This document shows positions 1 through 64,000 of a DNA stretch of 64,000 nt, in pieces. The translations under genes and the position numbers were made by a program. Within the stretch, counting starts at the first letter, position 1, and every line of letters starts with the position of its first letter. The notes below the pieces were generated by a model. It was not told the origin of the DNA and did not search any database. It saw only the letters and a list, made by a program, of their open reading frames with translations. Where the stretch lies: NCBI RefSeq assembly GCF_010692725.1, contig NZ_JAAFZB010000096.1, positions 496,001 to 560,000 on the forward strand, written 5' to 3'. The DNA comes from Flavihumibacter soli. GTDB lineage: Bacteria > Bacteroidota > Bacteroidia > Sphingobacteriales > Sphingobacteriaceae.

Positions 1-62
1 GATTAGAAAACCGTTCAATTGCCTGAAAGTTTTAGCCGGGTAGCAATTTTAGCCGGTTCAGC

Positions 63-1979
63 CTATTTCACTCTACCTGCACCAACCTTGATCTCCTCTA
101 CCACGGTCGGATCAAGCAGTGTTGAGATATCTCCAAAATTGGACGTCTCGCCTTCAGCGATCTTCCGCAGTATACGGCGCATGATCTTGCCGGAACGCGT
201 TTTCGGCAGGCCTGAAACAAACTGGATTTTATCCGGCCGGGCAATAGCACCGATAATGCGGCTTACTGTCTGCAATATATCCCGACGAGTGAGTTCGATA
301 TCATGTTCTGAGCTTCCCAGGATAACATAAGCATATATTCCCTGGCCCTTGATATCATGAGGATAGCCAACTACAGCACTTTCCACCACATCAGCGTGCA
401 TGTTAATAGCGTTTTCAACCTCAGCGGTCCCGATCCTGTGACCGGATACATTGATCACATCATCGACGCGCCCTGTAATACGATAGTAACCGTCCTCATC
501 ACGCAGACAGCCGTCGCCGGTGAAATACTTGTCTTCGTAGGTACTGAAATAGGTTGTCCGGCAGCGTTCATGATCGCCATATGTGGTCCGTATAATTCCC
601 GGCCATGGAAATTTGATACACAAATTGCCGTTTACTCCGTTGCCTTCTATTTCCGCTCCGTTCTCGTCAACCAGCACAGGCTGAATTCCCGGGAGGGGAA
701 GAGTGGCATAGCCCGGCTTCGTTGGGGTAATTCCTGCGATCGGAGAGATCATGATCCCGCCGTTCTCCGTCTGCCACCAGGTATCTACGATAGGGCACCT
801 GCCCTTACCAATCTTCTCATCATACCAGTGCCAGGCCTCTTCATTAATAGGCTCCCCTACAGAACCAAGTTTCTTCAGGGAGCTGAGATCCTTGTTTTGC
901 AATGGTTCATCACCGAAGCTCATTAATGAGCGGATAGCGGTCGGCGCAGTATAAATAATGTCGACTTTATATTTGTCAACGATCTCCCAGAAACGCCCGG
1001 CATCCGGCCAGGTAGGAACTCCCTCGAACATCAGGGAAGTAGCGCCCTGCGAGAGCGGGCCGTAGACAATATAGGAATGACCGGTGATCCAACCGATATC
1101 AGCCGTACAGAAATGGATCTCACCTGGCTGATACTGGAAGACGGTCTTAAAGGTATAGCCCGTGTAAACCATATAACCGCCGCAGGTATGTACTACCCCC
1201 TTGGGTTTACCTGTTGATCCGGAGGTATATAGAATAAAGAGTGGATCCTCTGCATCCATTTCGACAGCCGGGAAGTCGGGGTTACCCTGTGTCTCGACTT
1301 TTCTGATCTCATCCTCCCACCAGACATCACGGCCTTTGATCATAGACACCGGTGTCCGGCTTCGGGTAAGTACGATCACTCTCTGGACGGAGCGGCATTG
1401 TACCAACGCATCATCAATAACTTCCTTTAAGGGGATGTCTTTAGGTCCGCGGAAGCCGCCATCTGCCGTGATCACCACCGTACATTGTGCGTCATTGATC
1501 CGGTCGGCAATAGACTGCGCGGAGAAACCTCCGAACACTACTGAATGGATAGCTCCTACCCGCGCACAGGCAAGTACCGCAATGGCCAGCTCGGGTACCA
1601 TAGGCATGTAGATACAAACCCGGTCGCCCTTTTTAACCCCGTTATTTACCAGGACATTGGAGAACTGGCAAACCTTGAAATGCAGTTCCTTATAGCTGAA
1701 TTTACGATAATGCTCTTCCGGATCATTGGCTTCCCAGATCAGGGCATCGCTATCCGCATTATTCTCCAGGTGCCTGTCCAGGCAATTCTCAGTTATGTTG
1801 AGCTTAGCACCCTGGAACCATTTTACATCAGGCTCCCTGAAATTCCAGTCCAAAACACGGTCCCATTTCTTACGCCAGTAAAAGTCACCGGCTACGGCAG
1901 CCCAGAAGTTTTCCGGCTCGGCAACGCTGTAATCATATACACGCCTATAATCGTCAAACGACTTTATCTCAAGATTCAT
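63..1979 (-). CDS. acs: Acetyl-CoA synthetase (AMP-forming)
   Basis: The enzyme activates acetate with ATP and CoA to acetyl-CoA through an acetyl-AMP intermediate in the cytoplasm. At 638 aa it has the normal family length. The adenylate-forming P-loop motif YTSGSTGKPKG lies near residue 251, and the C-terminal PKTRSGKIMRR motif near residue 598 carries the lysine that is the regulatory acetylation target in this family. The N-terminus (FDDYRRVYDYSV, then FWAAVAGDFYWRKKWD) matches the Acs N-terminal region, so the ATG at 1979 is a sound start. It is the last gene of a three-gene minus-strand unit after an MHS-type transporter and a small membrane protein. That context suggests the transporter brings in acetate or a related carboxylate for this enzyme. 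Propionyl-CoA synthetase is a less likely alternative. Confidence 0.96.
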   Translation of the reverse strand: MNLEIKSFDDYRRVYDYSVAEPENFWAAVAGDFYWRKKWDRVLDWNFREPDVKWFQGAKLNITENCLDRHLENNADSDALIWEANDPEEHYRKFSYKELHFKVCQFSNVLVNNGVKKGDRVCIYMPMVPELAIAVLACARVGAIHSVVFGGFSAQSIADRINDAQCTVVITADGGFRGPKDIPLKEVIDDALVQCRSVQRVIVLTRSRTPVSMIKGRDVWWEDEIRKVETQGNPDFPAVEMDAEDPLFILYTSGSTGKPKGVVHTCGGYMVYTGYTFKTVFQYQPGEIHFCTADIGWITGHSYIVYGPLSQGATSLMFEGVPTWPDAGRFWEIVDKYKVDIIYTAPTAIRSLMSFGDEPLQNKDLSSLKKLGSVGEPINEEAWHWYDEKIGKGRCPIVDTWWQTENGGIMISPIAGITPTKPGYATLPLPGIQPVLVDENGAEIEGNGVNGNLCIKFPWPGIIRTTYGDHERCRTTYFSTYEDKYFTGDGCLRDEDGYYRITGRVDDVINVSGHRIGTAEVENAINMHADVVESAVVGYPHDIKGQGIYAYVILGSSEHDIELTRRDILQTVSRIIGAIARPDKIQFVSGLPKTRSGKIMRRILRKIAEGETSNFGDISTLLDPTVVEEIKVGAGRVK

Positions 1980-1997
1980 ACTATAAATTTATTCTGA

Positions 1998-2234
1998 TTA
2001 TCTAACAGGTGGTTTATTGTCATTGTATTCGCCGCGGAAGGCATAATAGCCAAACAGCAGGAAACCTATTATAATAGGAATAAAGATAGTGACAATTACT
2101 ATCCAGAACACATAGTCTTCCTGCGTGGCAGCAGCAGAACTAAGCCTGCGGATGGCGAAATAAGGTAGTGAAACAGCGAGCAGAACGGCTCCTGCCATCC
2201 ATAAAAACCCGAAAATCTTTCTTATACTGTCCAT
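1998..2234 (-). CDS. Small two-helix membrane protein between transporter and acs
   Basis: This 78-aa protein has two predicted transmembrane helices (about residues 8-27 and 42-64) and a short charged C-terminus. It starts 3 bp after the stop of the upstream MFS transporter and ends 18 bp before acs, so all three genes should be co-transcribed. I do not recognise a named function; it resembles small Bacteroidota proteins of the DUF6814 type found next to MHS transporters, but that label is from memory. By position it recalls YjcH of the Escherichia coli acs-yjcH-actP operon, a small membrane protein paired with an acetate permease, although the transporter here belongs to another family. A role as transporter accessory subunit is inference. 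Confidence 0.75.
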   Translation of the reverse strand: MDSIRKIFGFLWMAGAVLLAVSLPYFAIRRLSSAAATQEDYVFWIVIVTIFIPIIIGFLLFGYYAFRGEYNDNKPPVR

Positions 2235-2237
2235 TTC

Positions 2238-3773
2238 TTAGTCGTTGAGGGTTTTAAAGCTTGCTTTATTAATGAATAAAAATCCCGTCACCACACAGAT
2301 GCTCGCGATCACTATCGGGTACCATAAACCGTCGAGTGGCGAAGCCCCGGGCATGGATGTCAGGCTTATCGCAATGAACGGGGTGAGTCCTCCGAACACC
2401 CCATTACCGATGTGGTAAGGCAGCGACATAGATGTGTAACGTATCCGAGTTGGAAATAATTCTACGAGGAATGCGGCTATCGGCCCGTAAACCATCGCGA
2501 CAAAAATGACCTGGATAGAGACCAGTAGTACCAGCATCCAGAATGAGCTGTCGGAAAGAGTGATTTCCCTCTTTACTTCCGCCGGTGCCTTTTTTACCGC
2601 AGTAAATCGCTGCCTGGAAATTTCATGATAAGCGGTACCATCCGAATAGCGCTTCGAAACTGTAGATACAGTTAAGGAGTCACTGCTCCCGCTGATCTGG
2701 CTGGTAGAACTTTGTAATGAACCAGCGTCGCTGAGCTCCGTTTTCCCTTTAAGGTCCGATAACTGCAGCATCTGGCTGTATATGGGCCGGTAGAGAAATA
2801 TAGCAAGCAGCATTCCGCAAAGCATTATTCCTTTTCTCCCGATCCGGTCAGACCAATGGCCAAACAATACGAAAAAAGGCGTTCCGATGAGTAAAGCGAT
2901 GGCAATGATATAATTCGATTGAACAAACTCGATGTTCATGGTTTTTTGAATGAAGGAAAGCGCATAGAACTGACCTGTATACCAGATAACTCCCTGCCCT
3001 GCGGTAGCTCCGAACAAAGCCAGTAATACCATCTTTAAGTTTTCCCGCTTTCCGAAAGATTCCTTTAGGGGGTTCCTGGAGATGGTGCCCTCAGCTTTGA
3101 TCTTGGAGAACATAGGCGATTCCTTCATTCTTAAGCGGATGAATATCGATACGGCAACAAGGACCAGCGACAATAAGAATGGTACTCTCCATCCACCCCA
3201 CTCGTCAACGAAACTGGTCTCGCCAACCGCTTTTCTTGTTAGCAGTATAACCCCTATGGATAAAAATAATCCCAGGGTTGCAGTGGTTTGTATAAAGGAA
3301 GTGTAGAAGCCCCGGCGTTTTGCGGGAGCATGCTCGGCAACATAGGTCGCGGCACCACCATATTCGCCACCCAACGCAAGGCCTTGTATCAATCGCAGGA
3401 TCAGGACGAGAGCGGGAGCCCAGTATCCTATGGTGGCATAACCCGGGATAAGGCCAATGGCAAACGTCGATCCGCCCATCAGTATTAGGGTCAGCAGGAA
3501 GGTATACTTACGCCCCAGGATATCACCCAGCCTGCCAAACACCAGTGCGCCGAAAGGCCTGACTATGAATCCCGCAGCGAAAGTGGCAAGAGTGGACAGA
3601 AAGGCAGCGGTCGGGTTATCCTGCGGAAAGAACTGCACCGAGAGAATAGCCGCCAGGCTTCCAAAGATGTAAAAGTCATACCATTCGATTAACGTTCCTA
3701 CTGATGATGCTGAAATAACACCCCAAAGTTTCTTCTTATCGGCTGAAGCAGTTTGCCGGTTTTCGTCTGTCAT
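2238..3773 (-). CDS. MFS transporter of the metabolite:H+ symporter (MHS/ProP-like) family
   Basis: This 511-aa inner-membrane protein has about 12 transmembrane helices. The N-terminal pattern SVGTLIEWYDFYIFGSLAA and the conserved loop FGRLGDILGRKYTF are typical of MHS symporters such as ProP, KgtP and ShiA, which move small carboxylates, betaines or similar solutes with protons. The second-half MFS loop motif GHWSDRIGRKGIM is also present. Between helices of the C-terminal half there is a hydrophilic Ser/Thr-rich insertion (about residues 335-400) not usual in ProP relatives. It leads the operon with the small membrane protein and acs, so acetate or another short-chain carboxylate is a reasonable guess for the substrate. 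Specificity cannot be read from sequence. Confidence 0.9.
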   Translation of the reverse strand: MTDENRQTASADKKKLWGVISASSVGTLIEWYDFYIFGSLAAILSVQFFPQDNPTAAFLSTLATFAAGFIVRPFGALVFGRLGDILGRKYTFLLTLILMGGSTFAIGLIPGYATIGYWAPALVLILRLIQGLALGGEYGGAATYVAEHAPAKRRGFYTSFIQTTATLGLFLSIGVILLTRKAVGETSFVDEWGGWRVPFLLSLVLVAVSIFIRLRMKESPMFSKIKAEGTISRNPLKESFGKRENLKMVLLALFGATAGQGVIWYTGQFYALSFIQKTMNIEFVQSNYIIAIALLIGTPFFVLFGHWSDRIGRKGIMLCGMLLAIFLYRPIYSQMLQLSDLKGKTELSDAGSLQSSTSQISGSSDSLTVSTVSKRYSDGTAYHEISRQRFTAVKKAPAEVKREITLSDSSFWMLVLLVSIQVIFVAMVYGPIAAFLVELFPTRIRYTSMSLPYHIGNGVFGGLTPFIAISLTSMPGASPLDGLWYPIVIASICVVTGFLFINKASFKTLND

Positions 3774-3926
3774 TTACACGGGCTTATAAGTTCTGAAAGC
3801 AATCATAGCAAATAAATCAAGTAAACGTTAAGGAAATGCACAGAAAATCGGGAAGCAGCTATGTAACAGTTATGTGCAGGTAGCCAAAATTGTTTATTAG
3901 CTATTGAATTATCCTTATATTTAAGT

Positions 3927-4655
3927 ATGGAATGGAAACGCGGAATTAAAACTCCGTTCTTCTACTTTTTGCTAATCCCGTTCCTTTACATAAATCAACG
4001 GGCTGCTTCCCAGGAGGCCTGCAAAGTTCTGATGCCATCGATAGCGGGAACATATGAGGGAAGCTGCAAGAAAGGCAAAGCTAGCGGAGAAGGGAAAGCG
4101 GAAGGCACTGATCAGTATTCGGGTGAGTTTAAAGAGGGCTTGCCGCACGGGAAAGGAATTTATCGCTGGAAAAACGGTAATTTCTATCAGGGCGATTGGG
4201 TCCGGGGCCAGAAGGAAGGTAACGGCGGGATGGCTTACAAACGGCCAGGAAAACCTGACAGTATAGTTACAGGCTTCTGGAAGAAGGATATATACATAGC
4301 AAAATACGAAAAGCCATTTAAGCTATACCACCGAACGATGCAGGTTACCCAGACCGATGTCAAATTTACAGTTTCTCCAACCAACGAAATCAATATCATG
4401 TTGAGTAATACTACCGGGAACATGCCTAATCTGAATGGAACCGTAACGCCCAGGGCTATTCTTGAGGATGTATCAATCGCAGTGGGGTCCTTTGTCAGGA
4501 TGGTGAACCTGTTCGAAAACCATAAACAGACAGCATATAAACTGGAGCAGGTAACCTTTCCATTCCGGGCGATATTCAGAATTGGCGACCAGGAAGTCGA
4601 TATGGAGTTTCTCGAAGACGGGAAATACACCATGGAGATTGCTTTGAATAACTAG
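3927..4655 (+). CDS. Exported MORN-repeat protein
   Basis: The 242-aa protein begins with a basic then hydrophobic stretch (residues 1-28) ending near RAASQEA, consistent with a Sec signal peptide. Residues of about 45-110 hold MORN-type repeats with the pattern YSGEFKEGLPHGKGIYRWKNG and YQGDWVRGQKEGNG. The C-terminal half (about 115-242) is beta-rich and unrecognised. MORN repeats form an extended beta-sheet that usually mediates binding, so no reaction can be assigned. It lies alone between the divergent MFS operon and the ribosomal protein cluster. The AT-rich sequence just before the ATG at 3927 has no clear ribosome-binding site. Confidence 0.8.
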   Translation: MEWKRGIKTPFFYFLLIPFLYINQRAASQEACKVLMPSIAGTYEGSCKKGKASGEGKAEGTDQYSGEFKEGLPHGKGIYRWKNGNFYQGDWVRGQKEGNGGMAYKRPGKPDSIVTGFWKKDIYIAKYEKPFKLYHRTMQVTQTDVKFTVSPTNEINIMLSNTTGNMPNLNGTVTPRAILEDVSIAVGSFVRMVNLFENHKQTAYKLEQVTFPFRAIFRIGDQEVDMEFLEDGKYTMEIALNN

Positions 4656-4730
4656 ATCCTTCTGAAAAGGCTCGCTTTTTACCCCGGCAAAACCATTAAT
4701 CCCGGTTGACAAACAATATTTAAATTTGTG

Positions 4731-4761
4731 TTGCTCGTTTTATTTATTATTTCGATATTTG
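4731..4761 (+). promoter_or_regulatory. Candidate promoter of the rpmB-rpmG-DUF4295 cluster
   Basis: A TTG at 4731-4733 is followed after about 20 bases by GATATTTG (4754-4761), one base away from the Bacteroidota -7 consensus TAnnTTTG. A second consensus match, TAAATTTG, lies just upstream but has no well-spaced TTG. The predicted transcript would have a leader of about 40 bases before rpmB. This is a motif match only. Confidence 0.35.
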
Positions 4762-4806
4762 CAAACTCTTTAAGAACTGAATTTTAAAACACAACACAAT
4801 ATAGTC

Positions 4807-5040
4807 ATGTCGAAAATTTGTGATTTAACCGGAAAAATGACAATGAACGGTTTCAACGTTTCAAACTCAAACGTTAAAACCAAACGTAAGTTTTATCCGA
4901 ACCTGCAGGTAAAAAAGTTTTTCATACCTGAAGAAAACAGATGGATCACGCTGAAAGTTAGCACTTCTGCTATCAGAACCATCTCCAAAAACGGGATCAC
5001 TCCTGTAATTAACAAATTCCTTAAAAAGGGTTTTATATAA
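4807..5040 (+). CDS. rpmB: 50S ribosomal protein L28 (bL28)
   Basis: The 77-aa basic protein begins MSKICDLTGKMTMNGFNVS, the bL28 N-terminus, and continues with the conserved TKRKFYPNLQ and STSAIRTISKNG segments. It belongs to the large ribosomal subunit. Only one cysteine of the ancestral zinc-binding set remains, so this is the zinc-independent form. The gene is first of a ribosomal cluster with rpmG and a DUF4295 protein, a standard Bacteroidota arrangement. Confidence 0.97.
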   Translation: MSKICDLTGKMTMNGFNVSNSNVKTKRKFYPNLQVKKFFIPEENRWITLKVSTSAIRTISKNGITPVINKFLKKGFI

Positions 5041-5127
5041 GCAATCGTTATTCGGTCAGGTTTGAGGTTAAAGAAACATCTCTCGGCATCAAAACTCACC
5101 CGGTACAATCAAAAAAATTAAATAGTA

Positions 5128-5310
5128 ATGGCTAAGAAAGGTAATAGAGTTCAGGTTATTTTAGAGTGCACTGAGCATAAAGAAACTGGCATGCCGGGCA
5201 TGTCTCGTTATGTAACCACCAAGAATAAGAAAAATACTACTGAGCGCTTAGAGTTGAAAAAATTCAACCCGGTGTTAAGAAAAGTAACTGTTCACAAAGA
5301 AATTAAGTAA
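5128..5310 (+). CDS. rpmG: 50S ribosomal protein L33 (bL33)
   Basis: The 60-aa protein begins [18 protein letters not shown] and ends with the conserved [16 protein letters not shown] segment of bL33. It lacks the paired CxxC motifs of the zinc form, so it is the zinc-free version, like its neighbour L28. It lies 87 bp after rpmB and 40 bp before the DUF4295 gene, most likely in one transcript. Confidence 0.96.
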
Positions 5311-5350
5311 CATTGGCAATTGAATCGTCAATTGCATAATATAAAGTAAA

Positions 5351-5515
5351 ATGGCTAAGAAAGTAGTTGCAACCCTGAAGACCGGTGCCGGTAAAGAATA
5401 CTCAAAGGTGATCACAATGACCAAATCACCTAAAACAGGTGCGTATTCATTTAAAGAATTGATCGTTCACAACGACCATGTGAAAGACGCAATCGCGGGT
5501 TCAAAAAATTCCTAA
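5351..5515 (+). CDS. DUF4295 family small basic protein, probably ribosome-associated
   Basis: A 54-aa ORF begins MAKKVVATLKTGAGKEYSKV and ends AIAGSKNS. It is basic, has the same MAKK start as rpmG, and lies 40 bp after it and before a terminator. This size, sequence and place match the DUF4295 family, which in Bacteroidota follows rpmG and precedes ftsY. I recall that a Bacteroidota-specific large-subunit protein named bL38 seen in a Flavobacterium ribosome structure belongs to this family, but I cannot verify that here. Co-transcription with two ribosomal protein genes supports a ribosomal role. Confidence 0.9.
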   Translation: MAKKVVATLKTGAGKEYSKVITMTKSPKTGAYSFKELIVHNDHVKDAIAGSKNS

Positions 5516-5538
5516 TAATAAGCACAATGAAATTTTAA

Positions 5539-5573
5539 AGAGCCGCCCTCGACTTTTCGTGGGGGGCTTTTTT
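5539..5573 (+). terminator. Intrinsic terminator of the ribosomal protein cluster
   Basis: AGCCGCCCTCGAC pairs, with small bulges, to GTGGGGGGCT across a TTTTC loop and is followed by a run of six T. It closes the rpmB-rpmG-DUF4295 transcript only 14 bp before ftsY, so ftsY may also be partly read through. Confidence 0.8.
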
Positions 5574-5586
5574 CGTATTAAAAACT

Positions 5587-6561
5587 ATGGGACTATTTGA
5601 TTTTTTCAAGAAGAAAGATACCACCGTTCAGGAGCAGCAGGATCTGGATAAGAGTTTAGAAAAAACCAAGGAAGGTATCTTTTCCAAGTTGACGAAAGCT
5701 ATCGTTGGTAAGTCAACCGTGGATGAAGAGGTGCTGGATGAACTGGAAGAGATCCTGGTCACTTCGGATGTCGGTGTTTCTACCACTTTGAAGATCATAG
5801 GCCGGATAGAAGACCGGGTTGCACGAGATAAATACGTCAACACTTCCGAACTGAACAATATTCTTAAGGAGGAGGTGCAGAACTTGCTGTCGGAAAACAA
5901 CAGCAATGATTTCAGTAATTTTGAATATGGGAATCACAAGCCCTACGTGATCATGGTTGTTGGTGTTAATGGCGTCGGAAAAACAACTACCATCGGTAAG
6001 CTTGCCCATAAATTGAAGATTGCCGGCAACAAGGTTGTACTGGGTGCGGCAGATACCTTCCGCGCCGCAGCAGTAGACCAGTTAAAGCTATGGGGTGAAC
6101 GTGTGAATGTACGGGTTGTCGCCCAGCCAATGGGCTCAGACCCTGCGTCGGTAGCGTTTGACACCCTGCAGTCGGCGGTTGCCAATGGAGAGGATGTGGC
6201 CATAATCGATACGGCCGGGCGCTTACATAATAAGGTTGCCCTGATGAATGAACTTACCAAGATCAAGCAGGTGATGCAAAAGGTTGTGCCTGGCGCACCG
6301 CATGAGATATTGCTCGTGCTTGATGCATCGACAGGTCAGAACGCTATTGAGCAATGCAAGCAGTTTACGCAGGCTACCTCGGTTAACGCCCTGGCGCTCA
6401 CAAAGCTGGATGGTACAGCCAAAGGCGGAGTGGTTATCGGTATTTCAGATGAATTTAAAATCCCGGTGAAATATATAGGTGTTGGAGAAGGTGTAGATCA
6501 CCTTCAATTATTTAACAAACAAGATTTTGTTGACTCGTTATTTAAACAGGAAAAGGTTTAA
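5587..6561 (+). CDS. ftsY: Signal recognition particle receptor FtsY
   Basis: FtsY is the membrane-associated GTPase that docks the SRP-ribosome complex at the Sec translocon. The 324-aa protein has only a short N-terminal acidic part followed by the NG domain: P-loop GVNGVGKTTTIGKL near residue 125, DTFRAAAVDQL, DTAGR near 207, and TKLDGTAKGG near 272. A long acidic A domain as in E. coli is missing, which is normal for this phylum. It follows the ribosomal cluster after its terminator and precedes rimO by 32 bp. Confidence 0.97.
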   Translation: MGLFDFFKKKDTTVQEQQDLDKSLEKTKEGIFSKLTKAIVGKSTVDEEVLDELEEILVTSDVGVSTTLKIIGRIEDRVARDKYVNTSELNNILKEEVQNLLSENNSNDFSNFEYGNHKPYVIMVVGVNGVGKTTTIGKLAHKLKIAGNKVVLGAADTFRAAAVDQLKLWGERVNVRVVAQPMGSDPASVAFDTLQSAVANGEDVAIIDTAGRLHNKVALMNELTKIKQVMQKVVPGAPHEILLVLDASTGQNAIEQCKQFTQATSVNALALTKLDGTAKGGVVIGISDEFKIPVKYIGVGEGVDHLQLFNKQDFVDSLFKQEKV

Positions 6562-6593
6562 ATACTGATTCAAGCAAGGAAAGGTAGGAAAGA

Positions 6594-7925
6594 ATGAGAA
6601 CGAAAGTTAAGCAGCAGCCGATAATCAGCAAGCCGCGTGTAAATGTCATTACATTGGGATGTTCGAAGAACATCCATGACAGTGAAGTACTAATGGGACA
6701 ACTTCGCGGTAACCAGATGGAAGTTGTTCATGAAGCTGAATCCCTTGCAAGCAATGATATAATCGTCATCAATACCTGCGGATTTATCGATAATGCCAAA
6801 CAGGAATCCATTGATACGATCCTGCAGTACAGTGAACTAAAAGAGCAGGGAAAGGTCGGCAAAGTAGTGGTCACCGGATGCCTCTCTGAGCGATACAAGC
6901 CCGAACTTGAATCGGAGATCAGCAATGTGGATGCGTACTTCGGAACGAATGATCTGCAAAATATTTTAAGCAACCTGGGCGCTGACTATAAGCACGAACT
7001 TCTTGGAGAGCGTCTACTGACGACCCCATCACATTTCGCGTACTTCAAAATTGCTGAAGGATGTAATCGCCCCTGCTCCTTTTGCGCAATTCCTTTAATG
7101 CGCGGAAAGCACGTTTCTAAGCCAATCGAAGACCTAGTGAAGGAAGCCAAGTTTCTGGCAAAGAACGGTACAAAAGAACTTATCCTTATCGCCCAGGACC
7201 TGACCTATTATGGTTTGGATCTCTATAATAAAAGAAACCTCGCCGACCTTCTCCGTCATCTTTCAGATGTTGACGGGATTGACTGGATCCGCCTGCAATA
7301 CGCCTACCCTTCCGGATTTCCTATGGATGTGCTCGACGTCATGAACGAGCGAAGCAACATATGCAACTATCTTGATATGCCGCTTCAGCATATCACCGAT
7401 AATATGCTTAAATCAATGCGTCGCGGTACAACAAAGCAGAAGACCATTGATCTTGTCAATGCAATTCGTGACAGGGTTCCAAACCTGGCTTTGCGAACTA
7501 CGCTTATATGCGGTTATCCGGGTGAAAGTGAGTATGATTTCCAGGAGATGAAAGATTGGGTTGCCGAAACAAAATTTGATCGCCTGGGCTGCTTCACCTA
7601 TTCGCATGAAGAGAAGACCCATGCACACCTTCTAACCGATGATGTCCCTGAAGAAGTAAAACAGCAGCGGGTGGAGGAGATCATGGATATACAGCAAGGA
7701 ATCTCTTATGAGAAGAATCAGGCTAAAACAGGTCAGACTTATAAGGTATTGGTAGACAAGAAAGACGGCGACTATTTTATCGGCCGGACTGAATTTGATT
7801 CTCCTGAGGTTGACAACGAAGTACTTCTGGATGCCAGTGTCGATTACGCAAATATTGGTAGTTTTGTGAACGTTCAGATCGACCGTGCCGAAGATTTTGA
7901 TTTGTATGGACACATTGTCAAATAA
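6594..7925 (+). CDS. rimO: Ribosomal protein S12 methylthiotransferase RimO
   Basis: RimO is a radical-SAM enzyme that methylthiolates the conserved aspartate of ribosomal protein uS12. The 443-aa protein has the N-terminal MTTase domain (VITLGCSKNIHDSE, CGFIDNAKQES), the radical-SAM cysteines in CNRPCSFC at residues 157, 161 and 164, and a C-terminal TRAM domain. The wording GCSKN and ESIDTIL separates it from the tRNA enzyme MiaB. It starts 32 bp after ftsY and is probably co-transcribed with it. Confidence 0.96.
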   Translation: MRTKVKQQPIISKPRVNVITLGCSKNIHDSEVLMGQLRGNQMEVVHEAESLASNDIIVINTCGFIDNAKQESIDTILQYSELKEQGKVGKVVVTGCLSERYKPELESEISNVDAYFGTNDLQNILSNLGADYKHELLGERLLTTPSHFAYFKIAEGCNRPCSFCAIPLMRGKHVSKPIEDLVKEAKFLAKNGTKELILIAQDLTYYGLDLYNKRNLADLLRHLSDVDGIDWIRLQYAYPSGFPMDVLDVMNERSNICNYLDMPLQHITDNMLKSMRRGTTKQKTIDLVNAIRDRVPNLALRTTLICGYPGESEYDFQEMKDWVAETKFDRLGCFTYSHEEKTHAHLLTDDVPEEVKQQRVEEIMDIQQGISYEKNQAKTGQTYKVLVDKKDGDYFIGRTEFDSPEVDNEVLLDASVDYANIGSFVNVQIDRAEDFDLYGHIVK

Positions 7926-7973
7926 ATGAAACGCATAGAGGAATTCAACAAATTCCTCTAATTTCGTTCCCGG

Positions 7974-9593
7974 ATGAAAGCAACCTATATCGAATATAGC
8001 GAAACCAACAGTTTTTCCCCCGGGCTAATAAGCTACATTAATCAGGATCCTGAATTAACTCCTTTCATTTCTTATCAGCCCGATATTGAAGGGTTCAGGA
8101 AACTTCTGAGCAACAAAGAAACCAAAGCCGACAGGCGCGCGCTTACAAGTGTGCTGAAAGATCAATATGCAGGCATCATCGCGTCCGGATCTCCTAGTCA
8201 GAAGGCTGTAACAGATAATATTGATCTTCTCTCAAAGGAAACCACATATACCGTTACCACGGGCCACCAATTAAATCTCTTCACCGGTCCGTTATATTTC
8301 ATCTTTAAAATTGTCACTGCCATTAATCTTGCCCGGGAGCTTAAAGTTAACTTCCCCGATAAAGATTTCGTACCTGTGTACTGGATGGCCACTGAGGATC
8401 ATGATTTTGAGGAGATCAATCATACTTATATCGGCGGGAAGAAGATAACCTGGGAACATGACGCGAAAGGTGCCACGGGACGGATCTGCACGAAGGAATT
8501 AGGGTCAATCATTAAGGAATACACCGGAGTTCTCGGGATTTCTGAGAATTCTTTAAAACTTGCAGAAATAATCGAGTCGGCCTATGCGCAGCCTAATCTG
8601 GCGGCAGCTACACGTTACCTGGTAAACGCATTGTTTAAAGATTACGGCCTTGTGATCATTGACGCAGATCACCCGGCATTAAAGAAACAGTTTGCGAATA
8701 TCATTCAGCAAGACATCATCCAGCAAAACAGCTTTAAGACTATAAATTCTAGTATCGAAAAACTGGAGGCGGCAGGAGTTCATGCGCAGGTGAATCCGCG
8801 GGAAATAAATTTCTTCTATCTTGAAGATAACCTGCGCGAACGCATTGTTTATGAAGATGACAAGTACCGGGTTTTAAACACAGACATCGCTTTTTCGGAA
8901 GGAGAATTAAAACAGGAGATCCAGTCACATCCGGAGCGCTTTAGTCCAAATGTCGTTATGCGCCCACTATACCAGGAAGTCATACTTCCAAACATCGCTT
9001 ATGTTGGCGGCGGAGCAGAAGTGGTCTATTGGCTACAGCTTAAAGCAACTTTCGAATATTATAAAGTAGACTTCCCTATACTCATTTTAAGAAACTCAGC
9101 GCTGGTAGACAAGGGGAAATCCGGGCGTATAATGAATCAGTTAAATCTTTCGCCCGCTGATCTTTTTAAATCTGCGGAAGAGTTAAAGAAACAATGGGTT
9201 ATTAGACACTCGGAGCATACCCTGAACCTTGCAGATGAGTGGCAGGAATTTAAATGCCTGTTTGAGAGGATCAAATTACGTACGCATAAAATTGATCCTA
9301 CACTCTCGCCCTCAACCGAAGCAGTGAAGGCCAGGCTTGAGAAAGCAATAAAGAACCTGGAAAAGAAATTGATCAGAGCTGAAAAACGCAACCATTCAGA
9401 TTCTTTAAAGAGGATAGACAATTTGAAGAATTCATTATTTCCGAATGGTGTCCTCCAGGAACGTATCGAGAATTTTGGACTGTTCTCTGTACATAATGGC
9501 GACGAATTTATAGACTCCCTGATCAATACCTTTAAGCCACTCGATTTTAAATTCACCATTCTCCAAGAAGAAAAAGCTATATCCACCTATTAA
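7974..9593 (+). CDS. bshC: Putative cysteine ligase BshC of bacillithiol synthesis
   Basis: BshC adds cysteine to glucosaminyl-malate, the last step of bacillithiol synthesis. The 539-aa length, the motif VTTGHQLNLFTGPLYFIFKI near residue 93, the VYWMATEDHDFEEINH segment and the PLYQEVILPNIAYVGGGAE motif are family features. A charged helical segment around residues 440-480 fits the BshC coiled coil. Its stop codon overlaps the start of the next gene by one base (TAATG), so the two are translationally coupled. BshA and BshB are not in the window. Confidence 0.94.
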   Translation: MKATYIEYSETNSFSPGLISYINQDPELTPFISYQPDIEGFRKLLSNKETKADRRALTSVLKDQYAGIIASGSPSQKAVTDNIDLLSKETTYTVTTGHQLNLFTGPLYFIFKIVTAINLARELKVNFPDKDFVPVYWMATEDHDFEEINHTYIGGKKITWEHDAKGATGRICTKELGSIIKEYTGVLGISENSLKLAEIIESAYAQPNLAAATRYLVNALFKDYGLVIIDADHPALKKQFANIIQQDIIQQNSFKTINSSIEKLEAAGVHAQVNPREINFFYLEDNLRERIVYEDDKYRVLNTDIAFSEGELKQEIQSHPERFSPNVVMRPLYQEVILPNIAYVGGGAEVVYWLQLKATFEYYKVDFPILILRNSALVDKGKSGRIMNQLNLSPADLFKSAEELKKQWVIRHSEHTLNLADEWQEFKCLFERIKLRTHKIDPTLSPSTEAVKARLEKAIKNLEKKLIRAEKRNHSDSLKRIDNLKNSLFPNGVLQERIENFGLFSVHNGDEFIDSLINTFKPLDFKFTILQEEKAISTY

Positions 9594-10687
9594 TGGCCAG
9601 TTATAATTTTCCGGAAACCACCTTACGAAGCTTTACGAACAACGTGTTTTTAAAAATGGGCTGTTCAGCTGAACACGCCATGCTGGCGACAGACGTTTTA
9701 ATTCGTTCGGATCTAAGGGGCATTGATTCTCATGGAGTAGCGCGATTAAACGGCTATGTGAGGCTTTGGGAAAAAAAACGAATTAACACCAGCCCTGATA
9801 TCCGGATAGTACACGAAACTCCCAGTACAGCTACCATCGACGGCGACAGCGGCCTGGGATTAGTAGTCGCCCCCTTCGCCATGAAGGTAGCGATTGAAAA
9901 AGCAGAAAAGGTAGGATCAGGCTGGGTGTCCGTACGCAATTCAAATCATTTTGGAATAGCCGGCTATCATGCTTTAATGGCAGTTGAGAGGGATATGATC
10001 GGTTTTGCAATGACTAATGCAAGTCCGCTGGTAGCACCCACCTTTTCTGTGGAGCGTATGCTCGGAACAAATCCGATGTGCTATGCATTCCCGGCAGGAA
10101 AATACCCACCGGTAATAGTGGACATGGCTACATCCGCTGCTGCTAACGGCAAGCTGGAAATTGCTCAGCGAGCCCACAAATCAGTTCCGGGCGGCTGGAT
10201 ACAGGACAGTAAGGGGGCAATTTCCGAAGATCCGCATGAACTTAAGAACGGAGGCTCACTCCTTCCGCTCGGTAGTGACCGGGATCATGGAAGCCATAAA
10301 GGTTTCGGATTAAGCGCTACCGTTGATATTCTTTCCGCTGTACTTTCAGGGGCTAATTACGGACCCTGGGCACCGCCCTTCGTCGCTTTCCTTGAGCCTC
10401 CTTCTGACCCGGTTGGCCAGGGCCTTGGACACTTCCTGGGTGCTATGCGGGTGGATGGATTCCGACCGGTAGATGAGTTTAAATCACATCTGGATAACTG
10501 GATAGAACGTTTTAAATCAGCAAGACCTGTGTCCGGTGACCAGCAGGTTATCATACCCGGTGAACCGGAACTAATAGCTGAGAAAGAAAGAAAGGTTACG
10601 GGGATTCCTATTGTCGAGTCTGTGGTCAATGACCTAAATGAGCTCGCCCTTAAGTTCGGAATTAAGCAGCTAAAAATTGCTCCTTAA
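9593..10687 (+). CDS. Ldh family oxidoreductase (malate/L-lactate dehydrogenase type 2)
   Basis: The 364-aa protein belongs to the NAD(P)-dependent MDH/LDH-2 family, unrelated in fold to classical malate dehydrogenase. Visible marks are the IRSDLRGIDSHGVARL motif near residue 38, VRNSNHFGIAGYHA near 108, and DMATSAAANGKLEIA near 176. Members reduce 2-oxo acids such as oxaloacetate, pyruvate, 2,3-diketogulonate or ureidoglycolate derivatives; the substrate cannot be told here. Its coupling to bshC is notable because malate is a building block of bacillithiol, but a functional link is only a guess. Confidence 0.92.
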   Translation: MASYNFPETTLRSFTNNVFLKMGCSAEHAMLATDVLIRSDLRGIDSHGVARLNGYVRLWEKKRINTSPDIRIVHETPSTATIDGDSGLGLVVAPFAMKVAIEKAEKVGSGWVSVRNSNHFGIAGYHALMAVERDMIGFAMTNASPLVAPTFSVERMLGTNPMCYAFPAGKYPPVIVDMATSAAANGKLEIAQRAHKSVPGGWIQDSKGAISEDPHELKNGGSLLPLGSDRDHGSHKGFGLSATVDILSAVLSGANYGPWAPPFVAFLEPPSDPVGQGLGHFLGAMRVDGFRPVDEFKSHLDNWIERFKSARPVSGDQQVIIPGEPELIAEKERKVTGIPIVESVVNDLNELALKFGIKQLKIAP

Positions 10688-11042
10688 ATTCTTAAAAACC
10701 CGCAACAGGCAGTAAAGCAAACACATTCAGCTCTATATTCACATTGACATAATTCGTCATAAACGCGTGAATATTTAATACAATTGAGTAGCCGATCATC
10801 AGATCCGCTAACAGCGCCGTAACGACACCTTGATATACCTGTTCTTGCGGCCATTTTTGTTGTTGTGACCTGAAGGTCAGAAGGGCGGTGATCATAGTTC
10901 TTTCCGTTAACACAATTTCTCTCTGTTTAGTGAACACTATATATAGCCTCCAGTTTTCATTCAGAGCAAGAAATAATTTTCAAAACAAAAAATCGGCCCC
11001 GTTCTTTTAATTTATATTATCACCGTTCTAAACCATAATATT
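10688..11042. other. Intergenic stretch between the Ldh gene and a small hydrophilic gene
   Basis: The 355 bases hold one possible small minus-strand ORF (10692-10895, listed separately). Apart from AT-rich DNA upstream of the plus-strand gene at 11043 I see no RNA gene, terminator or repeat. Confidence 0.5.
10692..10895 (-). CDS. Hypothetical small membrane protein
   Basis: A 67-aa reading frame starts at ATG 10895; a GTG at 10937 would extend it by 14 residues. The middle (VVTALLADLMIGYSIVLNIHAFM) is hydrophobic and could form a membrane helix. It ends only 4 bp from the stop of the convergent Ldh gene. I do not recognise it, and composition alone does not prove it is expressed. Confidence 0.3.
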   Translation of the reverse strand: MITALLTFRSQQQKWPQEQVYQGVVTALLADLMIGYSIVLNIHAFMTNYVNVNIELNVFALLPVAGF

Positions 11043-11261
11043 ATGAAAAATGTGAATCAAGGGAGTTCTACTTTCAACAGGTCGATCAAGTCAACAAAAG
11101 GAGACATGAAGCAGAGAGGAGTTTCTAACAGCGGCGGCCAAATGTCTGATCAGACAGATAATAAACAGGCAACCGTCAATAAAGGAAATGTAAACCCCGA
11201 CGTGCAGGGAAAAGTACAAGCTTCAAAAAAACCAAGTGAGAGCAGTCCTAAGAAAAAATAA
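11043..11261 (+). CDS. Hypothetical small hydrophilic protein
   Basis: This 72-aa protein is rich in Lys, Ser, Asn, Gln and Gly and has no hydrophobic segment. It is probably disordered in the cytoplasm (MKNVNQGSSTFNRSIKSTKG, ending SESSPKKK). The ATG is preceded by an AT-rich promoter-like region, and a strong terminator follows the stop by 24 bp, which supports a real single-gene transcript. Such short hydrophilic proteins are common in Bacteroidota and sometimes stress-induced, but no function can be assigned. Confidence 0.6.
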   Translation: MKNVNQGSSTFNRSIKSTKGDMKQRGVSNSGGQMSDQTDNKQATVNKGNVNPDVQGKVQASKKPSESSPKKK

Positions 11262-11285
11262 GATTTTATTTGTCAGAAAAACAAA

Positions 11286-11325
11286 ACCCCGCATCCACTA
11301 TTAAGCAGATGCGGGGTCTTTTTTT
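11286..11325. terminator. Bidirectional intrinsic terminator
   Basis: ACCCCGCATC (11286-11295) pairs perfectly with GATGCGGGGT (11308-11317). A T-run follows on the plus strand and the complementary A-rich flank gives a T-run on the minus strand. It serves the convergent small gene (plus) and lepB (minus). Confidence 0.9.
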
Positions 11326-11342
11326 GTTATTATTCAAGAATC

Positions 11343-12455
11343 TTAATTGATACCGCCAAGCAGCCTGCTCCAGCGGATCTTATTCAGGAATGAGCCATTG
11401 GTATCCCAGCTCATCCACACGAACAATGCTTTTCCCACAATATGATCTTCAGGGACAAATCCCCAGTATCTTGAATCCAGGGAGTTGTGCCTGTTGTCAC
11501 CCATCATCCAGTAATAGTTCATCTTAAAAGTATAGCTATCAGTCTTCTTTCCGTTGATCAGAATATCGTTTCCTGATTGTTCCAGCTTATTGCCTTCATA
11601 AATTGTGATTGCCCGTTGGTATAGCGGTAAGTTAGTACTATCCAGTTTTACAGTCCAGCCTTTTTTGGGAACTATCAGTGGACCGAAGTTATCTTCGTTC
11701 CATTTGAATCTGGGGTTGTAAGGAAATATCTGCGGCTCGTAATCATTGGCAGGCCTGATCATCGGTGTAACGGACTTCACGCTCGGCCAGCTACGGATCA
11801 GTTTGGCATCCTCACTGGTCATGTTAAAAATATAATCGTCGGCCGTAGATCGCTGCACTTCAATATCCATATCCTCGAGCTTCTGAGGATTAAAATCAGT
11901 TCCGTCGGACTTCACGAAATACCTTGTTTCGCCGAACTGCGGATTTTCAGCGGCTTTACCATTCACAAATACTTGTGTATTCACAATGCTTAGAGTATCA
12001 CCAGCTGCTGCAACACATCGTTTGATATAGTTCTCGCGCTTATCAACCGGCCGGTAATAAGGTGAGTCAGCTTCCATCGGAAAGTTGAAAACTACAACAT
12101 CGTTTCTTTTCACATCCTCAAGACCTGGCAAACGATGATAGTCCCATTTTATACCGTCATAATAGGCTTTTGTCCCGGTAATGGGCATCGAGTGATGAGC
12201 GAACGGAAATGAAATCGGGGTCATCGTAGTCCGTGCACCATAGTTAACCTTGCTGACAAATAAGAAATCCCCTACAAGTAAGGTCTTTTCCATCGAGCCT
12301 GTAGGAATCGTGTAAGCTTCAATAAATAGCCCGCGTATCAGAGTTGCCGCTATCACGGCAAATAGAATAGCATCAAACCATTCCCGTCCGGCGCTTTTCT
12401 TCTTCTTTGATTTATCGGTATTGGTTGTATTCTTCTTCCGAAAATTTAAATTCAT
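11343..12455 (-). CDS. lepB: Signal peptidase I (long Bacteroidota form)
   Basis: The enzyme cleaves signal peptides at the outer face of the inner membrane. A hydrophobic anchor (about residues 25-45) is followed by the catalytic serine motif IPTGSMEKTL near residue 53, the catalytic lysine in YIKRCVAAAGD near 143, and the closing motif GDNRHNSLDSRYWGFVP. The 370-aa length is larger than the E. coli enzyme because of an insertion between the lysine box and the C-terminal box, which is usual in this phylum. It is the last gene of the parA-parB-DUF5683-dapB-lepB run, 27 bp after dapB. Confidence 0.95.
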   Translation of the reverse strand: MNLNFRKKNTTNTDKSKKKKSAGREWFDAILFAVIAATLIRGLFIEAYTIPTGSMEKTLLVGDFLFVSKVNYGARTTMTPISFPFAHHSMPITGTKAYYDGIKWDYHRLPGLEDVKRNDVVVFNFPMEADSPYYRPVDKRENYIKRCVAAAGDTLSIVNTQVFVNGKAAENPQFGETRYFVKSDGTDFNPQKLEDMDIEVQRSTADDYIFNMTSEDAKLIRSWPSVKSVTPMIRPANDYEPQIFPYNPRFKWNEDNFGPLIVPKKGWTVKLDSTNLPLYQRAITIYEGNKLEQSGNDILINGKKTDSYTFKMNYYWMMGDNRHNSLDSRYWGFVPEDHIVGKALFVWMSWDTNGSFLNKIRWSRLLGGIN

Positions 12456-12482
12456 GCTAATAATTTTGTGGCAATATAGGGT

Positions 12483-13226
12483 TTAAACGCTAAAATCAAA
12501 CATATCGGTCACACTATAAAACCCCTGACGGTCCTTCAGCCACTCAGCTGCGATCACCGCGCCAAGTGCAAATCCAGTCCGGTTATTTGCCGTATGCTTT
12601 ATTTCTATCTCATCCACCTCCGAGCTATAGATCACTGTGTGAGTCCCCGGTACTTCCTCTATCCTGTGCGATTCGATCAGTAGCTGCTCAGGGCGGGCAA
12701 CAATGTCACGGTCATCGCCCACAAGTTCATTTATCCATTCGCTTTTACGATCAAGCTGGCCGACTATTCCTTCAGCTATAGTTATCGCAGTACCGCTCGG
12801 GGAATCCAGTTTCTGTGTATGATGAATCTCCTCTACCTGCACTTCGTATTGAGGATAGCGATTCATAATACGGGCAAGCGCTTTATTGATATGAAAAAAT
12901 ACATTCACGCCTACACTAAAGTTAGATGCATAGAGCATGCTTTTGTTACCCACCCGGCATTTGCGCTCAACTTCAGGAAGTTGATCGTACCAGCCGGTAG
13001 TCCCAACAACAACAGGAACAGAAGCTTCAAAACAAGCTTCTATATTCTTCATGACCGAAGCAGGCGTACTAAAATCAATAGCCACGTCAGCTTTTTGGAG
13101 GTTCTCGGGTGTCAGGTCTTCAGGGTTCAGGGCATCAATACGCAAAACGATCTGATGACCGCGATCAATGGCTATCTGTTCTATTATATGGCCCATTTTG
13201 CCGTATCCTAGCAGAGCAAGTTTCAT
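12483..13226 (-). CDS. dapB: 4-hydroxy-tetrahydrodipicolinate reductase
   Basis: DapB performs the NAD(P)H reduction in the diaminopimelate/lysine pathway. The 247-aa protein has the dinucleotide-binding start LALLGYGKMGHIIEQIA, the PVVVGTTGW segment, and the catalytic and substrate motif EIHHTQKLDSPSGTA near residue 132. The C-terminal half carries the NNRTGFALGAVIAAEWL dimerisation segment. It sits 23 bp after the DUF5683 gene and 27 bp before lepB in one operon. Confidence 0.96.
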   Translation of the reverse strand: MKLALLGYGKMGHIIEQIAIDRGHQIVLRIDALNPEDLTPENLQKADVAIDFSTPASVMKNIEACFEASVPVVVGTTGWYDQLPEVERKCRVGNKSMLYASNFSVGVNVFFHINKALARIMNRYPQYEVQVEEIHHTQKLDSPSGTAITIAEGIVGQLDRKSEWINELVGDDRDIVARPEQLLIESHRIEEVPGTHTVIYSSEVDEIEIKHTANNRTGFALGAVIAAEWLKDRQGFYSVTDMFDFSV

Positions 13227-13249
13227 GTAGCTATCAGTTTAAAAGGTGA

Positions 13250-13900
13250 TCATTTAGTTAGGGAAACGCTTACTTTAATGGATGGCGTCGGTAAGGCATA
13301 AGCAAATCCGTTAGACTGCTGTTGCAGGGAAGGATTAACCTTTAAGACAAGTTCGTCAGAAATGTCAAATCTAAAAAATTTCGCATCCACATAGGCATCA
13401 ATAATATTAATCGTGTAGAAAGCAACACCTGCCAATATGGTCAGATCCCGATTTCGACGGTAGCCATCTTTGATGGTAATTATTCCGTTATCACTTAAAG
13501 TCGCATACGCAGGATCAACAGGCTTCGGAGTAGCAGGGTTTTGACTGTTGTACTCCCGGTTCTGTGCTTCTGTCAGGAACAGCTTGTACTGAGTTTGATT
13601 AAAGTCATAGACAAGGGCGATGCCTACAAATCCTCCGTAAATAAGAGGTACTTTCCACCACCGGCGGTTGGTCACCTGTCCCCACCCGGGAATTATCGCC
13701 GAGCGGGTAGCGGCGCGCCGGGGCATCTTTTCCAGTTCCAGCCGGGCCGCGCTTTTAACCACAGGTTGACCTGCCGCTGTTGCGGGTTTGGCTGGCACCT
13801 TCCTAACAGTATCCTGTCTCACGCCGGTACTGTCTGGTACCTGCGCCCGAAGGCTGGTAAAGGCAAGTAATGAAATAACTATAAGCAGGACCCGCAGCAC
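13250..13900 (-). CDS. DUF5683 domain protein, exported or membrane-associated
   Basis: The 216-aa protein has an N-terminal signal peptide (residues 1-19, ending SLRAQ), a Pro/Lys/Ala-rich linker, and a DUF5683 region with the motif SAIIPGWGQVTNRRWWKVP followed by two hydrophobic segments. Proteins of this kind sit between parB and dapB throughout Bacteroidota; their role is not known. The GWGQ-type motif resembles segments in other small membrane proteins but gives no reaction. It ends 2 bp before parB in the genome, so translation of parB and this gene is probably coupled. Confidence 0.85.
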   Translation of the reverse strand: MLRVLLIVISLLAFTSLRAQVPDSTGVRQDTVRKVPAKPATAAGQPVVKSAARLELEKMPRRAATRSAIIPGWGQVTNRRWWKVPLIYGGFVGIALVYDFNQTQYKLFLTEAQNREYNSQNPATPKPVDPAYATLSDNGIITIKDGYRRNRDLTILAGVAFYTINIIDAYVDAKFFRFDISDELVLKVNPSLQQQSNGFAYALPTPSIKVSVSLTK

Positions 13901-13901
13901 C

Positions 13902-14804
13902 TTACCAGTCTAACATTTCCAATATCCTGTTCAGGTCATCTTCTGACATGAATGGGATCTCTATAGCACCGGTTCCTTTATCCTGGACTTTCAGCTTAAC
14001 TCTTGTGCCGAATTTAGAAGCAAGATCATCCTGAATCTTTTGAAACTGGAAGGACATATTAGCCGGCTTCTTCGTCGCTTTAACTTTATTGCCGGGCTTC
14101 TGAATCTCACGAACCAATTCTTCTACTTTCCTTACAGAAAGACCCTTGTCTATTATTTCCCGGTGAATATAAAGCTGCTTGTCTACATCTTCAACAGAGA
14201 TAAGAGCTCTTGCATGGCCCATGGAAATTTCGTTATCGCGGATAGATGCCTGGATTGAGGGCGGAAGGCGTAACAGCCGGAGATAATTCGTCACGGTTGA
14301 GCGGCTCTTACTTACACGGTCACCCAACTCTTCCTGCTTCAAACTACATTCCTCGATCATCCGCTGAAAACTAAGAGCTACCTCAATAGCATTGAGGTTT
14401 TCCCTTTGAATGTTCTCTATCAGCGCCATTTCCAGCATCTGCTGATCGTTGGCCGTACGTATATAAGCCGGGATCTGGGTGAGCCCGGCAAGTTTGGAAG
14501 CACGCAAACGGCGTTCCCCGGAAATAAGCTGGTAACTGTTCTGGCCCGCCCTGCGAACGGTGATAGGCTGAATTAAGCCCTGAAGCTTTATTGAATCAGA
14601 AAGCTCCTTTAAAGCCTCTGCCTCAAATTCTGTACGTGGCTGAAAGGGGTTTACTTCAACCTGGCTGATGTTAATATGACTGATGGTTCCCAAAGAAGAA
14701 CCTTCATTACTTATTTGCTGCCTTTTGTTTTCAACAACTTCTGTATCATCCAATAATGCACTCAATCCTTTTCCTAATCCTGTTTTTTTCTGATACGTCA
14801 TCAT
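13902..14804 (-). CDS. parB: Chromosome partitioning protein ParB
   Basis: ParB binds parS sites, spreads as a CTP-dependent clamp and directs origin segregation. The 300-aa protein has the CTPase motifs VNPFQPRTEF and ISGERRLRASKLAG in the N-terminal half. A helix-turn-helix follows (LGDRVSKSRSTVTNYLRLLRL, around residue 160), then a basic linker and a C-terminal dimerisation domain. It abuts parA with no gap. No clear parS palindrome is visible in the window, so the origin may lie elsewhere. Confidence 0.96.
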   Translation of the reverse strand: MMTYQKKTGLGKGLSALLDDTEVVENKRQQISNEGSSLGTISHINISQVEVNPFQPRTEFEAEALKELSDSIKLQGLIQPITVRRAGQNSYQLISGERRLRASKLAGLTQIPAYIRTANDQQMLEMALIENIQRENLNAIEVALSFQRMIEECSLKQEELGDRVSKSRSTVTNYLRLLRLPPSIQASIRDNEISMGHARALISVEDVDKQLYIHREIIDKGLSVRKVEELVREIQKPGNKVKATKKPANMSFQFQKIQDDLASKFGTRVKLKVQDKGTGAIEIPFMSEDDLNRILEMLDW

Positions 14805-15608
14805 TTATGCTGTTTCTTGTTTCGCTTCTTCTTCTAATGTTAGCATCCCGTTTTTCTGAATGATCTCGCGCGCTAAATTGAGATAGTTGATTGCACCCTT
14901 GCAATTAGCGTCATGCATGATAACTGAGACACCATAGCTTGGCGCTTCGCTAAGGCGCGTATTACGCTGAATAATTGTATCGAACACCAGGTCCTGGAAA
15001 TGTGTCTTCACCTCTTCAACAACCTGGTTTGACAGACGAAGTCTTACGTCATACATTGTCAGCAAAATACCCTCGATCTGGAGGGCCGTGTTCAAGCGGT
15101 TCTGCACAATTTTGATGGTGTTCAATAATTTACCAAGCCCTTCCAATGCAAAATATTCACATTGAACCGGGATGATCACTGAATCAGCGGCGCTTAGCGC
15201 ATTGATAGTTATCAAACCAAGGGAGGGCGAACAGTCTATAATAATGAAGTCATACTCCTCCTTGATCTGGTTAAGTACTGCTTTCATTTTGTATTCGCGA
15301 TCATCCAGGTTGATCATCTCGATCTCGGCACCTACTAAATCAATGTGCGCCGGCAGCAGATCTAAGTTTGGCGTGCTCGTTTTCTGAATAGCCTCATGCG
15401 GATTGATATCGTTGATGATACATTCGTATATACTGGCTTTTATTGTGCGCGGATCAAAACCTATTCCTGAAGTTGTGTTAGCCTGCGGATCAGCATCAAC
15501 AAGTAAAGTACGGTATTCCAGTACTGCCAGACTAGCTGCAAGATTGATAGAAGATGTGGTTTTACCAACTCCCCCCTTTTGATTGGCTAACGCGATAATT
15601 TTACCCAT
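14805..15608 (-). CDS. parA: Chromosome partitioning ATPase ParA
   Basis: ParA is a Walker-type ATPase that binds the nucleoid and moves ParB-parS complexes. The 267-aa protein starts MGKIIALANQKGGVGKTTSS with the deviant Walker A motif, and contains LLVDADPQANTTSG and IIIDCSPSLGLITINAL. It has no N-terminal DNA-binding extension, so it is the chromosomal (Soj) type. It is first in the parA-parB-DUF5683-dapB-lepB operon; a 255-bp gap separates it from the divergent flavin reductase. Confidence 0.96.
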   Translation of the reverse strand: MGKIIALANQKGGVGKTTSSINLAASLAVLEYRTLLVDADPQANTTSGIGFDPRTIKASIYECIINDINPHEAIQKTSTPNLDLLPAHIDLVGAEIEMINLDDREYKMKAVLNQIKEEYDFIIIDCSPSLGLITINALSAADSVIIPVQCEYFALEGLGKLLNTIKIVQNRLNTALQIEGILLTMYDVRLRLSNQVVEEVKTHFQDLVFDTIIQRNTRLSEAPSYGVSVIMHDANCKGAINYLNLAREIIQKNGMLTLEEEAKQETA

Positions 15609-15863
15609 TCTAGATATTAAGATTTACAAATAAGTGATATAAAAAGCTCTGCTGTTACCTGAAAGCCAAATTCGAAGCTTTTATCAAATCTGGTACAAAA
15701 AATGAAGACCCTATAAGAGCCTCATTACCTTTTAAAACAATTTATTCTAATGAAAAATGCTATTTTTGGTGCTACAACGTGCTTTTTAACAACCGACTAA
15801 GATACTAACTTAAAACAATTTAATCTGCGGGACGAGAGTTCGTTTTGCACATCTTATCCACAA

Positions 15864-16385
15864 ATGATCACAATTATAGCGGGTACGAACCGCCCTGCCA
15901 GCAAAACGTTAACACTTGCCAACTACTATCATAACGCACTAAATCAAAGAGGTATTTCATCAGAGATCATTTCTCTTGCGGAACTTCCCGCGGATTTTAT
16001 CGCCAGTGATCTTTACGGAAAACGCAGTGAAATGTTCAAACCAATCCAGGAAAAGATCTCCGCCAGCACAAAATTTCTGTTTGTCGTTCCCGAATACAAT
16101 GGCGGATTTCCCGGCGTATTAAAGACTTTCATAGATGGTTGTACTTTCCCGGATAGTTTTTACGGTAAAAAGGCCGCGCTGACGGGAATCTCTTCCGGAA
16201 AATATGGTAACATCCGCGGTATCGAACATTTTACCGGTATCTGTCATTATATCCACCTCCACGTCATGCCGCTGCGCCTTCATATTCCGACGATCGATAA
16301 GGAATTTGATCATCATGGGAACCTTTTTAAAGAAGATACTCTAAGGTTTGTGAACCAGCAGATAGAACAGCTGATCGCGTTTTAA
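15864..16385 (+). CDS. NAD(P)H-dependent FMN reductase
   Basis: This 173-aa flavodoxin-fold protein starts MITIIAGTNRPASKTLTLAN and has the PEYNGGFPGVLKTFIDG motif near residue 77, typical of the NADPH-dependent FMN/azo/quinone reductase family. It should bind FMN in the cytoplasm; substrate specificity is unknown. It stands alone, divergent from parA and convergent with the Uma2 gene. Confidence 0.9.
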   Translation: MITIIAGTNRPASKTLTLANYYHNALNQRGISSEIISLAELPADFIASDLYGKRSEMFKPIQEKISASTKFLFVVPEYNGGFPGVLKTFIDGCTFPDSFYGKKAALTGISSGKYGNIRGIEHFTGICHYIHLHVMPLRLHIPTIDKEFDHHGNLFKEDTLRFVNQQIEQLIAF

Positions 16386-16410
16386 GTGCTCGAATAAGCT
16401 TGGACTTATC

Positions 16411-17022
16411 CTAATCTTCAAACACCTCGTCAAGGACCAACGAGAAACCAAGTAAAACAGGACTTGTAACTTCATCCCCCAATGTTAAGAAACGCGAAGG
16501 CTGAAATTTGCCGTTGGTATCAAGAGTGTATTTTATAAACGTTCTTTCAACGGGGTGAATTATCCAGTATTCCCGGACTCCTGCTTCTTCGTACACCTCA
16601 TATTTATTCTGCAAGTCTTTCTTATTATTGCCCGGCGAAAGAATTTCAATGACGATATCCGGCGCACCTATCCCTCCCCGCGCATCAATTTTACCGGGAT
16701 CACATATGACACAAATATCCGGTTGAAGGACGGTTATGATCTCCTTATCATCCTTTGACTGTCGGGGGAAGCGCACGTCATAGGGTGCGGCAAAAACTTT
16801 ACAGGGCTTTTTCCTGAGAAAATTATATAACGCATAAAACACTGCTCCGGAAACCTGCTGATGAAACGTATTGGGACCCGGCGACATCCGGAACACCTTT
16901 CCTCTGATCAATTCCAAACGCTCGTCAAATTCCCATTTTAAATAATCAGCATAGGTATAGCTTGCCGAGAGATCGATGTCTTCAAACTTCAAGACTTTGT
17001 CTTCTAATTTGTAACCTTCCAT
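16411..17022 (-). CDS. Uma2 family (DUF820) endonuclease-like protein
   Basis: The 203-aa protein belongs to the Uma2 group of PD-(D/E)XK fold proteins. The core motif is visible as LQPDICVICDPGK and then PDIVIEILSPGNNKKDLQNKYEVYEEAGV, giving the D...E-x-L...K pattern. RLELIRGKVFRMSPGPN near the start is also typical. Uma2 proteins are abundant in cyanobacteria and scattered in Bacteroidota; the biological role is unknown and nuclease activity is only predicted. It is a single gene with no transposase or restriction partner nearby. Confidence 0.88.
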   Translation of the reverse strand: MEGYKLEDKVLKFEDIDLSASYTYADYLKWEFDERLELIRGKVFRMSPGPNTFHQQVSGAVFYALYNFLRKKPCKVFAAPYDVRFPRQSKDDKEIITVLQPDICVICDPGKIDARGGIGAPDIVIEILSPGNNKKDLQNKYEVYEEAGVREYWIIHPVERTFIKYTLDTNGKFQPSRFLTLGDEVTSPVLLGFSLVLDEVFED

Positions 17023-17179
17023 AAGCTGAATTGCCGGTATCTTAAAATTACGCCATTTACCAGAAAATCAAAAACACATCCGGATCATAAATTTCATTCG
17101 GTTAAGGCGAAATAGTTTAGTGGAGTATAAGTTTTTTGTGCCTCAAACTAAACCACTAACCCTATAAACCCCTTCCCAC

Positions 17180-18109
17180 TCATCCAACATTAAACCTGAT
17201 CCAGCCTGAACCTTCATATCCGAATACAAATTGTTTTGGATGAATGATCTCTGCAAGTATCTCAATACTATCTACAAGCCGGGGACCTGAACGGTTGAAA
17301 TACTGGTTTCCATCAGCAATGTATACGCGGTTATTCTTAACCGCAGCCAGTTCGGCCCATCCGGGAGACTCAGGCAACAGGTGTATTTCCCTCAGACTCT
17401 GCTCAATAGAAAAACCGCAGGGCATGATCACGATCACATCAGGGTCAGAAGCTACCAGGTCATTAAAATCAACAAATGGCGAATGCCTGCCATCTTCAAC
17501 CAGGACAGCATTGCCACCAGCTATATCCACCAGGCCTGGCGTCCAGTTTCCGGCAAGCATAAGGGGCGACAGCCACTCGATGCAGGCAACTGAAGGTTTT
17601 GCTTCGATAAACTTAAGCTTATGCCTGATGATGCTAATACGTTCTTCCAGTTCATCCACAACTTCCTCAGCCCGGCCATCTACATCTAGCTCCGAACCTA
17701 CGCGCCTGATATCGTCTAAAACATCGCTGAGTGAATGCGGCTCCAGCGAAATGATCCGGACATCTTTATCGAGGATACCCGCCAGCTGAGATTCCACATC
17801 GCTAAGGGACACCGCGCATACGTCACACTGCGATTGCGTAATGATCACATCTGGCCTTAGACCCTGAATTACGGCCGTATTAATGTCATATAGAGACAGC
17901 GCCTGCGATAACAGTCCTTTCACCTCGCGATCAATCGCTTCGCTGCCCGCCTGAGAATCAACCTTCGATGAGGTACAAACCGGACGGTTCCGTATGTGTT
18001 CCGGAAAATCACATTCATGCGAGATCCCGGTTAAATTATCATCCAAACCTAAAGCACAAACTATTTCTGTAGCCGCCGGCAGCAGCGACAGTATTTTTTT
18101 ATCATTCAT
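17180..18109 (-). CDS. Solo periplasmic-binding-type protein, cobalamin-binding BtuF-like
   Basis: The protein starts at ATG 18109 (MNDKKILSLLPAATEIVCAL), giving 309 aa. A longer frame to 18220 exists but overlaps the divergent gene and adds nothing family-like. The GISHECDFPEH and VITQSQCDVCAVS segments and the TroA-type layout with a long connecting helix match the helical-backbone metal receptor superfamily, cobalamin-binding subgroup. There is no signal peptide and no ABC permease or ATPase nearby. Such cytoplasmic-looking solo members are annotated as cobalamin-binding proteins in many bacteria, but the real ligand is unproven. Confidence 0.85.
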   Translation of the reverse strand: MNDKKILSLLPAATEIVCALGLDDNLTGISHECDFPEHIRNRPVCTSSKVDSQAGSEAIDREVKGLLSQALSLYDINTAVIQGLRPDVIITQSQCDVCAVSLSDVESQLAGILDKDVRIISLEPHSLSDVLDDIRRVGSELDVDGRAEEVVDELEERISIIRHKLKFIEAKPSVACIEWLSPLMLAGNWTPGLVDIAGGNAVLVEDGRHSPFVDFNDLVASDPDVIVIMPCGFSIEQSLREIHLLPESPGWAELAAVKNNRVYIADGNQYFNRSGPRLVDSIEILAEIIHPKQFVFGYEGSGWIRFNVG

Positions 18110-18155
18110 TAATCGCTTAATTTGTGCAAATGTACAAATCATTCTAAAAGCACTA

Positions 18156-19817
18156 ATGTCTAATAGCCCCGGCAACCCTCCGTTCTCGAAACATATAATA
18201 CCATACACCTTTCTAATCATTCTCCTATTTTCACTGTTGGGATGTGCTGAAAAAAATCAGGATAAGGGTAAAAAAGTATTTAATATCAATCTCAACGAAG
18301 GACTTACTTCCCTCGATCCCGCGTTTGCCAGAAATCAGAATGCTCTTTGGATGGTAAACCAGCTTTTTAACGGGCTTGTCCAGGTTGATGATAGCCTGAA
18401 GACTGTGCCAGCTATTGCCAGGAGCTGGGAGATCTCCGCGGATGGCCGAACGTACACTTTTTTCCTGCGACCGGATGTCTATTTTCATGACAACCCCCTG
18501 TTTCCGCAGGGTAAGGGGCGAAAAGTCGTTGCTGCTGATTTTGTCTATAGCTACAGCCGCATCATCGATCCAAAAATTGCTTCTTCAGGAGCCTGGATCT
18601 TTAATGATAAGGTAAACGGAAAGGATGCCTTCAAAGCCCTTAGTGACAGCGTATTACAGATCACGTTAAAGAAGCCTTTCACGCCGTTTATGAGCATGCT
18701 GACCGCCCAGTATTGCTCAGTCATCCCCCACGAGGTAGCAGAACACTACGGAAAAGACTTCAGGAATCATCCTGTGGGAACCGGACCATTCAGATTCAAA
18801 TACTGGAAGGAAGGTGAAATACTGGTCATGCTGAAGAATGAGAAATATTGGGAAACCGATGGAACTAACAAACTGCCTTACCTGGATGCGGTAAAGGCAA
18901 CCTTCATTTCCGACAAGCAGACTGCTTTTATGGAGTTCATTAAAAAGAACCTTGACTTCTTTAACAGCATCGATGGCAGCTATCGCGATGACATCCTGAC
19001 CAAGTCGGGGAAAATGACGAAAAAATACCAGGGGAAATTCCAATTAAGGACCGGTCCATACCTGAACACTGAATACCTGGGCATATTGGTTGATACCAGC
19101 ATGGCCATCGTGCAGTCATCACCATTAAGAGACAAGAAAATCCGCAAAGCTATTAACTACGCGATAGACCGCCGCAAAATGATCAAATACCTGCGTAACA
19201 GTATCGGCACGCCGGCACATGCGGGATTTATTCCCAAGGGTATGCCCGGTTTTGACATGGAGAAGGTTAAAGGCTATGAATACAATCCCGCAAAAGCGAA
19301 ACGATTGCTATCTGAAGCAGGATTTCCAAACGGAAAGGGAATGCCTGAAATCAAGCTGCAAACCTCTACCACCTATAAAGATCTTATTGAATTTGTGCAG
19401 GGGGAGCTCAACGGAATCGGCATTAACTGCCGCGTTGAAGTAAACCAGGCTACCAGCCTTCGGGAACAGATCGCAAAAAACAGTATTAACTTTTTCCGGG
19501 GCTCCTGGATCGCTGATTATCCGGATGGAGAGAACTATCTGTCGGTCTTCTATTCCAAAAACTATGTACCGATAGGTCCTAATTACACCAGTTTTAAAAA
19601 CCGAAAATTCGACGCGCTCTTTGAGCGTTCATTCTTAGAAACGGACAATGAAAAACGCTACGCACTCTATCGGGAAATGGACAATCTCGTTATGGAAGAG
19701 TCGCCGGTAGTCGTGTTATTCTATGACCAGCTGATCAATCTCTACCAGAATGACATCACCGGAATGAGTAATAATGCCCAGAACCTGCTGATACTAAAAA
19801 GGGTGATAAAGAAATAA
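18156..19817 (+). CDS. ABC transporter substrate-binding lipoprotein, family 5 (peptide/nickel type)
   Basis: The start chosen is ATG 18156, giving 553 aa with a signal sequence and lipobox LLGC at Cys30. An upstream in-frame extension to 17994 would overlap the divergent gene and lack a signal peptide. The SBP-5 hallmarks are NEGLTSLDPAFARNQNALW, then YTFFLRPDVYFHDNP, then VGTGPFRFKYWKEGE, and an IRKAINYAIDRRKMI segment. Family members bind oligopeptides, nickel or other solutes for import. No permease or ATPase genes adjoin it, so its partner transporter must be elsewhere. Only 46 bp separate it from the divergent BtuF-like gene, so the two probably share a promoter region. Confidence 0.93.
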   Translation: MSNSPGNPPFSKHIIPYTFLIILLFSLLGCAEKNQDKGKKVFNINLNEGLTSLDPAFARNQNALWMVNQLFNGLVQVDDSLKTVPAIARSWEISADGRTYTFFLRPDVYFHDNPLFPQGKGRKVVAADFVYSYSRIIDPKIASSGAWIFNDKVNGKDAFKALSDSVLQITLKKPFTPFMSMLTAQYCSVIPHEVAEHYGKDFRNHPVGTGPFRFKYWKEGEILVMLKNEKYWETDGTNKLPYLDAVKATFISDKQTAFMEFIKKNLDFFNSIDGSYRDDILTKSGKMTKKYQGKFQLRTGPYLNTEYLGILVDTSMAIVQSSPLRDKKIRKAINYAIDRRKMIKYLRNSIGTPAHAGFIPKGMPGFDMEKVKGYEYNPAKAKRLLSEAGFPNGKGMPEIKLQTSTTYKDLIEFVQGELNGIGINCRVEVNQATSLREQIAKNSINFFRGSWIADYPDGENYLSVFYSKNYVPIGPNYTSFKNRKFDALFERSFLETDNEKRYALYREMDNLVMEESPVVVLFYDQLINLYQNDITGMSNNAQNLLILKRVIKK

Positions 19818-19883
19818 CATTTCCACTCATAAACGTCGACTGGGCGACGTATAACGTTGTAAAGAAACATTAATTAATCTGGA

Positions 19884-20074
19884 AGCCCCGTAGGGGCTCA
19901 AGGTTGGTAGAAAAATCCGCCGCCATTCCCTTGCGCCGTAGGTGCAAAACAACAAATTCTAACATACAGGGTATATACAAAATCTAATCTTCAAAATGCC
20001 GCCTATGTCTCGTACCTGACGGCACGACGAATCCACCGGTCATAGTCCTACCAACCTTCTGCACCTACGGCGCA
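19884..20074. repeat. Structured repeat, copy 1
   Basis: The copy opens with the hairpin AGCCCCGTAGGGGCT (19884-19898). It then has arm A AGGTTGGTAG (19901-19910) and arm B TGCGCCGTAGGTGC (19932-19945). A near-palindrome, CGTACCTGACGGCACG, follows at 20011-20026. Last come the perfect complements of A (CTACCAACCT, 20048-20057) and of B (GCACCTACGGCGCA, 20061-20074). The order A, B, A', B' is crossed rather than nested. Copy 2 lies 421 bp downstream. It resembles intergenic repeats I associate with Bacteroidota genomes, but I know of no established function. Confidence 0.85.
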
Positions 20075-20304
20075 GAAAGTTGTCTCAAACAATGGGATCA
20101 GCGTATAATCACAGGAGTTTGGCAGTAACTTTCTTGTAGTTTTTTCGAAGCATGTTACCAGAAAACTACTAGGAAACTACTAGAAAACCCCTATAAAACC
20201 TAAACGTGACATTGACGATTTTCCCGGAAATTTCATATCCGTCAAGCTCAATAAAAATGAAGGCGGAAGGCTCGATTGTCCGATAAACCTATCAGCTAAT
20301 AATA

Positions 20305-20500
20305 AGCCCTGTAGGGGCTGAAGGTTGGTAGAAAAAATCCAAGCGGAGGTTTCGTTTGCGCCGTAGGTGCAAAACAATAAATGCAAGTCTACAGATTATG
20401 AGCAAATCCAATCTGGAATAAATGACGATTTATGTTTCGTACCTGGCGGCACGATGAAACCTTTCATCATGGGGCTACCAACCTGCTGCACCTATGGCCC
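20305..20500. repeat. Structured repeat, copy 2
   Basis: The copy shows the same order as copy 1: hairpin AGCCCTGTAGGGGCT (20305-20319), A at 20322-20331, B at 20357-20370, the near-palindrome CGTACCTGGCGGCACG at 20438-20453, A' at 20475-20484, and a degenerate B' (20488-20500). The spacer sequences differ from copy 1 while the arms are kept. That is the pattern expected if the paired arms matter or if the element moves as a unit. Confidence 0.85.
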
Positions 20501-20575
20501 TGAAAAAGTTACTCGGAACATTAGGAGGTGCGGGAAACACATCCATAGGACAAACCTCATTCAAAAAATCGAAGC

Positions 20576-20604
20576 AAAAAAAAGACCGCCTTTAAGGCGG
20601 TCTT
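20576..20604 (-). terminator. Intrinsic terminator of the outer-membrane barrel gene
   Basis: AAAGACCGCC and GGCGGTCTTT pair perfectly around a 4-base loop. On the minus strand the stem is followed by a run of eight T. It lies 24 bp after the stop of the minus-strand gene ending at 20628. Confidence 0.92.
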
Positions 20605-20627
20605 TTCAAGAGCGTTAAATTTATTTA

Positions 20628-23096
20628 TTAATTACCTCCACCCTGATCACCTTGTTTCTGGTCATCATTGCTGATCCGTTTTTTCTTAGGCTGCTGGTTG
20701 AAGTTCATCTTACCAAACGTCCAGCTAAAGTTCACGCCGACTGAACGGAATGGAATAGCGAAATTCGATGTCTGGGTAAAATTCTGACCGTTTATAGCTG
20801 ATTTAAAGTTTTTAGTCTCGTTCAAAGGATCGATGATATTCAAACCGATACTACCCTTTTTCTTGAAGAGTTCCTTTTTAAAGCCAACGTTCCACATATT
20901 GAAACCAGCATTGGTACCCTGTGATGTACGGCGAGCTGAATTGATGATAAGGAAGGTCTCAGCGATAAATCCTCCTTTAAAGTTCATGCTTCCGCTAAGG
21001 AAGGCATTGTACACCAGGTGGATGTCGTCATTATTTAAAGAACTCAGGTTTGGTTGCGTAGTGACGTTGTAGGTATTCAGATTCAGGTTTCCCCTAAGTG
21101 TCAGTTTCTGAATCGGATTGATAGAACCAAATAAGTTCATTCCGAAAGAATTATTGGTACCTACGTTATTAAAGGTCTGAACACTCACTGGGGCTCCGGT
21201 TGTAAGGTCAGTGCCCTGAGTAACAAAACTTTCAATCACATTTTGTGTGTTTCTATAATAAACTGAGGCATTTACTACCGTGGTTTTCACGAAGGTAGAA
21301 TATCCTAATTCAAAATTGTTTGATACCTCCGGGGATAAGTAAGGATTTCCCTGGCTCTGGGTGATCGGATCGCTTCCGTTACGGAACGGGTTCAGGAAAA
21401 ACAAGCTTGGACGCTGAATGCGTTTATTATAGCTGACCTTCACTGTTTGTGCCTTTTTAAATGTCCGGGATACGGTAATGCTGGGGACAAAATTATAATA
21501 ATCATTGCTGAAAGGGACCACATTGCCTGATTCTGAACTTCCCGAGATCCGGGTATATTCTAAACGGCCGCCCATTTTTACCCCATAATTTTTCGCAAGG
21601 GTGAAACCCAGTGTTGAATAACCTGCAGCAACATCCTGGTTATAGTCAAAGACGTACGACCGGTCAAAGTTGGTTACAAACGCAGATCCGGCAAGTGTAT
21701 CAATATCGATTTCACTGGTGATATCCCTCGTGATGGCTTTTGCACCGACTTCCCAAGTCAGCTTTTTAAAAGGCTGTACATAATCTGCCTGGAAAGTTAT
21801 TTCCCTGTTTTTCGCATTATTACTTCCGATTTCATCCGGGTTAAGACCACCCTCGTACAGGGTAGTATAATCCTGTAGATTTTTGCCTCTGGTTACCTGG
21901 CTTGCAAACGAAAGCTCCTGACCCGCTTTTTTGAATTTATGAGTGTAGTCGGTAGTCCAGTCCAGACCCGGCATTCTCATTTCACGGTCAGTGTTGCTTG
22001 TTGAAATATTTGAAATCTCGCTGGATGAAGGGGGCATAAAACGAGTGGAACTGACATTTCCTGCAAATGTATTCCCGAAACGGTTAAAGCCAAAATTAGA
22101 AGTAATAGAATTAAAGGCATTGAAATCGTAATCCGCTCCAACCGAACCACGAAAGCCTAATCGGCTCATCTCGCTCTGGCTTGCTTGAGCAAACAATGGA
22201 TTGCCCTGCATATCTTTCTGGCTGAAGTCACTTATCGTTTCCGATGGCCATGAACCATGACCGCCGATATTTCCAGTAAGTCCTAAGCGTCCGGTCTTGA
22301 TATTCAGGTTAGCATTCCCGTTATTCTGACGCGTACCTATACCACCGCTCACTGAGCCGCTGACACCTGAGATATCTTTCTTTTTAGTAATGATATTGAT
22401 AATGCCTGATGTACCTTCCGCGTCATACTTTGCTGACGGGCTTGTAATCACCTCGACGTTTTTGATCTGGTCAGCAGGGATCATTTTCAATGCGTCGGCC
22501 ATGTTGTTAGCCATTGATCCGGATGGTTTTCCATTGATCAGGACTTTCACGTTCTGGCTTCCGCGCAGGGATACGTTACCATCAATATCTACGGATAATA
22601 ATGGAACTTTGCGTAGAACGTCAGAAGCATTTCCGCCACCAACAGTTACATCACGCTCGGCATTGTAAACAATCTTATCGACCTTGTTCTCGATGACAGA
22701 AGCCGTTCCGCTAACTTGCACTTCCTTCAGCATTTGCTTGCTTGGCGAAAGAATGATCTCACCCAGGTTCAGATCCGGGCGCTCCGGAGTTGTTTTTACG
22801 GGATCAATGATCTTCGTCTCGTATCCCAGAAAGGCAATTGTTAACCGATATGATCCGGGAGTGATACGTTCAAGTTTAAAACTTCCTTTCTCGTCGGTTA
22901 ATGAGCCGTTGGTTGTTTTAGCAGCGCCGCTGCGCCCGATAGCCACGGTGGCATAGTCAACCGGCTTCCTGCTCAGCGAATCCAGGATCACCCCTGAGAT
23001 TCTTCCGGTGATAGCAGTCCCACCGCCCATAGGGGCCTGTGCAGCTGCTATACCTATATATGACATTAATGTTAAGAGTAAAAATATTTTTTTCAT
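20628..23096 (-). CDS. Outer-membrane beta-barrel protein with carboxypeptidase-like and plug domains (TonB-dependent receptor-like)
   Basis: The start chosen is ATG 23096 (MKKIFLLLTLMSYIGIAAAQ), which gives a clean signal peptide and 822 aa; a frame to 23123 adds nine residues without support. After the signal comes a CarboxypepD_reg-like beta-sandwich (GRISGVILDSLSRKPVDYATV, about residues 30-115). A TonB-receptor plug follows (VENKVDKIVYNAERD, LRGSQNVKVLINGKPSG, VEVITSPSAKYDAEGTSGIINI, about 120-240), then a long barrel of the OMP_b-brl_3 type. There is no SusD partner or TonB-box-rich N-terminus, so it is not a typical SusC. The ligand is unknown. It has its own terminator and is probably a single-gene transcript. 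Confidence 0.92.
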   Translation of the reverse strand: MKKIFLLLTLMSYIGIAAAQAPMGGGTAITGRISGVILDSLSRKPVDYATVAIGRSGAAKTTNGSLTDEKGSFKLERITPGSYRLTIAFLGYETKIIDPVKTTPERPDLNLGEIILSPSKQMLKEVQVSGTASVIENKVDKIVYNAERDVTVGGGNASDVLRKVPLLSVDIDGNVSLRGSQNVKVLINGKPSGSMANNMADALKMIPADQIKNVEVITSPSAKYDAEGTSGIINIITKKKDISGVSGSVSGGIGTRQNNGNANLNIKTGRLGLTGNIGGHGSWPSETISDFSQKDMQGNPLFAQASQSEMSRLGFRGSVGADYDFNAFNSITSNFGFNRFGNTFAGNVSSTRFMPPSSSEISNISTSNTDREMRMPGLDWTTDYTHKFKKAGQELSFASQVTRGKNLQDYTTLYEGGLNPDEIGSNNAKNREITFQADYVQPFKKLTWEVGAKAITRDITSEIDIDTLAGSAFVTNFDRSYVFDYNQDVAAGYSTLGFTLAKNYGVKMGGRLEYTRISGSSESGNVVPFSNDYYNFVPSITVSRTFKKAQTVKVSYNKRIQRPSLFFLNPFRNGSDPITQSQGNPYLSPEVSNNFELGYSTFVKTTVVNASVYYRNTQNVIESFVTQGTDLTTGAPVSVQTFNNVGTNNSFGMNLFGSINPIQKLTLRGNLNLNTYNVTTQPNLSSLNNDDIHLVYNAFLSGSMNFKGGFIAETFLIINSARRTSQGTNAGFNMWNVGFKKELFKKKGSIGLNIIDPLNETKNFKSAINGQNFTQTSNFAIPFRSVGVNFSWTFGKMNFNQQPKKKRISNDDQKQGDQGGGN

Positions 23097-23249
23097 GTAC
23101 TTGATTTTGGTAATTAGTCGCAAAGGTATATCGATTGTTACAAGTTATGGCAGCCCGTAACAGCGTTCGCAGGTAACATCTGAGTTACAGGTCTGGAAAA
23201 GGTTAGTTAATAAATGCTTGAAGCGTTTAAGAGCTGAGCAAAAAAGTGT

Positions 23250-23282
23250 GATTTAAAGAAAAGAGGGCTTCTACCCTCTTTT
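23250..23282 (-). terminator. Intrinsic terminator of leuS
   Basis: AAAAGAGGG (23259-23267) pairs with CCCTCTTTT (23274-23282). On the minus strand the stem runs into TTTTCTTT. It lies about 22 bp after the leuS stop at 23305. Confidence 0.8.
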
Positions 23283-23304
23283 CGTCAAGGTTTTAAGAAT
23301 TTCC

Positions 23305-26300
23305 TTAAACAACAATGTTCACAATCTTGCCCTTTACAAAGACAATCTTTTTCGGATTCTTGCCATCAAGATACTGCCGGACATGATCATTTTCGAGAAC
23401 CAGTTTTTCTACTTCGGCCTGCTCCAGGTTTAAGGCAATATTCAGGTTCATTCTCATCTTTCCGTTGACAGAAATAGGATAGGCAAACTCGTTCTCCACG
23501 AGGTATTCCGGATTAAAAACCGGATAGGGAGCAAAGGATAAGGTGCCCTGTTCATTGCCGAGCAATGTCCATAGTTCTTCCGTAATATGGGGTGCGTAAG
23601 GATGCACTACAATAACCAGTTCCTGCAGGATACTCCGCTTATTGCATTTAAGGTCCGTCAGCTCATTCACACAGATCATAAAACTGGAAACCGAGGTATT
23701 GAATGAAAAACGCTCAATATCTTCTTCTACTTTTTTAATGATCTTATGCAATGCCTTCAGTTCTGCTTTTGTCGCCTTCTCATCACTCACATTAAAAGTG
23801 AACTCATCATTGTGAAACAGCTTCCAGAACTTCCGCAGAAATTTGAAGACACCCTCAATACCATTCGTATTCCAGGGTTTGCTCTGTTCGAGCGGGCCGA
23901 GAAACATTTCATATAACCGCAGTGTGTCAGCACCATACTTTTCAATGATGTCATCCGGATTTACAACGTTGAACTTGGATTTCGACATCTTCTCAACTTC
24001 ATGTCCACACAAATATTTTCCACGTTCTGAAAGAAAAATAGCATTATGCAGTTCAGGTCTCCAGTTTCTAAATTTTTCAAAATTTAAAATATCGTTCTCG
24101 ACTATGTTAACATCTACATGGATTTTACTTATTATATTTTCAGGCCTTAAATTCAACAGGATTTTTCCGCCTAGTTCATTAAGTTCTGCCTTCAAATCAT
24201 AGCTATTAATTTTTGTCTCTAGTTTCTTCAAATATTCTTCGTCAGTTCCGACCTTATATACGAGCTCCTTTGATAGAAATATTAATGGCAAACGATTTAT
24301 ATAATGATTATGCCAATCTACTTCCTTATCGAGATCCGCAAACTCTGTTTTTGGAACCAACGTATAGTTAAGCCTGTAAACCAAGTTTGACCTGCCTTGA
24401 ATCATTCCTTGATTTATGAGTTTCTTAAAAGGCTCTTCTTCAACGACATATCCGAGATCTTTTAGGAACATATTCCAAAAACGACTATAAAGCAGATGGC
24501 CTGTAGCATGTTCAGATCCTCCTATATACAGATCTACATCCCGCCAATATTGCATAGATTTATTAGGCACAAAAGTATTTCCTTTACGCTCGCTTTTCGA
24601 GGCCATATATCTTAACCAATACCAACTTGAACCCGCCCATCCTGGCATTGTACTTAATTCATATTCGAACTTATTTTGGTAATTGTAATTGAGTGCAAAA
24701 GAAAGTTGAGGCTTTACTAAGATTTCTTCTATTTTTCTTCTAAGTTTTTTTTCAAAGTCTTGTTCAAATAATTCTTCTAGCAGAATCGGAACGAAGTGAT
24801 AATTGAAATATTGGAGATATTCTTTCCTAAGTGTATTTTTTTGCCTGTTTTTAATTGGGAACGCTAATTCAAATGCGATCCCAACATTATTCTCTTCCAC
24901 AAAAAAGTCAAATCGATAATCTCCAATTTTATACTCCTGCCTTATTGTTTTAAATCTAGAAGATAGAATAGGCATCAATCTTCGACTCGCTAGATTCAAA
25001 ATAATACTTACGTCCTCTGAAGATTCAGGACCTTTGCTTAGGGTGGAGAATCGCTTGTTTTCAATTGGATCAAATTTCCAATATTCCGCTCGTGCAAGTG
25101 GCGGTTCGCCTCTATCTGTAGGCAAATATTTATCAACTTGAGGCAAAACTAGAGGTAAATCCTTCTCATTGATTGTGTACGGAATTCCGTCCTTATAATA
25201 GATAGGAACAGGTTCGCCCCAATATCTTTGGCGACCAAAGATTGCATCTCGCAAGCGAAAATTAATCCTTGCCTTTCCTACGCCAAGCTCTTCTAATCGC
25301 TGAATTATCACTTCAGTTGCTTCCGAATATGTCAGTCCATTAATTAACTCAGAGTTTATATATCTCCCTTCTTTGCTCGCGTCAGCTTCCTGATCAAGGT
25401 TTTGCTGTATATCAGAAATAGCTGGAATAGGTAAATCGAACATCCTAGCAAATAACCAATCACGTTGGTCGCCTGATGGAACTGCCATTACGGCGCCAGT
25501 ACCATAGCCAGCTAACACATAATCTGCAATCCATATAGGAATATTTCTGCCAGTAAGTGGATGTATTGCATAAGTTCCTGTAAATGCCCCAGAAACAGAT
25601 TTGGTATCTGCCATTCGGTCTAATTCGGACTTTTTCTTTGCTTGAGATATATAATTTAAAACTTCCTTCGAATGCTCCAATTTGGTGAGTTCTTGAACAA
25701 GTTCATGCTCAGGGGCTAATACTAAGAAAGAGACACCATATATTGTATCAACTCTTGTTGTAAAAACTTCGATTTTAGAGTTGGAGTTTTGAACTTTGAA
25801 TTGGACCATTGCCCCTACACTCTTCCCAATCCAGTTCCGCTGCATCTCCTTCAGCGGCTCCGGCCAGTCGATAACGTTCAAGCCCTGGAGTAAGCGTTCA
25901 GCGTACGCTGTTATACGCATACTCCATTGCATCATTTTCTTTTGTTCGACCGGATAACCACCCCTCTCAGAGAAGCCTTCCTTAACTTCATCGTTCGCAA
26001 GTACTGTACCCAACGCAGGACACCAATTCACAGTACTTTCACGACGGTATGTTAGTCGGTATTTCAACAAAACCTCTTGCTTTTCCTTCTCAGACTTTTG
26101 GGACCACTGTTGAGCATCGAATAGGGGAACGTCATCATCTGACATCGCCTTCACATGAGAATTTCCTCCTCTCTTAAATTTCGAAATCAAAGAATCAATT
26201 TTTTCAGCCCTATCTGTTTCAATGTTATACCATGAATTGAAAAGCTGAATAAAGATCCACTGGGTCCATTTGTAATAATCTGGATCACTTGTTCTTACTT

Positions 26301-26667
26301 CGCGGCTCCAGTCAAATGAAAGGCCTATATTATCCAGTTGTTCACGGTAACGATTGATATTGGTTTCGGTGGTTATTGCCGGGTGCTGCCCCGTCTGTAT
26401 GGCGTATTGCTCAGCCGGAAGGCCAAATGAATCATAACCCATCGGATGCAGTACATTAAAACCCTTAAGGCGCTTGTATCGTGAGAAGATATCAGAAGCT
26501 ATATAGCCCAGCGGATGACCGACATGTAAACCAGCTCCTGAAGGATAAGGAAACATATCGAGTACAAAGTATTTAGGTTTGTCAGAATTATTATCGACTT
26601 TATAAGTTTGGTTTTCGGCCCAGAACTGCTGCCATCTCTTCTCAATATCCCTGAATTGATAATCCAT
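23305..26667 (-). CDS. leuS: Leucyl-tRNA synthetase with extra internal domains
   Basis: This class I synthetase charges tRNA-Leu. The HIGH box PSGAGLHVGHPLG is near residue 42, the editing-domain and catalytic motifs NWCPALGTVLANDEV and GRQRYWGEPVPIYY are present, and the KMSKS box EKMSKSKFN is in the C-terminal half. At 1120 aa it is roughly 180 residues longer than usual. One extra block of about 120 residues (about 535-660, DNA 24680-25060) sits between KYLPTDRGEPPLARAEYW and the TMPGWAGSSWYWLRYM motif. It reads like a DUF559/Vsr-type nuclease fold (YKIGDYRFDFFVEENN, then FELAF, then RKEYLQYFNYHFVPI). A second extra stretch lies near residues 765-850. The middle of the gene is clearly more AT-rich than both ends. 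The frame is open throughout, so this should be the working LeuRS. Confidence 0.95.
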   Translation of the reverse strand: MDYQFRDIEKRWQQFWAENQTYKVDNNSDKPKYFVLDMFPYPSGAGLHVGHPLGYIASDIFSRYKRLKGFNVLHPMGYDSFGLPAEQYAIQTGQHPAITTETNINRYREQLDNIGLSFDWSREVRTSDPDYYKWTQWIFIQLFNSWYNIETDRAEKIDSLISKFKRGGNSHVKAMSDDDVPLFDAQQWSQKSEKEKQEVLLKYRLTYRRESTVNWCPALGTVLANDEVKEGFSERGGYPVEQKKMMQWSMRITAYAERLLQGLNVIDWPEPLKEMQRNWIGKSVGAMVQFKVQNSNSKIEVFTTRVDTIYGVSFLVLAPEHELVQELTKLEHSKEVLNYISQAKKKSELDRMADTKSVSGAFTGTYAIHPLTGRNIPIWIADYVLAGYGTGAVMAVPSGDQRDWLFARMFDLPIPAISDIQQNLDQEADASKEGRYINSELINGLTYSEATEVIIQRLEELGVGKARINFRLRDAIFGRQRYWGEPVPIYYKDGIPYTINEKDLPLVLPQVDKYLPTDRGEPPLARAEYWKFDPIENKRFSTLSKGPESSEDVSIILNLASRRLMPILSSRFKTIRQEYKIGDYRFDFFVEENNVGIAFELAFPIKNRQKNTLRKEYLQYFNYHFVPILLEELFEQDFEKKLRRKIEEILVKPQLSFALNYNYQNKFEYELSTMPGWAGSSWYWLRYMASKSERKGNTFVPNKSMQYWRDVDLYIGGSEHATGHLLYSRFWNMFLKDLGYVVEEEPFKKLINQGMIQGRSNLVYRLNYTLVPKTEFADLDKEVDWHNHYINRLPLIFLSKELVYKVGTDEEYLKKLETKINSYDLKAELNELGGKILLNLRPENIISKIHVDVNIVENDILNFEKFRNWRPELHNAIFLSERGKYLCGHEVEKMSKSKFNVVNPDDIIEKYGADTLRLYEMFLGPLEQSKPWNTNGIEGVFKFLRKFWKLFHNDEFTFNVSDEKATKAELKALHKIIKKVEEDIERFSFNTSVSSFMICVNELTDLKCNKRSILQELVIVVHPYAPHITEELWTLLGNEQGTLSFAPYPVFNPEYLVENEFAYPISVNGKMRMNLNIALNLEQAEVEKLVLENDHVRQYLDGKNPKKIVFVKGKIVNIVV
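25772..25804. repeat. Simple Bacteroidota-type repeat within leuS
   Basis: The stretch is built from TTTTGAACTTTGAATT-like words and is translated in leuS as the short segment FKVQNSNSKIE, just before VFTTRVDT. The same kind of words occur in intergenic repeats of related genomes, so this looks like a repeat absorbed into the coding frame. Confidence 0.45.
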
Positions 26668-26848
26668 TACGCTTTTTTAATAAGCTGCGAAAATACTAAA
26701 ATCAAAACATTTATTTCAGCAACGCATTTCCCTGGTTTAGGATTCTCCGGGCTTTAACATAATTTAACAGCGTATATGCGACACTTAGCCTATAAATATT
26801 TACGTTTATAGTCTGAAATCTTTATTTTCGCATTCTTAAAACGGTAAT

Positions 26849-27727
26849 ATGGAAGAATTTGAAGGCAGCGCATCCGCAAAAAAGACAAAGACCATTTATA
26901 TTTCCACAGTCATCAGTATCGCTTTGGTTTTGCTGATGACCGGTCTGCTTGGGCTGATACTTGTGCATGCAAAGAACCTGTCGAATTATGTGAAGGAAAA
27001 CATCGTTTTGAACATCATCGTTAATGATGGTGCGAAGGAAGTGGATATCAGGGCTCTTCAGAAACAACTCGACGCGAATCCATATGTGTTAAAAACCCAG
27101 TATGTAAGCAAGGAACTTGCGGCCAGGAATTTAACGAAGGAAATGGGCGAAGACTTTGTAGACTTTCTTGGTTATAACCCCTTACTGTCGTCCATTGACA
27201 TTTATATGAAGGCCGAATATGCCAACAATGACAGTATTAATGCCTTTACCAAACAACTGAGCAAAAATCCGCTCATCAAGGAAGTGATCTATCAGAAATC
27301 TCTGATTGATATGGTTAATCAGAATATCCGGGGAATCGGACTGGTGATACTGGCTTTCGCTTTTATCTTACTGATCATAGCTATCGCGCTGATCAACAAC
27401 ACTATTCGCCTCGCCATTTATTCGCAGCGTTTTTTAATAAAAAGTATGCAGCTGGTTGGTGCTACCAAGAACTTTATACGTGGTCCTTTTATGACCTATG
27501 GCATATTACATGGCTTCCTTGCCGGGCTGATTGCCATCATACTATTGCTTGGCATTTTATACTTGGCTCAGCAACAAGTTCCGGAAATCTTACTTCTCCG
27601 TAACTGGTTTGAGTTTAGTCTTGTTTTCGCTGGTGTTATTGGCATAGGTATCCTTATTTCAGGATTAAGCACCTATTTCGCAGTCAGCAAGTTCCTCCGT
27701 TTAAAAATTTACGACCTTTACAGATAA
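26849..27727 (+). CDS. ftsX: Cell division protein FtsX
   Basis: FtsX is the permease-like partner of the ATPase FtsE and relays signals to peptidoglycan hydrolases during division. The 292-aa protein has an N-terminal helix (about residues 20-42) and an extracytoplasmic domain with VVNDGAKEVDIRALQKQLD-like sequence. Three C-terminal helices follow, with the conserved RLAIYSQRFLIKSMQLVGAT loop. FtsE is not adjacent, which is normal in this phylum. Its stop overlaps the start of the DUF3098 gene by one base, and the run continues with uppP, truB and ribF. Confidence 0.94.
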   Translation: MEEFEGSASAKKTKTIYISTVISIALVLLMTGLLGLILVHAKNLSNYVKENIVLNIIVNDGAKEVDIRALQKQLDANPYVLKTQYVSKELAARNLTKEMGEDFVDFLGYNPLLSSIDIYMKAEYANNDSINAFTKQLSKNPLIKEVIYQKSLIDMVNQNIRGIGLVILAFAFILLIIAIALINNTIRLAIYSQRFLIKSMQLVGATKNFIRGPFMTYGILHGFLAGLIAIILLLGILYLAQQQVPEILLLRNWFEFSLVFAGVIGIGILISGLSTYFAVSKFLRLKIYDLYR

Positions 27728-27960
27728 TGGCACAAAAAAACATTGAAAATAGCGACAAGCCTCACGAAGATTTCGTTTTCGGCAAAGTCAACTACCGTTA
27801 CATGCTTATAAGCATTGCAATTGTTGTTTTGGGTTTTATCCTCATGATCGGTGAAACAGATATTTACGATTTTCGCAAGACTGTCTTAGCTCCAATGGTT
27901 GTGTTAGCCGGGTTTGCTTTTGGCTTCTTTGCAATTCTGAAGAAACACCGGACTAACTAA
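27727..27960 (+). CDS. DUF3098 small membrane protein
   Basis: This 77-aa protein has two hydrophobic helices (about residues 27-43 and 53-70) after a short acidic N-terminus with FVFGKVNYRYMLISI, the DUF3098 signature. It is coupled to ftsX by a TAATG overlap and lies 6 bp before uppP. It is conserved at this place in Bacteroidota, so a role with FtsX or in envelope work is plausible but unproven. Confidence 0.88.
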   Translation: MAQKNIENSDKPHEDFVFGKVNYRYMLISIAIVVLGFILMIGETDIYDFRKTVLAPMVVLAGFAFGFFAILKKHRTN

Positions 27961-27966
27961 TCCCTG

Positions 27967-28761
27967 ATGAATTTTTTGCACGCAATCATTCTGGCCATCA
28001 TTGAGGGCCTGACTGAGTTTTTGCCTGTTTCATCGACCGGGCATATGATCATCGGCTCGTCCATGATGGGCATCCAATCACTTGAATTTGTCAAACTTTT
28101 CACTGTTGCTATTCAGTTTGGTGCGATATTATCTGTGGTAGTATTATACTTTAAGCGTTTTTTCCGAAGCATCGACTTCTATTTTAAGTTGCTGGTGGCC
28201 TTCATTCCTGCTATCATATTTGGGTTGCTATTTAAGGATTTGATTGATGGTTTCCTGGAAAACCCTCTTGTAGTAGCAATTTCACTGGTAGCAGGCGGCA
28301 TCGTATTACTGTTTGTAGATAAATGGTTTGGCAACGCTGATACAGATGACTCAGATGAGATCGGTTACCTGACCGCTCTTAAGATCGGTTTTTTTCAGTG
28401 TATCTCGATGATACCCGGCGTTTCCAGGTCAGCAGCTACCATCATTGGAGGTATGTCTCAGAAAATGACCCGTAAAGCGGCGGCCGAATTCTCATTCTTC
28501 CTTGCGGTTCCTACGATGTTCGGGGCTACAGTAAAGAAGATCTACGATTTCTATAAAGATGGCTATACGATCACGAACGAGGAGATGCAGCTCCTGGCAG
28601 TTGGAAACATTGTGGCTTTCATTGTTGCTATGATTGCCATTAAGTACTTTATTACATACTTACAGAAACATGGCTTCAGAATGTTTGGATGGTATCGAAT
28701 AGTGGTGGGTGTAATTATCCTGGTGTTGCTATTAGCAGGATATGATTTGAAAGTTATCTGA
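27967..28761 (+). CDS. uppP: Undecaprenyl-diphosphatase UppP (BacA)
   Basis: UppP dephosphorylates undecaprenyl diphosphate to recycle the lipid carrier of peptidoglycan synthesis. The 264-aa polytopic protein has both signature motifs: [16 protein letters not shown] near residue 13 and the [13 protein letters not shown] segment near residue 150. Its stop overlaps the start of truB by one base, so translation is coupled. Confidence 0.96.
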
Positions 28762-29495
28762 TGAATGAAGACTCTATAAAGAAATTTCCGGAATTCAATT
28801 TTGCGGAGGGTGAGCTCCTGCTCATCAACAAACCTTATAAATGGACCAGTTTTGATGTTGTAGGTAAAATCCGCAACTCTTTTAAGCCCCTTAAACTTAA
28901 GGTGGGACATGCGGGAACCCTTGATCCGCTGGCTACCGGACTGCTGATCATCTGTACCGGTAAACTCACAAAAAAGATCGACGAATACCAGGCCCAGGAA
29001 AAAGAGTATACCGGAACACTTTATCTTGGAGCGGTGACTCCCTCTTATGACCTGGAAACAGAGATAACAGACACCTTCGACATCAGCCATATCACGGAGC
29101 ACGAGATCCGTGAGAATTGCAAGCAGTTTATTGGTGAGATAAGTCAGGTTCCGCCTGCACACTCTGCTGTTAAAGTTGGCGGCGAACGTCTTTATATGAA
29201 GGCGCGACGTGGCGAGAGTTTTGAAGCTAAAACCCGCCAGGTATCGATCAGCGAATTTGAGATAACCCGCATCGATCTTCCTGAAATAGATTTCCGGGTA
29301 GTCTGCAGCAAAGGAACCTATATTCGTTCTTTAGTATATGACTTTGGGAGAGCCCTTAACAATGGCGCTTATCTTGCAAAACTTCGTCGTACACGCAGCG
29401 GCGATTTTCATGTCGACCATGCATATGGCGTGATGGAACTGGTTAATCATATTAAAAGCCTCAGGGAAAAAGAAGAGACGGAGCCTGGAGAGTAA
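28761..29495 (+). CDS. truB: tRNA pseudouridine(55) synthase TruB
   Basis: TruB makes pseudouridine 55 in the T-loop of tRNAs. The 244-aa protein has the catalytic motif KVGHAGTLDPLATGLL with its aspartate near residue 57, the FIGEISQVPPAHSAVKVGGERLY segment, and the VVCSKGTYIRSLVYDFG motif. The C-terminal domain is short. It is coupled to uppP upstream and followed by ribF after 58 bp. Confidence 0.96.
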   Translation: MNEDSIKKFPEFNFAEGELLLINKPYKWTSFDVVGKIRNSFKPLKLKVGHAGTLDPLATGLLIICTGKLTKKIDEYQAQEKEYTGTLYLGAVTPSYDLETEITDTFDISHITEHEIRENCKQFIGEISQVPPAHSAVKVGGERLYMKARRGESFEAKTRQVSISEFEITRIDLPEIDFRVVCSKGTYIRSLVYDFGRALNNGAYLAKLRRTRSGDFHVDHAYGVMELVNHIKSLREKEETEPGE

Positions 29496-29553
29496 TTAGT
29501 CCGCCTTAATTTTTTATGGAATTTGAAAAGCGTAATTTCACGCTTCCCAGCAA

Positions 29554-30570
29554 ATGAAAATATATAACCATATTGACGAATTTACCCGGTTAGATAATGC
29601 GGTGGTCACTATCGGCACATTTGACGGGGTACATGTCGGCCACCAGAAGATCATTAACCGTCTTTTGGAGATCACAGATCAGACAGGTGGTGAGAGCGTC
29701 ATATTAACTTTCTTCCCGCATCCGCGTATGATCCTTCATCCGGAAGATGTGAATTTAAAACTCATCAGCACGATGAGCGAAAAAGCCTCCCTGCTGGAGG
29801 AAGCCGGTGTGGATCATCTGATCATTACCCCCTTTACACGTGATTTTTCTAACCTCTCCCCGCAGGAGTATATTAAGGACTTTCTCGTAGAACGTATAGG
29901 CACCAGCCGGATAGTAATAGGTTACGATCATCGATTCGGAAAAGACCGCTCGGGCGGCCTGGAACATTTGCAGCAATATTCAAGGGACTATGGATACCAG
30001 GTGGAGGAAATTCCGGAACAGGATATTCACGATGTTGCAGTCAGTTCCACAAAGATCAGGCAGGCGATCCTTATCGGCGACATCGAAACAGCAAATGATT
30101 TTCTTGGTCACAACTTCAGGATCACCGGCAAAGTGATCCGCGGGGATCAGATAGGTCGTCAGATAGGTTTCCCCACCGCAAATTTGTTTGTTCAAGAGGC
30201 TTATAAACTGATTCCCTCCGATGGGATATACGCGGTTAGGGTAGAAATGATAGAAGGTGGGAAGGTGGAAGGTGGGAAGGCTGAAGGCGGGAAGGTAGAT
30301 GAGCAGGGTTCATTTCTCGAATCTCAAATCTCAAATCTCAAATTTCCTTTAAATGGTATGGCCTATATCGGTCACAGGCCAACGGTCAATGGAATGACAC
30401 GAAATATCGAGGTTAATATCTTTGATTTTAACCAGGACATTTATGGCCAAACTATTCGTCTTCATTTTCTTGATTTCATAAGATCTGACCAGAAGTTTGA
30501 TTCACTCGAAGAATTAACCGAGCAACTAAAAAAGGACGAGATCGCGGTAAGGCGGTTTAGTTCTTATTAA
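29554..30570 (+). CDS. ribF: Bifunctional riboflavin kinase/FAD synthetase RibF
   Basis: RibF converts riboflavin to FMN and FAD. The N-terminal nucleotidyltransferase domain has GTFDGVHVGHQKII near residue 22, then FFPHPRMILHP, and IVIGYDHRFGKDRSG. The C-terminal kinase domain shows IGRQIGFPTANLF near residue 208 and the GMAYIGHRPTVNG motif near residue 269. The protein is 338 aa, longer than usual because about 35 low-complexity residues (about 232-267) split the kinase domain between YAVRVEM and NGMAYIG. The insert is made of Gly/Lys/Glu repeats and is encoded by simple DNA repeats. Because it sits in a surface loop before the conserved motif, the enzyme probably still works. Confidence 0.95.
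   Translation: MKIYNHIDEFTRLDNAVVTIGTFDGVHVGHQKIINRLLEITDQTGGESVILTFFPHPRMILHPEDVNLKLISTMSEKASLLEEAGVDHLIITPFTRDFSNLSPQEYIKDFLVERIGTSRIVIGYDHRFGKDRSGGLEHLQQYSRDYGYQVEEIPEQDIHDVAVSSTKIRQAILIGDIETANDFLGHNFRITGKVIRGDQIGRQIGFPTANLFVQEAYKLIPSDGIYAVRVEMIEGGKVEGGKAEGGKVDEQGSFLESQISNLKFPLNGMAYIGHRPTVNGMTRNIEVNIFDFNQDIYGQTIRLHFLDFIRSDQKFDSLEELTEQLKKDEIAVRRFSSY
30256..30345. repeat. Simple repeats translated in frame within ribF
   Basis: Positions 30256-30297 are near-identical units of GGTGGGAAGGTGGAA type. Positions 30318-30345 are three to four copies of the 8-mer ATCTCAAA. Both are repeat types that I associate with intergenic DNA in this phylum, yet here they keep the ribF frame open and encode GGKVEGGKAEGGK and SQISNLKF. 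Confidence 0.8.
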
Positions 30571-30725
30571 CAGCGTGGAATTCTTATTCCCCTTCGGGAC
30601 CAAAGGTATTATTGCATTAGTCACTGCGTGATAAGTCCGAATTTTTATTACAATGTTTTATAATATCTTGCGTTCCGGCAAACAGCAAGATTTTATGAGA
30701 AACTCGAGTCACCTGAATTACTGGA

Positions 30726-31793
30726 TTGTCTCTTAAGTATATTAAATTGGGAAAATTAAATCTTGATCAGCAGGAAAGTGAATTCCTTGAAAGAAGCATC
30801 CGTTATTGGGAAACCGAGGGCTTGCTGGACAAAACAACGGCTGACAATCTACGGGACACTATCGAGATTAAAGGATTCGACTGGCGTCGTCTGGCCCAAT
30901 ACTCCTTCTGGGTTGCCCTCGCCTGCGGAATCATCGCCATTGCTTCACTGATTATCGATGATAACGTGATCAAATGGCTTGAAAAGCTTTATGATACACC
31001 CGATATATTAATCAGTATTATTTCCGGTGGCCTGGCAGCACTCTTTTTTTATATCGGGAACAAAAAGAAGAAGGAAAACCCGGAAAGGATATTCAGCAAT
31101 GAAGCATTGATATTCCTGGGTGTTCTTTTTACCGCCAGTTGCATTGCCTTTTTGGGAAAAACCTTCGACAAGGGGACAGGCCACTTTTCAATCTTATTTT
31201 TGATATCTGTCCTGGTATATGGCTTTCTTGCCCGTCAGTTCAAATCAAGACTGATCTGGGCTTTTGCGCTTATTTCCCTGGGAAGCTGGTTTGGCACCGA
31301 AACCGGCTATCAAACCGACTGGGCAGACTACTTTCTCGGAATGAACTATCCTTTGAGATTTGTATTCTTCGGCGCATTACTGGTTGCTTTCAGCTTTCTG
31401 ATGCGCAGAATGCGTAAGCTGGAGTTCTTTCGGGAACTTACCTATATCATCGGATTTATGTACCTGTTCCTGTCGCTGTGGCTTTTATCCATATTCGGAA
31501 ACTTCGGCACGCTGGAAGACTGGTTTAAGGTTAAGCAACCGGAACTCTTTTACTGGGGGATCATCTCTATACTGATCACTCTTGCGGTCACCTTTTACGG
31601 GCTTCGCAGAAAGGACGAAATAGCCCGTGAATTCGGAATCACATTTCTCCTCATCAATCTCTACACGAAATATTTCGAGTACCTCTGGGACATTACGGAT
31701 AAAACCATTTTCTTTATGATCCTGGCAGTTTCCTTCTGGCTTCTGGGCAGAAAAGCGGAAAAGATCTGGAACCTTGAATTTCTTAAAAAGTGA
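30726..31793 (+). CDS. DUF2157-like polytopic membrane protein
   Basis: The 355-aa protein opens with a soluble helical segment (LDQQESEFLERSIRYWETEGLLDKTT, residues 14-40), typical of the DUF2157 N-terminus. About nine transmembrane helices follow from residue 62 on. The frame starts with TTG at 30726; no ATG lies near enough to replace it without losing the conserved helical segment. It follows ribF by 155 bp and is not obviously part of that operon. The function of this family is unknown. Confidence 0.8.
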   Translation: MSLKYIKLGKLNLDQQESEFLERSIRYWETEGLLDKTTADNLRDTIEIKGFDWRRLAQYSFWVALACGIIAIASLIIDDNVIKWLEKLYDTPDILISIISGGLAALFFYIGNKKKKENPERIFSNEALIFLGVLFTASCIAFLGKTFDKGTGHFSILFLISVLVYGFLARQFKSRLIWAFALISLGSWFGTETGYQTDWADYFLGMNYPLRFVFFGALLVAFSFLMRRMRKLEFFRELTYIIGFMYLFLSLWLLSIFGNFGTLEDWFKVKQPELFYWGIISILITLAVTFYGLRRKDEIAREFGITFLLINLYTKYFEYLWDITDKTIFFMILAVSFWLLGRKAEKIWNLEFLKK

Positions 31794-31910
31794 GATTATA
31801 GATGCTGCATCACCAACCTGGCAATGTGATAGATCCGAGCAGTAAGAGTAAAAGAAAGGCCGGCTCCATTATGGATGTCGGCCCTGATGATATAGTCGAA
31901 CTCGTTTATA

Positions 31911-32330
31911 CTATTCGTTAAGTAAGATAGAGTAGGTAATATCTACGCCGCCAGCAGCAAGCATATCATGTACTGAGCAGTACTTTTTAACTGCAAGTTC
32001 CGCAGCTCTTTCTGCCTTAGTCTGATCGATGTCGCCTTTAAGTTTAATCGTCAGGTGTATCGAAGTAAACACCTGGGGGATTTTGTCTGTCCTGACTCCC
32101 TCGGCTATTATTGACATATCTTCTATAATTTGCCTTTGTTTCCGGAGTATTTGGACAAGGTCCAGCGAAGTGCAGGAAGCCAGTGCCATCAGTACCAATT
32201 CCATTGGACGAACTCCCTGACCATGGCCACCCATGGCCGGTGAGCCTTCAATCTGGACTTTTACTTTACTGGAAGAAGCGCTTGCCTCAAAATGAACGGC
32301 GTCGTTAATGCGTGTTATTTCTATTTTCAT
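31911..32330 (-). CDS. OsmC/Ohr family protein
   Basis: ATG 32330 (MKIEITRINDAVHFEASAS) gives 139 aa; a longer frame to 32354 is not supported. OsmC/Ohr proteins are small cytoplasmic peroxidases that reduce organic hydroperoxides with two cysteines. Both are visible: LASCTSLD near residue 58 and VKKYCSVH near residue 119. The GQGVRPMELVLMALASC segment is typical. It is downstream of cysN after 122 bp of repeat-rich DNA, so it may be the tail of the sulfur operon or separate. It resembles the YhfA-like OsmC branch more than Ohr. Confidence 0.92.
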   Translation of the reverse strand: MKIEITRINDAVHFEASASSSKVKVQIEGSPAMGGHGQGVRPMELVLMALASCTSLDLVQILRKQRQIIEDMSIIAEGVRTDKIPQVFTSIHLTIKLKGDIDQTKAERAAELAVKKYCSVHDMLAAGGVDITYSILLNE

Positions 32331-32339
32331 CGTAATTCG

Positions 32340-32455
32340 GGGAGTAAGGAGCAAAGAACAAAGATTAAAGAATTAAGTCATTATTCCTTGTTCTTTTATC
32401 CTTGTTCAATCCTTTAATCCTTCTTCCTTGCTCTTTGTTCCTTGTTCTTTGATTA
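32340..32455. repeat. Imperfect inverted, word-like intergenic repeat between cysN and the OsmC gene
   Basis: The left part is made of words such as GGAGCAAAGAACAAAGA (about 32347-32370). The right part (about 32385-32452) has the complementary words CCTTGTTC, CTTTAATCC and CTCTTTGTTCC repeated several times. The two halves form an imperfect palindrome. A related fragment lies between cysD and cysH. Confidence 0.7.
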
Positions 32456-33703
32456 TTCTACCGCCGCTCTGAACATCAGAGCACCGACGGTAAGATTGGT
32501 ACGGCTATCGACTAAAATAGCGCCACCATTCGCCTTATTCTCATGATATAGATCAAAAGCTAACTCACCTGCAGTCTTAACAACAACTCTTCCGATATCA
32601 TTTAACTGGAACGTTTCAGCCTGAACCTTTTCAAGCGTGTTAATATTAACCCTATGCAATACTTCCTGAACTTTGCACCTGGTGACCTTACTGTTATGCT
32701 GAATCAGGTAAGTCACGGTAAGATCCAGGGGCCGTGTATCCATCCAGCAGAGATCAGCTTCGATAATATTGGAAAGCTTCGGCTGATGGAGCGAGTTAAC
32801 GATCAGGTCTCCGCGACTGACATCCACATTGTCCTTTAAATGAATGGTCACTGACCTGCCGGTCCCTGTTTCCTGCAACTCTGTTTCATCGGCTTCAATC
32901 CGGCTAATAGACGAACTAATACCGGATGGCAAAACGGTGACGCGGTCATTAAGGTGGAAATTCCCGCTTAATACCCGACCGGCATAGCCGCGGTAATCAT
33001 GAAGATCATCGGTCTGCGGCCTGATCACCCACTGCACGGGCATTCTTGCCTGCTGAGGGTTATCATCCTGAAGTAAGGAAACCGTCTCAAGGTGATCAAG
33101 CAGACTCTTGCCGTTATACCAACTCATTTTTTCGGACGGGTTAACGACGTTATCTCCTTTAAGTGCGCTTACGGGAATATAGGTCACGTCATGAACATTC
33201 AGGTTATTGGCAATGACCGAATAATCTTGTCTTATCTTTTCAAAAATCTCTTCATCATAACCGACCATATCCATTTTATTGATACAAACGACCACGTGCT
33301 TCAGCTCAAGGAGTGACACAATAAAGGAATGCCGGATAGTTTGCTCGACTACTCCATTCCGGGCATCAACCAGTATGATCGCAAGATTTGAATTAGAAGC
33401 CCCGGTTACCATATTCCGGGTATATTGGATGTGCCCTGGAGTATCGGCAATAATGAATTTGCGTTTATCTGTTTGAAAATATTTATATGCAACATCAATG
33501 GTTATCCCCTGTTCACGCTCGGCTTTAAGCCCGTCTGTCAGAATGGCCAGGTCGATCGTGCCGTCATCATTCTTGCGATTTGAACGCTGTAAAGCTTCTA
33601 GCTGATCAGCGAGTATGGACTCACTGTCATATAGAAGGCGTCCTATCAGCGTGCTCTTACCGTCATCAACACTTCCAGCTGTAAAAAATTTAAGTAGATC
33701 CAT
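32453..33703 (-). CDS. cysN: Sulfate adenylyltransferase GTPase subunit CysN
   Basis: With CysD it makes APS from sulfate and ATP, using GTP hydrolysis to drive the reaction. The 416-aa protein has the GTPase motifs GSVDDGKSTLIGRLL at residue 10, DTPGHIQYTRNMVTGAS near residue 91 and NKMD near residue 145, followed by two beta-barrel domains. There is no C-terminal APS kinase domain. Its ATG overlaps the TAA of cysD by one base, so the subunits are translationally coupled. Confidence 0.96.
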   Translation of the reverse strand: MDLLKFFTAGSVDDGKSTLIGRLLYDSESILADQLEALQRSNRKNDDGTIDLAILTDGLKAEREQGITIDVAYKYFQTDKRKFIIADTPGHIQYTRNMVTGASNSNLAIILVDARNGVVEQTIRHSFIVSLLELKHVVVCINKMDMVGYDEEIFEKIRQDYSVIANNLNVHDVTYIPVSALKGDNVVNPSEKMSWYNGKSLLDHLETVSLLQDDNPQQARMPVQWVIRPQTDDLHDYRGYAGRVLSGNFHLNDRVTVLPSGISSSISRIEADETELQETGTGRSVTIHLKDNVDVSRGDLIVNSLHQPKLSNIIEADLCWMDTRPLDLTVTYLIQHNSKVTRCKVQEVLHRVNINTLEKVQAETFQLNDIGRVVVKTAGELAFDLYHENKANGGAILVDSRTNLTVGALMFRAAVE

Positions 33704-34650
33704 TAAAAATATCCTCCTTTTTTGCGGTCTTCCATGGCAGCCTCGGAAACCTTGTCGTCCATGCGGGCACCTCGTTCTGAAATTTTGGAAGCCCTGATTT
33801 CTTCAATTATATCGTCTATCTGGTCAGCGTCTGATTCAATAGCTGCCGTGCAGGTCATATCTCCTACGGTTCTGAACCGAACCTTCTTCCGCGAAATTAT
33901 ATCCAGGTGATCCATGTTCAAATGATCAGCCGCCGCCATTATCTGTCCGTTACGGGTAATGACATCCCGTTCGTGTGCAAAGTAAATGGTGGGTAGTGGG
34001 ATTTTTTCCCTCCGGATATAGTTCCATACATCCAGTTCAGTCCAGTTACTGATCGGAAATACACGCACGTTCTCGCCTTTATGAATCCGGCCATTGTAGA
34101 TGTTCCATAGCTCCGGCCGCTGCCGCTTCGGGTCCCACTGGCCGAATTCATCCCTCACTGAAAATATCCGCTCCTTGGCTCTCGCTTTTTCCTCATCCCG
34201 CCGGGCTCCGCCAATGCAGGCATCAAAACCGTTTTCTGCAATAGTGTCCAGTAAGGTTATTGTCTGCAAGGCATTCCGGCTTGCATTCTTGCCTTTCTGT
34301 TCAATCACTTTACCCTGGTCAATAGAGTCCTGCACATATCCAACGATTAACTTTTCGTTTATCCGTGCAATCATGTCATCCCGGTACTCTATTGTCTCCG
34401 GAAAATTATGACCGGTGTCAATATGCACCAGGGGAAAGGGGAATTTACCCGGACGAAAGGCCTTCTCCGCAAGGCGAACCAGGGTGATGGAATCTTTACC
34501 GCCTGAAAACAACAAGGCAGGCTTTTCAAACTGGCCGGCTACTTCCCGCAATATGTAAATAGCCTCTGCTTCAAGCTGATCTAAATAATCGGTATCCTGT
34601 TTGTTCATTGGTCTGGCGATATTAGGTGTGGAATATGTTATTTCAGACAT
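33703..34650 (-). CDS. cysD: Sulfate adenylyltransferase subunit CysD
   Basis: CysD is the catalytic ATP-pyrophosphatase-type subunit that forms APS. ATG 34650 (MSEITYSTPNIARPMNKQD) gives 315 aa; starts at 34671 or 34608 are possible. The PP-loop LLFSGGKDSITLVRLAEKAF is near residue 45, and FPLVHIDTGHNFPETIEYRD and FPISNWTELDVWNYIRRE follow. The C-terminus ends with the conserved region up to DRKKGGYF. It lies between cysH and cysN in the sulfate-assimilation operon. Confidence 0.95.
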   Translation of the reverse strand: MSEITYSTPNIARPMNKQDTDYLDQLEAEAIYILREVAGQFEKPALLFSGGKDSITLVRLAEKAFRPGKFPFPLVHIDTGHNFPETIEYRDDMIARINEKLIVGYVQDSIDQGKVIEQKGKNASRNALQTITLLDTIAENGFDACIGGARRDEEKARAKERIFSVRDEFGQWDPKRQRPELWNIYNGRIHKGENVRVFPISNWTELDVWNYIRREKIPLPTIYFAHERDVITRNGQIMAAADHLNMDHLDIISRKKVRFRTVGDMTCTAAIESDADQIDDIIEEIRASKISERGARMDDKVSEAAMEDRKKGGYF

Positions 34651-34655
34651 AGGTA

Positions 34656-34706
34656 TATTTATTATGAACAAGAGCTCTTAATCCTTGTTCCCTCCTCTTT
34701 AATTCG
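34656..34706. repeat. Short word-like repeat between cysD and cysH
   Basis: The gap contains CTTAATCCTTGTTCC and CCTCTTTAATTC, the same words as in the larger repeat at 32340-32455 about 2.3 kb away. This suggests the same repeat family inserted twice in one operon. It looks like a fragment only. Confidence 0.5.
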
Positions 34707-35405
34707 TTACGAAGTGTGTAAGCCGCATTCTTTTTTATTCTGGTCTTCCCACCACCATCTGCCTGCACGGAAATCTTCCCCTTCGCGTACGGCCCTTGTA
34801 CAGGGCGCACAGCCGATGCTGGGAAATCCTTTGTCATGCAGCGGATTGTATGGGATATTTTTCTCTTTGATATAAGCTTTAACCTGGTCTAAGGTCCAGT
34901 CGAATAAAGGATGGAATTTGATGATCTGGTTCTGCGCATCCCATTCTATTCCATGCATATTCTCACGATTGGCAGACTGCTCTGCCCGAATACCCGTGAT
35001 CCAGATCTCGTTGCCTGCAAGAGCTCTCTTCAAAGGCTCGATCTTCCTAATTCCGCAGCATTCCTTACGGTTTTCAACAGATTCGTAAAAGCTGTTTGGT
35101 CCCTTTTTGCTGACCATGTTCTCCACGGCCTGCGTATCCGGGTAATAAGCATGGATGTGTTTGCCGTAAATTTCCAAGGTTCGGTTCCAAACATAATAAG
35201 TCTCAGGAAAAAGCCTCCCGGTTTCAAGCGTAAAAATCTTAATAGGAAGATCATTAGCAAAGATCATGTGCGTTAACACCTGATCCTCCCAGCCGAAGCT
35301 GCTGGAAAAAATCACCTTACCTGGAAACTTATAGGCTAATACTTCCAAAGCCTTTTCAATATCCAGCTCCCTGATTTCCTTATATATATTGTCGGCTAAA
35401 TCCAT
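34707..35405 (-). CDS. cysH: Assimilatory adenylyl-sulfate (APS) reductase CysH
   Basis: CysH reduces activated sulfate to sulfite with thioredoxin electrons. ATG 35405 (MDLADNIYKEIRELDIEKAL) gives 232 aa; an ATG at 35432 adds nine residues and overlaps the upstream gene. The PP-loop region is VIFSSSFGWEDQVLTHMIF. The CC pair in KECCGIRKIEPLKRAL near residue 115 and the GCAPCTRAV CxxC near residue 200 are the 4Fe-4S ligands that mark enzymes acting on APS rather than PAPS. The catalytic cysteine is in KKECGLHT at the C-terminus. The lack of cysC in the operon agrees with direct APS use. Confidence 0.94.
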   Translation of the reverse strand: MDLADNIYKEIRELDIEKALEVLAYKFPGKVIFSSSFGWEDQVLTHMIFANDLPIKIFTLETGRLFPETYYVWNRTLEIYGKHIHAYYPDTQAVENMVSKKGPNSFYESVENRKECCGIRKIEPLKRALAGNEIWITGIRAEQSANRENMHGIEWDAQNQIIKFHPLFDWTLDQVKAYIKEKNIPYNPLHDKGFPSIGCAPCTRAVREGEDFRAGRWWWEDQNKKECGLHTS

Positions 35406-35418
35406 TTTATTAATCGTG

Positions 35419-36585
35419 TTATTTTGATTCATCGAGCGCTGTCGCCAGATCCTCAATGATATCATCCAGATCCTCCAAACCAACCGATATTCTTATCGAC
35501 CCCGGAAAAATTCCGATCTGTGCCCTTTCATCATCATTTAATTTTGAATGAGTTGTGGAAGCCGGATGAGTAGCGATGGAACGGGAATCCCCAAGATTTG
35601 ATGTCAGGAGAATCATACCTAATCCATCCATAAAACGCTTCGCCCGTTCATATCCACCCTTAACTGTGAATGTCACAACGCCACCACCCTGTTTCATCTG
35701 ACGTTTGGCGAGTTCATATTGCGGATGCGATGGCAGAAAAGGGTACCGCACTTCTTCTACTTCAGGATGCTGTTCAAGCATCTCCGCTACCTTTAGTGCG
35801 CTTCCGCAGTGTCTGTCCATACGGAGTGTCAAGGTCTCCAGGCTTTTTGAGATTGTCCATGCGTTAAATGCAGACATTGCCGGACCAGTATGCCTGATGA
35901 AGAACATCATCTCCTTGATGAGATCAGCCCTGCCCACTACCAGGCCACCTAGTACCCGGCCCTGGCCATCCATATATTTGGTAGCTGAGTGACTTACCAG
36001 ATCTGCACCGTAAGGAATTGGTTTCTGCAAATAAGGAGTAGCAAAGCAGTTGTCGACGTTTAAAATAAAATTGTATTTCTTTTTTAATTCGCCAATCCAT
36101 TCCAGGTCGACCAGTTCCAATCCAGGATTGGACGGTGTTTCCAGGAAAACCATTTTCGTTTCTGGTCTGATGGCCTTCTCAAAATCCTCCGGCCTGGATA
36201 CATCAACATAGGTAGTCGTAATGCCCCATCTCGGAAGCAATTGAGTAAACAGCTGATGCGTAGAGCCGAAGACCGAACGGAATGCTACAATATGATCGCC
36301 GCTTCGTAAAAGACCTGCTATGGATGCAAATACCCCCGCCATCCCGGAAGAAAAGGCAAGCCCTGCTTCTGCGCCTTCCATTTCAACAATCTTATCTATC
36401 AGTTCAGCGGTATTCGGATTTGAATACCTGGAATACACATTTCCTTCTATTTCTTCGGCAAACATGGCTCGTCCATGTTCCGCATCGTCAAAGACAAAGC
36501 TTGACGTTAGGTACAATGGTACCGAATGCTCGCGATTGGATGAGCGGGTTGCCTGGCTCCTGATAAGTTTAGATTGTTCCTTCAT
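35419..36585 (-). CDS. O-succinylhomoserine sulfhydrylase (PLP-dependent trans-sulfuration family)
   Basis: The enzyme joins sulfide to an activated homoserine to give homocysteine. ATG 36585 (MKEQSKLIRSQATRSSNREH) gives 388 aa; ATG 36606 is also possible. The family marks are EHSVPLYLTSSFVFDDAEHG, GMAGVFASIAGLLRSGDHIV, and the PLP lysine in SHSATKYMDGQGRVLGG. The C-terminal SLGDSRSIATHPA-type motif reads NLGDSRSIATHPASTTHSKL. The MetZ-like assignment fits its place between sulfite reduction genes and cysH, as it would consume the sulfide made by the operon. Cystathionine gamma-synthase is the main alternative. Confidence 0.9.
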   Translation of the reverse strand: MKEQSKLIRSQATRSSNREHSVPLYLTSSFVFDDAEHGRAMFAEEIEGNVYSRYSNPNTAELIDKIVEMEGAEAGLAFSSGMAGVFASIAGLLRSGDHIVAFRSVFGSTHQLFTQLLPRWGITTTYVDVSRPEDFEKAIRPETKMVFLETPSNPGLELVDLEWIGELKKKYNFILNVDNCFATPYLQKPIPYGADLVSHSATKYMDGQGRVLGGLVVGRADLIKEMMFFIRHTGPAMSAFNAWTISKSLETLTLRMDRHCGSALKVAEMLEQHPEVEEVRYPFLPSHPQYELAKRQMKQGGGVVTFTVKGGYERAKRFMDGLGMILLTSNLGDSRSIATHPASTTHSKLNDDERAQIGIFPGSIRISVGLEDLDDIIEDLATALDESK

Positions 36586-36616
36586 TCTTAATTCTTGTTT
36601 CGGCAAAAATAGCTGT

Positions 36617-38122
36617 TTATAAATTATTGATTATAGCAGTTATAATGCTTTTTAAGCTGGCGAGTATGACGATGATTCCCACCGAAACCATGATCACTTT
36701 TACCGATATTTTATTTGATAACCTTGCAGCAATTGGTGATGCTATGGCACTTCCTATTACAAGGCCAAGCAATGCATCCCAATGAATACCGTCCAGCATT
36801 GTGATAAAGGTCAGAGAACTCATCAGCGCTATAAAAAACCGGGAAAGCTTAACCGTTCCCAGGGCATAGCGGGCATTCCGTCCACCCGCAATGAGGGATG
36901 ATAACACAATCGAACCCCAGCCGCCGCCACCTACGGCATCTATAAATCCGCCGCCGAAGCCTAAGGGGGCTACCTTTTTCAGTTTGGTGCCGGACCTTTT
37001 ACCGGCTACATTAAATGCCTTACGCAGGATAACACAACCCAGGATCAGGGTATACATGGAAATTACCGGCCTTGTATAATGACTGTAATGTTCCAGTGAT
37101 GATAAGATATACGCTCCTGAAACCGCTCCGATAATACCCGGTACTACAAGCAGCCAGAACATGCGCATGTTCACATTTTTCATCCTGTAATGCATCCAGC
37201 CAGCAATGCCATTACTCAGAATCTCTGAAACATGGACAGCCGTGCTGGCCGACGCGGGAGGAATTCCCATAGATAAGGCAAATGTGGTTGATGTTACACC
37301 ATAAGACATCCCAATAGCGCCATCGATCATAGCAAACAAAAATCCTGCACACAGGAAGTAATAAAATGTAGGATGTATGTTCTGGAAAAAACTCTGGAAA
37401 ACAGGATCGGTATTCCAGTAATAAATTGCAACGATACCCGCGCATACCGCTACCAATGCGGATATGAACCACCGCAGCTTTCTGCTCGAACTTTGTTCAA
37501 CCTGCGGTGCTACAAGTATAGCCGTTGCCTTATTTAATTCCTTCACTTTAAATGCAAAATCCCCGTTAAGGGTTGTTCTCAGTTTATTGATCTGTTGTAA
37601 TGTCTCGTCAAGTTCATCAGGTAAATTTGTCTGAAGAACTTCCTTCAGCCTTTTTGCCACAGTAGGCGATCTGCCATTTGTCGAAATTGCCAGTTTCAGA
37701 TCTCCTTTCTTCACTATCGATCCCAGGTAGAAATCACATAAATCCGGCTTATCCGCCACATTAATTAGTAAGCGGCGCTCTCTCGCGAGTTTTCTGATTG
37801 CTTCATTCAAAACCGGCTGACCAGTAGCAACTACAACCAGGTCCTTTCCGTCCAGGTCAGATTCATCAAAGCTTTTCCTGAATACCTGAACGTCGGGGTA
37901 TTCCTGCACGTAATTCTCAATTTCAGGAGCTATTCTCTCTCCTACGACAGTCACCCGGGTTTGCGGACTATTACTAAGAATTGCACGCAGTTTTTCCAGG
38001 CCAACATTCCCCGCACCCACAAGCAAAACCTGGAGTTGATTGAGTTTAAGAAAAACAGGAAATAATTCATTTCCTGTTTCAACCTTACCCGCTATGTCTT
38101 TTATGTTATTCGGCAAACTCAT
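36617..38122 (-). CDS. Fusion of siroheme-synthase-type dehydrogenase (CysG N-terminal part) with TauE/SafE (TSUP) transporter
   Basis: Residues of about 20-190 match the precorrin-2 dehydrogenase/ferrochelatase part of siroheme synthase: VLLVGAGNVGLEKLRAIL as NAD-binding start, VVVATGQPVLNEAI, INVADKPDLCDFYLGSIVKKG and ISTNGRSPTVAKRLKE. After a basic linker, residues of about 225-501 form seven or eight membrane helices with the TSUP motifs FAMIDGAIGMSYGVTSTTFAL and GGGFIDAVGGGGWGSIV. One polypeptide therefore combines siroheme cofactor synthesis with a sulfite/sulfonate-type exporter or sulfate importer. It overlaps cobA by 17 bp, which supplies the missing methyltransferase half of CysG. 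The transporter substrate is inferred from context. Confidence 0.92.
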   Translation of the reverse strand: MSLPNNIKDIAGKVETGNELFPVFLKLNQLQVLLVGAGNVGLEKLRAILSNSPQTRVTVVGERIAPEIENYVQEYPDVQVFRKSFDESDLDGKDLVVVATGQPVLNEAIRKLARERRLLINVADKPDLCDFYLGSIVKKGDLKLAISTNGRSPTVAKRLKEVLQTNLPDELDETLQQINKLRTTLNGDFAFKVKELNKATAILVAPQVEQSSSRKLRWFISALVAVCAGIVAIYYWNTDPVFQSFFQNIHPTFYYFLCAGFLFAMIDGAIGMSYGVTSTTFALSMGIPPASASTAVHVSEILSNGIAGWMHYRMKNVNMRMFWLLVVPGIIGAVSGAYILSSLEHYSHYTRPVISMYTLILGCVILRKAFNVAGKRSGTKLKKVAPLGFGGGFIDAVGGGGWGSIVLSSLIAGGRNARYALGTVKLSRFFIALMSSLTFITMLDGIHWDALLGLVIGSAIASPIAARLSNKISVKVIMVSVGIIVILASLKSIITAIINNL

Positions 38123-38891
38123 AAAAAGCCCTGATAGGCTGAAATAACGGATGCAGTCCTACAACATCCCCGAACACAATGATCGCAGGCGAATCAATCC
38201 CCTGATCATCGGCTGCCTCAACTATCGTATCAACGGTTGCAACGACTAATTTTTCATTTTCCATCGAGCCGCTCTGAATAACTGCCACAGGTAAACGGTG
38301 CTTTCCTTCGGCTTTAAAGATCTCGGCAATCTCTGCGAGCCTTTTAATTCCCATCAGAACGACAACCGTAGCGCGTGACTTTGCTGCCTGGTAAAGATCC
38401 TCGGAAATACTTCCCGAAGCCGTAGTGCCGGTAACTACCCAAAAACTCTCGCTCAATCCACGGTGCGTTACCGGGATACCCTGAAGTCCGGGAACTGCAA
38501 TTGAACTTGAGATCCCGGGAATCACTTCCGCCGCAATACTGTAAGAAGCAGCAAAGTCGAGTTCCTCATAACCCCGGCCAAATACAAACGGATCGCCGCC
38601 TTTCAAACGTACCACGTGACCATAGTTCAGAGCATAGTCAATCATAAGTTTATTAACGGCATCCTGTGAATAGGAATGATCGCCGGAACGCTTACCGACA
38701 AAAACTCGTGTCGCATTCTTCGGGGCAAAGTCCAGCAGATCTTCATTTACAAGTGCGTCATATAAAACGACATTTGCTGATTTCAGGGCTTTAATAGCTT
38801 TTAGTGTAATCAACTCCGCATCACCCGGACCGGCACCTACCAATGTAATTTTCGGTTCTTTAACCGCGGTTTTAACTTTTGTCTGTATCAT
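38106..38891 (-). CDS. cobA: Uroporphyrinogen-III C-methyltransferase
   Basis: The enzyme methylates uroporphyrinogen III twice with SAM to precorrin-2, the first step to siroheme. The 261-aa protein has the motifs ITLVGAGPGDAELITLKAIKAL, YDALV, VFVGKRSGDHSYSQDAVN, VVRLKGGDPFVFGRGYEEL and VIPGISSSIAVPGLQGIPVTHRG (motif parts). It overlaps the sulfite reductase gene by 4 bp and the CysG-TauE gene by 17 bp, so the three are translationally coupled. Siroheme is the cofactor of the upstream reductase. Confidence 0.96.
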   Translation of the reverse strand: MIQTKVKTAVKEPKITLVGAGPGDAELITLKAIKALKSANVVLYDALVNEDLLDFAPKNATRVFVGKRSGDHSYSQDAVNKLMIDYALNYGHVVRLKGGDPFVFGRGYEELDFAASYSIAAEVIPGISSSIAVPGLQGIPVTHRGLSESFWVVTGTTASGSISEDLYQAAKSRATVVVLMGIKRLAEIAEIFKAEGKHRLPVAVIQSGSMENEKLVVATVDTIVEAADDQGIDSPAIIVFGDVVGLHPLFQPIRAFYEFAE

Positions 38892-40987
38892 ACTGAAATA
38901 AGCGTCTCCCTATCCGCCTTAACTTTATTAATAAAATTCGTTGCAGCCTCAAGATACGCGGATGCGAATTCCTGAGTCGGCTCGTTCTTGTTTATCTGCA
39001 AAACCAGATCACTGAAGGTAGTTCCGGTTATAAATCGTTTGTCCTGAAACTGCTCATCAAAGTCTTTGATTATACCTGTCTGTGTGCTGCTGTTAACGCC
39101 CTTGTCGAGCAATAATGCTTTTGCGGCACTCACGAATACACTATAAGCATGGTAAATTGAATCTGCATAAGCATCATTACGGAAAGATTCCTGTGCCCAT
39201 TCGAGTTTTTCTTCAGTCTCGAGCAGCAGCGTTGCCACAAGATCTATCATCACTCCAGCACACTCACCTACACCAATCGCAGTCTGAAAAATTTCTTCAT
39301 GACCCCAATCAACATAGTCCGTATCTGTTAGTGTCGTGCTATCAGCGACAGGCTTCAGGAGCTGGTAGAAATAATCCTTGCCCTGGCGATCATAGTAATC
39401 ATTGTATAGCTCATCAGGTATGCTGTTGTCGTAATAGTCATTCAAAACAATCCGCAGAACAATTGTCGCTCTCTTGGATGGTACTTTGATGATCTTCTCA
39501 GCCGCTCTTCCTGCACCATCACCTACTACACCACCGCCTAGCAACACCTGTACTGCCGGCACTACTTTACCGTTTGCTTTAAGCGAACTTCCATGGAAGC
39601 CAATATGTGCAAGACCATGCTGACCACAGGAATTCATACAGCCGCTGATTTTTATCTTAATATCACTGTTATAGATCAGATCCTCATATTCTTCATAGAT
39701 CACGTTCTCCAGAACTCTCGATAACTCCGTACTGTTGGAAATTCCCAAATTACATGTGTCTGTTCCAGGACAGGTAGTCACATCCGCCACACTGTCAAAA
39801 CCCGCATCAGCAAGGCCGAGAGAAGCAAGACCGGCGTATAAGGATACCAGTGATTCCCGGCGAACAAATTTCAGCAACAAGCCCTGGTTTTGAGTGATCC
39901 GGATCTCGTCAGCAACCAGTTCTTTTATTACATCTACAAATTTCCGGGCTATCTCAGTTGAAATGTCTCCTGTGGTAACCTTTACGTAGACACCATAAAA
40001 GCCCGCCTGCTTTTGCTCAAAGACATTTGTAGTCAGCCATCGCTCAAAAGCCAGCGGATCGGTAATTTCAGGAACGGCTCCTGCGACTGGCTCAGGGATT
40101 TCCGGCACAGCTATAGTATCTCTGTTTACTTTATAAAGCTTCGACTTATTAGCAGTCCGTTCTTCATCAATAAGACGAAGCACCTCTTCGAGGCCTATCT
40201 TCTGGATAAGGAATTTAAACCGGGCTTTATTCCGGTTATTACGCTCGCCATGACGGTCGAATACCCGTAAGGCAGTTTCTATATATGGGATTAGCTCGTC
40301 TTCATGGAGGAATTCATAGACTACATGGGCAATGTAAGGCTGTGCGCCCAGGCCACCTCCAAGCAGTACTTTGAATCCCCGAGTTTCAACACCGTTCTCG
40401 ATACGCACTTTCGGTATAAATCCAAGATCATGAATGAAAGTGAAAGCTGTATCCCTTTCACTTGAAGAGAACGCGATCTTAAATTTCCGACCCATTTCCT
40501 GACATATCGGATTCCTCAGGAAATACTCAAAAGTTGCCTGAGCATAAGGTGATACATCAAACGGTTCATCAGGATCTATACCGGCAGTTGGCGAGGCAGT
40601 AACATTCCTCACTGTATTACCACAGGCTTCACGAATTGTAACGTCATCCTGTTCCAGCTTTGCCCATAACTCTGGGGTCCGGTCAAGGCTTACGTAATGG
40701 ATCTGAATATCCTGACGGGTGGTGAGATGCAGATTGCTACTAGCGTACTCATCCGAAATATCCGCAATCCGTAAAAGTTGTTTGAAAGTTACTTTTCCAA
40801 AAGGCAGCTTGATCCGTATCATCTGAACGCCGGGCTGACGCTGACCATAAATACCCCGCGCCAGCCTGAGGCTCCGGAACTTGTCATCGTGAATCTTACC
40901 CTCGCGATATAACCGGATCTTTTTTTCAAGATCGATGATATCCCTTTGTACTACGGGGTTTTCTAATTCGGTTCTAAAACTATCCAT
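38888..40987 (-). CDS. Siroheme sulfite (or nitrite) reductase with C-terminal HEPN-like domain
   Basis: The protein should reduce sulfite to sulfide, judged by its operon. Residues of about 1-560 are the sulfite/nitrite reductase fold, with LHLTTRQDIQIHYV in the N-terminal half. The 4Fe-4S/siroheme cysteines are TCPGTDTCNLG (C-x5-C, near residue 404) and SGCMNSCGQHG (C-x3-C, near residue 450). Residues of about 580-690 form an extra helical block with the HEPN-like pattern WAQESFRNDAYADSIYHAYS and AAKALLLDKGV. I see no RX4-6H nuclease motif, so this is likely a binding or structural domain. The enzyme is a ferredoxin-type single subunit, with no flavoprotein CysJ in the window. Confidence 0.92.
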   Translation of the reverse strand: MDSFRTELENPVVQRDIIDLEKKIRLYREGKIHDDKFRSLRLARGIYGQRQPGVQMIRIKLPFGKVTFKQLLRIADISDEYASSNLHLTTRQDIQIHYVSLDRTPELWAKLEQDDVTIREACGNTVRNVTASPTAGIDPDEPFDVSPYAQATFEYFLRNPICQEMGRKFKIAFSSSERDTAFTFIHDLGFIPKVRIENGVETRGFKVLLGGGLGAQPYIAHVVYEFLHEDELIPYIETALRVFDRHGERNNRNKARFKFLIQKIGLEEVLRLIDEERTANKSKLYKVNRDTIAVPEIPEPVAGAVPEITDPLAFERWLTTNVFEQKQAGFYGVYVKVTTGDISTEIARKFVDVIKELVADEIRITQNQGLLLKFVRRESLVSLYAGLASLGLADAGFDSVADVTTCPGTDTCNLGISNSTELSRVLENVIYEEYEDLIYNSDIKIKISGCMNSCGQHGLAHIGFHGSSLKANGKVVPAVQVLLGGGVVGDGAGRAAEKIIKVPSKRATIVLRIVLNDYYDNSIPDELYNDYYDRQGKDYFYQLLKPVADSTTLTDTDYVDWGHEEIFQTAIGVGECAGVMIDLVATLLLETEEKLEWAQESFRNDAYADSIYHAYSVFVSAAKALLLDKGVNSSTQTGIIKDFDEQFQDKRFITGTTFSDLVLQINKNEPTQEFASAYLEAATNFINKVKADRETLISV

Positions 40988-40995
40988 GGTCTATT

Positions 40996-41033
40996 TAATA
41001 AAAAGCCTCTTCTGCTTTGGGCTGAAGAGGCTT
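40996..41033 (-). terminator. Attenuator-like intrinsic terminator directly upstream of the sulfite reductase gene
   Basis: On the minus strand AAGCCTCTTC (41033-41024) pairs perfectly with GAAGAGGCTT (41012-41003) around an 11-base loop, followed by TTTATT. It ends about 15 bases before the sulfite reductase ATG. A terminator in this place, after a short Met/Cys-containing leader ORF, looks like an attenuator controlling the whole sulfur operon. It could also simply end the Rrf2 gene transcript. Confidence 0.75.
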
Positions 41034-41068
41034 AGATCTTATTATGCGGTTAATACATCCAGTCATCT

Positions 41069-41110
41069 TCAAATTTGTTCACGCATCATATAGCAGTAAT
41101 GCATGGGCAT
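41069..41110 (-). CDS. Putative Met/Cys-containing leader peptide of the sulfate-assimilation operon
   Basis: A short frame reads MPMHYCYMMREQI then TGA: 13 residues with four methionines and one cysteine. It starts about 40 bases after a TAnnTTTG promoter box and ends about 36 bases before the attenuator hairpin. The last bases of the ORF and those after it (TTTGAAGATGACTGG) include GAAGA, which could pair with TCTTC of the terminator stem and act as antiterminator. Methionine and cysteine are the end products of this operon, so ribosome stalling at these codons would sense their supply. The frame is too short for statistical support. Confidence 0.6.
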   Translation of the reverse strand: MPMHYCYMMREQI

Positions 41111-41150
41111 ATTGAGACAGATCAGATATAGTGCGTTTTGTATCACGGTT

Positions 41151-41158
41151 CAAATATA
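41151..41158 (-). promoter_or_regulatory. Candidate -7 promoter box of the sulfur operon
   Basis: TATATTTG on the minus strand fits the Bacteroidota -7 consensus TAnnTTTG and lies in the gap between the Rrf2 gene and the leader peptide. I do not find a well-placed TTG at -33. The surrounding TATATACATTATATATA is partly palindromic and could be a regulator site. Confidence 0.4.
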
Positions 41159-41201
41159 TATAATGTATATAGAATTAGTAGTCTTTATTTAGAAAAAAAT
41201 A

Positions 41202-41648
41202 TTAAATCACTGTTTGGGAGCCTATGAGCCGGTTTTCCCGATCAATTACATCCGCAATACTGGTCTCAGAAAGAATTTTTAGTGAGGCATTGCGTACATC
41301 TGTGAACACATCGCGGATTCCGCAGGTACCTTCATTCAGGCATTCCTCACACCTTTGATAGAAATTCAGGCTCACACAGGGCAACAGCGCGATCGGTCCT
41401 CCCGTGATCCTTAGCACCTGTACCAGGAAGATCTCTTTCGGATCTTTGATAAGGCTATAGCCGCCGCCCGCACCTTTTTTACTGTAAAGCAACCCTGAAT
41501 TGCGAAGGTCCAGAAGTATCTGCTCCAGAAACTTTTTCGGAATATGCTCTTCGGTAGCTATGCGGGATATCTGCATAGGTTCCTTGCCAAAGTTTTTCCC
41601 CATAATAACGAGAGCCTTGATTGCGTAGCGTGTTTTTTTTGAAAGCAT
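41202..41648 (-). CDS. Rrf2 family transcriptional regulator
   Basis: ATG 41648 (MLSKKTRYAIKALVIMGKNF) gives 148 aa; a frame to 41696 adds 16 unsupported residues. The winged-helix signature RIATEEHIPKKFLEQILLDLRNSGLLYSKKGAGGGY (in parts) marks the Rrf2 family (IscR, CymR, NsrR, RsrR). The C-terminal half has four cysteines in PCVSLNFYQRCEECLNEGTC, which could bind an iron-sulfur cluster. It is directly upstream of the sulfate-assimilation operon on the same strand, like CymR-type control of cysteine metabolism. It is most likely the operon regulator; the effector is unknown. Confidence 0.93.
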   Translation of the reverse strand: MLSKKTRYAIKALVIMGKNFGKEPMQISRIATEEHIPKKFLEQILLDLRNSGLLYSKKGAGGGYSLIKDPKEIFLVQVLRITGGPIALLPCVSLNFYQRCEECLNEGTCGIRDVFTDVRNASLKILSETSIADVIDRENRLIGSQTVI

Positions 41649-41734
41649 TCTCTTTTTAACGTAGTTTAATACCTGCTGATGGTCAGACCATGGCAAGGTA
41701 GCGATCCCTCCGGCAAATTGATGCCGGTATTCTA

Positions 41735-44539
41735 CTAATTACTTATTCTTTGGCTCAGGAACTTCCCGGTATATGAGTCCTGATCTTTGACCAAATTCTC
41801 AGGGGTTCCTTCGAATACTAAGGTACCTCCTTTATCGCCTCCCTCAGGGCCGATGTCAATCACCCAATCAGCACTTTTAATAACGTCCATATTATGCTCA
41901 ATCACAATAATTGTGTTCCCCTGTTCTATCAGGGCATTAAAAGACTTAAGCAGCTTCTTGATATCATGAAAATGCAGACCTGTTGTCGGCTCATCGAAAA
42001 TAAACAGGGTTTTACTGCTATTATTTCCTTTTATAAGGAATGACGCCAATTTGATCCGCTGAGCCTCGCCACCGGAAAGAGTATTCGATGATTGTCCTAA
42101 ATGCACGTAGCCCAGGCCTACATCCACAAGGGGACGCAGTTTGCTTATGATCTTTGACTCAGACTCAAAGAAGTCCAGCGCTTCATCAATGGTCATATCA
42201 AGCACTTCTGACACATTCTTATCCCGGTAGGTTATATCCAGCACATGTTGTTTAAATCGTTTGCCGTTGCAAGCTTCGCAAGGCAGAAAAATATCTGCCA
42301 TAAATTGCATCTCGATCTTCACTTCGCCTTCGCCCTGACAAACATCGCATCGTCCGCCTTCCACATTGAAAGAAAAAGCAGCTGGCTTTAATCCCGCTGA
42401 TTTAGCGGATGCCTGCGCTGCGTAAAGGTTTCTGATCTCATCCCAGGCTTTAACATAGGTTACCGGATTCGATCTCGATGAACGGCCTATGGGGTTCTGG
42501 TCTACGATTTCTACCTGCTCTATTTTATTATAATCTCCTTCAATGCTATCATAGGAGCCGGTTTGTTCGCCGGAATAATTCCCTATCGCTTTTTGAACCG
42601 CGGGTTGAAGTATACGTTTTACCAGTGATGTCTTACCTGAACCTGAGACGCCGGTGACAACTGTTAAAATGTTGAGAGGAAATTTGACGTTGAGATCCTT
42701 CAGATTATTTTCCCTTGCGCCCTTCACCTCGATAAAGTCATGCCATTTACGTCGCTGCAAAGGAATGTCAATATTGACCTCGCCGCTCAGGTAACGGCCC
42801 GTCAGGCTGTTCTTATCCTTTAATATCTCATTGAATGTTCCGGTAAACACCAGGTGTCCGCCATGTGTTCCTGCCTCAGGCCCGATATCAATAATATGAT
42901 CTGCGGCATGCATGATCTCTTCTTCATGTTCAACCACTAAGACGGTATTCCCTACATCCCGCAGCGATTTCAATACACCAATCAGCCTGTGCGTATCGCG
43001 GGGATGCAAACCGATGCTCGGTTCATCCAACACATAGATTGAACCCACCAGGGAACTGCCAAGTGATGTTGCAAGATTGATCCGTTGCGATTCTCCGCCG
43101 GATAGTGTATTTGACAGGCGGTTGAGCGTAAGGTAACTTAAACCGACATCGTTCAGAAATTGGATCCGGCTGTTTATTTCCAGTAATAATCGCTTGCTTA
43201 TCTTTTGCTGGGTAGGGTTCAATTCTATCTCCTCGAAAAACTGCAGCGCCTTATCGAGCGGCATCAACACAATATCTGTAATCGACCTGCCGGAAATCTT
43301 CACGTACGAGGCGTCCTTGCGCAGACGACTTCCAAGGCATTCCGGACAAGTGGTTTTTCCGCGGTAGCGCGAAAGCATCACACGATATTGTATTTTATAA
43401 GTTTGAGTTTCAAGCTCTTTAAAAAACTCATCAAGGCCCCTGAAATATTGGTTACCCGTCCAGAGTAATTTCTTTTGTTCCGGAGTGAGCTGATTATAGG
43501 AACGGTGAATTGGAAAATCAAACTTCAGCGCAGTTTTGACCAGCTTGTCCAACCATTCTTTCATCTTCTCACCACGCCATGGTGCAATAGCACCGTCATA
43601 AACAGACTTGCTTTTATCAGGAATCACCAGGTCTTCGTCGATGCCAATTACCTTTCCGTAACCTTCACATAGCTTGCAGGCACCATACGGATTATTGAAA
43701 CTGAAAAAGTTAGGATTAGGTTCTTCGAAACGCAGACCATCAAGTTCAAAACGGTCGCAAAAGTGGTGAACATTACCATTCTCTTCTATAATACAGTCAC
43801 CCTTCCCCTCAAAGAAAGCCGTCTGGACAGAGTCTGCTGCCCGGCTAAGCGTTTCATCATCACTGGCAACTGTTAATCGGTCAATAACGATCGTTACTTT
43901 CGTTTCATCCTCCAGCTTCTGACTCGTTATAGACTGGTCTTCCAGAACATCCTCTATTTTTGATAAAGTACCGTCGACCTGAACCCTCACAAAGCCTTTC
44001 TGAAGAAGTACCGCAAGTTCTTCCTTTAAAGAACGGTTGTTATGCGGATACAAGGGGCAGAGAATGGTGACGGTAGACTCTTCCGGAAGTTGGGAAATAA
44101 AGTCAACGACATCCGTGACCGTATCCTTCTTAACTTCTGTCCCCGATACCGGCGAGTATGTTTTACCGATCCGCGAATAGAGAAGCTTCAGGTAATCATA
44201 TATCTCTGTAGACGTACCAACAGTAGAACGAGGATTGCTGGTGATGACCTTTTGCTCGATAGCGATTGCCGGCGCGATCCCTTTTATATAATCGACATCA
44301 GGCTTATTCATACGACCCATAAACTGTCGGGCATACGAAGAAAGACTCTCGACATAGCGCCTCTGCCCTTCGGCATACAAGGTATCAAATGCAAGTGAGG
44401 ATTTTCCAGAACCCGACATTCCGGTGATGACAACCAGTTTATTTTTCGGGATAGCTACGTCAATATTTTTTAGATTATGAACCCGTGCTCCTTTAATAAT
44501 AATATGTTTTCGGGGATCCTTTTCCTCTTCCTTACCCAT
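41735..44539 (-). CDS. uvrA: Excinuclease ABC subunit A
   Basis: UvrA recognises DNA damage and loads UvrB in nucleotide excision repair. The 934-aa protein has two ABC ATPase modules: [23 protein letters not shown] with signature [12 protein letters not shown] in the first, and [11 protein letters not shown] with [12 protein letters not shown] in the second. The zinc-binding motifs [23 protein letters not shown] and [16 protein letters not shown] with CEACNGKRF are intact. It stands alone with a 232-bp gap to the divergent sigma factor gene. Confidence 0.98.
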
Positions 44540-44771
44540 GTATAAATTCTAAACTGCCTGTAAATCCGTTTTTTAATAATTCTTGTAACTTGCTGTTTGC
44601 AAAAATACGCCTATATGATCTCATATCGATGATTTAAGAAAATTTCTTTGAAATGGGGAAAATTTTTGGTTCTTTTGATGTGAAATATAAAAATATACAC
44701 CTTAAAAACAGGAGATTAACTATCGCATAAATTCTACATAGAACACTTATAAATTAAGGGGAAATTTAAAG

Positions 44772-45365
44772 TTGAGTACTATGAAAATCCATTTGGAGAG
44801 CGATCAGGATTTGATCCATCAGTATATTTCAGGACAAGAGTCAAGCCTGGAAGAGCTGATCAGGCGTTACAAATCCAAAGTCTACACTTCTATATACCTG
44901 TTAGTTAAAGACACTTATCTTGCCGAGGACATTTTTCAGGATACATTTATCAAAGTAATCGCCACACTGAAAGCCGGGAAATACAATGAGGAAGGGAAAT
45001 TTCTTCCCTGGGTCATGCGTATTGCCCATAATTTAGTTATTGATTACTTCCGGCGGGAAAAGCGGACACCAGTTGTTACCAATGTAGACGGATTTGACAT
45101 TTTTGAAGTGTTACACTTCAACGAGGAAAGTATGGAAGATAGAATGGTAAGAGAACAGACACATAAAGATCTTAAGGGTCTTATCCATCTTTTACCATCC
45201 GAACAGAAAGAAGTCTTGATTATGCGCCATTATGGTGAGTTAAGCTTTAAAGAGATAGCTGACATTACCGGCGTAAGTATCAATACCGCTCTGGGTCGTA
45301 TGAGATACGCATTGAACAATCTTCGGAAGATGATAACCTCTAAGGAATTAAGTTTAAAAAACTAA
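44772..45365 (+). CDS. RNA polymerase ECF-type sigma factor
   Basis: Region 2 is visible as EELIRRYKSKVYTSIYLLVKD, AEDIFQDTFIKVI and WVMRIAHNLVIDYFRREKR. Region 4 is LLPSEQKEVLIMRHYGELSFKEIADITGVSINTALGRMRYAL (in parts). The start is uncertain: TTG 44772 gives MSTMKIHLES (197 aa), while ATG 44781 gives MKIHLES (194 aa). It is followed after 98 bp by a small acidic protein gene, which is the kind of place where a regulator might sit, but no classical anti-sigma factor with a membrane helix is there. Confidence 0.94.
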   Translation: MSTMKIHLESDQDLIHQYISGQESSLEELIRRYKSKVYTSIYLLVKDTYLAEDIFQDTFIKVIATLKAGKYNEEGKFLPWVMRIAHNLVIDYFRREKRTPVVTNVDGFDIFEVLHFNEESMEDRMVREQTHKDLKGLIHLLPSEQKEVLIMRHYGELSFKEIADITGVSINTALGRMRYALNNLRKMITSKELSLKN

Positions 45366-45463
45366 CCAACAAAGGTTTAAAATAAAATTTGGTTAAATTA
45401 AAATATTGGCTAAACATTTGCGTTTTGATTTTAATTATATTAAGTATATAATTAACCCTCAAG

Positions 45464-45661
45464 ATGCTTATGATTAAAACTTCTACAAAAACTATTAACT
45501 CTTTACCCGAAGACAAGGCTACTATTAGTGAAGCTACTGAAGATCTTGGTGAAGAAGAACTATCGTTCTATACTTCTATTAAGAAAGATTTAGCAAAACT
45601 GGAAGTAAATCCTAAGGACTCTGTCATCGACAAGATCCTGAGTTATTCACGATCTTTGTAA
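45464..45661 (+). CDS. Small acidic protein downstream of the sigma factor
   Basis: The 65-aa soluble protein is acidic and ends with a short helical motif, DSVIDKILSYSRSL. A second in-frame ATG lies two codons downstream. It follows the ECF sigma factor and is closed by a strong terminator, so it is probably real and co-transcribed. I recall similar short proteins after this sigma factor in Pedobacter relatives, ending in IL-Y-SKSL-like sequence, but no function is known to me. Confidence 0.75.
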   Translation: MLMIKTSTKTINSLPEDKATISEATEDLGEEELSFYTSIKKDLAKLEVNPKDSVIDKILSYSRSL

Positions 45662-45671
45662 AGACTTAGAA

Positions 45672-45706
45672 TATAAACCCCCTTATGATGAGGGGGTTTA
45701 TATTTT
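45672..45706 (+). terminator. Intrinsic terminator after the sigma factor unit
   Basis: TATAAACCCCCT (45672-45683) pairs perfectly with AGGGGGTTTATA (45691-45702) and is followed by TTTTC. It ends the sigma factor/small protein transcript before nth. Confidence 0.88.
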
Positions 45707-45754
45707 CTACAGGTTACAATTCCGATTCGTCATCCTTTAAGCTATTTTTGTCAG

Positions 45755-46498
45755 ATGCTTAGAAGAGACCGTTACAAAGCTTTTGTCGAATATTTTTCTA
45801 CCCATCAACCGGAAGCTGAAACTGAACTCGTTTATTCCAACACTTATGAACTGCTTGTAGCAGTAATTCTTTCTGCGCAGTGCACCGATAAAAGAATTAA
45901 TCTGGTCACTCCGAATTTTTTCCAACGCTATCCGGACGTCATTAGTCTTTCACACGCTACTCAGGAAGAAGTATTTGAGCTGATCAGAAGTGTCAGTTAT
46001 CCCAATAATAAATCGAAACATCTTCTTGGAATGGCCCGCATGCTAATGAACGATTTCCATGGCGAGATTCCATCGACCGTTGAAGACCTCCAAAAGCTAC
46101 CGGGAGTAGGCCGAAAGACTGCCAATGTTATTGTGTCCGTTATATATAATGCCCCTGCTATGGCGGTTGATACGCATGTATTCAGGGTGGCTAACCGAAT
46201 AGGCCTGACACAGAATGCCCTTACCCCGCTGGCTGTAGAAAAACAACTGGTGAAATTTCTGCCAGAGGAACTGATCTATATTGCCCATCACTGGCTGATT
46301 CTGCATGGCCGTTACATATGCGTGGCGCGTAACCCTAAGTGTGAGATCTGCCCCCTAACCCATTTTTGCAAGTATTACCAGCAATTGCAAACTCCCTCGG
46401 GATTAAGAAGGCTTGAAACGGAGAAAAGAAAAAAGATCAGATTACAACAACAAAAAAAGATCGCCGCCCAACTAAAAAAGATAGAAGTACAGGAATAA
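45755..46498 (+). CDS. nth: Endonuclease III (DNA glycosylase/AP lyase)
   Basis: Nth removes oxidised pyrimidines in base excision repair. The 247-aa protein has SAQCTDKRINLVTP in the N-terminal half, the helix-hairpin-helix LPGVGRKTANVIVSV with the catalytic lysine near residue 120, and the catalytic aspartate in AVDTHVFRVANRIG. The 4Fe-4S motif CVARNPKCEICPLTHFC (C-x6-C-x2-C-x5-C) is intact. A basic coiled tail of about 30 residues extends beyond the usual end. Confidence 0.96.
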   Translation: MLRRDRYKAFVEYFSTHQPEAETELVYSNTYELLVAVILSAQCTDKRINLVTPNFFQRYPDVISLSHATQEEVFELIRSVSYPNNKSKHLLGMARMLMNDFHGEIPSTVEDLQKLPGVGRKTANVIVSVIYNAPAMAVDTHVFRVANRIGLTQNALTPLAVEKQLVKFLPEELIYIAHHWLILHGRYICVARNPKCEICPLTHFCKYYQQLQTPSGLRRLETEKRKKIRLQQQKKIAAQLKKIEVQE

Positions 46499-46573
46499 AT
46501 GACACCTATATTGGTAAATTTATTAATAACTTCATGAGGTTGAATTAAAGCTATAAAATGATAATATTTTTAG

Positions 46574-46581
46574 TATTTTTG
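46574..46581 (+). promoter_or_regulatory. Candidate -7 promoter box of recA
   Basis: TATTTTTG matches TAnnTTTG and would give a leader of about 34 bases before the recA ATG at 46622. The expected -33 TTG is not at the usual spacing. No LexA-type palindrome is obvious. Confidence 0.4.
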
Positions 46582-46621
46582 ACACCAAAGAAATAAAGAA
46601 AAGACACACAAAACTAATATA

Positions 46622-47632
46622 ATGAGCAATACAGATAAACTAAAAGCCCTTCAACTGACGCTTGATAAACTTGAAAAATCCTACGGTAAAGGCACAATTA
46701 TGAAATTGGGTGATACGGCGATAGAGGCGGTTGAATCAATTTCAACAGGTTCACTGGGCCTGGATATCGCTTTAGGCATTGGCGGCTTACCAAAGGGACG
46801 CGTTATTGAAATTTATGGCCCTGAATCATCCGGTAAAACGACCCTTGCCATTCATGCCATAGCTGAAGCTCAGAAAAAAGGCGGGATCGCTGCTTTCATT
46901 GATGCGGAACACGCTTTTGATAAATATTACGCAAAAAAATTAGGAGTTGATGTTGAGAACCTGCTTATTTCACAACCGGACAACGGCGAGCAGGCTCTGG
47001 AGATTGCAGATAATCTTATTCGTTCGGGTGCAATAGATATCATTGTGATCGACTCGGTTGCTGCCCTAGTTCCTAAGGCTGAAATTGAAGGTGAGATGGG
47101 TGATTCTAAAATGGGCCTTCAGGCTCGTTTAATGTCCCAAGCCTTGCGTAAACTGACCGGTACAATTTCCAAAACAGGCTGTTGCTGTATTTTCATCAAC
47201 CAGCTGCGCGAGAAGATCGGCGTTATGTTTGGAAATCCTGAAACAACAACCGGAGGTAATGCATTGAAGTTCTATGCTTCTGTCAGGCTTGATATTCGCC
47301 GCATTTCCCAGATCAAAGATTCGGACGAAGTTTCGGGAAATCGTGTAAAAGTGAAAATTGTTAAAAATAAAGTTGCACCGCCTTTCCGCATAGCGGAATT
47401 CGATATCATGTTCGGACAGGGAATTTCGAAGGCTGGAGAGATCATTGATCTTGGTGTTGAATTTGATATCGTTAAAAAATCAGGCTCCTGGTTCAGCTAC
47501 GGCGATACTAAATTAGGGCAGGGACGTGATGCGGTAAAGCAGCTTATCCTGGATAATCCGGACCTGATGGACGAACTGGAAGCACGTATCCGGGCAGTGG
47601 TTACCGGCGACCTGCTGGAAGAAAAAGTATAG
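46622..47632 (+). CDS. recA: Recombinase RecA
   Basis: RecA forms filaments on single-stranded DNA for strand exchange and the SOS response. The 336-aa protein has Walker [16 protein letters not shown] near residue 66, the [18 protein letters not shown] segment, Walker B-type [22 protein letters not shown], and the [22 protein letters not shown] loop. The C-terminal domain is shorter and less acidic than in E. coli. It has its own terminator. Confidence 0.98.
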
Positions 47633-47650
47633 TTTCAGCTTCTTATATTA

Positions 47651-47695
47651 CAAAGCAAAAAGGCCGTCTTTTATAAAGACGGCCTTTTGCTTTGT
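47651..47695. terminator. Bidirectional terminator downstream of recA
   Basis: The long inverted repeat CAAAGCAAAAAGGCCGTCTT and its complement AAGACGGCCTTTTGCTTTG has a strong GC core and T-rich 3' sides on both strands. It ends recA 20 bp after its stop. Confidence 0.88.
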
Positions 47696-47767
47696 AAGGA
47701 AGTTTGTACTCATCAAACAGGATAATATTTCGGGCATACATCTTTAGGCCTGGTAGTACTCAGGTAG

Positions 47768-47798
47768 AGGTTAGTCCACTAAATTAGCGGACTAACCT
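47768..47798. other. Perfect inverted repeat without a T-run
   Basis: AGGTTAGTCC (47768-47777) and GGACTAACCT (47789-47798) pair over 10 bp with an 11-base loop ACTAAATTAGC. No T-run follows on either strand. It lies between recA and tsaD in non-coding DNA, so it may be a protein-binding site or a remnant. Confidence 0.5.
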
Positions 47799-47882
47799 TA
47801 ACATGGTCTAAACAAATCTTATAACTGGTATCAGTTCAACAATGGTTAAGCCGTCAAGAAACTAGATATCAGCGGCACCTAA

Positions 47883-48884
47883 TCAGAATGGCATTCGGGA
47901 TAAAGGTGCGACGTTTTGCCCGGTAAATTCCTTGTTAAGATATTTGAAATACCCAGCCATCGCTATCATAGCCGCGTTGTCAGTACAGTATTCAAATTTT
48001 GGAATGAAAACTTTCCAGTTGTTCTCATCGGCCATGGCTTCCAATGCCTTACGAAGGCCGGAATTCGCGGAAACCCCACCTGCGATAGCGATATGGCGGA
48101 TTTGATGCTGGCGTGCAGCCTTTGTTAATTTATTGAGCAGTATGGATATGATTCGCCCCTGAACGGAAGCACAAATATCGGCAAGATTCTGATTCAGAAA
48201 TTCAGGATCTTCTTTCAGTCGATCTCTCACGAAATACAAGATAGAGGTCTTCAAACCACTGAAACTGAAATCGAGACCGGGAATTTGGGGTTCCGGGAAT
48301 TTGAAGGCACCGGGATTTCCGGATTGCGCATATCGATCGATCAGCGGCCCCCCAGGATAAGGCAGACCAAGAATCTTGGCAGTTTTGTCGAAAGCTTCAC
48401 CGGCCGCATCGTCAAGAGTTTGCCCGATGACCTCCATATCAAAATAATTCCTCACCAGGACGATCTGGGTATGTCCGCCTGAAACGGTAAGACACAGGAA
48501 GGGGAATTCCGGTTTATCTTCATCAATAAAGTGCGCCAGGATATGAGCCTGCATATGATTTACTTCAATTAACGGCAGGCTATTTGCCAAAGCAAATCCT
48601 TTTGCAAAGGAAGTACCGACCAGCAGAGACCCGAGCAAACCAGGTCCACGGGTAAAAGCTATCGCATCAATATCATTTTTGTGTATTTTAGCAATTGAAA
48701 TGGCTTCATGAACCGCCGGCACAATGTTCTGCTGATGTACCCTGGAGGCAAGTTCGGGTACGACACCTCCGTAATGCTGATGCACCAGCTGATTGGCAAT
48801 TACGTTTGATGAAATTTTTCCATCGATAAATATGGATGCAGAAGTATCATCACAAGAGGACTCAATACCGAGAATTATAGCCAA
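47883..48884 (-). CDS. tsaD: tRNA N6-adenosine threonylcarbamoyltransferase TsaD
   Basis: TsaD transfers threonylcarbamoyl to A37 of ANN-decoding tRNAs together with TsaB and TsaE. The family N-terminus AIILGIESSCDDTSASIF follows a TTG at 48884, giving 333 aa. An upstream extension to 48938 would add 18 residues without homology and run into the divergent gene, so TTG is preferred. Metal-binding histidines are in VNHMQAHILAHF and the ATP-binding motif in LCLTVSGGHTQIVLV. The conserved GGVSANSGLR and DNAAMIAMAG are near the end. Confidence 0.95.
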   Translation of the reverse strand: MAIILGIESSCDDTSASIFIDGKISSNVIANQLVHQHYGGVVPELASRVHQQNIVPAVHEAISIAKIHKNDIDAIAFTRGPGLLGSLLVGTSFAKGFALANSLPLIEVNHMQAHILAHFIDEDKPEFPFLCLTVSGGHTQIVLVRNYFDMEVIGQTLDDAAGEAFDKTAKILGLPYPGGPLIDRYAQSGNPGAFKFPEPQIPGLDFSFSGLKTSILYFVRDRLKEDPEFLNQNLADICASVQGRIISILLNKLTKAARQHQIRHIAIAGGVSANSGLRKALEAMADENNWKVFIPKFEYCTDNAAMIAMAGYFKYLNKEFTGQNVAPLSRMPF

Positions 48885-48906
48885 AACTGAATAATTTAAA
48901 TATTGT

Positions 48907-51900
48907 TTGTCTGTTGATTTAAAGCACAAAACTATCAAAAAACTACTTAAAATAACTTTGTGGGTGCTGGCAACAGTGATATTATTGTTTGCGGCATTAA
49001 TCTTTTCTCTTCAATTTAAGCCAGTACAAACCTATGTGGCGAAAAAAGTAGCCAAATATCTTTCCGGTGAACTAAAAACACGGGTGGAAGTTGAAAGCCT
49101 TTACATCAAACCGTTTAAGTCCCTCGTTCTTGAAGGGCTCTATATCGAAGACCAGGAAAAGGACACATTACTTTTTTCACCCAAGTTTACCGTTGATATT
49201 GACACGTTTTCTTTAAAGGTCCGGAAACTTAGCATTAATACTGCGCGGATGGACAACGGTAAATTCTATCTGAAACAATACAAGGATAGTACAACCAACC
49301 TGGAGTTCATCATTAATTATTTCGACACCGGCACGACCACTCCGAAGAAAAAACCCCGGAAGCCATATGATATTACCTTCGGGAAGCTCGTGTTGAATAA
49401 CATTGCTTTTAAGTACAGGAACTTCAATAACAATAGTGTTATTAAAGGGATCAATTTCAATGACATTGATCTTCGAAACCTGAACGCGAATATCATTGGT
49501 TTAGACACTAAGAAACACTTAGTGGCCGCTGAGTTCAACAATGTCAGTTTTCGTGAAAAAAGCGGTTTTTATCTGAAAAACCTGAGCACTAAAGCCACGA
49601 TAGACTCAAATCAGATGGAGTTTAAAAATCTCCTGCTCGAAACTGCCAATACAAGGCTGTCGGACTATCTGCTTTTCAAGTATGATTCACTTAAACACTT
49701 CAAAAAATTTGTCAGTAAGGTATATTTGAAAGCCCACCTGTCGAATTCCCGCATTTATGCTCCGGATATCGCGTACTTCAGTCCGCTTCTAAAAAACGCG
49801 AAGATCGATTTAAGGGCAGACGGTGATGTGAGTGGTTATGTAAACGATCTAAAGGCTCGGCAATTTTCGGTAAGGGCAGGAAAGGCTACATACCTGAAGG
49901 GAAACTTCAACATAAAAGGATTGCCGAAGATTAAGGAGACCTTGCTTGACCTGGATTTCACCCAGGTAGCGACGAATAAAAAAGACATCGATTTCATCAT
50001 AGCCCAGGCAACCGGTAAGAGTAAAGTTCTGACACCTGTAATACTGAAAAAATTCGGGAATATTAACTTCAAGGGCCGTTTCACCGGTTTTACCAATAAC
50101 TTCATCGCATACGGCGAATTTAAAACCGCTTTGGGAAGACTTGCTTCCGATATGCAGATGAAAATCCCTGTGAAGGGTACGCCTACCTACAGCGGCCTTG
50201 TAAAAGCGTACGACTTTAACCTGGGAGAGTTATTGAATCAAAGTACCCTTGGACGGACAACGCTGACAGCCAATGTCACCGGAAAGGGCTTCAATGTTAA
50301 ACAACTGAATGAGCAGATCAAAGGTGATATCACTTATTTTGATTTCAAAGGTTACCGGTATTCAAATATTAAGGTTAACGGCAGCTTTATAAATAATTTT
50401 TTCGATGGCCGCATTAATGTGAACGACAGGAATATTAAACTTGACTTTGATGGCGGAGTAAACCTGAATCCTAAGCTCCCGGTATTCAACTTCAGAGCGG
50501 TTTTACGCAGCGCTAACCTTCATAAGCTTAAACTGCTTAAAGACACCATTCAGGTAGACGCTGAATTCAATACTAATTTCACGGGCAATAACCTCGATAA
50601 CATCCAGGGGAATTTTAACATACAAAGTATTCGTTTAACCAATTCCGAACATTCCTTTGTGGTTGACTCTGTGGCATTGTCGGCTGTCGGCATTGGCAAG
50701 AACAGGGAGTTAAAGATCAATTCAGATATTCTTAATGCCAGTATTAAAGGTGAATATGATCTGAACACTCTTCCCTCCTATTTCAAATCTGTTGCAAAAA
50801 CCTACATTCCGTCTCTCGCTATTTCATATGTAAAACCAAAACCTCAGAATTTTCAGTTTAGCCTCGATTTAAAGTATTTCGAACCGATAAGCCTACTTTT
50901 TTTCCCACAGATAAAGATCCCGGAAGGAGCCAGTATGACCGGCTTGTTCAATTCAGTTGAAAACGTTGCCAACCTCAACGGCTTTGCGAAACTGATCACT
51001 TACAATAATATTAAAATAAACAATTTCATTCTTGACCAGACCACAACCCCCAAGGCTCTGAGTGTCTTCATAACATCCGATCGCATTGATATTACAGACA
51101 GCCTTTATATACAGAATATAAACATCGCCAATATATTAAAGAATGATAGTTTAAGCCTGAACATTAAGTTGTCTGATAAAAGTGCGGTCAATCAGCTCGA
51201 TTTAAACGGATTGGTCGAATTCCGTACTGTCGCTGATTCTGCCGCAATGTTAAGCCTGCTGCCTTCCGACGTAATTATTAACCGCGAAGTATGGCGTATC
51301 CAGGAAAAAGTTCGCCTTGGATTCGACAAGGGTAAAGTTATTGTCAAAGACTTTGAACTGTTCCGGGATAACCAGCTGCTTACGGTAAACGGCGTCATTT
51401 CTAAGGATCCCGCCGATGAACTTCTGGTCGGTTTCAACAAGTTTAAGCTGACCACCTTCAATCCGGTGACAAAGCCACTTGGAATTAACCTGAGAGGTGA
51501 ATTAAACGGCAGTGCAAAATTATCGGTCCTGGGTAAGAGCCCCAGCGTTGAAGCCGCACTCACTATCGATACATTAAACTTTAATAATATCCCGATCGGT
51601 GATCTTCACCTTGCAGCAAACCTTGATAATACCACGAGGCTGATCAATGTCGAAATGGACATCATCAATCAGAACCAGAAAACCCTCGATATAGTCGGCA
51701 CTTACAATGCGAACAGTGATAACGAAAGCCTGGATATGGACGTTCGAATGAAAGACAACGAAGTGGTAATCTTTCAGCCTTTTCTCAGGAAATTAGTTTC
51801 TAACTTAAAGGGCCGTGTCTCCGCGGATCTCAAAATCACCGGGCAGTTAACGAACCCGCGTATCAACGGTGACCTTAAACTATCAAATGCCGGCCTTACC

Positions 51901-53376
51901 GTCAATTACCTGAAAACGACTTACCAAATAGATGATGCGGTTACAGTAGAGAACAGCGTCATCAGGCTTTCAAACCTGGTATTAAAAGATCCCCGGAACA
52001 ATGACGCAATAGTCAACGGAACGGTGGACATGCGTAATCCAAAAACACCGGATATCCAGGTCACACTGGTGGCAAAGAACTTCCTGGCCCTGAACACAAC
52101 TGCCAGGGACAATCCACTTTATTATGGAATTGCCTATGGCACAGGAGTGTTTCGCTTCAATGGTCCGACAAATAACATGAAGATAAATATCGATGCCAGT
52201 ACGGAAGAAGGTACGGTGTTCAATATACCTTTGAATTCGTCAGAAACTGTCGGAGAAAATGATTTTATAACTTTTGTCGCTAAAGATTCTGCTCTTACAG
52301 TTAAGAAGCCGACATCATTCAACGGGCTTACAATGAACTTTGACCTTCGGGTAGATGAAAAAACGGAAGTGAATATTTTTACGGATCTCGGCAAACTAAC
52401 CGGTCGTGGAGAAGCGGGGCTTGATCTGAGAATCACAAGCCTGGGGGATTTCGAGATGTTCGGTGATTATCTTATATCAGAGGGCAAGTTTGAGTTTACC
52501 GCCCAGGATATTATTAATAAGATCTTTGATATCAGCCAGGGAGGCTCGATTCGCTGGACAGGGAACCCGACCGAAGCGGCAATTAACCTGACCGCTGTAT
52601 ATGGGGTGCGTACCAGCTTGAAGCCCCTGTATGCTGCCGCCGGGCGTTCCGACGCAGTCGATCAGCGTGTATTAGCCGAAGCGGTCATGGATCTGAATGG
52701 CTCGCTATTACATCCTACGATTAAATTCGATATTAATTTTCCGGCAGACACCTACATAAAGGATGAGCTGCAAAGTTATCTCAGTGATGCAGATAACCGG
52801 GAAAAACAGGCGCTTAGCCTCATTGTACGGAGAGGTTTCTCAACGGATGCAGGGGCAAGCCTGGATGATCTGGCAACATCAACGATTATCAGCGCCGGAA
52901 CCGAACTCTTTTTTAATAACCTGAATACGGTAATTACCCAAAGCTTAAACCTGAATTACGTTGACTTTAACATCCGCTCCCTTAACGAAGCCAGTGCTTC
53001 GCTCAGGCTGTTGAATAGCAGGCTTGTCATAACAGGCGGGGTAACGGGCAGGGGAAACCTTCAGGAATACGACCTGATCGGCTCCTCATCTGTAGCCAGG
53101 GATGTCGAAGCTTCATACCTGCTGAACAGAGACGGAAGCCTGGTAATCAGAGCCTCTCAAAAACTGCAAAACCGAAGCTTCTTAAGCGTCGGTTCCATTG
53201 ATGAATATGTGAATGCCGTGGGGCTGGTCTACCGCCAGGAATTCGATAATCTTGACGAATTTCTAAAGCAGCTGATCAGCAGAAACCGCCGGGAAGAGCG
53301 CAAGAAAAAAGAAGCTCCAAAGACCACGAAACCACAGGCCGTAGCACCTAAAGAACCTGAAACGGAAGAAGAGTAG
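48907..53376 (+). CDS. TamB-like translocation and assembly module protein
   Basis: The 1489-aa protein has an N-terminal inner-membrane anchor (about residues 14-35), then a long beta-rich body, and a C-terminal DUF490/TamB region. It contains the segment FEMFGDYLISEGKFEFTAQ and ends in a Lys/Pro/Glu-rich tail. TamB-family proteins are thought to span the periplasm and move lipids, or to help outer-membrane protein assembly. The frame opens with TTG at 48907; no ATG lies near. Only 22 bp separate it from the divergent TTG start of tsaD, so the two share a very small regulatory gap. No TamA/Omp85 gene adjoins it. Confidence 0.9.
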   Translation: MSVDLKHKTIKKLLKITLWVLATVILLFAALIFSLQFKPVQTYVAKKVAKYLSGELKTRVEVESLYIKPFKSLVLEGLYIEDQEKDTLLFSPKFTVDIDTFSLKVRKLSINTARMDNGKFYLKQYKDSTTNLEFIINYFDTGTTTPKKKPRKPYDITFGKLVLNNIAFKYRNFNNNSVIKGINFNDIDLRNLNANIIGLDTKKHLVAAEFNNVSFREKSGFYLKNLSTKATIDSNQMEFKNLLLETANTRLSDYLLFKYDSLKHFKKFVSKVYLKAHLSNSRIYAPDIAYFSPLLKNAKIDLRADGDVSGYVNDLKARQFSVRAGKATYLKGNFNIKGLPKIKETLLDLDFTQVATNKKDIDFIIAQATGKSKVLTPVILKKFGNINFKGRFTGFTNNFIAYGEFKTALGRLASDMQMKIPVKGTPTYSGLVKAYDFNLGELLNQSTLGRTTLTANVTGKGFNVKQLNEQIKGDITYFDFKGYRYSNIKVNGSFINNFFDGRINVNDRNIKLDFDGGVNLNPKLPVFNFRAVLRSANLHKLKLLKDTIQVDAEFNTNFTGNNLDNIQGNFNIQSIRLTNSEHSFVVDSVALSAVGIGKNRELKINSDILNASIKGEYDLNTLPSYFKSVAKTYIPSLAISYVKPKPQNFQFSLDLKYFEPISLLFFPQIKIPEGASMTGLFNSVENVANLNGFAKLITYNNIKINNFILDQTTTPKALSVFITSDRIDITDSLYIQNINIANILKNDSLSLNIKLSDKSAVNQLDLNGLVEFRTVADSAAMLSLLPSDVIINREVWRIQEKVRLGFDKGKVIVKDFELFRDNQLLTVNGVISKDPADELLVGFNKFKLTTFNPVTKPLGINLRGELNGSAKLSVLGKSPSVEAALTIDTLNFNNIPIGDLHLAANLDNTTRLINVEMDIINQNQKTLDIVGTYNANSDNESLDMDVRMKDNEVVIFQPFLRKLVSNLKGRVSADLKITGQLTNPRINGDLKLSNAGLTVNYLKTTYQIDDAVTVENSVIRLSNLVLKDPRNNDAIVNGTVDMRNPKTPDIQVTLVAKNFLALNTTARDNPLYYGIAYGTGVFRFNGPTNNMKINIDASTEEGTVFNIPLNSSETVGENDFITFVAKDSALTVKKPTSFNGLTMNFDLRVDEKTEVNIFTDLGKLTGRGEAGLDLRITSLGDFEMFGDYLISEGKFEFTAQDIINKIFDISQGGSIRWTGNPTEAAINLTAVYGVRTSLKPLYAAAGRSDAVDQRVLAEAVMDLNGSLLHPTIKFDINFPADTYIKDELQSYLSDADNREKQALSLIVRRGFSTDAGASLDDLATSTIISAGTELFFNNLNTVITQSLNLNYVDFNIRSLNEASASLRLLNSRLVITGGVTGRGNLQEYDLIGSSSVARDVEASYLLNRDGSLVIRASQKLQNRSFLSVGSIDEYVNAVGLVYRQEFDNLDEFLKQLISRNRREERKKKEAPKTTKPQAVAPKEPETEEE

Positions 53377-53378
53377 GC

Positions 53379-54584
53379 TTAAATGTTTTTCATGATGGTA
53401 TGCCCCATCTTATCGCGTTTGGCTTTCAAATAGAGCTCGTTATGATGGTTAGATTCAATTTCGATAGGTACATTACCAACAACCTCAAGACCGTATCCAA
53501 TTAAGCCTGCCCTTTTTGTCGGATTATTAGACATTAACTTCATCTTTGTTACACCGAGACTTCTCAACATCTGGGCACCTATTCCGTAGTCCCGCTGATC
53601 CATTTTAAATCCCAGTTCGAGATTTGCATCAACAGTATCCAAACCGTTTTCCTGCAGGTTGTAAGCATGCAGTTTATTTATCAGACCGATACCTCTACCC
53701 TCCTGGTTCATATAAATAACTATTCCCTTGCCAGCCTCTTCGATCATTTGCATTGCCTTATGCAGTTGCGGTCCACAGTCGCAACGGCAGGAACCAAAGA
53801 TATCCCCGGTTATGCATGAACTATGTACTCTAACCAGCACCGGCTCGTCGGGCTCCCAGCTTCCTTTTACTAATGCCAGGTGATGTTCACCGGTATTGAT
53901 CTGGGTGTAAGCTACCATTTCAAAATCGCCGTAGTCAGTCGGCAGCTTTACAGAGACTTCCTTTTTGATAAGCGATTCTTTACACAACCTGTAGGAAATA
54001 AGGTCCTGTATTGAAATAAGCTTCATATCAAACTGCTTGGCAATAATTTCAAGATCAGGTAAGCGAGCCATTTCGCCGTCCTCGTTCATGATCTCTACAA
54101 TCACTCCCGCAGGTTCTAACCCGGCCAGTCTGGCGAGATCCACTGCAGCTTCTGTATGACCTGCCCTTCGCAAAACACCGCCTTTTTTAGCGCGCAACGG
54201 AAAAATATGTCCGGGGCGTCCAAGATCTTCGGCTTTGGTTTCAGGATTTGTCAGTGCCAACATTGTTTTAGAGCGGTCGGAAGCAGAAATACCTGTTGTG
54301 CAACCATGACCTATCAGATCAACTGAAACTGTAAAATTCGTTTCGTGGGTAGCTGTATTATTACCTACCATCAGCTCGAGTCTCAGCTCATCACAACGCT
54401 CTTCTGTTAGAGGTGCGCAGATCAGTCCCCGGCCATGACGGGCCATAAAATTTATAACTTCCGGAGTCGCATTTTCTGCAGCAGTTAAAAAGTCGCCCTC
54501 ATTCTCTCTATCTTCATCATCTACTACTATTATTATTTTGCCAGCTTTTATATCTGCAATGGCTTCTTCTATGGTATTAAACAT
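53379..54584 (-). CDS. ribBA: Bifunctional DHBP synthase/GTP cyclohydrolase II
   Basis: The protein makes both precursors of riboflavin. Residues of about 1-200 are RibB ([54 protein letters not shown]). Residues of about 205-401 are RibA, with the zinc cysteines in [15 protein letters not shown] and the GTP-binding [18 protein letters not shown] motif. The 401-aa length is that of a complete fusion enzyme. It converges with the TamB gene with only 2 bp between stops. A 187-bp leader lies upstream; I looked for FMN riboswitch core motifs there and did not see them. Confidence 0.97.
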
Positions 54585-54689
54585 ATTCAGGAAATTCTAT
54601 TTGAAACCGTATGACGGTTAATTAATGCTGTTTCGACGGGATTAAAACGCTCAGAAGAGATTGTTTTTACGAAATCAATAACAGGTTCA

Positions 54690-54697
54690 CAAATCTA
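54690..54697 (-). promoter_or_regulatory. Candidate -7 promoter box of ribBA
   Basis: On the minus strand TAGATTTG fits TAnnTTTG and would give a leader of about 100 bases before the ribBA ATG at 54584. No properly spaced -33 TTG is evident. Confidence 0.3.
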
Positions 54698-54771
54698 AGT
54701 ATTTTGTTTGGTACTGCGTTTTAACATCGTTAAACATTCAAGTCAGGTGCAATAAACCAATGCTATCAGGC

Positions 54772-56220
54772 CTAAGCCTCTTCACCGTACTTAAATCTGG
54801 CGGGGAACAGCTTTTTTAACCACATTTTATAAAAATCAGCATCAAACAATACTGAATCGACAGTAGCTTTATAGGTAAGAAAGATGCCGAGGGGCGTAAA
54901 AGCAATAATTGACATCCACATGCCAAGCATTGGATCGACAGTACCTTCTTTAACTGATTTTTCGCCAACGGTTGAAACTATATGATATAAGAGGAAAAAT
55001 AAAACCGACATGACAACCGGTAAACCGAGTCCACCACGCCTGATAATTGCTCCCAGCGGGGCGCCTATAAAGAACAAGAGCAAACAAGAAGCCGACAACG
55101 TATACTTCTTATAATATTCCACAAGGAATCCGCGTACGCGGCTATCAGCCTCGCTGTTAAAGGCTTCCTTTTGGTTTAATACTTCTTTTAATGAATTGAT
55201 CTGGCTTCTTGCGTTTTGTATAGCAGACATGCGATTATACGGTGCAAACATTTCTAAAACATCATTATAAGGCTTCAGAGGAGGCAGACTTTTAATGTTG
55301 GTTTTATTTGTGTTGACGACCGGTGGTGGATTATAATATCCTCTGATATTACTATATACAGTCTTCCTGTTACTATCAATCTTGACCTTAAAGGAGTCGC
55401 GATATACACCCAGCTGTCGCAGGTTCAACATCGCGAAGTTGGACTTGAACAAATTCTCATCCGTACGCTGCAGTTTAAATCCCGAGAGGTCAAACTTCTG
55501 TTCAGTCTCCTTGAATTTAGTACGTGTTAACTGCTCTCTTGGATTATAAGTTGTTGCGTCGCCCTGGCTCTCTTCATACCGCCTACCATCCTTTAACTTC
55601 AAGACAAGTGTCTGATCATCTTCAGTTCGATACATACGGCCTTCTTTAGCAACCAAAATACTGGCGTTGCCACTGTTTGAGGTGTGGTCGTAAATAACAA
55701 TGTCATGAAGTGTCTGTCCGTCATCTCCCTTTTTCTTTACACGAATTGAATAGCCGGTGATACTGTTGTTAAATATACCCTCATCGATAAGGAAAGACGC
55801 TTTTTGATTCCTTACGTCATAGATAAGCGATCCGTATTTGAGGTTAGCTACAGGCAGCATATAATCGGAGAAAAAGAATGCAGCCACACTGATCATACCT
55901 ATTACAACCACCAGCGGCATCATCGCCCGTTGCAAGGAAATACCGGCAGATTTAAGCGCGACTAATTCATAGTTCTCACCTAAACTGCCAAAGGTCATGA
56001 TGGAAGAAAGAAGGATAGCGAGCGGCAGGGCCATAGCTACGTTAGTAGCAGACGAGTAGAGCAATAACTCGAGAATAACGTACCATTCAAAGCCTTTGCC
56101 AATGAGATCATCGATGTATTTAAATAAAAATAACATCAACAAAATAAACATGACTATGAAAAAGGTTACGATGAAAGGCCGAAAGAACGCCTTAAGCACT
56201 AAGAGGTAAACTTTTTTCAC
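54772..56220 (-). CDS. LptF/LptG family permease
   Basis: LptF/G permeases, with the ATPase LptB, extract lipopolysaccharide from the inner membrane for transport to the cell surface. The 482-aa protein has three N-terminal helices (about residues 10-120), including the LYSSATNVAMALPLAILLSSIMTFGSLGENYELVALKSAG segment (quoted in parts). A large periplasmic beta-jellyroll region (about 125-375) and three C-terminal helices with PLGAIIRRGGLGLPV follow. The periplasmic part is longer than in E. coli, as is common in Bacteroidota. It is followed upstream by a START-like protein gene 26 bp away. Confidence 0.93.
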   Translation of the reverse strand: MKKVYLLVLKAFFRPFIVTFFIVMFILLMLFLFKYIDDLIGKGFEWYVILELLLYSSATNVAMALPLAILLSSIMTFGSLGENYELVALKSAGISLQRAMMPLVVVIGMISVAAFFFSDYMLPVANLKYGSLIYDVRNQKASFLIDEGIFNNSITGYSIRVKKKGDDGQTLHDIVIYDHTSNSGNASILVAKEGRMYRTEDDQTLVLKLKDGRRYEESQGDATTYNPREQLTRTKFKETEQKFDLSGFKLQRTDENLFKSNFAMLNLRQLGVYRDSFKVKIDSNRKTVYSNIRGYYNPPPVVNTNKTNIKSLPPLKPYNDVLEMFAPYNRMSAIQNARSQINSLKEVLNQKEAFNSEADSRVRGFLVEYYKKYTLSASCLLLFFIGAPLGAIIRRGGLGLPVVMSVLFFLLYHIVSTVGEKSVKEGTVDPMLGMWMSIIAFTPLGIFLTYKATVDSVLFDADFYKMWLKKLFPARFKYGEEA

Positions 56221-56245
56221 AGTACAAAAATAGGGAAATTAAACC

Positions 56246-56626
56246 CTATGCACCCAGTACACTGATTAAATATTGAATTTGATTATCCCAGATAAGCCGG
56301 CGGTCATGTAGGGTATCTTCGGTAGCAAAATCGGTAATTGAAAGAGCAACGTCGTTTGTTAATTCGTCCTGAAGAATTTCCATTTCAAAATAACAGTGCG
56401 GCTCATCATCCAGCCACTTGAATTTTACAAGTTTGTTTTCCTTGATAGAAAGAAGTTTAGCCTTTTGTTGCTCATCATCCCATGTGAAAGTATAAATCTG
56501 ATCCCGATATGATACGTCATCAGCAAACCATTGCGCCAGGCCATTGGGTTCGTTGAGGAACGAAAACAATATTTTGGGAGACGAATTGACTTCGTACTCT
56601 AAATTAAACTTCTTCTTTTCTACCAT
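56246..56626 (-). CDS. START-like domain (SRPBCC/AHSA1-type) protein
   Basis: ATG 56626 (MVEKKKFNLEYEVNSSPKIL) gives 126 aa; an ATG at 56641 adds five residues. The pattern of a long beta-sheet wrapped round a C-terminal helix with FLNEPNGLAQWFADDV and FTWDDEQQKAKLLS fits the Aha1/START-like family annotated in Bacteroidota. Ligand and function are unknown. It is likely co-transcribed with the LptF/G permease gene 26 bp downstream. Confidence 0.88.
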   Translation of the reverse strand: MVEKKKFNLEYEVNSSPKILFSFLNEPNGLAQWFADDVSYRDQIYTFTWDDEQQKAKLLSIKENKLVKFKWLDDEPHCYFEMEILQDELTNDVALSITDFATEDTLHDRRLIWDNQIQYLISVLGA

Positions 56627-56730
56627 TATGGATGATTTCATTTTCTTTGGACGGCAAATTTTTCACATTTGTTTCTAAAGAAAAGTAATTTCCGCTATAT
56701 TTGCAACTCTCATTAAAAAAGCCAGTATTT

Positions 56731-56804
56731 GGCGGGGTAGCTCAGATGGTTAGAGCGCAGGATTCATAACCCTGAGGTCGGCAGTTCGATCCTGCTCCCC
56801 GCTA
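56731..56804 (+). tRNA. tRNA-Met (anticodon CAT)
   Basis: The 74-base sequence folds as a cloverleaf. The acceptor GGCGGGG pairs with CCCCGCT, with a G-T pair at the end. The D-arm is GCTCAGATGGTTAGAGC, the anticodon loop is TTCATAA with CAT, and the T-arm contains GTTCGATC. An A-C mismatch sits at the top of the anticodon stem. CCA is not encoded. It lacks the initiator features, so it is an elongator methionine tRNA or, less likely, the tRNA-Ile that has its CAT modified by TilS. Confidence 0.95.
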
Positions 56805-56808
56805 CTTA

Positions 56809-56832
56809 AAGCCCCTTACAGGGGCTTTTTTT
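56809..56832 (+). terminator. Intrinsic terminator of the tRNA gene
   Basis: AAGCCCC pairs with GGGGCTT around TTACA and is followed by seven T, directly after the tRNA. Confidence 0.9.
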
Positions 56833-56938
56833 ATTTATGATGAATTTAACATTTTTCGGAAGCAATACTAGTGAGGCTAAAACTATATTTTGGCTGATGG
56901 CTTTTATGTTTTTAGATTAGAGAACTAGAATAAAAATT

Positions 56939-57607
56939 ATGGAAAATAAAGACGGCCTAACACCCGTGTTTTTTTGCGTTCCCGATATTACAGGCTTTAC
57001 TAAGTTTATAGCTACCTCGGACATAAATTTTACGAGGGAGGTAATTCCTGCGCTATTGCGCAAATTGATTGAAGCGAACATTTTAAAAATGAGTGTTGCA
57101 GAAATAGAAGGGGATGCTATTTTTTTCTATAAGGCCGGAAGACTGCCGGGAGTAAACCGTGTAGCCGAACAGTGTAAACATCTCTATAAAACCTTTTCAG
57201 ACTTTCTGGCTAAGTTAAAAATCGACGATCCAGAAAACTACGATAAATATCTTGCGGAGAATCAGCTTGGCCTGAAGATCGTTATCCATCATGGTCACAC
57301 CAGTCTGGCAAACATAAAGGGTCGTACGAAGCTATTGGGTGAGGACGTAATCATAGCTCACAAATTATTAAAAAACGGTATTCCCGAATTAAACTACTTA
57401 CTCCTGACCGAAAGATACCTCGGTAAAATCAGGAACAAAAAGAAACTTGAGCGGTGGTTCCATTGGGAAGAGCTCCATTCAGGAAGAGAGGTTTATGATT
57501 ACATTGGCGCTGTTCCCTACAAATACATAACGCTGGAGGAAATGCCATTCATGGAGGATGTCGACCTGGTACCAAGTCTGAAGCTTAGTAAGAAAATATC
57601 ATTATAA
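56939..57607 (+). CDS. DUF2652 protein with class III nucleotidyl-cyclase-like fold
   Basis: The 222-aa cytoplasmic protein has the two metal-binding aspartates of class III adenylate/guanylate cyclases: D16 in VPDITGFTKF and D59 in EIEGDAIFFYK, 43 residues apart as in true cyclases. The later LLGEDVIIAHKLLKNG resembles the LG-x-x-VN-x-A-x-R-L motif, but the usual transition-state Asn and Arg read as Ile and Lys. It may therefore have altered or no cyclase activity. It is convergent with an HD/PycTM-like membrane protein, the stop regions overlapping by 23 bp. The DUF2652 label is from memory of the family. Confidence 0.85.
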   Translation: MENKDGLTPVFFCVPDITGFTKFIATSDINFTREVIPALLRKLIEANILKMSVAEIEGDAIFFYKAGRLPGVNRVAEQCKHLYKTFSDFLAKLKIDDPENYDKYLAENQLGLKIVIHHGHTSLANIKGRTKLLGEDVIIAHKLLKNGIPELNYLLLTERYLGKIRNKKKLERWFHWEELHSGREVYDYIGAVPYKYITLEEMPFMEDVDLVPSLKLSKKISL

Positions 57608-58766
57608 TAATAAATCCGATGGCACAAGCAATCATGCCGAACATGAAGATATTATAAGACCAGGTAAGAAACCGGTATTTTTTTACTAATACACTTCCCA
57701 GGTGATAAATATCGACTGACATGTTATCATAAAGCTCCTCCTTTTGCGCTTTAAGCAATTTAATCTGATCAACAAATTCACGTATCTGTAGCTGGGCAAA
57801 ATTCCCGAAGAATAAGATACTGCTGTCCTTCTTACTCAACTCGTATTTATCTTTGGATGTTACATTGGGCCTTGCAGATAAGATTGCGAAAACTACTGCC
57901 AGCAGGCTGGTAAGTAATAAAAACGCCATAGGAAAGACAAAGCGAATACTGCCAACTTCGTCACCTGTCGAAAACGTAAAGCCAGTACCAAAAAGTGTGA
58001 TCACCAGCGAGATGATGATCGTGTTGATACTGATCATAATGTTCGCTTTATTATCTGCAATGGATGTTAAATTTATATGGTAATCATATACGGAGCGATA
58101 CAGGGTTTCAATACCCCGGCCCTCCTTCTTAGGCTTTTCATTTGGAAGTTCAGCCTTCTTTTCTTTATCCATCAGCTTCGCAATCTTCTGATGTTGCTTC
58201 CGAATATTTACCTCGCGCTGTTCATTATATTTCGCTATAGCTTCCTCCGTTTTGAAAGTCGTCTTGATCAGGAACTGTAACTGCACTTGCGCCCATTCCA
58301 TTTCAGTATATTTTTTTTGCAGTATGCGCTCCCACTCAATCCTTAAAAGGTCCGCCCGGTGATTGAAGTTATCAGCTCCCACGTTAATATAATCCGCATC
58401 CTGAATAATTTCCTGTAAAGAGCCGTCAGCCTTTGCCCCGTGTTTGGTAGCGAGAATAAGCGATTCTATCTCTGCAATGTCATCATCAGAATAATTACCC
58501 TGGAGATAGGACTTCATAATTCCGACACTCGCCTGCTCGTGATCATTATAAGTTTCAACATAGCCGGTATCATGAAACCAGGCAGCGAGCATTAAAATTT
58601 CGTAATCGCGGCTGGTGAGGTTGTAAGTACTGGAGAGCTTTTTACATGCTTTAACAGTCTCAAAAGTATGAGTGTAGTTATGATAAACATAGTCGGCCGA
58701 GAGTTTCTCCTTAAATAAATTAAATACATATTCCGAAACGTCTTTTACCACAGGATTACTTTTCAT
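57585..58766 (-). CDS. HD-domain protein with C-terminal PycTM-like (DUF5706) membrane domain
   Basis: Residues of about 20-150 are an HD phosphohydrolase domain: YHNYTHTFETVKACKKL, the HD pair in AAWFHDTGYVETYNDHEQA, and the distal aspartate in IIQDADYINVG. After a charged linker (about 170-220), residues of about 225-393 have the PycTM-effector pattern: YDYHINLTSIADNKANIMISINTIIISL with a first helix, a second helix near 275-295, the RPNVTSKDKYEL loop, and a final helix near 370-392. PycTM domains are the membrane effectors of Pycsar anti-phage systems that respond to cCMP or cUMP. Here the domain is joined to an HD hydrolase and convergent with a cyclase-like gene. Wide conservation in this phylum would argue for a housekeeping nucleotide signal role. 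Confidence 0.88.
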   Translation of the reverse strand: MKSNPVVKDVSEYVFNLFKEKLSADYVYHNYTHTFETVKACKKLSSTYNLTSRDYEILMLAAWFHDTGYVETYNDHEQASVGIMKSYLQGNYSDDDIAEIESLILATKHGAKADGSLQEIIQDADYINVGADNFNHRADLLRIEWERILQKKYTEMEWAQVQLQFLIKTTFKTEEAIAKYNEQREVNIRKQHQKIAKLMDKEKKAELPNEKPKKEGRGIETLYRSVYDYHINLTSIADNKANIMISINTIIISLVITLFGTGFTFSTGDEVGSIRFVFPMAFLLLTSLLAVVFAILSARPNVTSKDKYELSKKDSSILFFGNFAQLQIREFVDQIKLLKAQKEELYDNMSVDIYHLGSVLVKKYRFLTWSYNIFMFGMIACAIGFIIIMIFSY

Positions 58767-58883
58767 ATTCTTTCGTAAATTATCAGCTAATTATTAAAAA
58801 CTGTGCCAGCTTGCTTCCGACGAGCTTGCTTCAATTGTATAATCTGGTATGATTATGGTAAACATCCTTAAAAAAACTAACCC

Positions 58884-59795
58884 ATGGCAAAACTTTTCCT
58901 GATCTTGCTTGCAGCTGTCGTAATTTCCTGCAATAACCCTCTTAAAAATAAGAATAATAGTGATGAAAATACTCAGACAGTTAACAAGGTTATTGAGCCC
59001 GAAAATTTGAAACTATTTGAAGTCCCTGCCGAACTCAGGGAGATCTCCGGAATTAGTTTTTTAGATAACGATATCGTTCTTGCTATCCAGGACGAAAAGG
59101 GAATATTGTATCAATATGATATCAAAAACGAGAAGATTCTCCACGAGTTCGAATTTGGAGAACCAGATGATTATGAAGATGTTGTTCGTGTTGATAAAGA
59201 TGTTTATATTGTTATGAGCAATGGTACTATTATCCAGGTCAAGAATTTCCTGTCTGAAAAACCGCAGGTAACTAAGTTTAAAACTGCGCTAACCAAGGAT
59301 AATGACATTGAGGGTTTAGGCTACGAACCGCAAAAGAAACGACTTCTTCTGGCTGCTAAGGCTGATGGCATGGATAAGGATGAGAATACAAAAGAGATTT
59401 ATGGATTCAGCCTTGCAACCATGACGTTGGACAGTACCCCTGCTTACTCAATCCGACTTAATGAGATAGAATCATATTTTAAAGGAGATGCACTGGAAGA
59501 AAGTTCGAAGAAATTTTTAAAAGCCCTGGGAAACCGGAATATCAATAAAGTATTCAGGCCATCAGCTGTTACGGTAGAGCCAAAAACCAATAAGATACTA
59601 GTCCTCTCGTCTATCAATAACCTGATCGCCGTTTTAACGCCGGACGGTAAAATATCTGAAATCATTCAGTTTGAAGGCAAGGATTATAAGCAACCGGAAG
59701 GATTAGCGTTTTCCGATAACGGAAGTTTATTTGTCTCCAATGAAGCAGGAAAAAATGGCAAGGGGAATATCATTGAATTAAAGTATGCGAATTAG
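58884..59795 (+). CDS. SdiA-regulated-type lipoprotein
   Basis: The 303-aa protein has a signal peptide with lipobox VISC and lipidated Cys16, then an Asn-rich linker. A beta-propeller region of the SdiA-regulated/YjiK type follows (LREISGISFLDNDIVLAIQDEKGILYQYD near residue 50 and FRPSAVTVEPKTNKILVLSS near 230, ending KQPEGLAFSDNGSLFVSNEAGKNG). The biochemical role of this family is unclear. It overlaps the start of the next gene by 11 bp, so the pair is translationally coupled and may act together at the outer membrane. Confidence 0.9.
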   Translation: MAKLFLILLAAVVISCNNPLKNKNNSDENTQTVNKVIEPENLKLFEVPAELREISGISFLDNDIVLAIQDEKGILYQYDIKNEKILHEFEFGEPDDYEDVVRVDKDVYIVMSNGTIIQVKNFLSEKPQVTKFKTALTKDNDIEGLGYEPQKKRLLLAAKADGMDKDENTKEIYGFSLATMTLDSTPAYSIRLNEIESYFKGDALEESSKKFLKALGNRNINKVFRPSAVTVEPKTNKILVLSSINNLIAVLTPDGKISEIIQFEGKDYKQPEGLAFSDNGSLFVSNEAGKNGKGNIIELKYAN

Positions 59796-62700
59796 ATCAT
59801 ATCCGTTCATCGGAAGTCTCCTTGTATGTATTGGTCTACATGCTTGTACGAGTTTAAAGCCATTTTATGATAAATCCCAGAAAAACTGGGAAACAGCACA
59901 TAGTCCGGACACTTTACGATTAAAATACTCTGTTTTTCTTGTAGGAGATGCGGGTAGTCCGGAAAAAGACAAACAAGAACCGGCGCTGAAATTATTGCAG
60001 TCCCAATTATTCCCAAAAGACACACTGATTACCGCCGGCTCTGTTTCAGACACGGTGTTTGTCAATTCTTCGCATGAGGAGGATGTCGTTATCTTTTTGG
60101 GTGACAATATTTATGAGCAGGGGCTTCCCGAGCCTGACGCATCCGATCGGAAGGAAAAAGAGCGTCGGATCATAGCGCAGATGGACGTTGTAAAAAACTT
60201 CAAAGGTCGCAGTATCGTTGTACCGGGAAATCATGATTGGAATGAAGGCCTGCGCGGCGGACTGGCAGCAATAAACAGGCAGGAACAGTTCATTGAACAA
60301 TACCTGGACAGTGCTGATGTCTTTCTTCCCAGCAATGGGTGCGGAGGGCCTGTTGAACTGCAGCTAAATAAGAATCTCGTTGTTATCGTTATTGATTCAG
60401 AATGGTGGTTACACAAGTACGATAAGCCCTTAGCTCCTGACAATGACTGCAGCTCGGCAAGCAGGCTGGATATTATTCAGCAAGTTGAAGACATTATTGT
60501 TCGTAACAGAGGTAAACATATTGTTCTGGCACAGCATCATCCCTTGTTTAGTAATGGCCGGCATGGCGGATACTTTACCCTGAACGATTATATATTCCCA
60601 TTAACCCTGGTGAGAGATAACTGGTGGGTTCCGTTGCCCATAATAGGCTCTGTGTATCCCTTATTAAGACAATATGGAGTATCCCGGCAGGATCTGTCCA
60701 ACAAAGATTACCAGCAACTCAAGCGGGGCTTATTATCTGTCTTGGGGGAAGAGAAAAATATCGTTATAGCAACCGGACACGAGCATGCAATGCAGTTAAA
60801 TAAATACAAGGATATTAACCATGTGATCAGTGGCGCTGGAAGTAAGAGTACTTCTATGATCAAAGGCAACGATGCCCTGTTTGCCTATGGTGGAGGCGGC
60901 GCCAAAGGATTCGCACGGTTGAATTATTATGATAACGGCCAATGCTGGATTGAATTCTGGGAGCCTATAGATGATGGTTCTACAGGAAAAATCGTTTACC
61001 GAAGCCCATTGTATGCAATTCCGTCCAAAAACGCTGAGACTCTAAAAGAGGAAAAACTAATCAGCTATAAAGACAGTACCAGGACATTGGTTGCAGGTTC
61101 ACAATATAATGCTGGCAATTTTAAGAGAAGCCTGTTCGGTGAGCATTATCGGGATACCTGGGCAACTCCTATCAATGTGAAATATCTTGATATGTCGGCT
61201 TATGCCGGCGGTTTGACTCCATTAAAAATGGGCGGTGGTAAGCAAACTACCAGCCTTCAGTTGCAGGGCAAGGACGGCAATATATACCAGTTTAGAACAG
61301 TGGAAAAAAATCCGGCGGCTTTACTTCCAGAGGGTTTTTTGAAGACGTTTGCTGAGGATTTTGTTCAGGACCAGATTTCGTCCGCCCATCCTTACGGGGC
61401 TTTGATCATTCCGGGAATGGCAAAAGCCATTGGCATCTACCATACCAATCCTGAGCTTGTCTACATGCCCCACTCAACGCTTTTGGGCCCTTACATTCAA
61501 CAAGTAGGGGGTAAACTAGGTATCATAGAAGCCAGACCAGATGAAGATGTTTCAGATTTCAAATCTTTCGGCAACGCAAAAAATGCTGTCAGCACGAATA
61601 AGATGTACCAGGAATTAAGAGAAGACAACGACAATGAAGTTGACCAGGAGATGTTCCTTCGGTCACGCCTTTTCGACCTTCTGATCGGTGACTGGGACAG
61701 GCACGAGGATCAGTGGCGCTGGGCTGAATTTAAAAAAGAGAAAGGAAGCTTGTTCCGGCCAATCCCCCGTGACAGAGACCAGGCCTTCACAAAATTTGAT
61801 GGTATAATCCCGGGTTTTGCAAGTTATATGTTGCCGGACATCCAATCATTCAAATCGGAAATGGGTAATCCCGCCGAAATGTCGATCGCAGCAAGAAACC
61901 TTGACAGAAACCTTCTTAATAAATTAACCCTCGATAAATGGAAAGAGATCGCGGCAGATATCCAGACAAAGCTTACTGATGAAGTAATTGAAACAGCCGT
62001 GTCGAAAATGCCCCAAGAAGTCTTTAAATCTTCCGGTCAGGAAATTATCGATAAACTTAAATCCCGTCGAAGCCAACTTCTAAGCACTGCTGAAGAGTAT
62101 TATCATGTTTTAGCCAAAGAAGTCACTGTTCCCGGAACTGACAAAAAAGAATTTTTCAATGTAAATCGGTCTCCGGAAACAACACAGGTATCCGTTTATA
62201 AAATCGATAAAGATGAGAAGGTAGATAACAAAATCTATGACAGGGTTTTCAAAAATAGCGAAACCGGGGAGATCAATCTCTATGGACTAAATGGTAAGGA
62301 CAGTATAATTATCGCTGGTTCCGGTAATGGCATTAAAATTCGGGCCGTCGGAGGGCAAGGCAAAGACGCTTTAATCGATAAAGGAGAAGGCGGACGAACG
62401 TTATTTTACGATCAGAACACGGAAGACAATAATATAGAAAAGGGGGAACATACAGCCCTCCGTCTTTCGGATAAGAGCTGGATCAATGACTACGATCCCA
62501 ATTCATTTGTTTATGATAAGAAAGCCTTTAAGCCTTTTTTTGACTACAACTCTGATGATGGCTTATTTATCGGCGGCGGTTATCAGATAAAGCACTATGG
62601 TTTTAGAAAAGAACCGTACAGCTACGATCAAAGTCTCGTCGGCAATTTTGCACCTAAGACCAGCGCACACGTAATTCAGTACCGTGGCAACTTTTATTCG

Positions 62701-63555
62701 CTGTTCGCTAAAAATCTGGACTTGATTGTGCATGCGGCTTATAACGGTCCCAAATACACCTTTAATTATTTCGGCCAGGGCAATTCATCATTAAATGTAG
62801 GTGATGATATTGATTTCTTCCGGGTCAGAACCCACAATATCAGCTTTGCTACAATACTGCAGCGCCGGTTTACCAAAGCCTTCAAAGTTGGTATTGGTCC
62901 GGGCTTTGAATTATACAGGGTAGAAAAACCAGAAAACACTTTTGTGACAAGTCCTTTCTTTCCGGAAAAAGAAGATATAGAACATCCTGCTAAATTCTTA
63001 TCCCTACGGACCATTGCCGATATAAATTATGTAAACAACAATATTTTCCCCAACTCTGGCGTACGTCTAAGAACTGAAGCTAATTATTTCAATGAGATAA
63101 AGAATGAGGCAGACAGGTTTCTTCAGTTAAAAGCAAACGTCTCATTTTATGCCACGCCTAATTTCAACTTCCCGGTAACGGCGGCCTTCCGGTTGGGAGG
63201 TGCACGAAATTTTGGCGACTACAAGTTTTACCAGGCTAACTCACTGGGAAATAATACCAATTTAAGGGGTTTCCGTAACAACCGCTTTACCGGACATTCG
63301 TATCTCTATCAGAACTCTGAATTAAGATTCAAGCTGACAAACTTCCGCAACTATATTTTTACCGGTAACCTGGGGGCGTTTGCTTTCTTTGATTCAGGGA
63401 GAGTATATTCCGACAATCCGGAAGAAAGCACCTGGCATAAGGGTTATGGGCCCGGCCTATGGATAAACCTTTATAATAAGTTCCTGTTATCCTCAAGCTT
63501 TGGAATGTCGAAAGAAGGCAATTATCTAACTTTAAAAAGTGGAATGACATTTTAA
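59785..63555 (+). CDS. Three-part protein: metallophosphoesterase, CotH-kinase-like region, Omp85-type beta-barrel
   Basis: The N-terminus has a lipobox-like LHAC at Cys21. Residues of about 50-400 are a calcineurin/purple-acid-phosphatase-type domain with all metal motifs: VGDAGSP, LGDNIYEQG near 104, GNHDWNEG near 147, QHHPLFSNG near 250 and GHEHAMQ near 330. Residues of about 560-700 contain DLLIGDWDRHEDQWRW near 632 and PIPRDRDQAF near 660. This matches the catalytic-loop and DFG-like pattern of CotH/Fam20-type kinases. Residues of about 920-1256 are a beta-barrel with the Omp85/TamA-like NLRGFRNNRFTG motif and a terminal aromatic-rich strand. It is 1256 aa and intact. I infer that a phosphatase and a kinase-like domain are displayed on an outer-membrane barrel; no substrate is known. 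Confidence 0.88.
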   Translation: MRIRSYPFIGSLLVCIGLHACTSLKPFYDKSQKNWETAHSPDTLRLKYSVFLVGDAGSPEKDKQEPALKLLQSQLFPKDTLITAGSVSDTVFVNSSHEEDVVIFLGDNIYEQGLPEPDASDRKEKERRIIAQMDVVKNFKGRSIVVPGNHDWNEGLRGGLAAINRQEQFIEQYLDSADVFLPSNGCGGPVELQLNKNLVVIVIDSEWWLHKYDKPLAPDNDCSSASRLDIIQQVEDIIVRNRGKHIVLAQHHPLFSNGRHGGYFTLNDYIFPLTLVRDNWWVPLPIIGSVYPLLRQYGVSRQDLSNKDYQQLKRGLLSVLGEEKNIVIATGHEHAMQLNKYKDINHVISGAGSKSTSMIKGNDALFAYGGGGAKGFARLNYYDNGQCWIEFWEPIDDGSTGKIVYRSPLYAIPSKNAETLKEEKLISYKDSTRTLVAGSQYNAGNFKRSLFGEHYRDTWATPINVKYLDMSAYAGGLTPLKMGGGKQTTSLQLQGKDGNIYQFRTVEKNPAALLPEGFLKTFAEDFVQDQISSAHPYGALIIPGMAKAIGIYHTNPELVYMPHSTLLGPYIQQVGGKLGIIEARPDEDVSDFKSFGNAKNAVSTNKMYQELREDNDNEVDQEMFLRSRLFDLLIGDWDRHEDQWRWAEFKKEKGSLFRPIPRDRDQAFTKFDGIIPGFASYMLPDIQSFKSEMGNPAEMSIAARNLDRNLLNKLTLDKWKEIAADIQTKLTDEVIETAVSKMPQEVFKSSGQEIIDKLKSRRSQLLSTAEEYYHVLAKEVTVPGTDKKEFFNVNRSPETTQVSVYKIDKDEKVDNKIYDRVFKNSETGEINLYGLNGKDSIIIAGSGNGIKIRAVGGQGKDALIDKGEGGRTLFYDQNTEDNNIEKGEHTALRLSDKSWINDYDPNSFVYDKKAFKPFFDYNSDDGLFIGGGYQIKHYGFRKEPYSYDQSLVGNFAPKTSAHVIQYRGNFYSLFAKNLDLIVHAAYNGPKYTFNYFGQGNSSLNVGDDIDFFRVRTHNISFATILQRRFTKAFKVGIGPGFELYRVEKPENTFVTSPFFPEKEDIEHPAKFLSLRTIADINYVNNNIFPNSGVRLRTEANYFNEIKNEADRFLQLKANVSFYATPNFNFPVTAAFRLGGARNFGDYKFYQANSLGNNTNLRGFRNNRFTGHSYLYQNSELRFKLTNFRNYIFTGNLGAFAFFDSGRVYSDNPEESTWHKGYGPGLWINLYNKFLLSSSFGMSKEGNYLTLKSGMTF

Positions 63556-63572
63556 CGATACCCTTCAGGAAA

Positions 63573-63608
63573 AAAGGACTTGCAACCAGGGTGCAAGTCC
63601 TTTATAAT
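63573..63608. terminator. Bidirectional terminator between the barrel fusion and the topoisomerase gene
   Basis: AAAGGACTTGCA (63573-63584) pairs perfectly with TGCAAGTCCTTT (63592-63603) around a 7-base loop. T-rich sequence follows on both strands, serving the convergent genes. Confidence 0.85.
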
Positions 63609-63619
63609 TTCTCGAACTG

Positions 63620-64000
63620 CTAAAATAAACCTAACTGACCCTTATCATCAATATCGACATCATCCGGGTTGGTGATCTCAAAATCAATTTTCCGGGGTGG
63701 CTTAACCGGTTCAGTTGATGATTCCGTTGGTTTTTGAGCAGATTCGCTTGTTTCTGTTGGCAATTCATCATCAGGAATATCAATAGCTAAACTTGATTTT
63801 TCAGAAGCCATGTGCTGCCCTCCTCCTTCATGGTCATCATAAACTTCGATCACCTCTTCCTCTGCACGTGAAATTTCTGTCCTCTCAATCTGTTCAACAA
63901 CAAGGGTTTCTTCGTTGGCCTCCGGCTCGTCTTCTGCTATTAACTCAATATTTTTAACTTCATGAGGAGAGAGCCTATTTCCCATTGCTCTCATTCCCTT
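63620..64000 (-). CDS. parC: C-terminal part of probable DNA topoisomerase IV subunit A (partial)
   Basis: The frame is open to the window edge (codons before the ATG at 63994 still read K-G), so only the C-terminal ~127 residues are seen. KGMRAMGNRLSPHEVKNIELI resembles the last conserved part of Bacteroidota GyrA/ParC-type subunits. It is followed by a long acidic, Thr/Ser/Pro-rich tail and a final ITNPDDVDIDDKGQLGLF. The last residues QLGLF match the beta-clamp-binding consensus. The family call rests on memory of how these subunits end and is moderate. Confidence 0.6.
   Translation of the reverse strand, partial: KGMRAMGNRLSPHEVKNIELIAEDEPEANEETLVVEQIERTEISRAEEEVIEVYDDHEGGGQHMASEKSSLAIDIPDDELPTETSESAQKPTESSTEPVKPPRKIDFEITNPDDVDIDDKGQLGLF

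Follow-up and report, generated by a model that had tools for sequence, protein, structure and literature searches.

A leader ORF with cysteine and methionine codons very probably attenuates transcription of a sulfate-assimilation operon in Flavihumibacter soli

Ribosome-mediated attenuators of the trp, his, leu, thr and phe type are known from the Proteobacteria. Passages of PMC1262725 extend trp attenuators to the Actinobacteria and give cys leader peptides predicted ahead of Mycobacterium cys operons, without a conserved terminator hairpin. Mycobacteria are reported to have leaderless polycysteine short ORFs that act in attenuation by Cys supply (Canestrari 2020, as cited in passages of PMC9031893 and PMC13236596). 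The uORFC-8-2 motif lies upstream of a cysteinyl-tRNA synthetase gene, and ribosome-mediated attenuation has been proposed for it (PMC8632094); the word element "bacteroid" has no occurrence in the passages of that paper on the motif. Amino-acid control in Bacteroidota is little described. The initial annotation of the present locus said as much of leader-peptide attenuation, a statement that needs softening in view of clues from Flavobacterium (PMC9723704, in part) and of the Bacteroid-trp RNA that a table of PMC2864571 lists. For Flavobacterium psychrophilum, passages of PMC9723704 give clues to leader-peptide attenuation of amino-acid operons, with 5' elements upstream of pheA and hisG, and for Bacteroides thetaiotaomicron a passage of PMC7366714 mentions sORFs reminiscent of leader peptides. 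Descriptions of Cys/Met leader peptides in Bacteroidota were not found in the literature searched, a body of work outside which most subscription papers lie.

The locus analyzed here lies in a 64-kb stretch of the Flavihumibacter soli genome (the window), and the leader and the genes described around it are on its minus strand. By Pfam, the first operon gene encodes sulfite reductase (NIR_SIR domains, 40987..38888). It is followed on the same strand (38891..31911) by genes for a tetrapyrrole methylase, a siroheme-synthase/TauE fusion, a Cys/Met-metabolism PLP enzyme, two PAPS-reductase-domain proteins (CysH-like and CysD-like), a CysN-like GTPase and OsmC. Strand and spacing suggest that the genes from sulfite reductase through OsmC form one operon, the end products of which are Cys and, via the PLP enzyme, probably Met. 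In the fusion gene, siroheme-synthase N-terminal domains are joined to a TauE/SafE sulfite exporter domain (36617-38122), and the sulfite reductase (38888-40987) has a match to the HEPN domain at its C-terminus (Pfam E 7.8e-6). Directly upstream of the leader lies the gene of an Rrf2-family regulator (ATG 41648, stop 41202; Pfam match on 41645-41202), a possible second layer of control.

The TAnnTTTG (-7 type) promoter box that had been read on the minus strand is present as TATATTTG at 41158-41151, beside a CTACTA element at 41181-41176, and a similar stretch is found in relatives. In Flavobacterium psychrophilum the sigmaA box occupies -12 to -5 from the transcription start (PMC9723704, in part). 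With that spacing the G of the GTG at 41146-41144, 4 nt past the promoter box, would be +1 and the mRNA would be leaderless; from the box position we predict that the leader mRNA starts at or next to this GTG. The ORF that opens at this predicted +1, MIQNALYLICLNMPMHYCYMMREQI and a stop codon (41146..41069), has 25 amino acids, among them two Cys and four internal Met. The initial annotation had rested on a 13-residue Met/Cys ORF, MPMHYCYMMREQI, running from ATG 41110 to TGA 41069. That ORF is present and forms the C-terminal part of the longer one: the frame is open upstream of ATG 41110, and the conserved start is GTG 41146 and not ATG 41110. The two Cys codons of the window ORF are separate, and thus not contiguous as in the mycobacterial polycysteine type.

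A perfect 10-bp hairpin with a T-run had also been noted before sulfite reductase, and it is indeed there: AAGCCTCTTC and GAAGAGGCTT pair over 10 bp, with one A.A mismatch and two further GC pairs. The stem (41033-41003, -16.9 kcal/mol) is separated from the sulfite reductase ATG (40987) by 15 nt, and together with the T-run it makes up the predicted intrinsic terminator (41033-41000). Between the T-run and this ATG lie 12 nt, so transcripts from the promoter box must cross the terminator. The predicted antiterminator pairs UUGAAGA (5' arm, 41072-41066), which overlaps the leader stop codon, with UCUUCAG (3' arm, 41028-41022) within the 5' arm of the terminator. The leader region folds with z of about -4.2, none of 200 dinucleotide shuffles being equally stable, and the terminator pattern occurs once within the 64-kb window against zero expected. 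A simple terminator scan over 40700-41700 returned no terminator-like sites; it probably did not list the window hairpin because it allows loops of 3-8, whereas the perfect stem encloses 11.

We consider it very probable, from sequence and folding models, that this leader controls the sulfate-assimilation (cys/met) operon by ribosome-mediated transcription attenuation, in response to Cys and probably to Met. Transcription would start at or next to the GTG, and the mRNA would open with the leader ORF. With ample Cys-tRNA (and probably Met-tRNA), the ribosome would reach the stop codon and cover UUGAAGA; the terminator would then form, and transcription would end before sulfite reductase. When Cys or Met is scarce, the ribosome would stall at the upstream UGC and AUG codons, UUGAAGA would be paired to the 5' arm of the terminator, and transcription would go on into the operon. 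We infer the transcription start, the stalling, the termination and the response to Cys and Met from the arrangement of the parts. The initial annotation had proposed attenuation as well, and conservation and the predicted fold bear it out in large part; what changes is the start, which is the upstream GTG and predicted to be leaderless.

Within the genus, 20 genomes were searched including the window's own, and the sulfite reductase gene was present in 17. By inspection, 15 of these 17 loci, the window included, have the whole layout of promoter box, short ORF, terminator and, close to the stop codon, a GAAGA-like segment. The check that the initial annotation had set for its proposal, conservation of start, Met/Cys codons and hairpin, thus came out in its favour for most close relatives: the layout is seen in 14 of 16 same-genus relatives with the gene and is lacking in two, L084 and L085. 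These two keep the promoter-like stretch, but by inspection they are without a Cys leader and without a terminator; their sulfite reductases are 80% (L084, the second most similar) and 76% (L085) identical to that of the window. The most similar sulfite reductase (81%) belongs to L083, where a GTG likewise lies 4 bases past the same box and the hand-read peptide is MKNNKLNMSLSNMPLCCLIMQLVQF; its terminator carries a mismatch and is below the strict cut-off. L095 and L096 have a TATATTTA box instead of TATATTTG, and the L095 ORF ends before its Cys codons. In L095 a TAATG restart, located about 150 nt ahead of the gene, would by hand-reading yield MICCYRAS, a short Cys-Cys ORF. Across the genus loci the stop position shifts and the GAAGA-like segment stays.

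A promoter stretch of the CTAC-plus-TATA..TTTG kind (41181-41151 in the window) is similar in four loci that lack the leader (L002, L025, L040 and L046; L002 comes from the same genome as L084), and the Rrf2 protein may have an operator within this stretch. It could be argued that Rrf2 controls the promoter, that the hairpin is a constitutive terminator of the Rrf2 transcript and that the ORF is incidental. The Rrf2 gene is directly upstream, and the promoter stretch recurs where the leader is missing, both as this explanation would have it. A constitutive terminator, however, would block the operon, given that the hairpin stands downstream of the conserved promoter and upstream of the first gene. 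Left unexplained are also the Cys/Met enrichment and the cross-clade arm complementarity described below, and the poly-Cys ORFs upstream of sulfite reductase in distant families. We therefore regard constitutive termination with an incidental ORF as very unlikely.

In the window's family, sequence analysis and computation bring out the parts of the leader, their conservation, the enrichment in Cys and Met codons and the complementarity of the arms. Named loci were the best 80 of at least 587 relatives (among 589 pattern stretches). In addition, whole-genome searches gave a match in 116 of 121 genomes of the order, and any match, many of them weak, in 77 of 198 genomes of the phylum; at most 30 loci were used from each. 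The listed loci provided 154 upstream regions, 133 of them unique, or 132 after L135 was recognized as a duplicate of L064, and 107 of the 132 belong to the window's family. A strict filter found the terminator in 85 of the 133 listed unique upstream regions, all groups taken together, and terminator plus ORF in 73 of 133 (L135, later merged, had failed the filter). In 77 of the 107 listed family regions the box is followed within 16 nt by ATG or GTG, codon content being disregarded. The start codon is ATG in 71 of these 77 ORFs and GTG in six, and in 44 of the 77 it stands exactly 4 nt past the box, which equals transcript +1 if the box is at -12 to -5. The 30 listed family regions that fail the box/start rule include some real absences; L056, L060, L095 and L096 are also among them, with a leader-like ORF present or another filter passed.

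Cys makes up 12.3% and Met 9.2% of the 1580 residues after the start in these 77 listed family ORFs, against means of 4.3% and 3.2% (maxima 5.7% and 4.7%) in 100 shuffles. At least two Cys are found in 67 of the 77, as compared with a mean of 9.6 and a maximum of 16 in the shuffles. An adjacent Cys pair occurs in 57 of the 77 and is absent from the window peptide. Both Cys codons are in use in the listed family ORFs (TGT 105, TGC 90). Read off-frame, these ORFs contain 7.9% Cys in the +1 frame, in part since an ATG with C or T after it appears there as TGC or TGT, and 1.2% in the +2 frame. The spacing of 4 nt is by itself weak evidence, since TAnnTTTG-N4-ATG occurs in the window's own genome at 85 places, little above the 66 of a reversed control; several of the 28 places inspected precede long ORFs.

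Complementarity between the segment near the leader stop and the terminator is found across clades as well. Pairing was computed between the terminator 5' arm plus loop and the RNA that runs from four codons ahead of the leader stop up to the terminator. Own pairing averaged -10.26 kcal/mol over 71 loci, as compared with -8.61 kcal/mol when partners were permuted and -9.68 kcal/mol when they were permuted within clades, and in both cases none of 300 permutations was as good. Locus-specific co-change is thus clear across clades, but when the test was repeated clade by clade, the within-clade signal came from clade B only (none of 1000 permutations as good over its 35 loci). In clade A, the window's genus (13 loci), own pairs were no better than swapped ones (844 of 1000 permutations equal to or better than own), and the same holds for clades C (843 of 1000), D (314 of 1000) and E (1000 of 1000, two loci); in the clade matrix, A segments pair better with C arms than with their own. 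Co-changing pentamers were found in clades B and C: GGCTA/TAGCC in 5 loci, GGCTG/CAGCC in 7, GGTTG/CAGCC in 5, GACTG/CAGTC in 4, GACTG/CGGTC in 2 and GGCTG/CAGTC in 3, neither pentamer being present in 26 of the 71 loci. They are absent from the window's genus, where the window itself has the incomplete match GACTG/CAGCC. In that genus the UUGAAGA/UCUUCA complementarity is conserved, without co-change. An initial comparison of the duplexes with shuffled sequences had given a modest result: the mean z was -1.2, 20 of 73 loci ranked within the best 5%, own partners beat swapped ones in 3580 of 5240 comparisons, and the window had a z of -0.4.

Stalled and terminating ribosomes were represented in a folding model in which nine bases beyond the A site are covered and the RNA is cut before the terminator 3' arm. 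A ribosome placed on the last Cys codon gave a higher predicted occupancy of the terminator 5' arm than one placed on the stop codon; this was so in 68 of 70 loci, with means of 0.66 and 0.32. The difference of 0.34 fell to 0.08 with shuffled spacers; it exceeded the shuffled mean in 65 of 70 loci and beat all 20 shuffles in 19 of 70, including the window (0.51 vs 0.06). The predicted window fold agrees with the earlier proposal that GAAGA pairs with the terminator 5' arm: it does so when the upstream RNA is masked as far as nine bases beyond the last Cys codon, and the pairing is predicted to be lost once the mask extends past the stop codon. Predicted energies for the window RNA are -12.4 kcal/mol in the stalled state, -1.6 kcal/mol in the stop state and -16.9 kcal/mol for the terminator, and by computation antiterminator and terminator would exclude each other. 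With no ribosome, the cut window RNA is also predicted to adopt the antiterminator (0.65), and the full-length RNA a closed leader plus the terminator.

Two distant families have poly-Cys leaders upstream of the same gene. Matches were obtained in 24 of 61 genomes of f5 (same class), some of them weak, and in 8 of 20 genomes of f25 (the order of G173, same phylum). Runs of three or more Cys codons occur in an ORF upstream of the gene in 26 of the 31 f5/f25 loci inspected (9 of 9 in f25 and 17 of 22 in f5, where L222, one of the five misses, starts inside the gene). The Cys run is accompanied by a strong terminator in 25 of the 31. The longest runs have nine Cys (L213, L220), and the start codons of the f5/f25 leaders are uncertain. 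The 31 loci showed no TAnnTTTG box at leaderless spacing, which limits the leaderless claim to the window's family. In L209 and L219 two poly-Cys leader ORFs stand in tandem upstream of one sulfite reductase, and in L209 the stretch separating them contains a terminator-like hairpin. The f4 loci inspected had no leader. The pattern of four Cys codons plus Met-Met was matched in 4 of 395 genomes; L202 and L203 are f5 leaders, whereas L204 (inside a coding ORF) and L201 (antisense to an ORF) look like chance.

Cys/Met content recurring over so many species might also be expected of a functional small protein, for example a metal-binding one, that is co-regulated with the operon. The peptides, however, vary between clades outside the Cys/Met part, which is the only part that is alike. 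Some f25 peptides end in SVSRRC and others in CFREG, and from a comparison of the peptides these tails look like two reading frames of a single RNA element. In the genus, furthermore, it is the stop position that moves and the GAAGA-like segment that stays. A functional small protein is accordingly highly improbable to us. Riboswitches commonly sit in a 5' leader with a terminator ahead of a sulfur operon, and the window has just such a leader. A riboswitch for cysteine, S-adenosylmethionine or another metabolite, with an unimportant ORF, is nevertheless barely credible: Rfam 15 at the gathering threshold found only a tRNA in the whole window and no match to known families of riboswitches or RNA leaders, relaxing E to 10 brought up nothing relevant (a single snoRNA hit of 13 bits, within the Rrf2 gene), and what recurs between loci is the codons and the arm complement, the remainder varying by clade.

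Ribosome-mediated attenuation, the reading that we prefer, may be a wider habit of this genome, as a Trp-Trp leader and a His-rich short ORF are found there. Upstream of a TrpE-like gene (L238, contig C96 near 1199700) the box is followed by MMIVLNTCNWWSFFN with Trp-Trp and then by a GC-rich terminator-like hairpin and a T-run. Upstream of HisG (L237, contig C94 near 96500) a His-rich short ORF, MIKVYTQHVHFHHRHERR, was recognized by eye; the box/start rule did not pick it up. The stretch inspected upstream of the dihydroxy-acid dehydratase gene of the same genome had no leader.

Beyond the single locus, we lean slightly towards a widespread and old class of Cys/Met attenuators in Bacteroidota, which would make expression of the whole operon depend on Cys and Met supply together. 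Such leaders would carry from one to nine Cys codons, would sometimes stand in tandem and, in the window's family, would have a leaderless start with AUG or GUG at +1. Bacteroidota would thereby gain a well-defined Cys/Met-responsive switch over a whole pathway, seen in f1, f5 and f25. The window's family seems to combine leaderless initiation with intrinsic-terminator attenuation, a pairing that makes it testable how a ribosome loading at +1 keeps up with RNA polymerase.

The mechanism itself is ordinary and apparently new in place and reach. Like the classical attenuators, the window has a leader ORF with regulatory codons, an antiterminator and a terminator predicted to share one arm, and a biosynthetic operon downstream; unlike them, it combines Cys with Met, serves sulfate assimilation, belongs to Bacteroidota and has an mRNA predicted to start at the start codon. 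The Flavobacterium and Bacteroides cases are from the same phylum and concern, in the passages of PMC9723704, amino-acid operons, whereas those passages name no Cys/Met or sulfur leader. The uORFC-8-2 motif likewise has a short upstream ORF, a terminator and proposed attenuation, but as portrayed in passages of PMC8632094 its Cys codons are tandem and it regulates a tRNA synthetase gene, not a biosynthetic operon. With the mycobacterial polycysteine ORFs, as the citing passages portray them, the window shares a short ORF with Cys codons and a probable attenuation by Cys supply; the mycobacterial ORFs are leaderless, and for the window and 44 of the 77 family ORFs the box spacing would predict such a start. 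It differs from them in its predicted intrinsic terminator and complementary segment, in the enrichment of Met codons and in Cys codons that are not contiguous, and by analogy the likeness looks like convergence with these leaderless ORFs.
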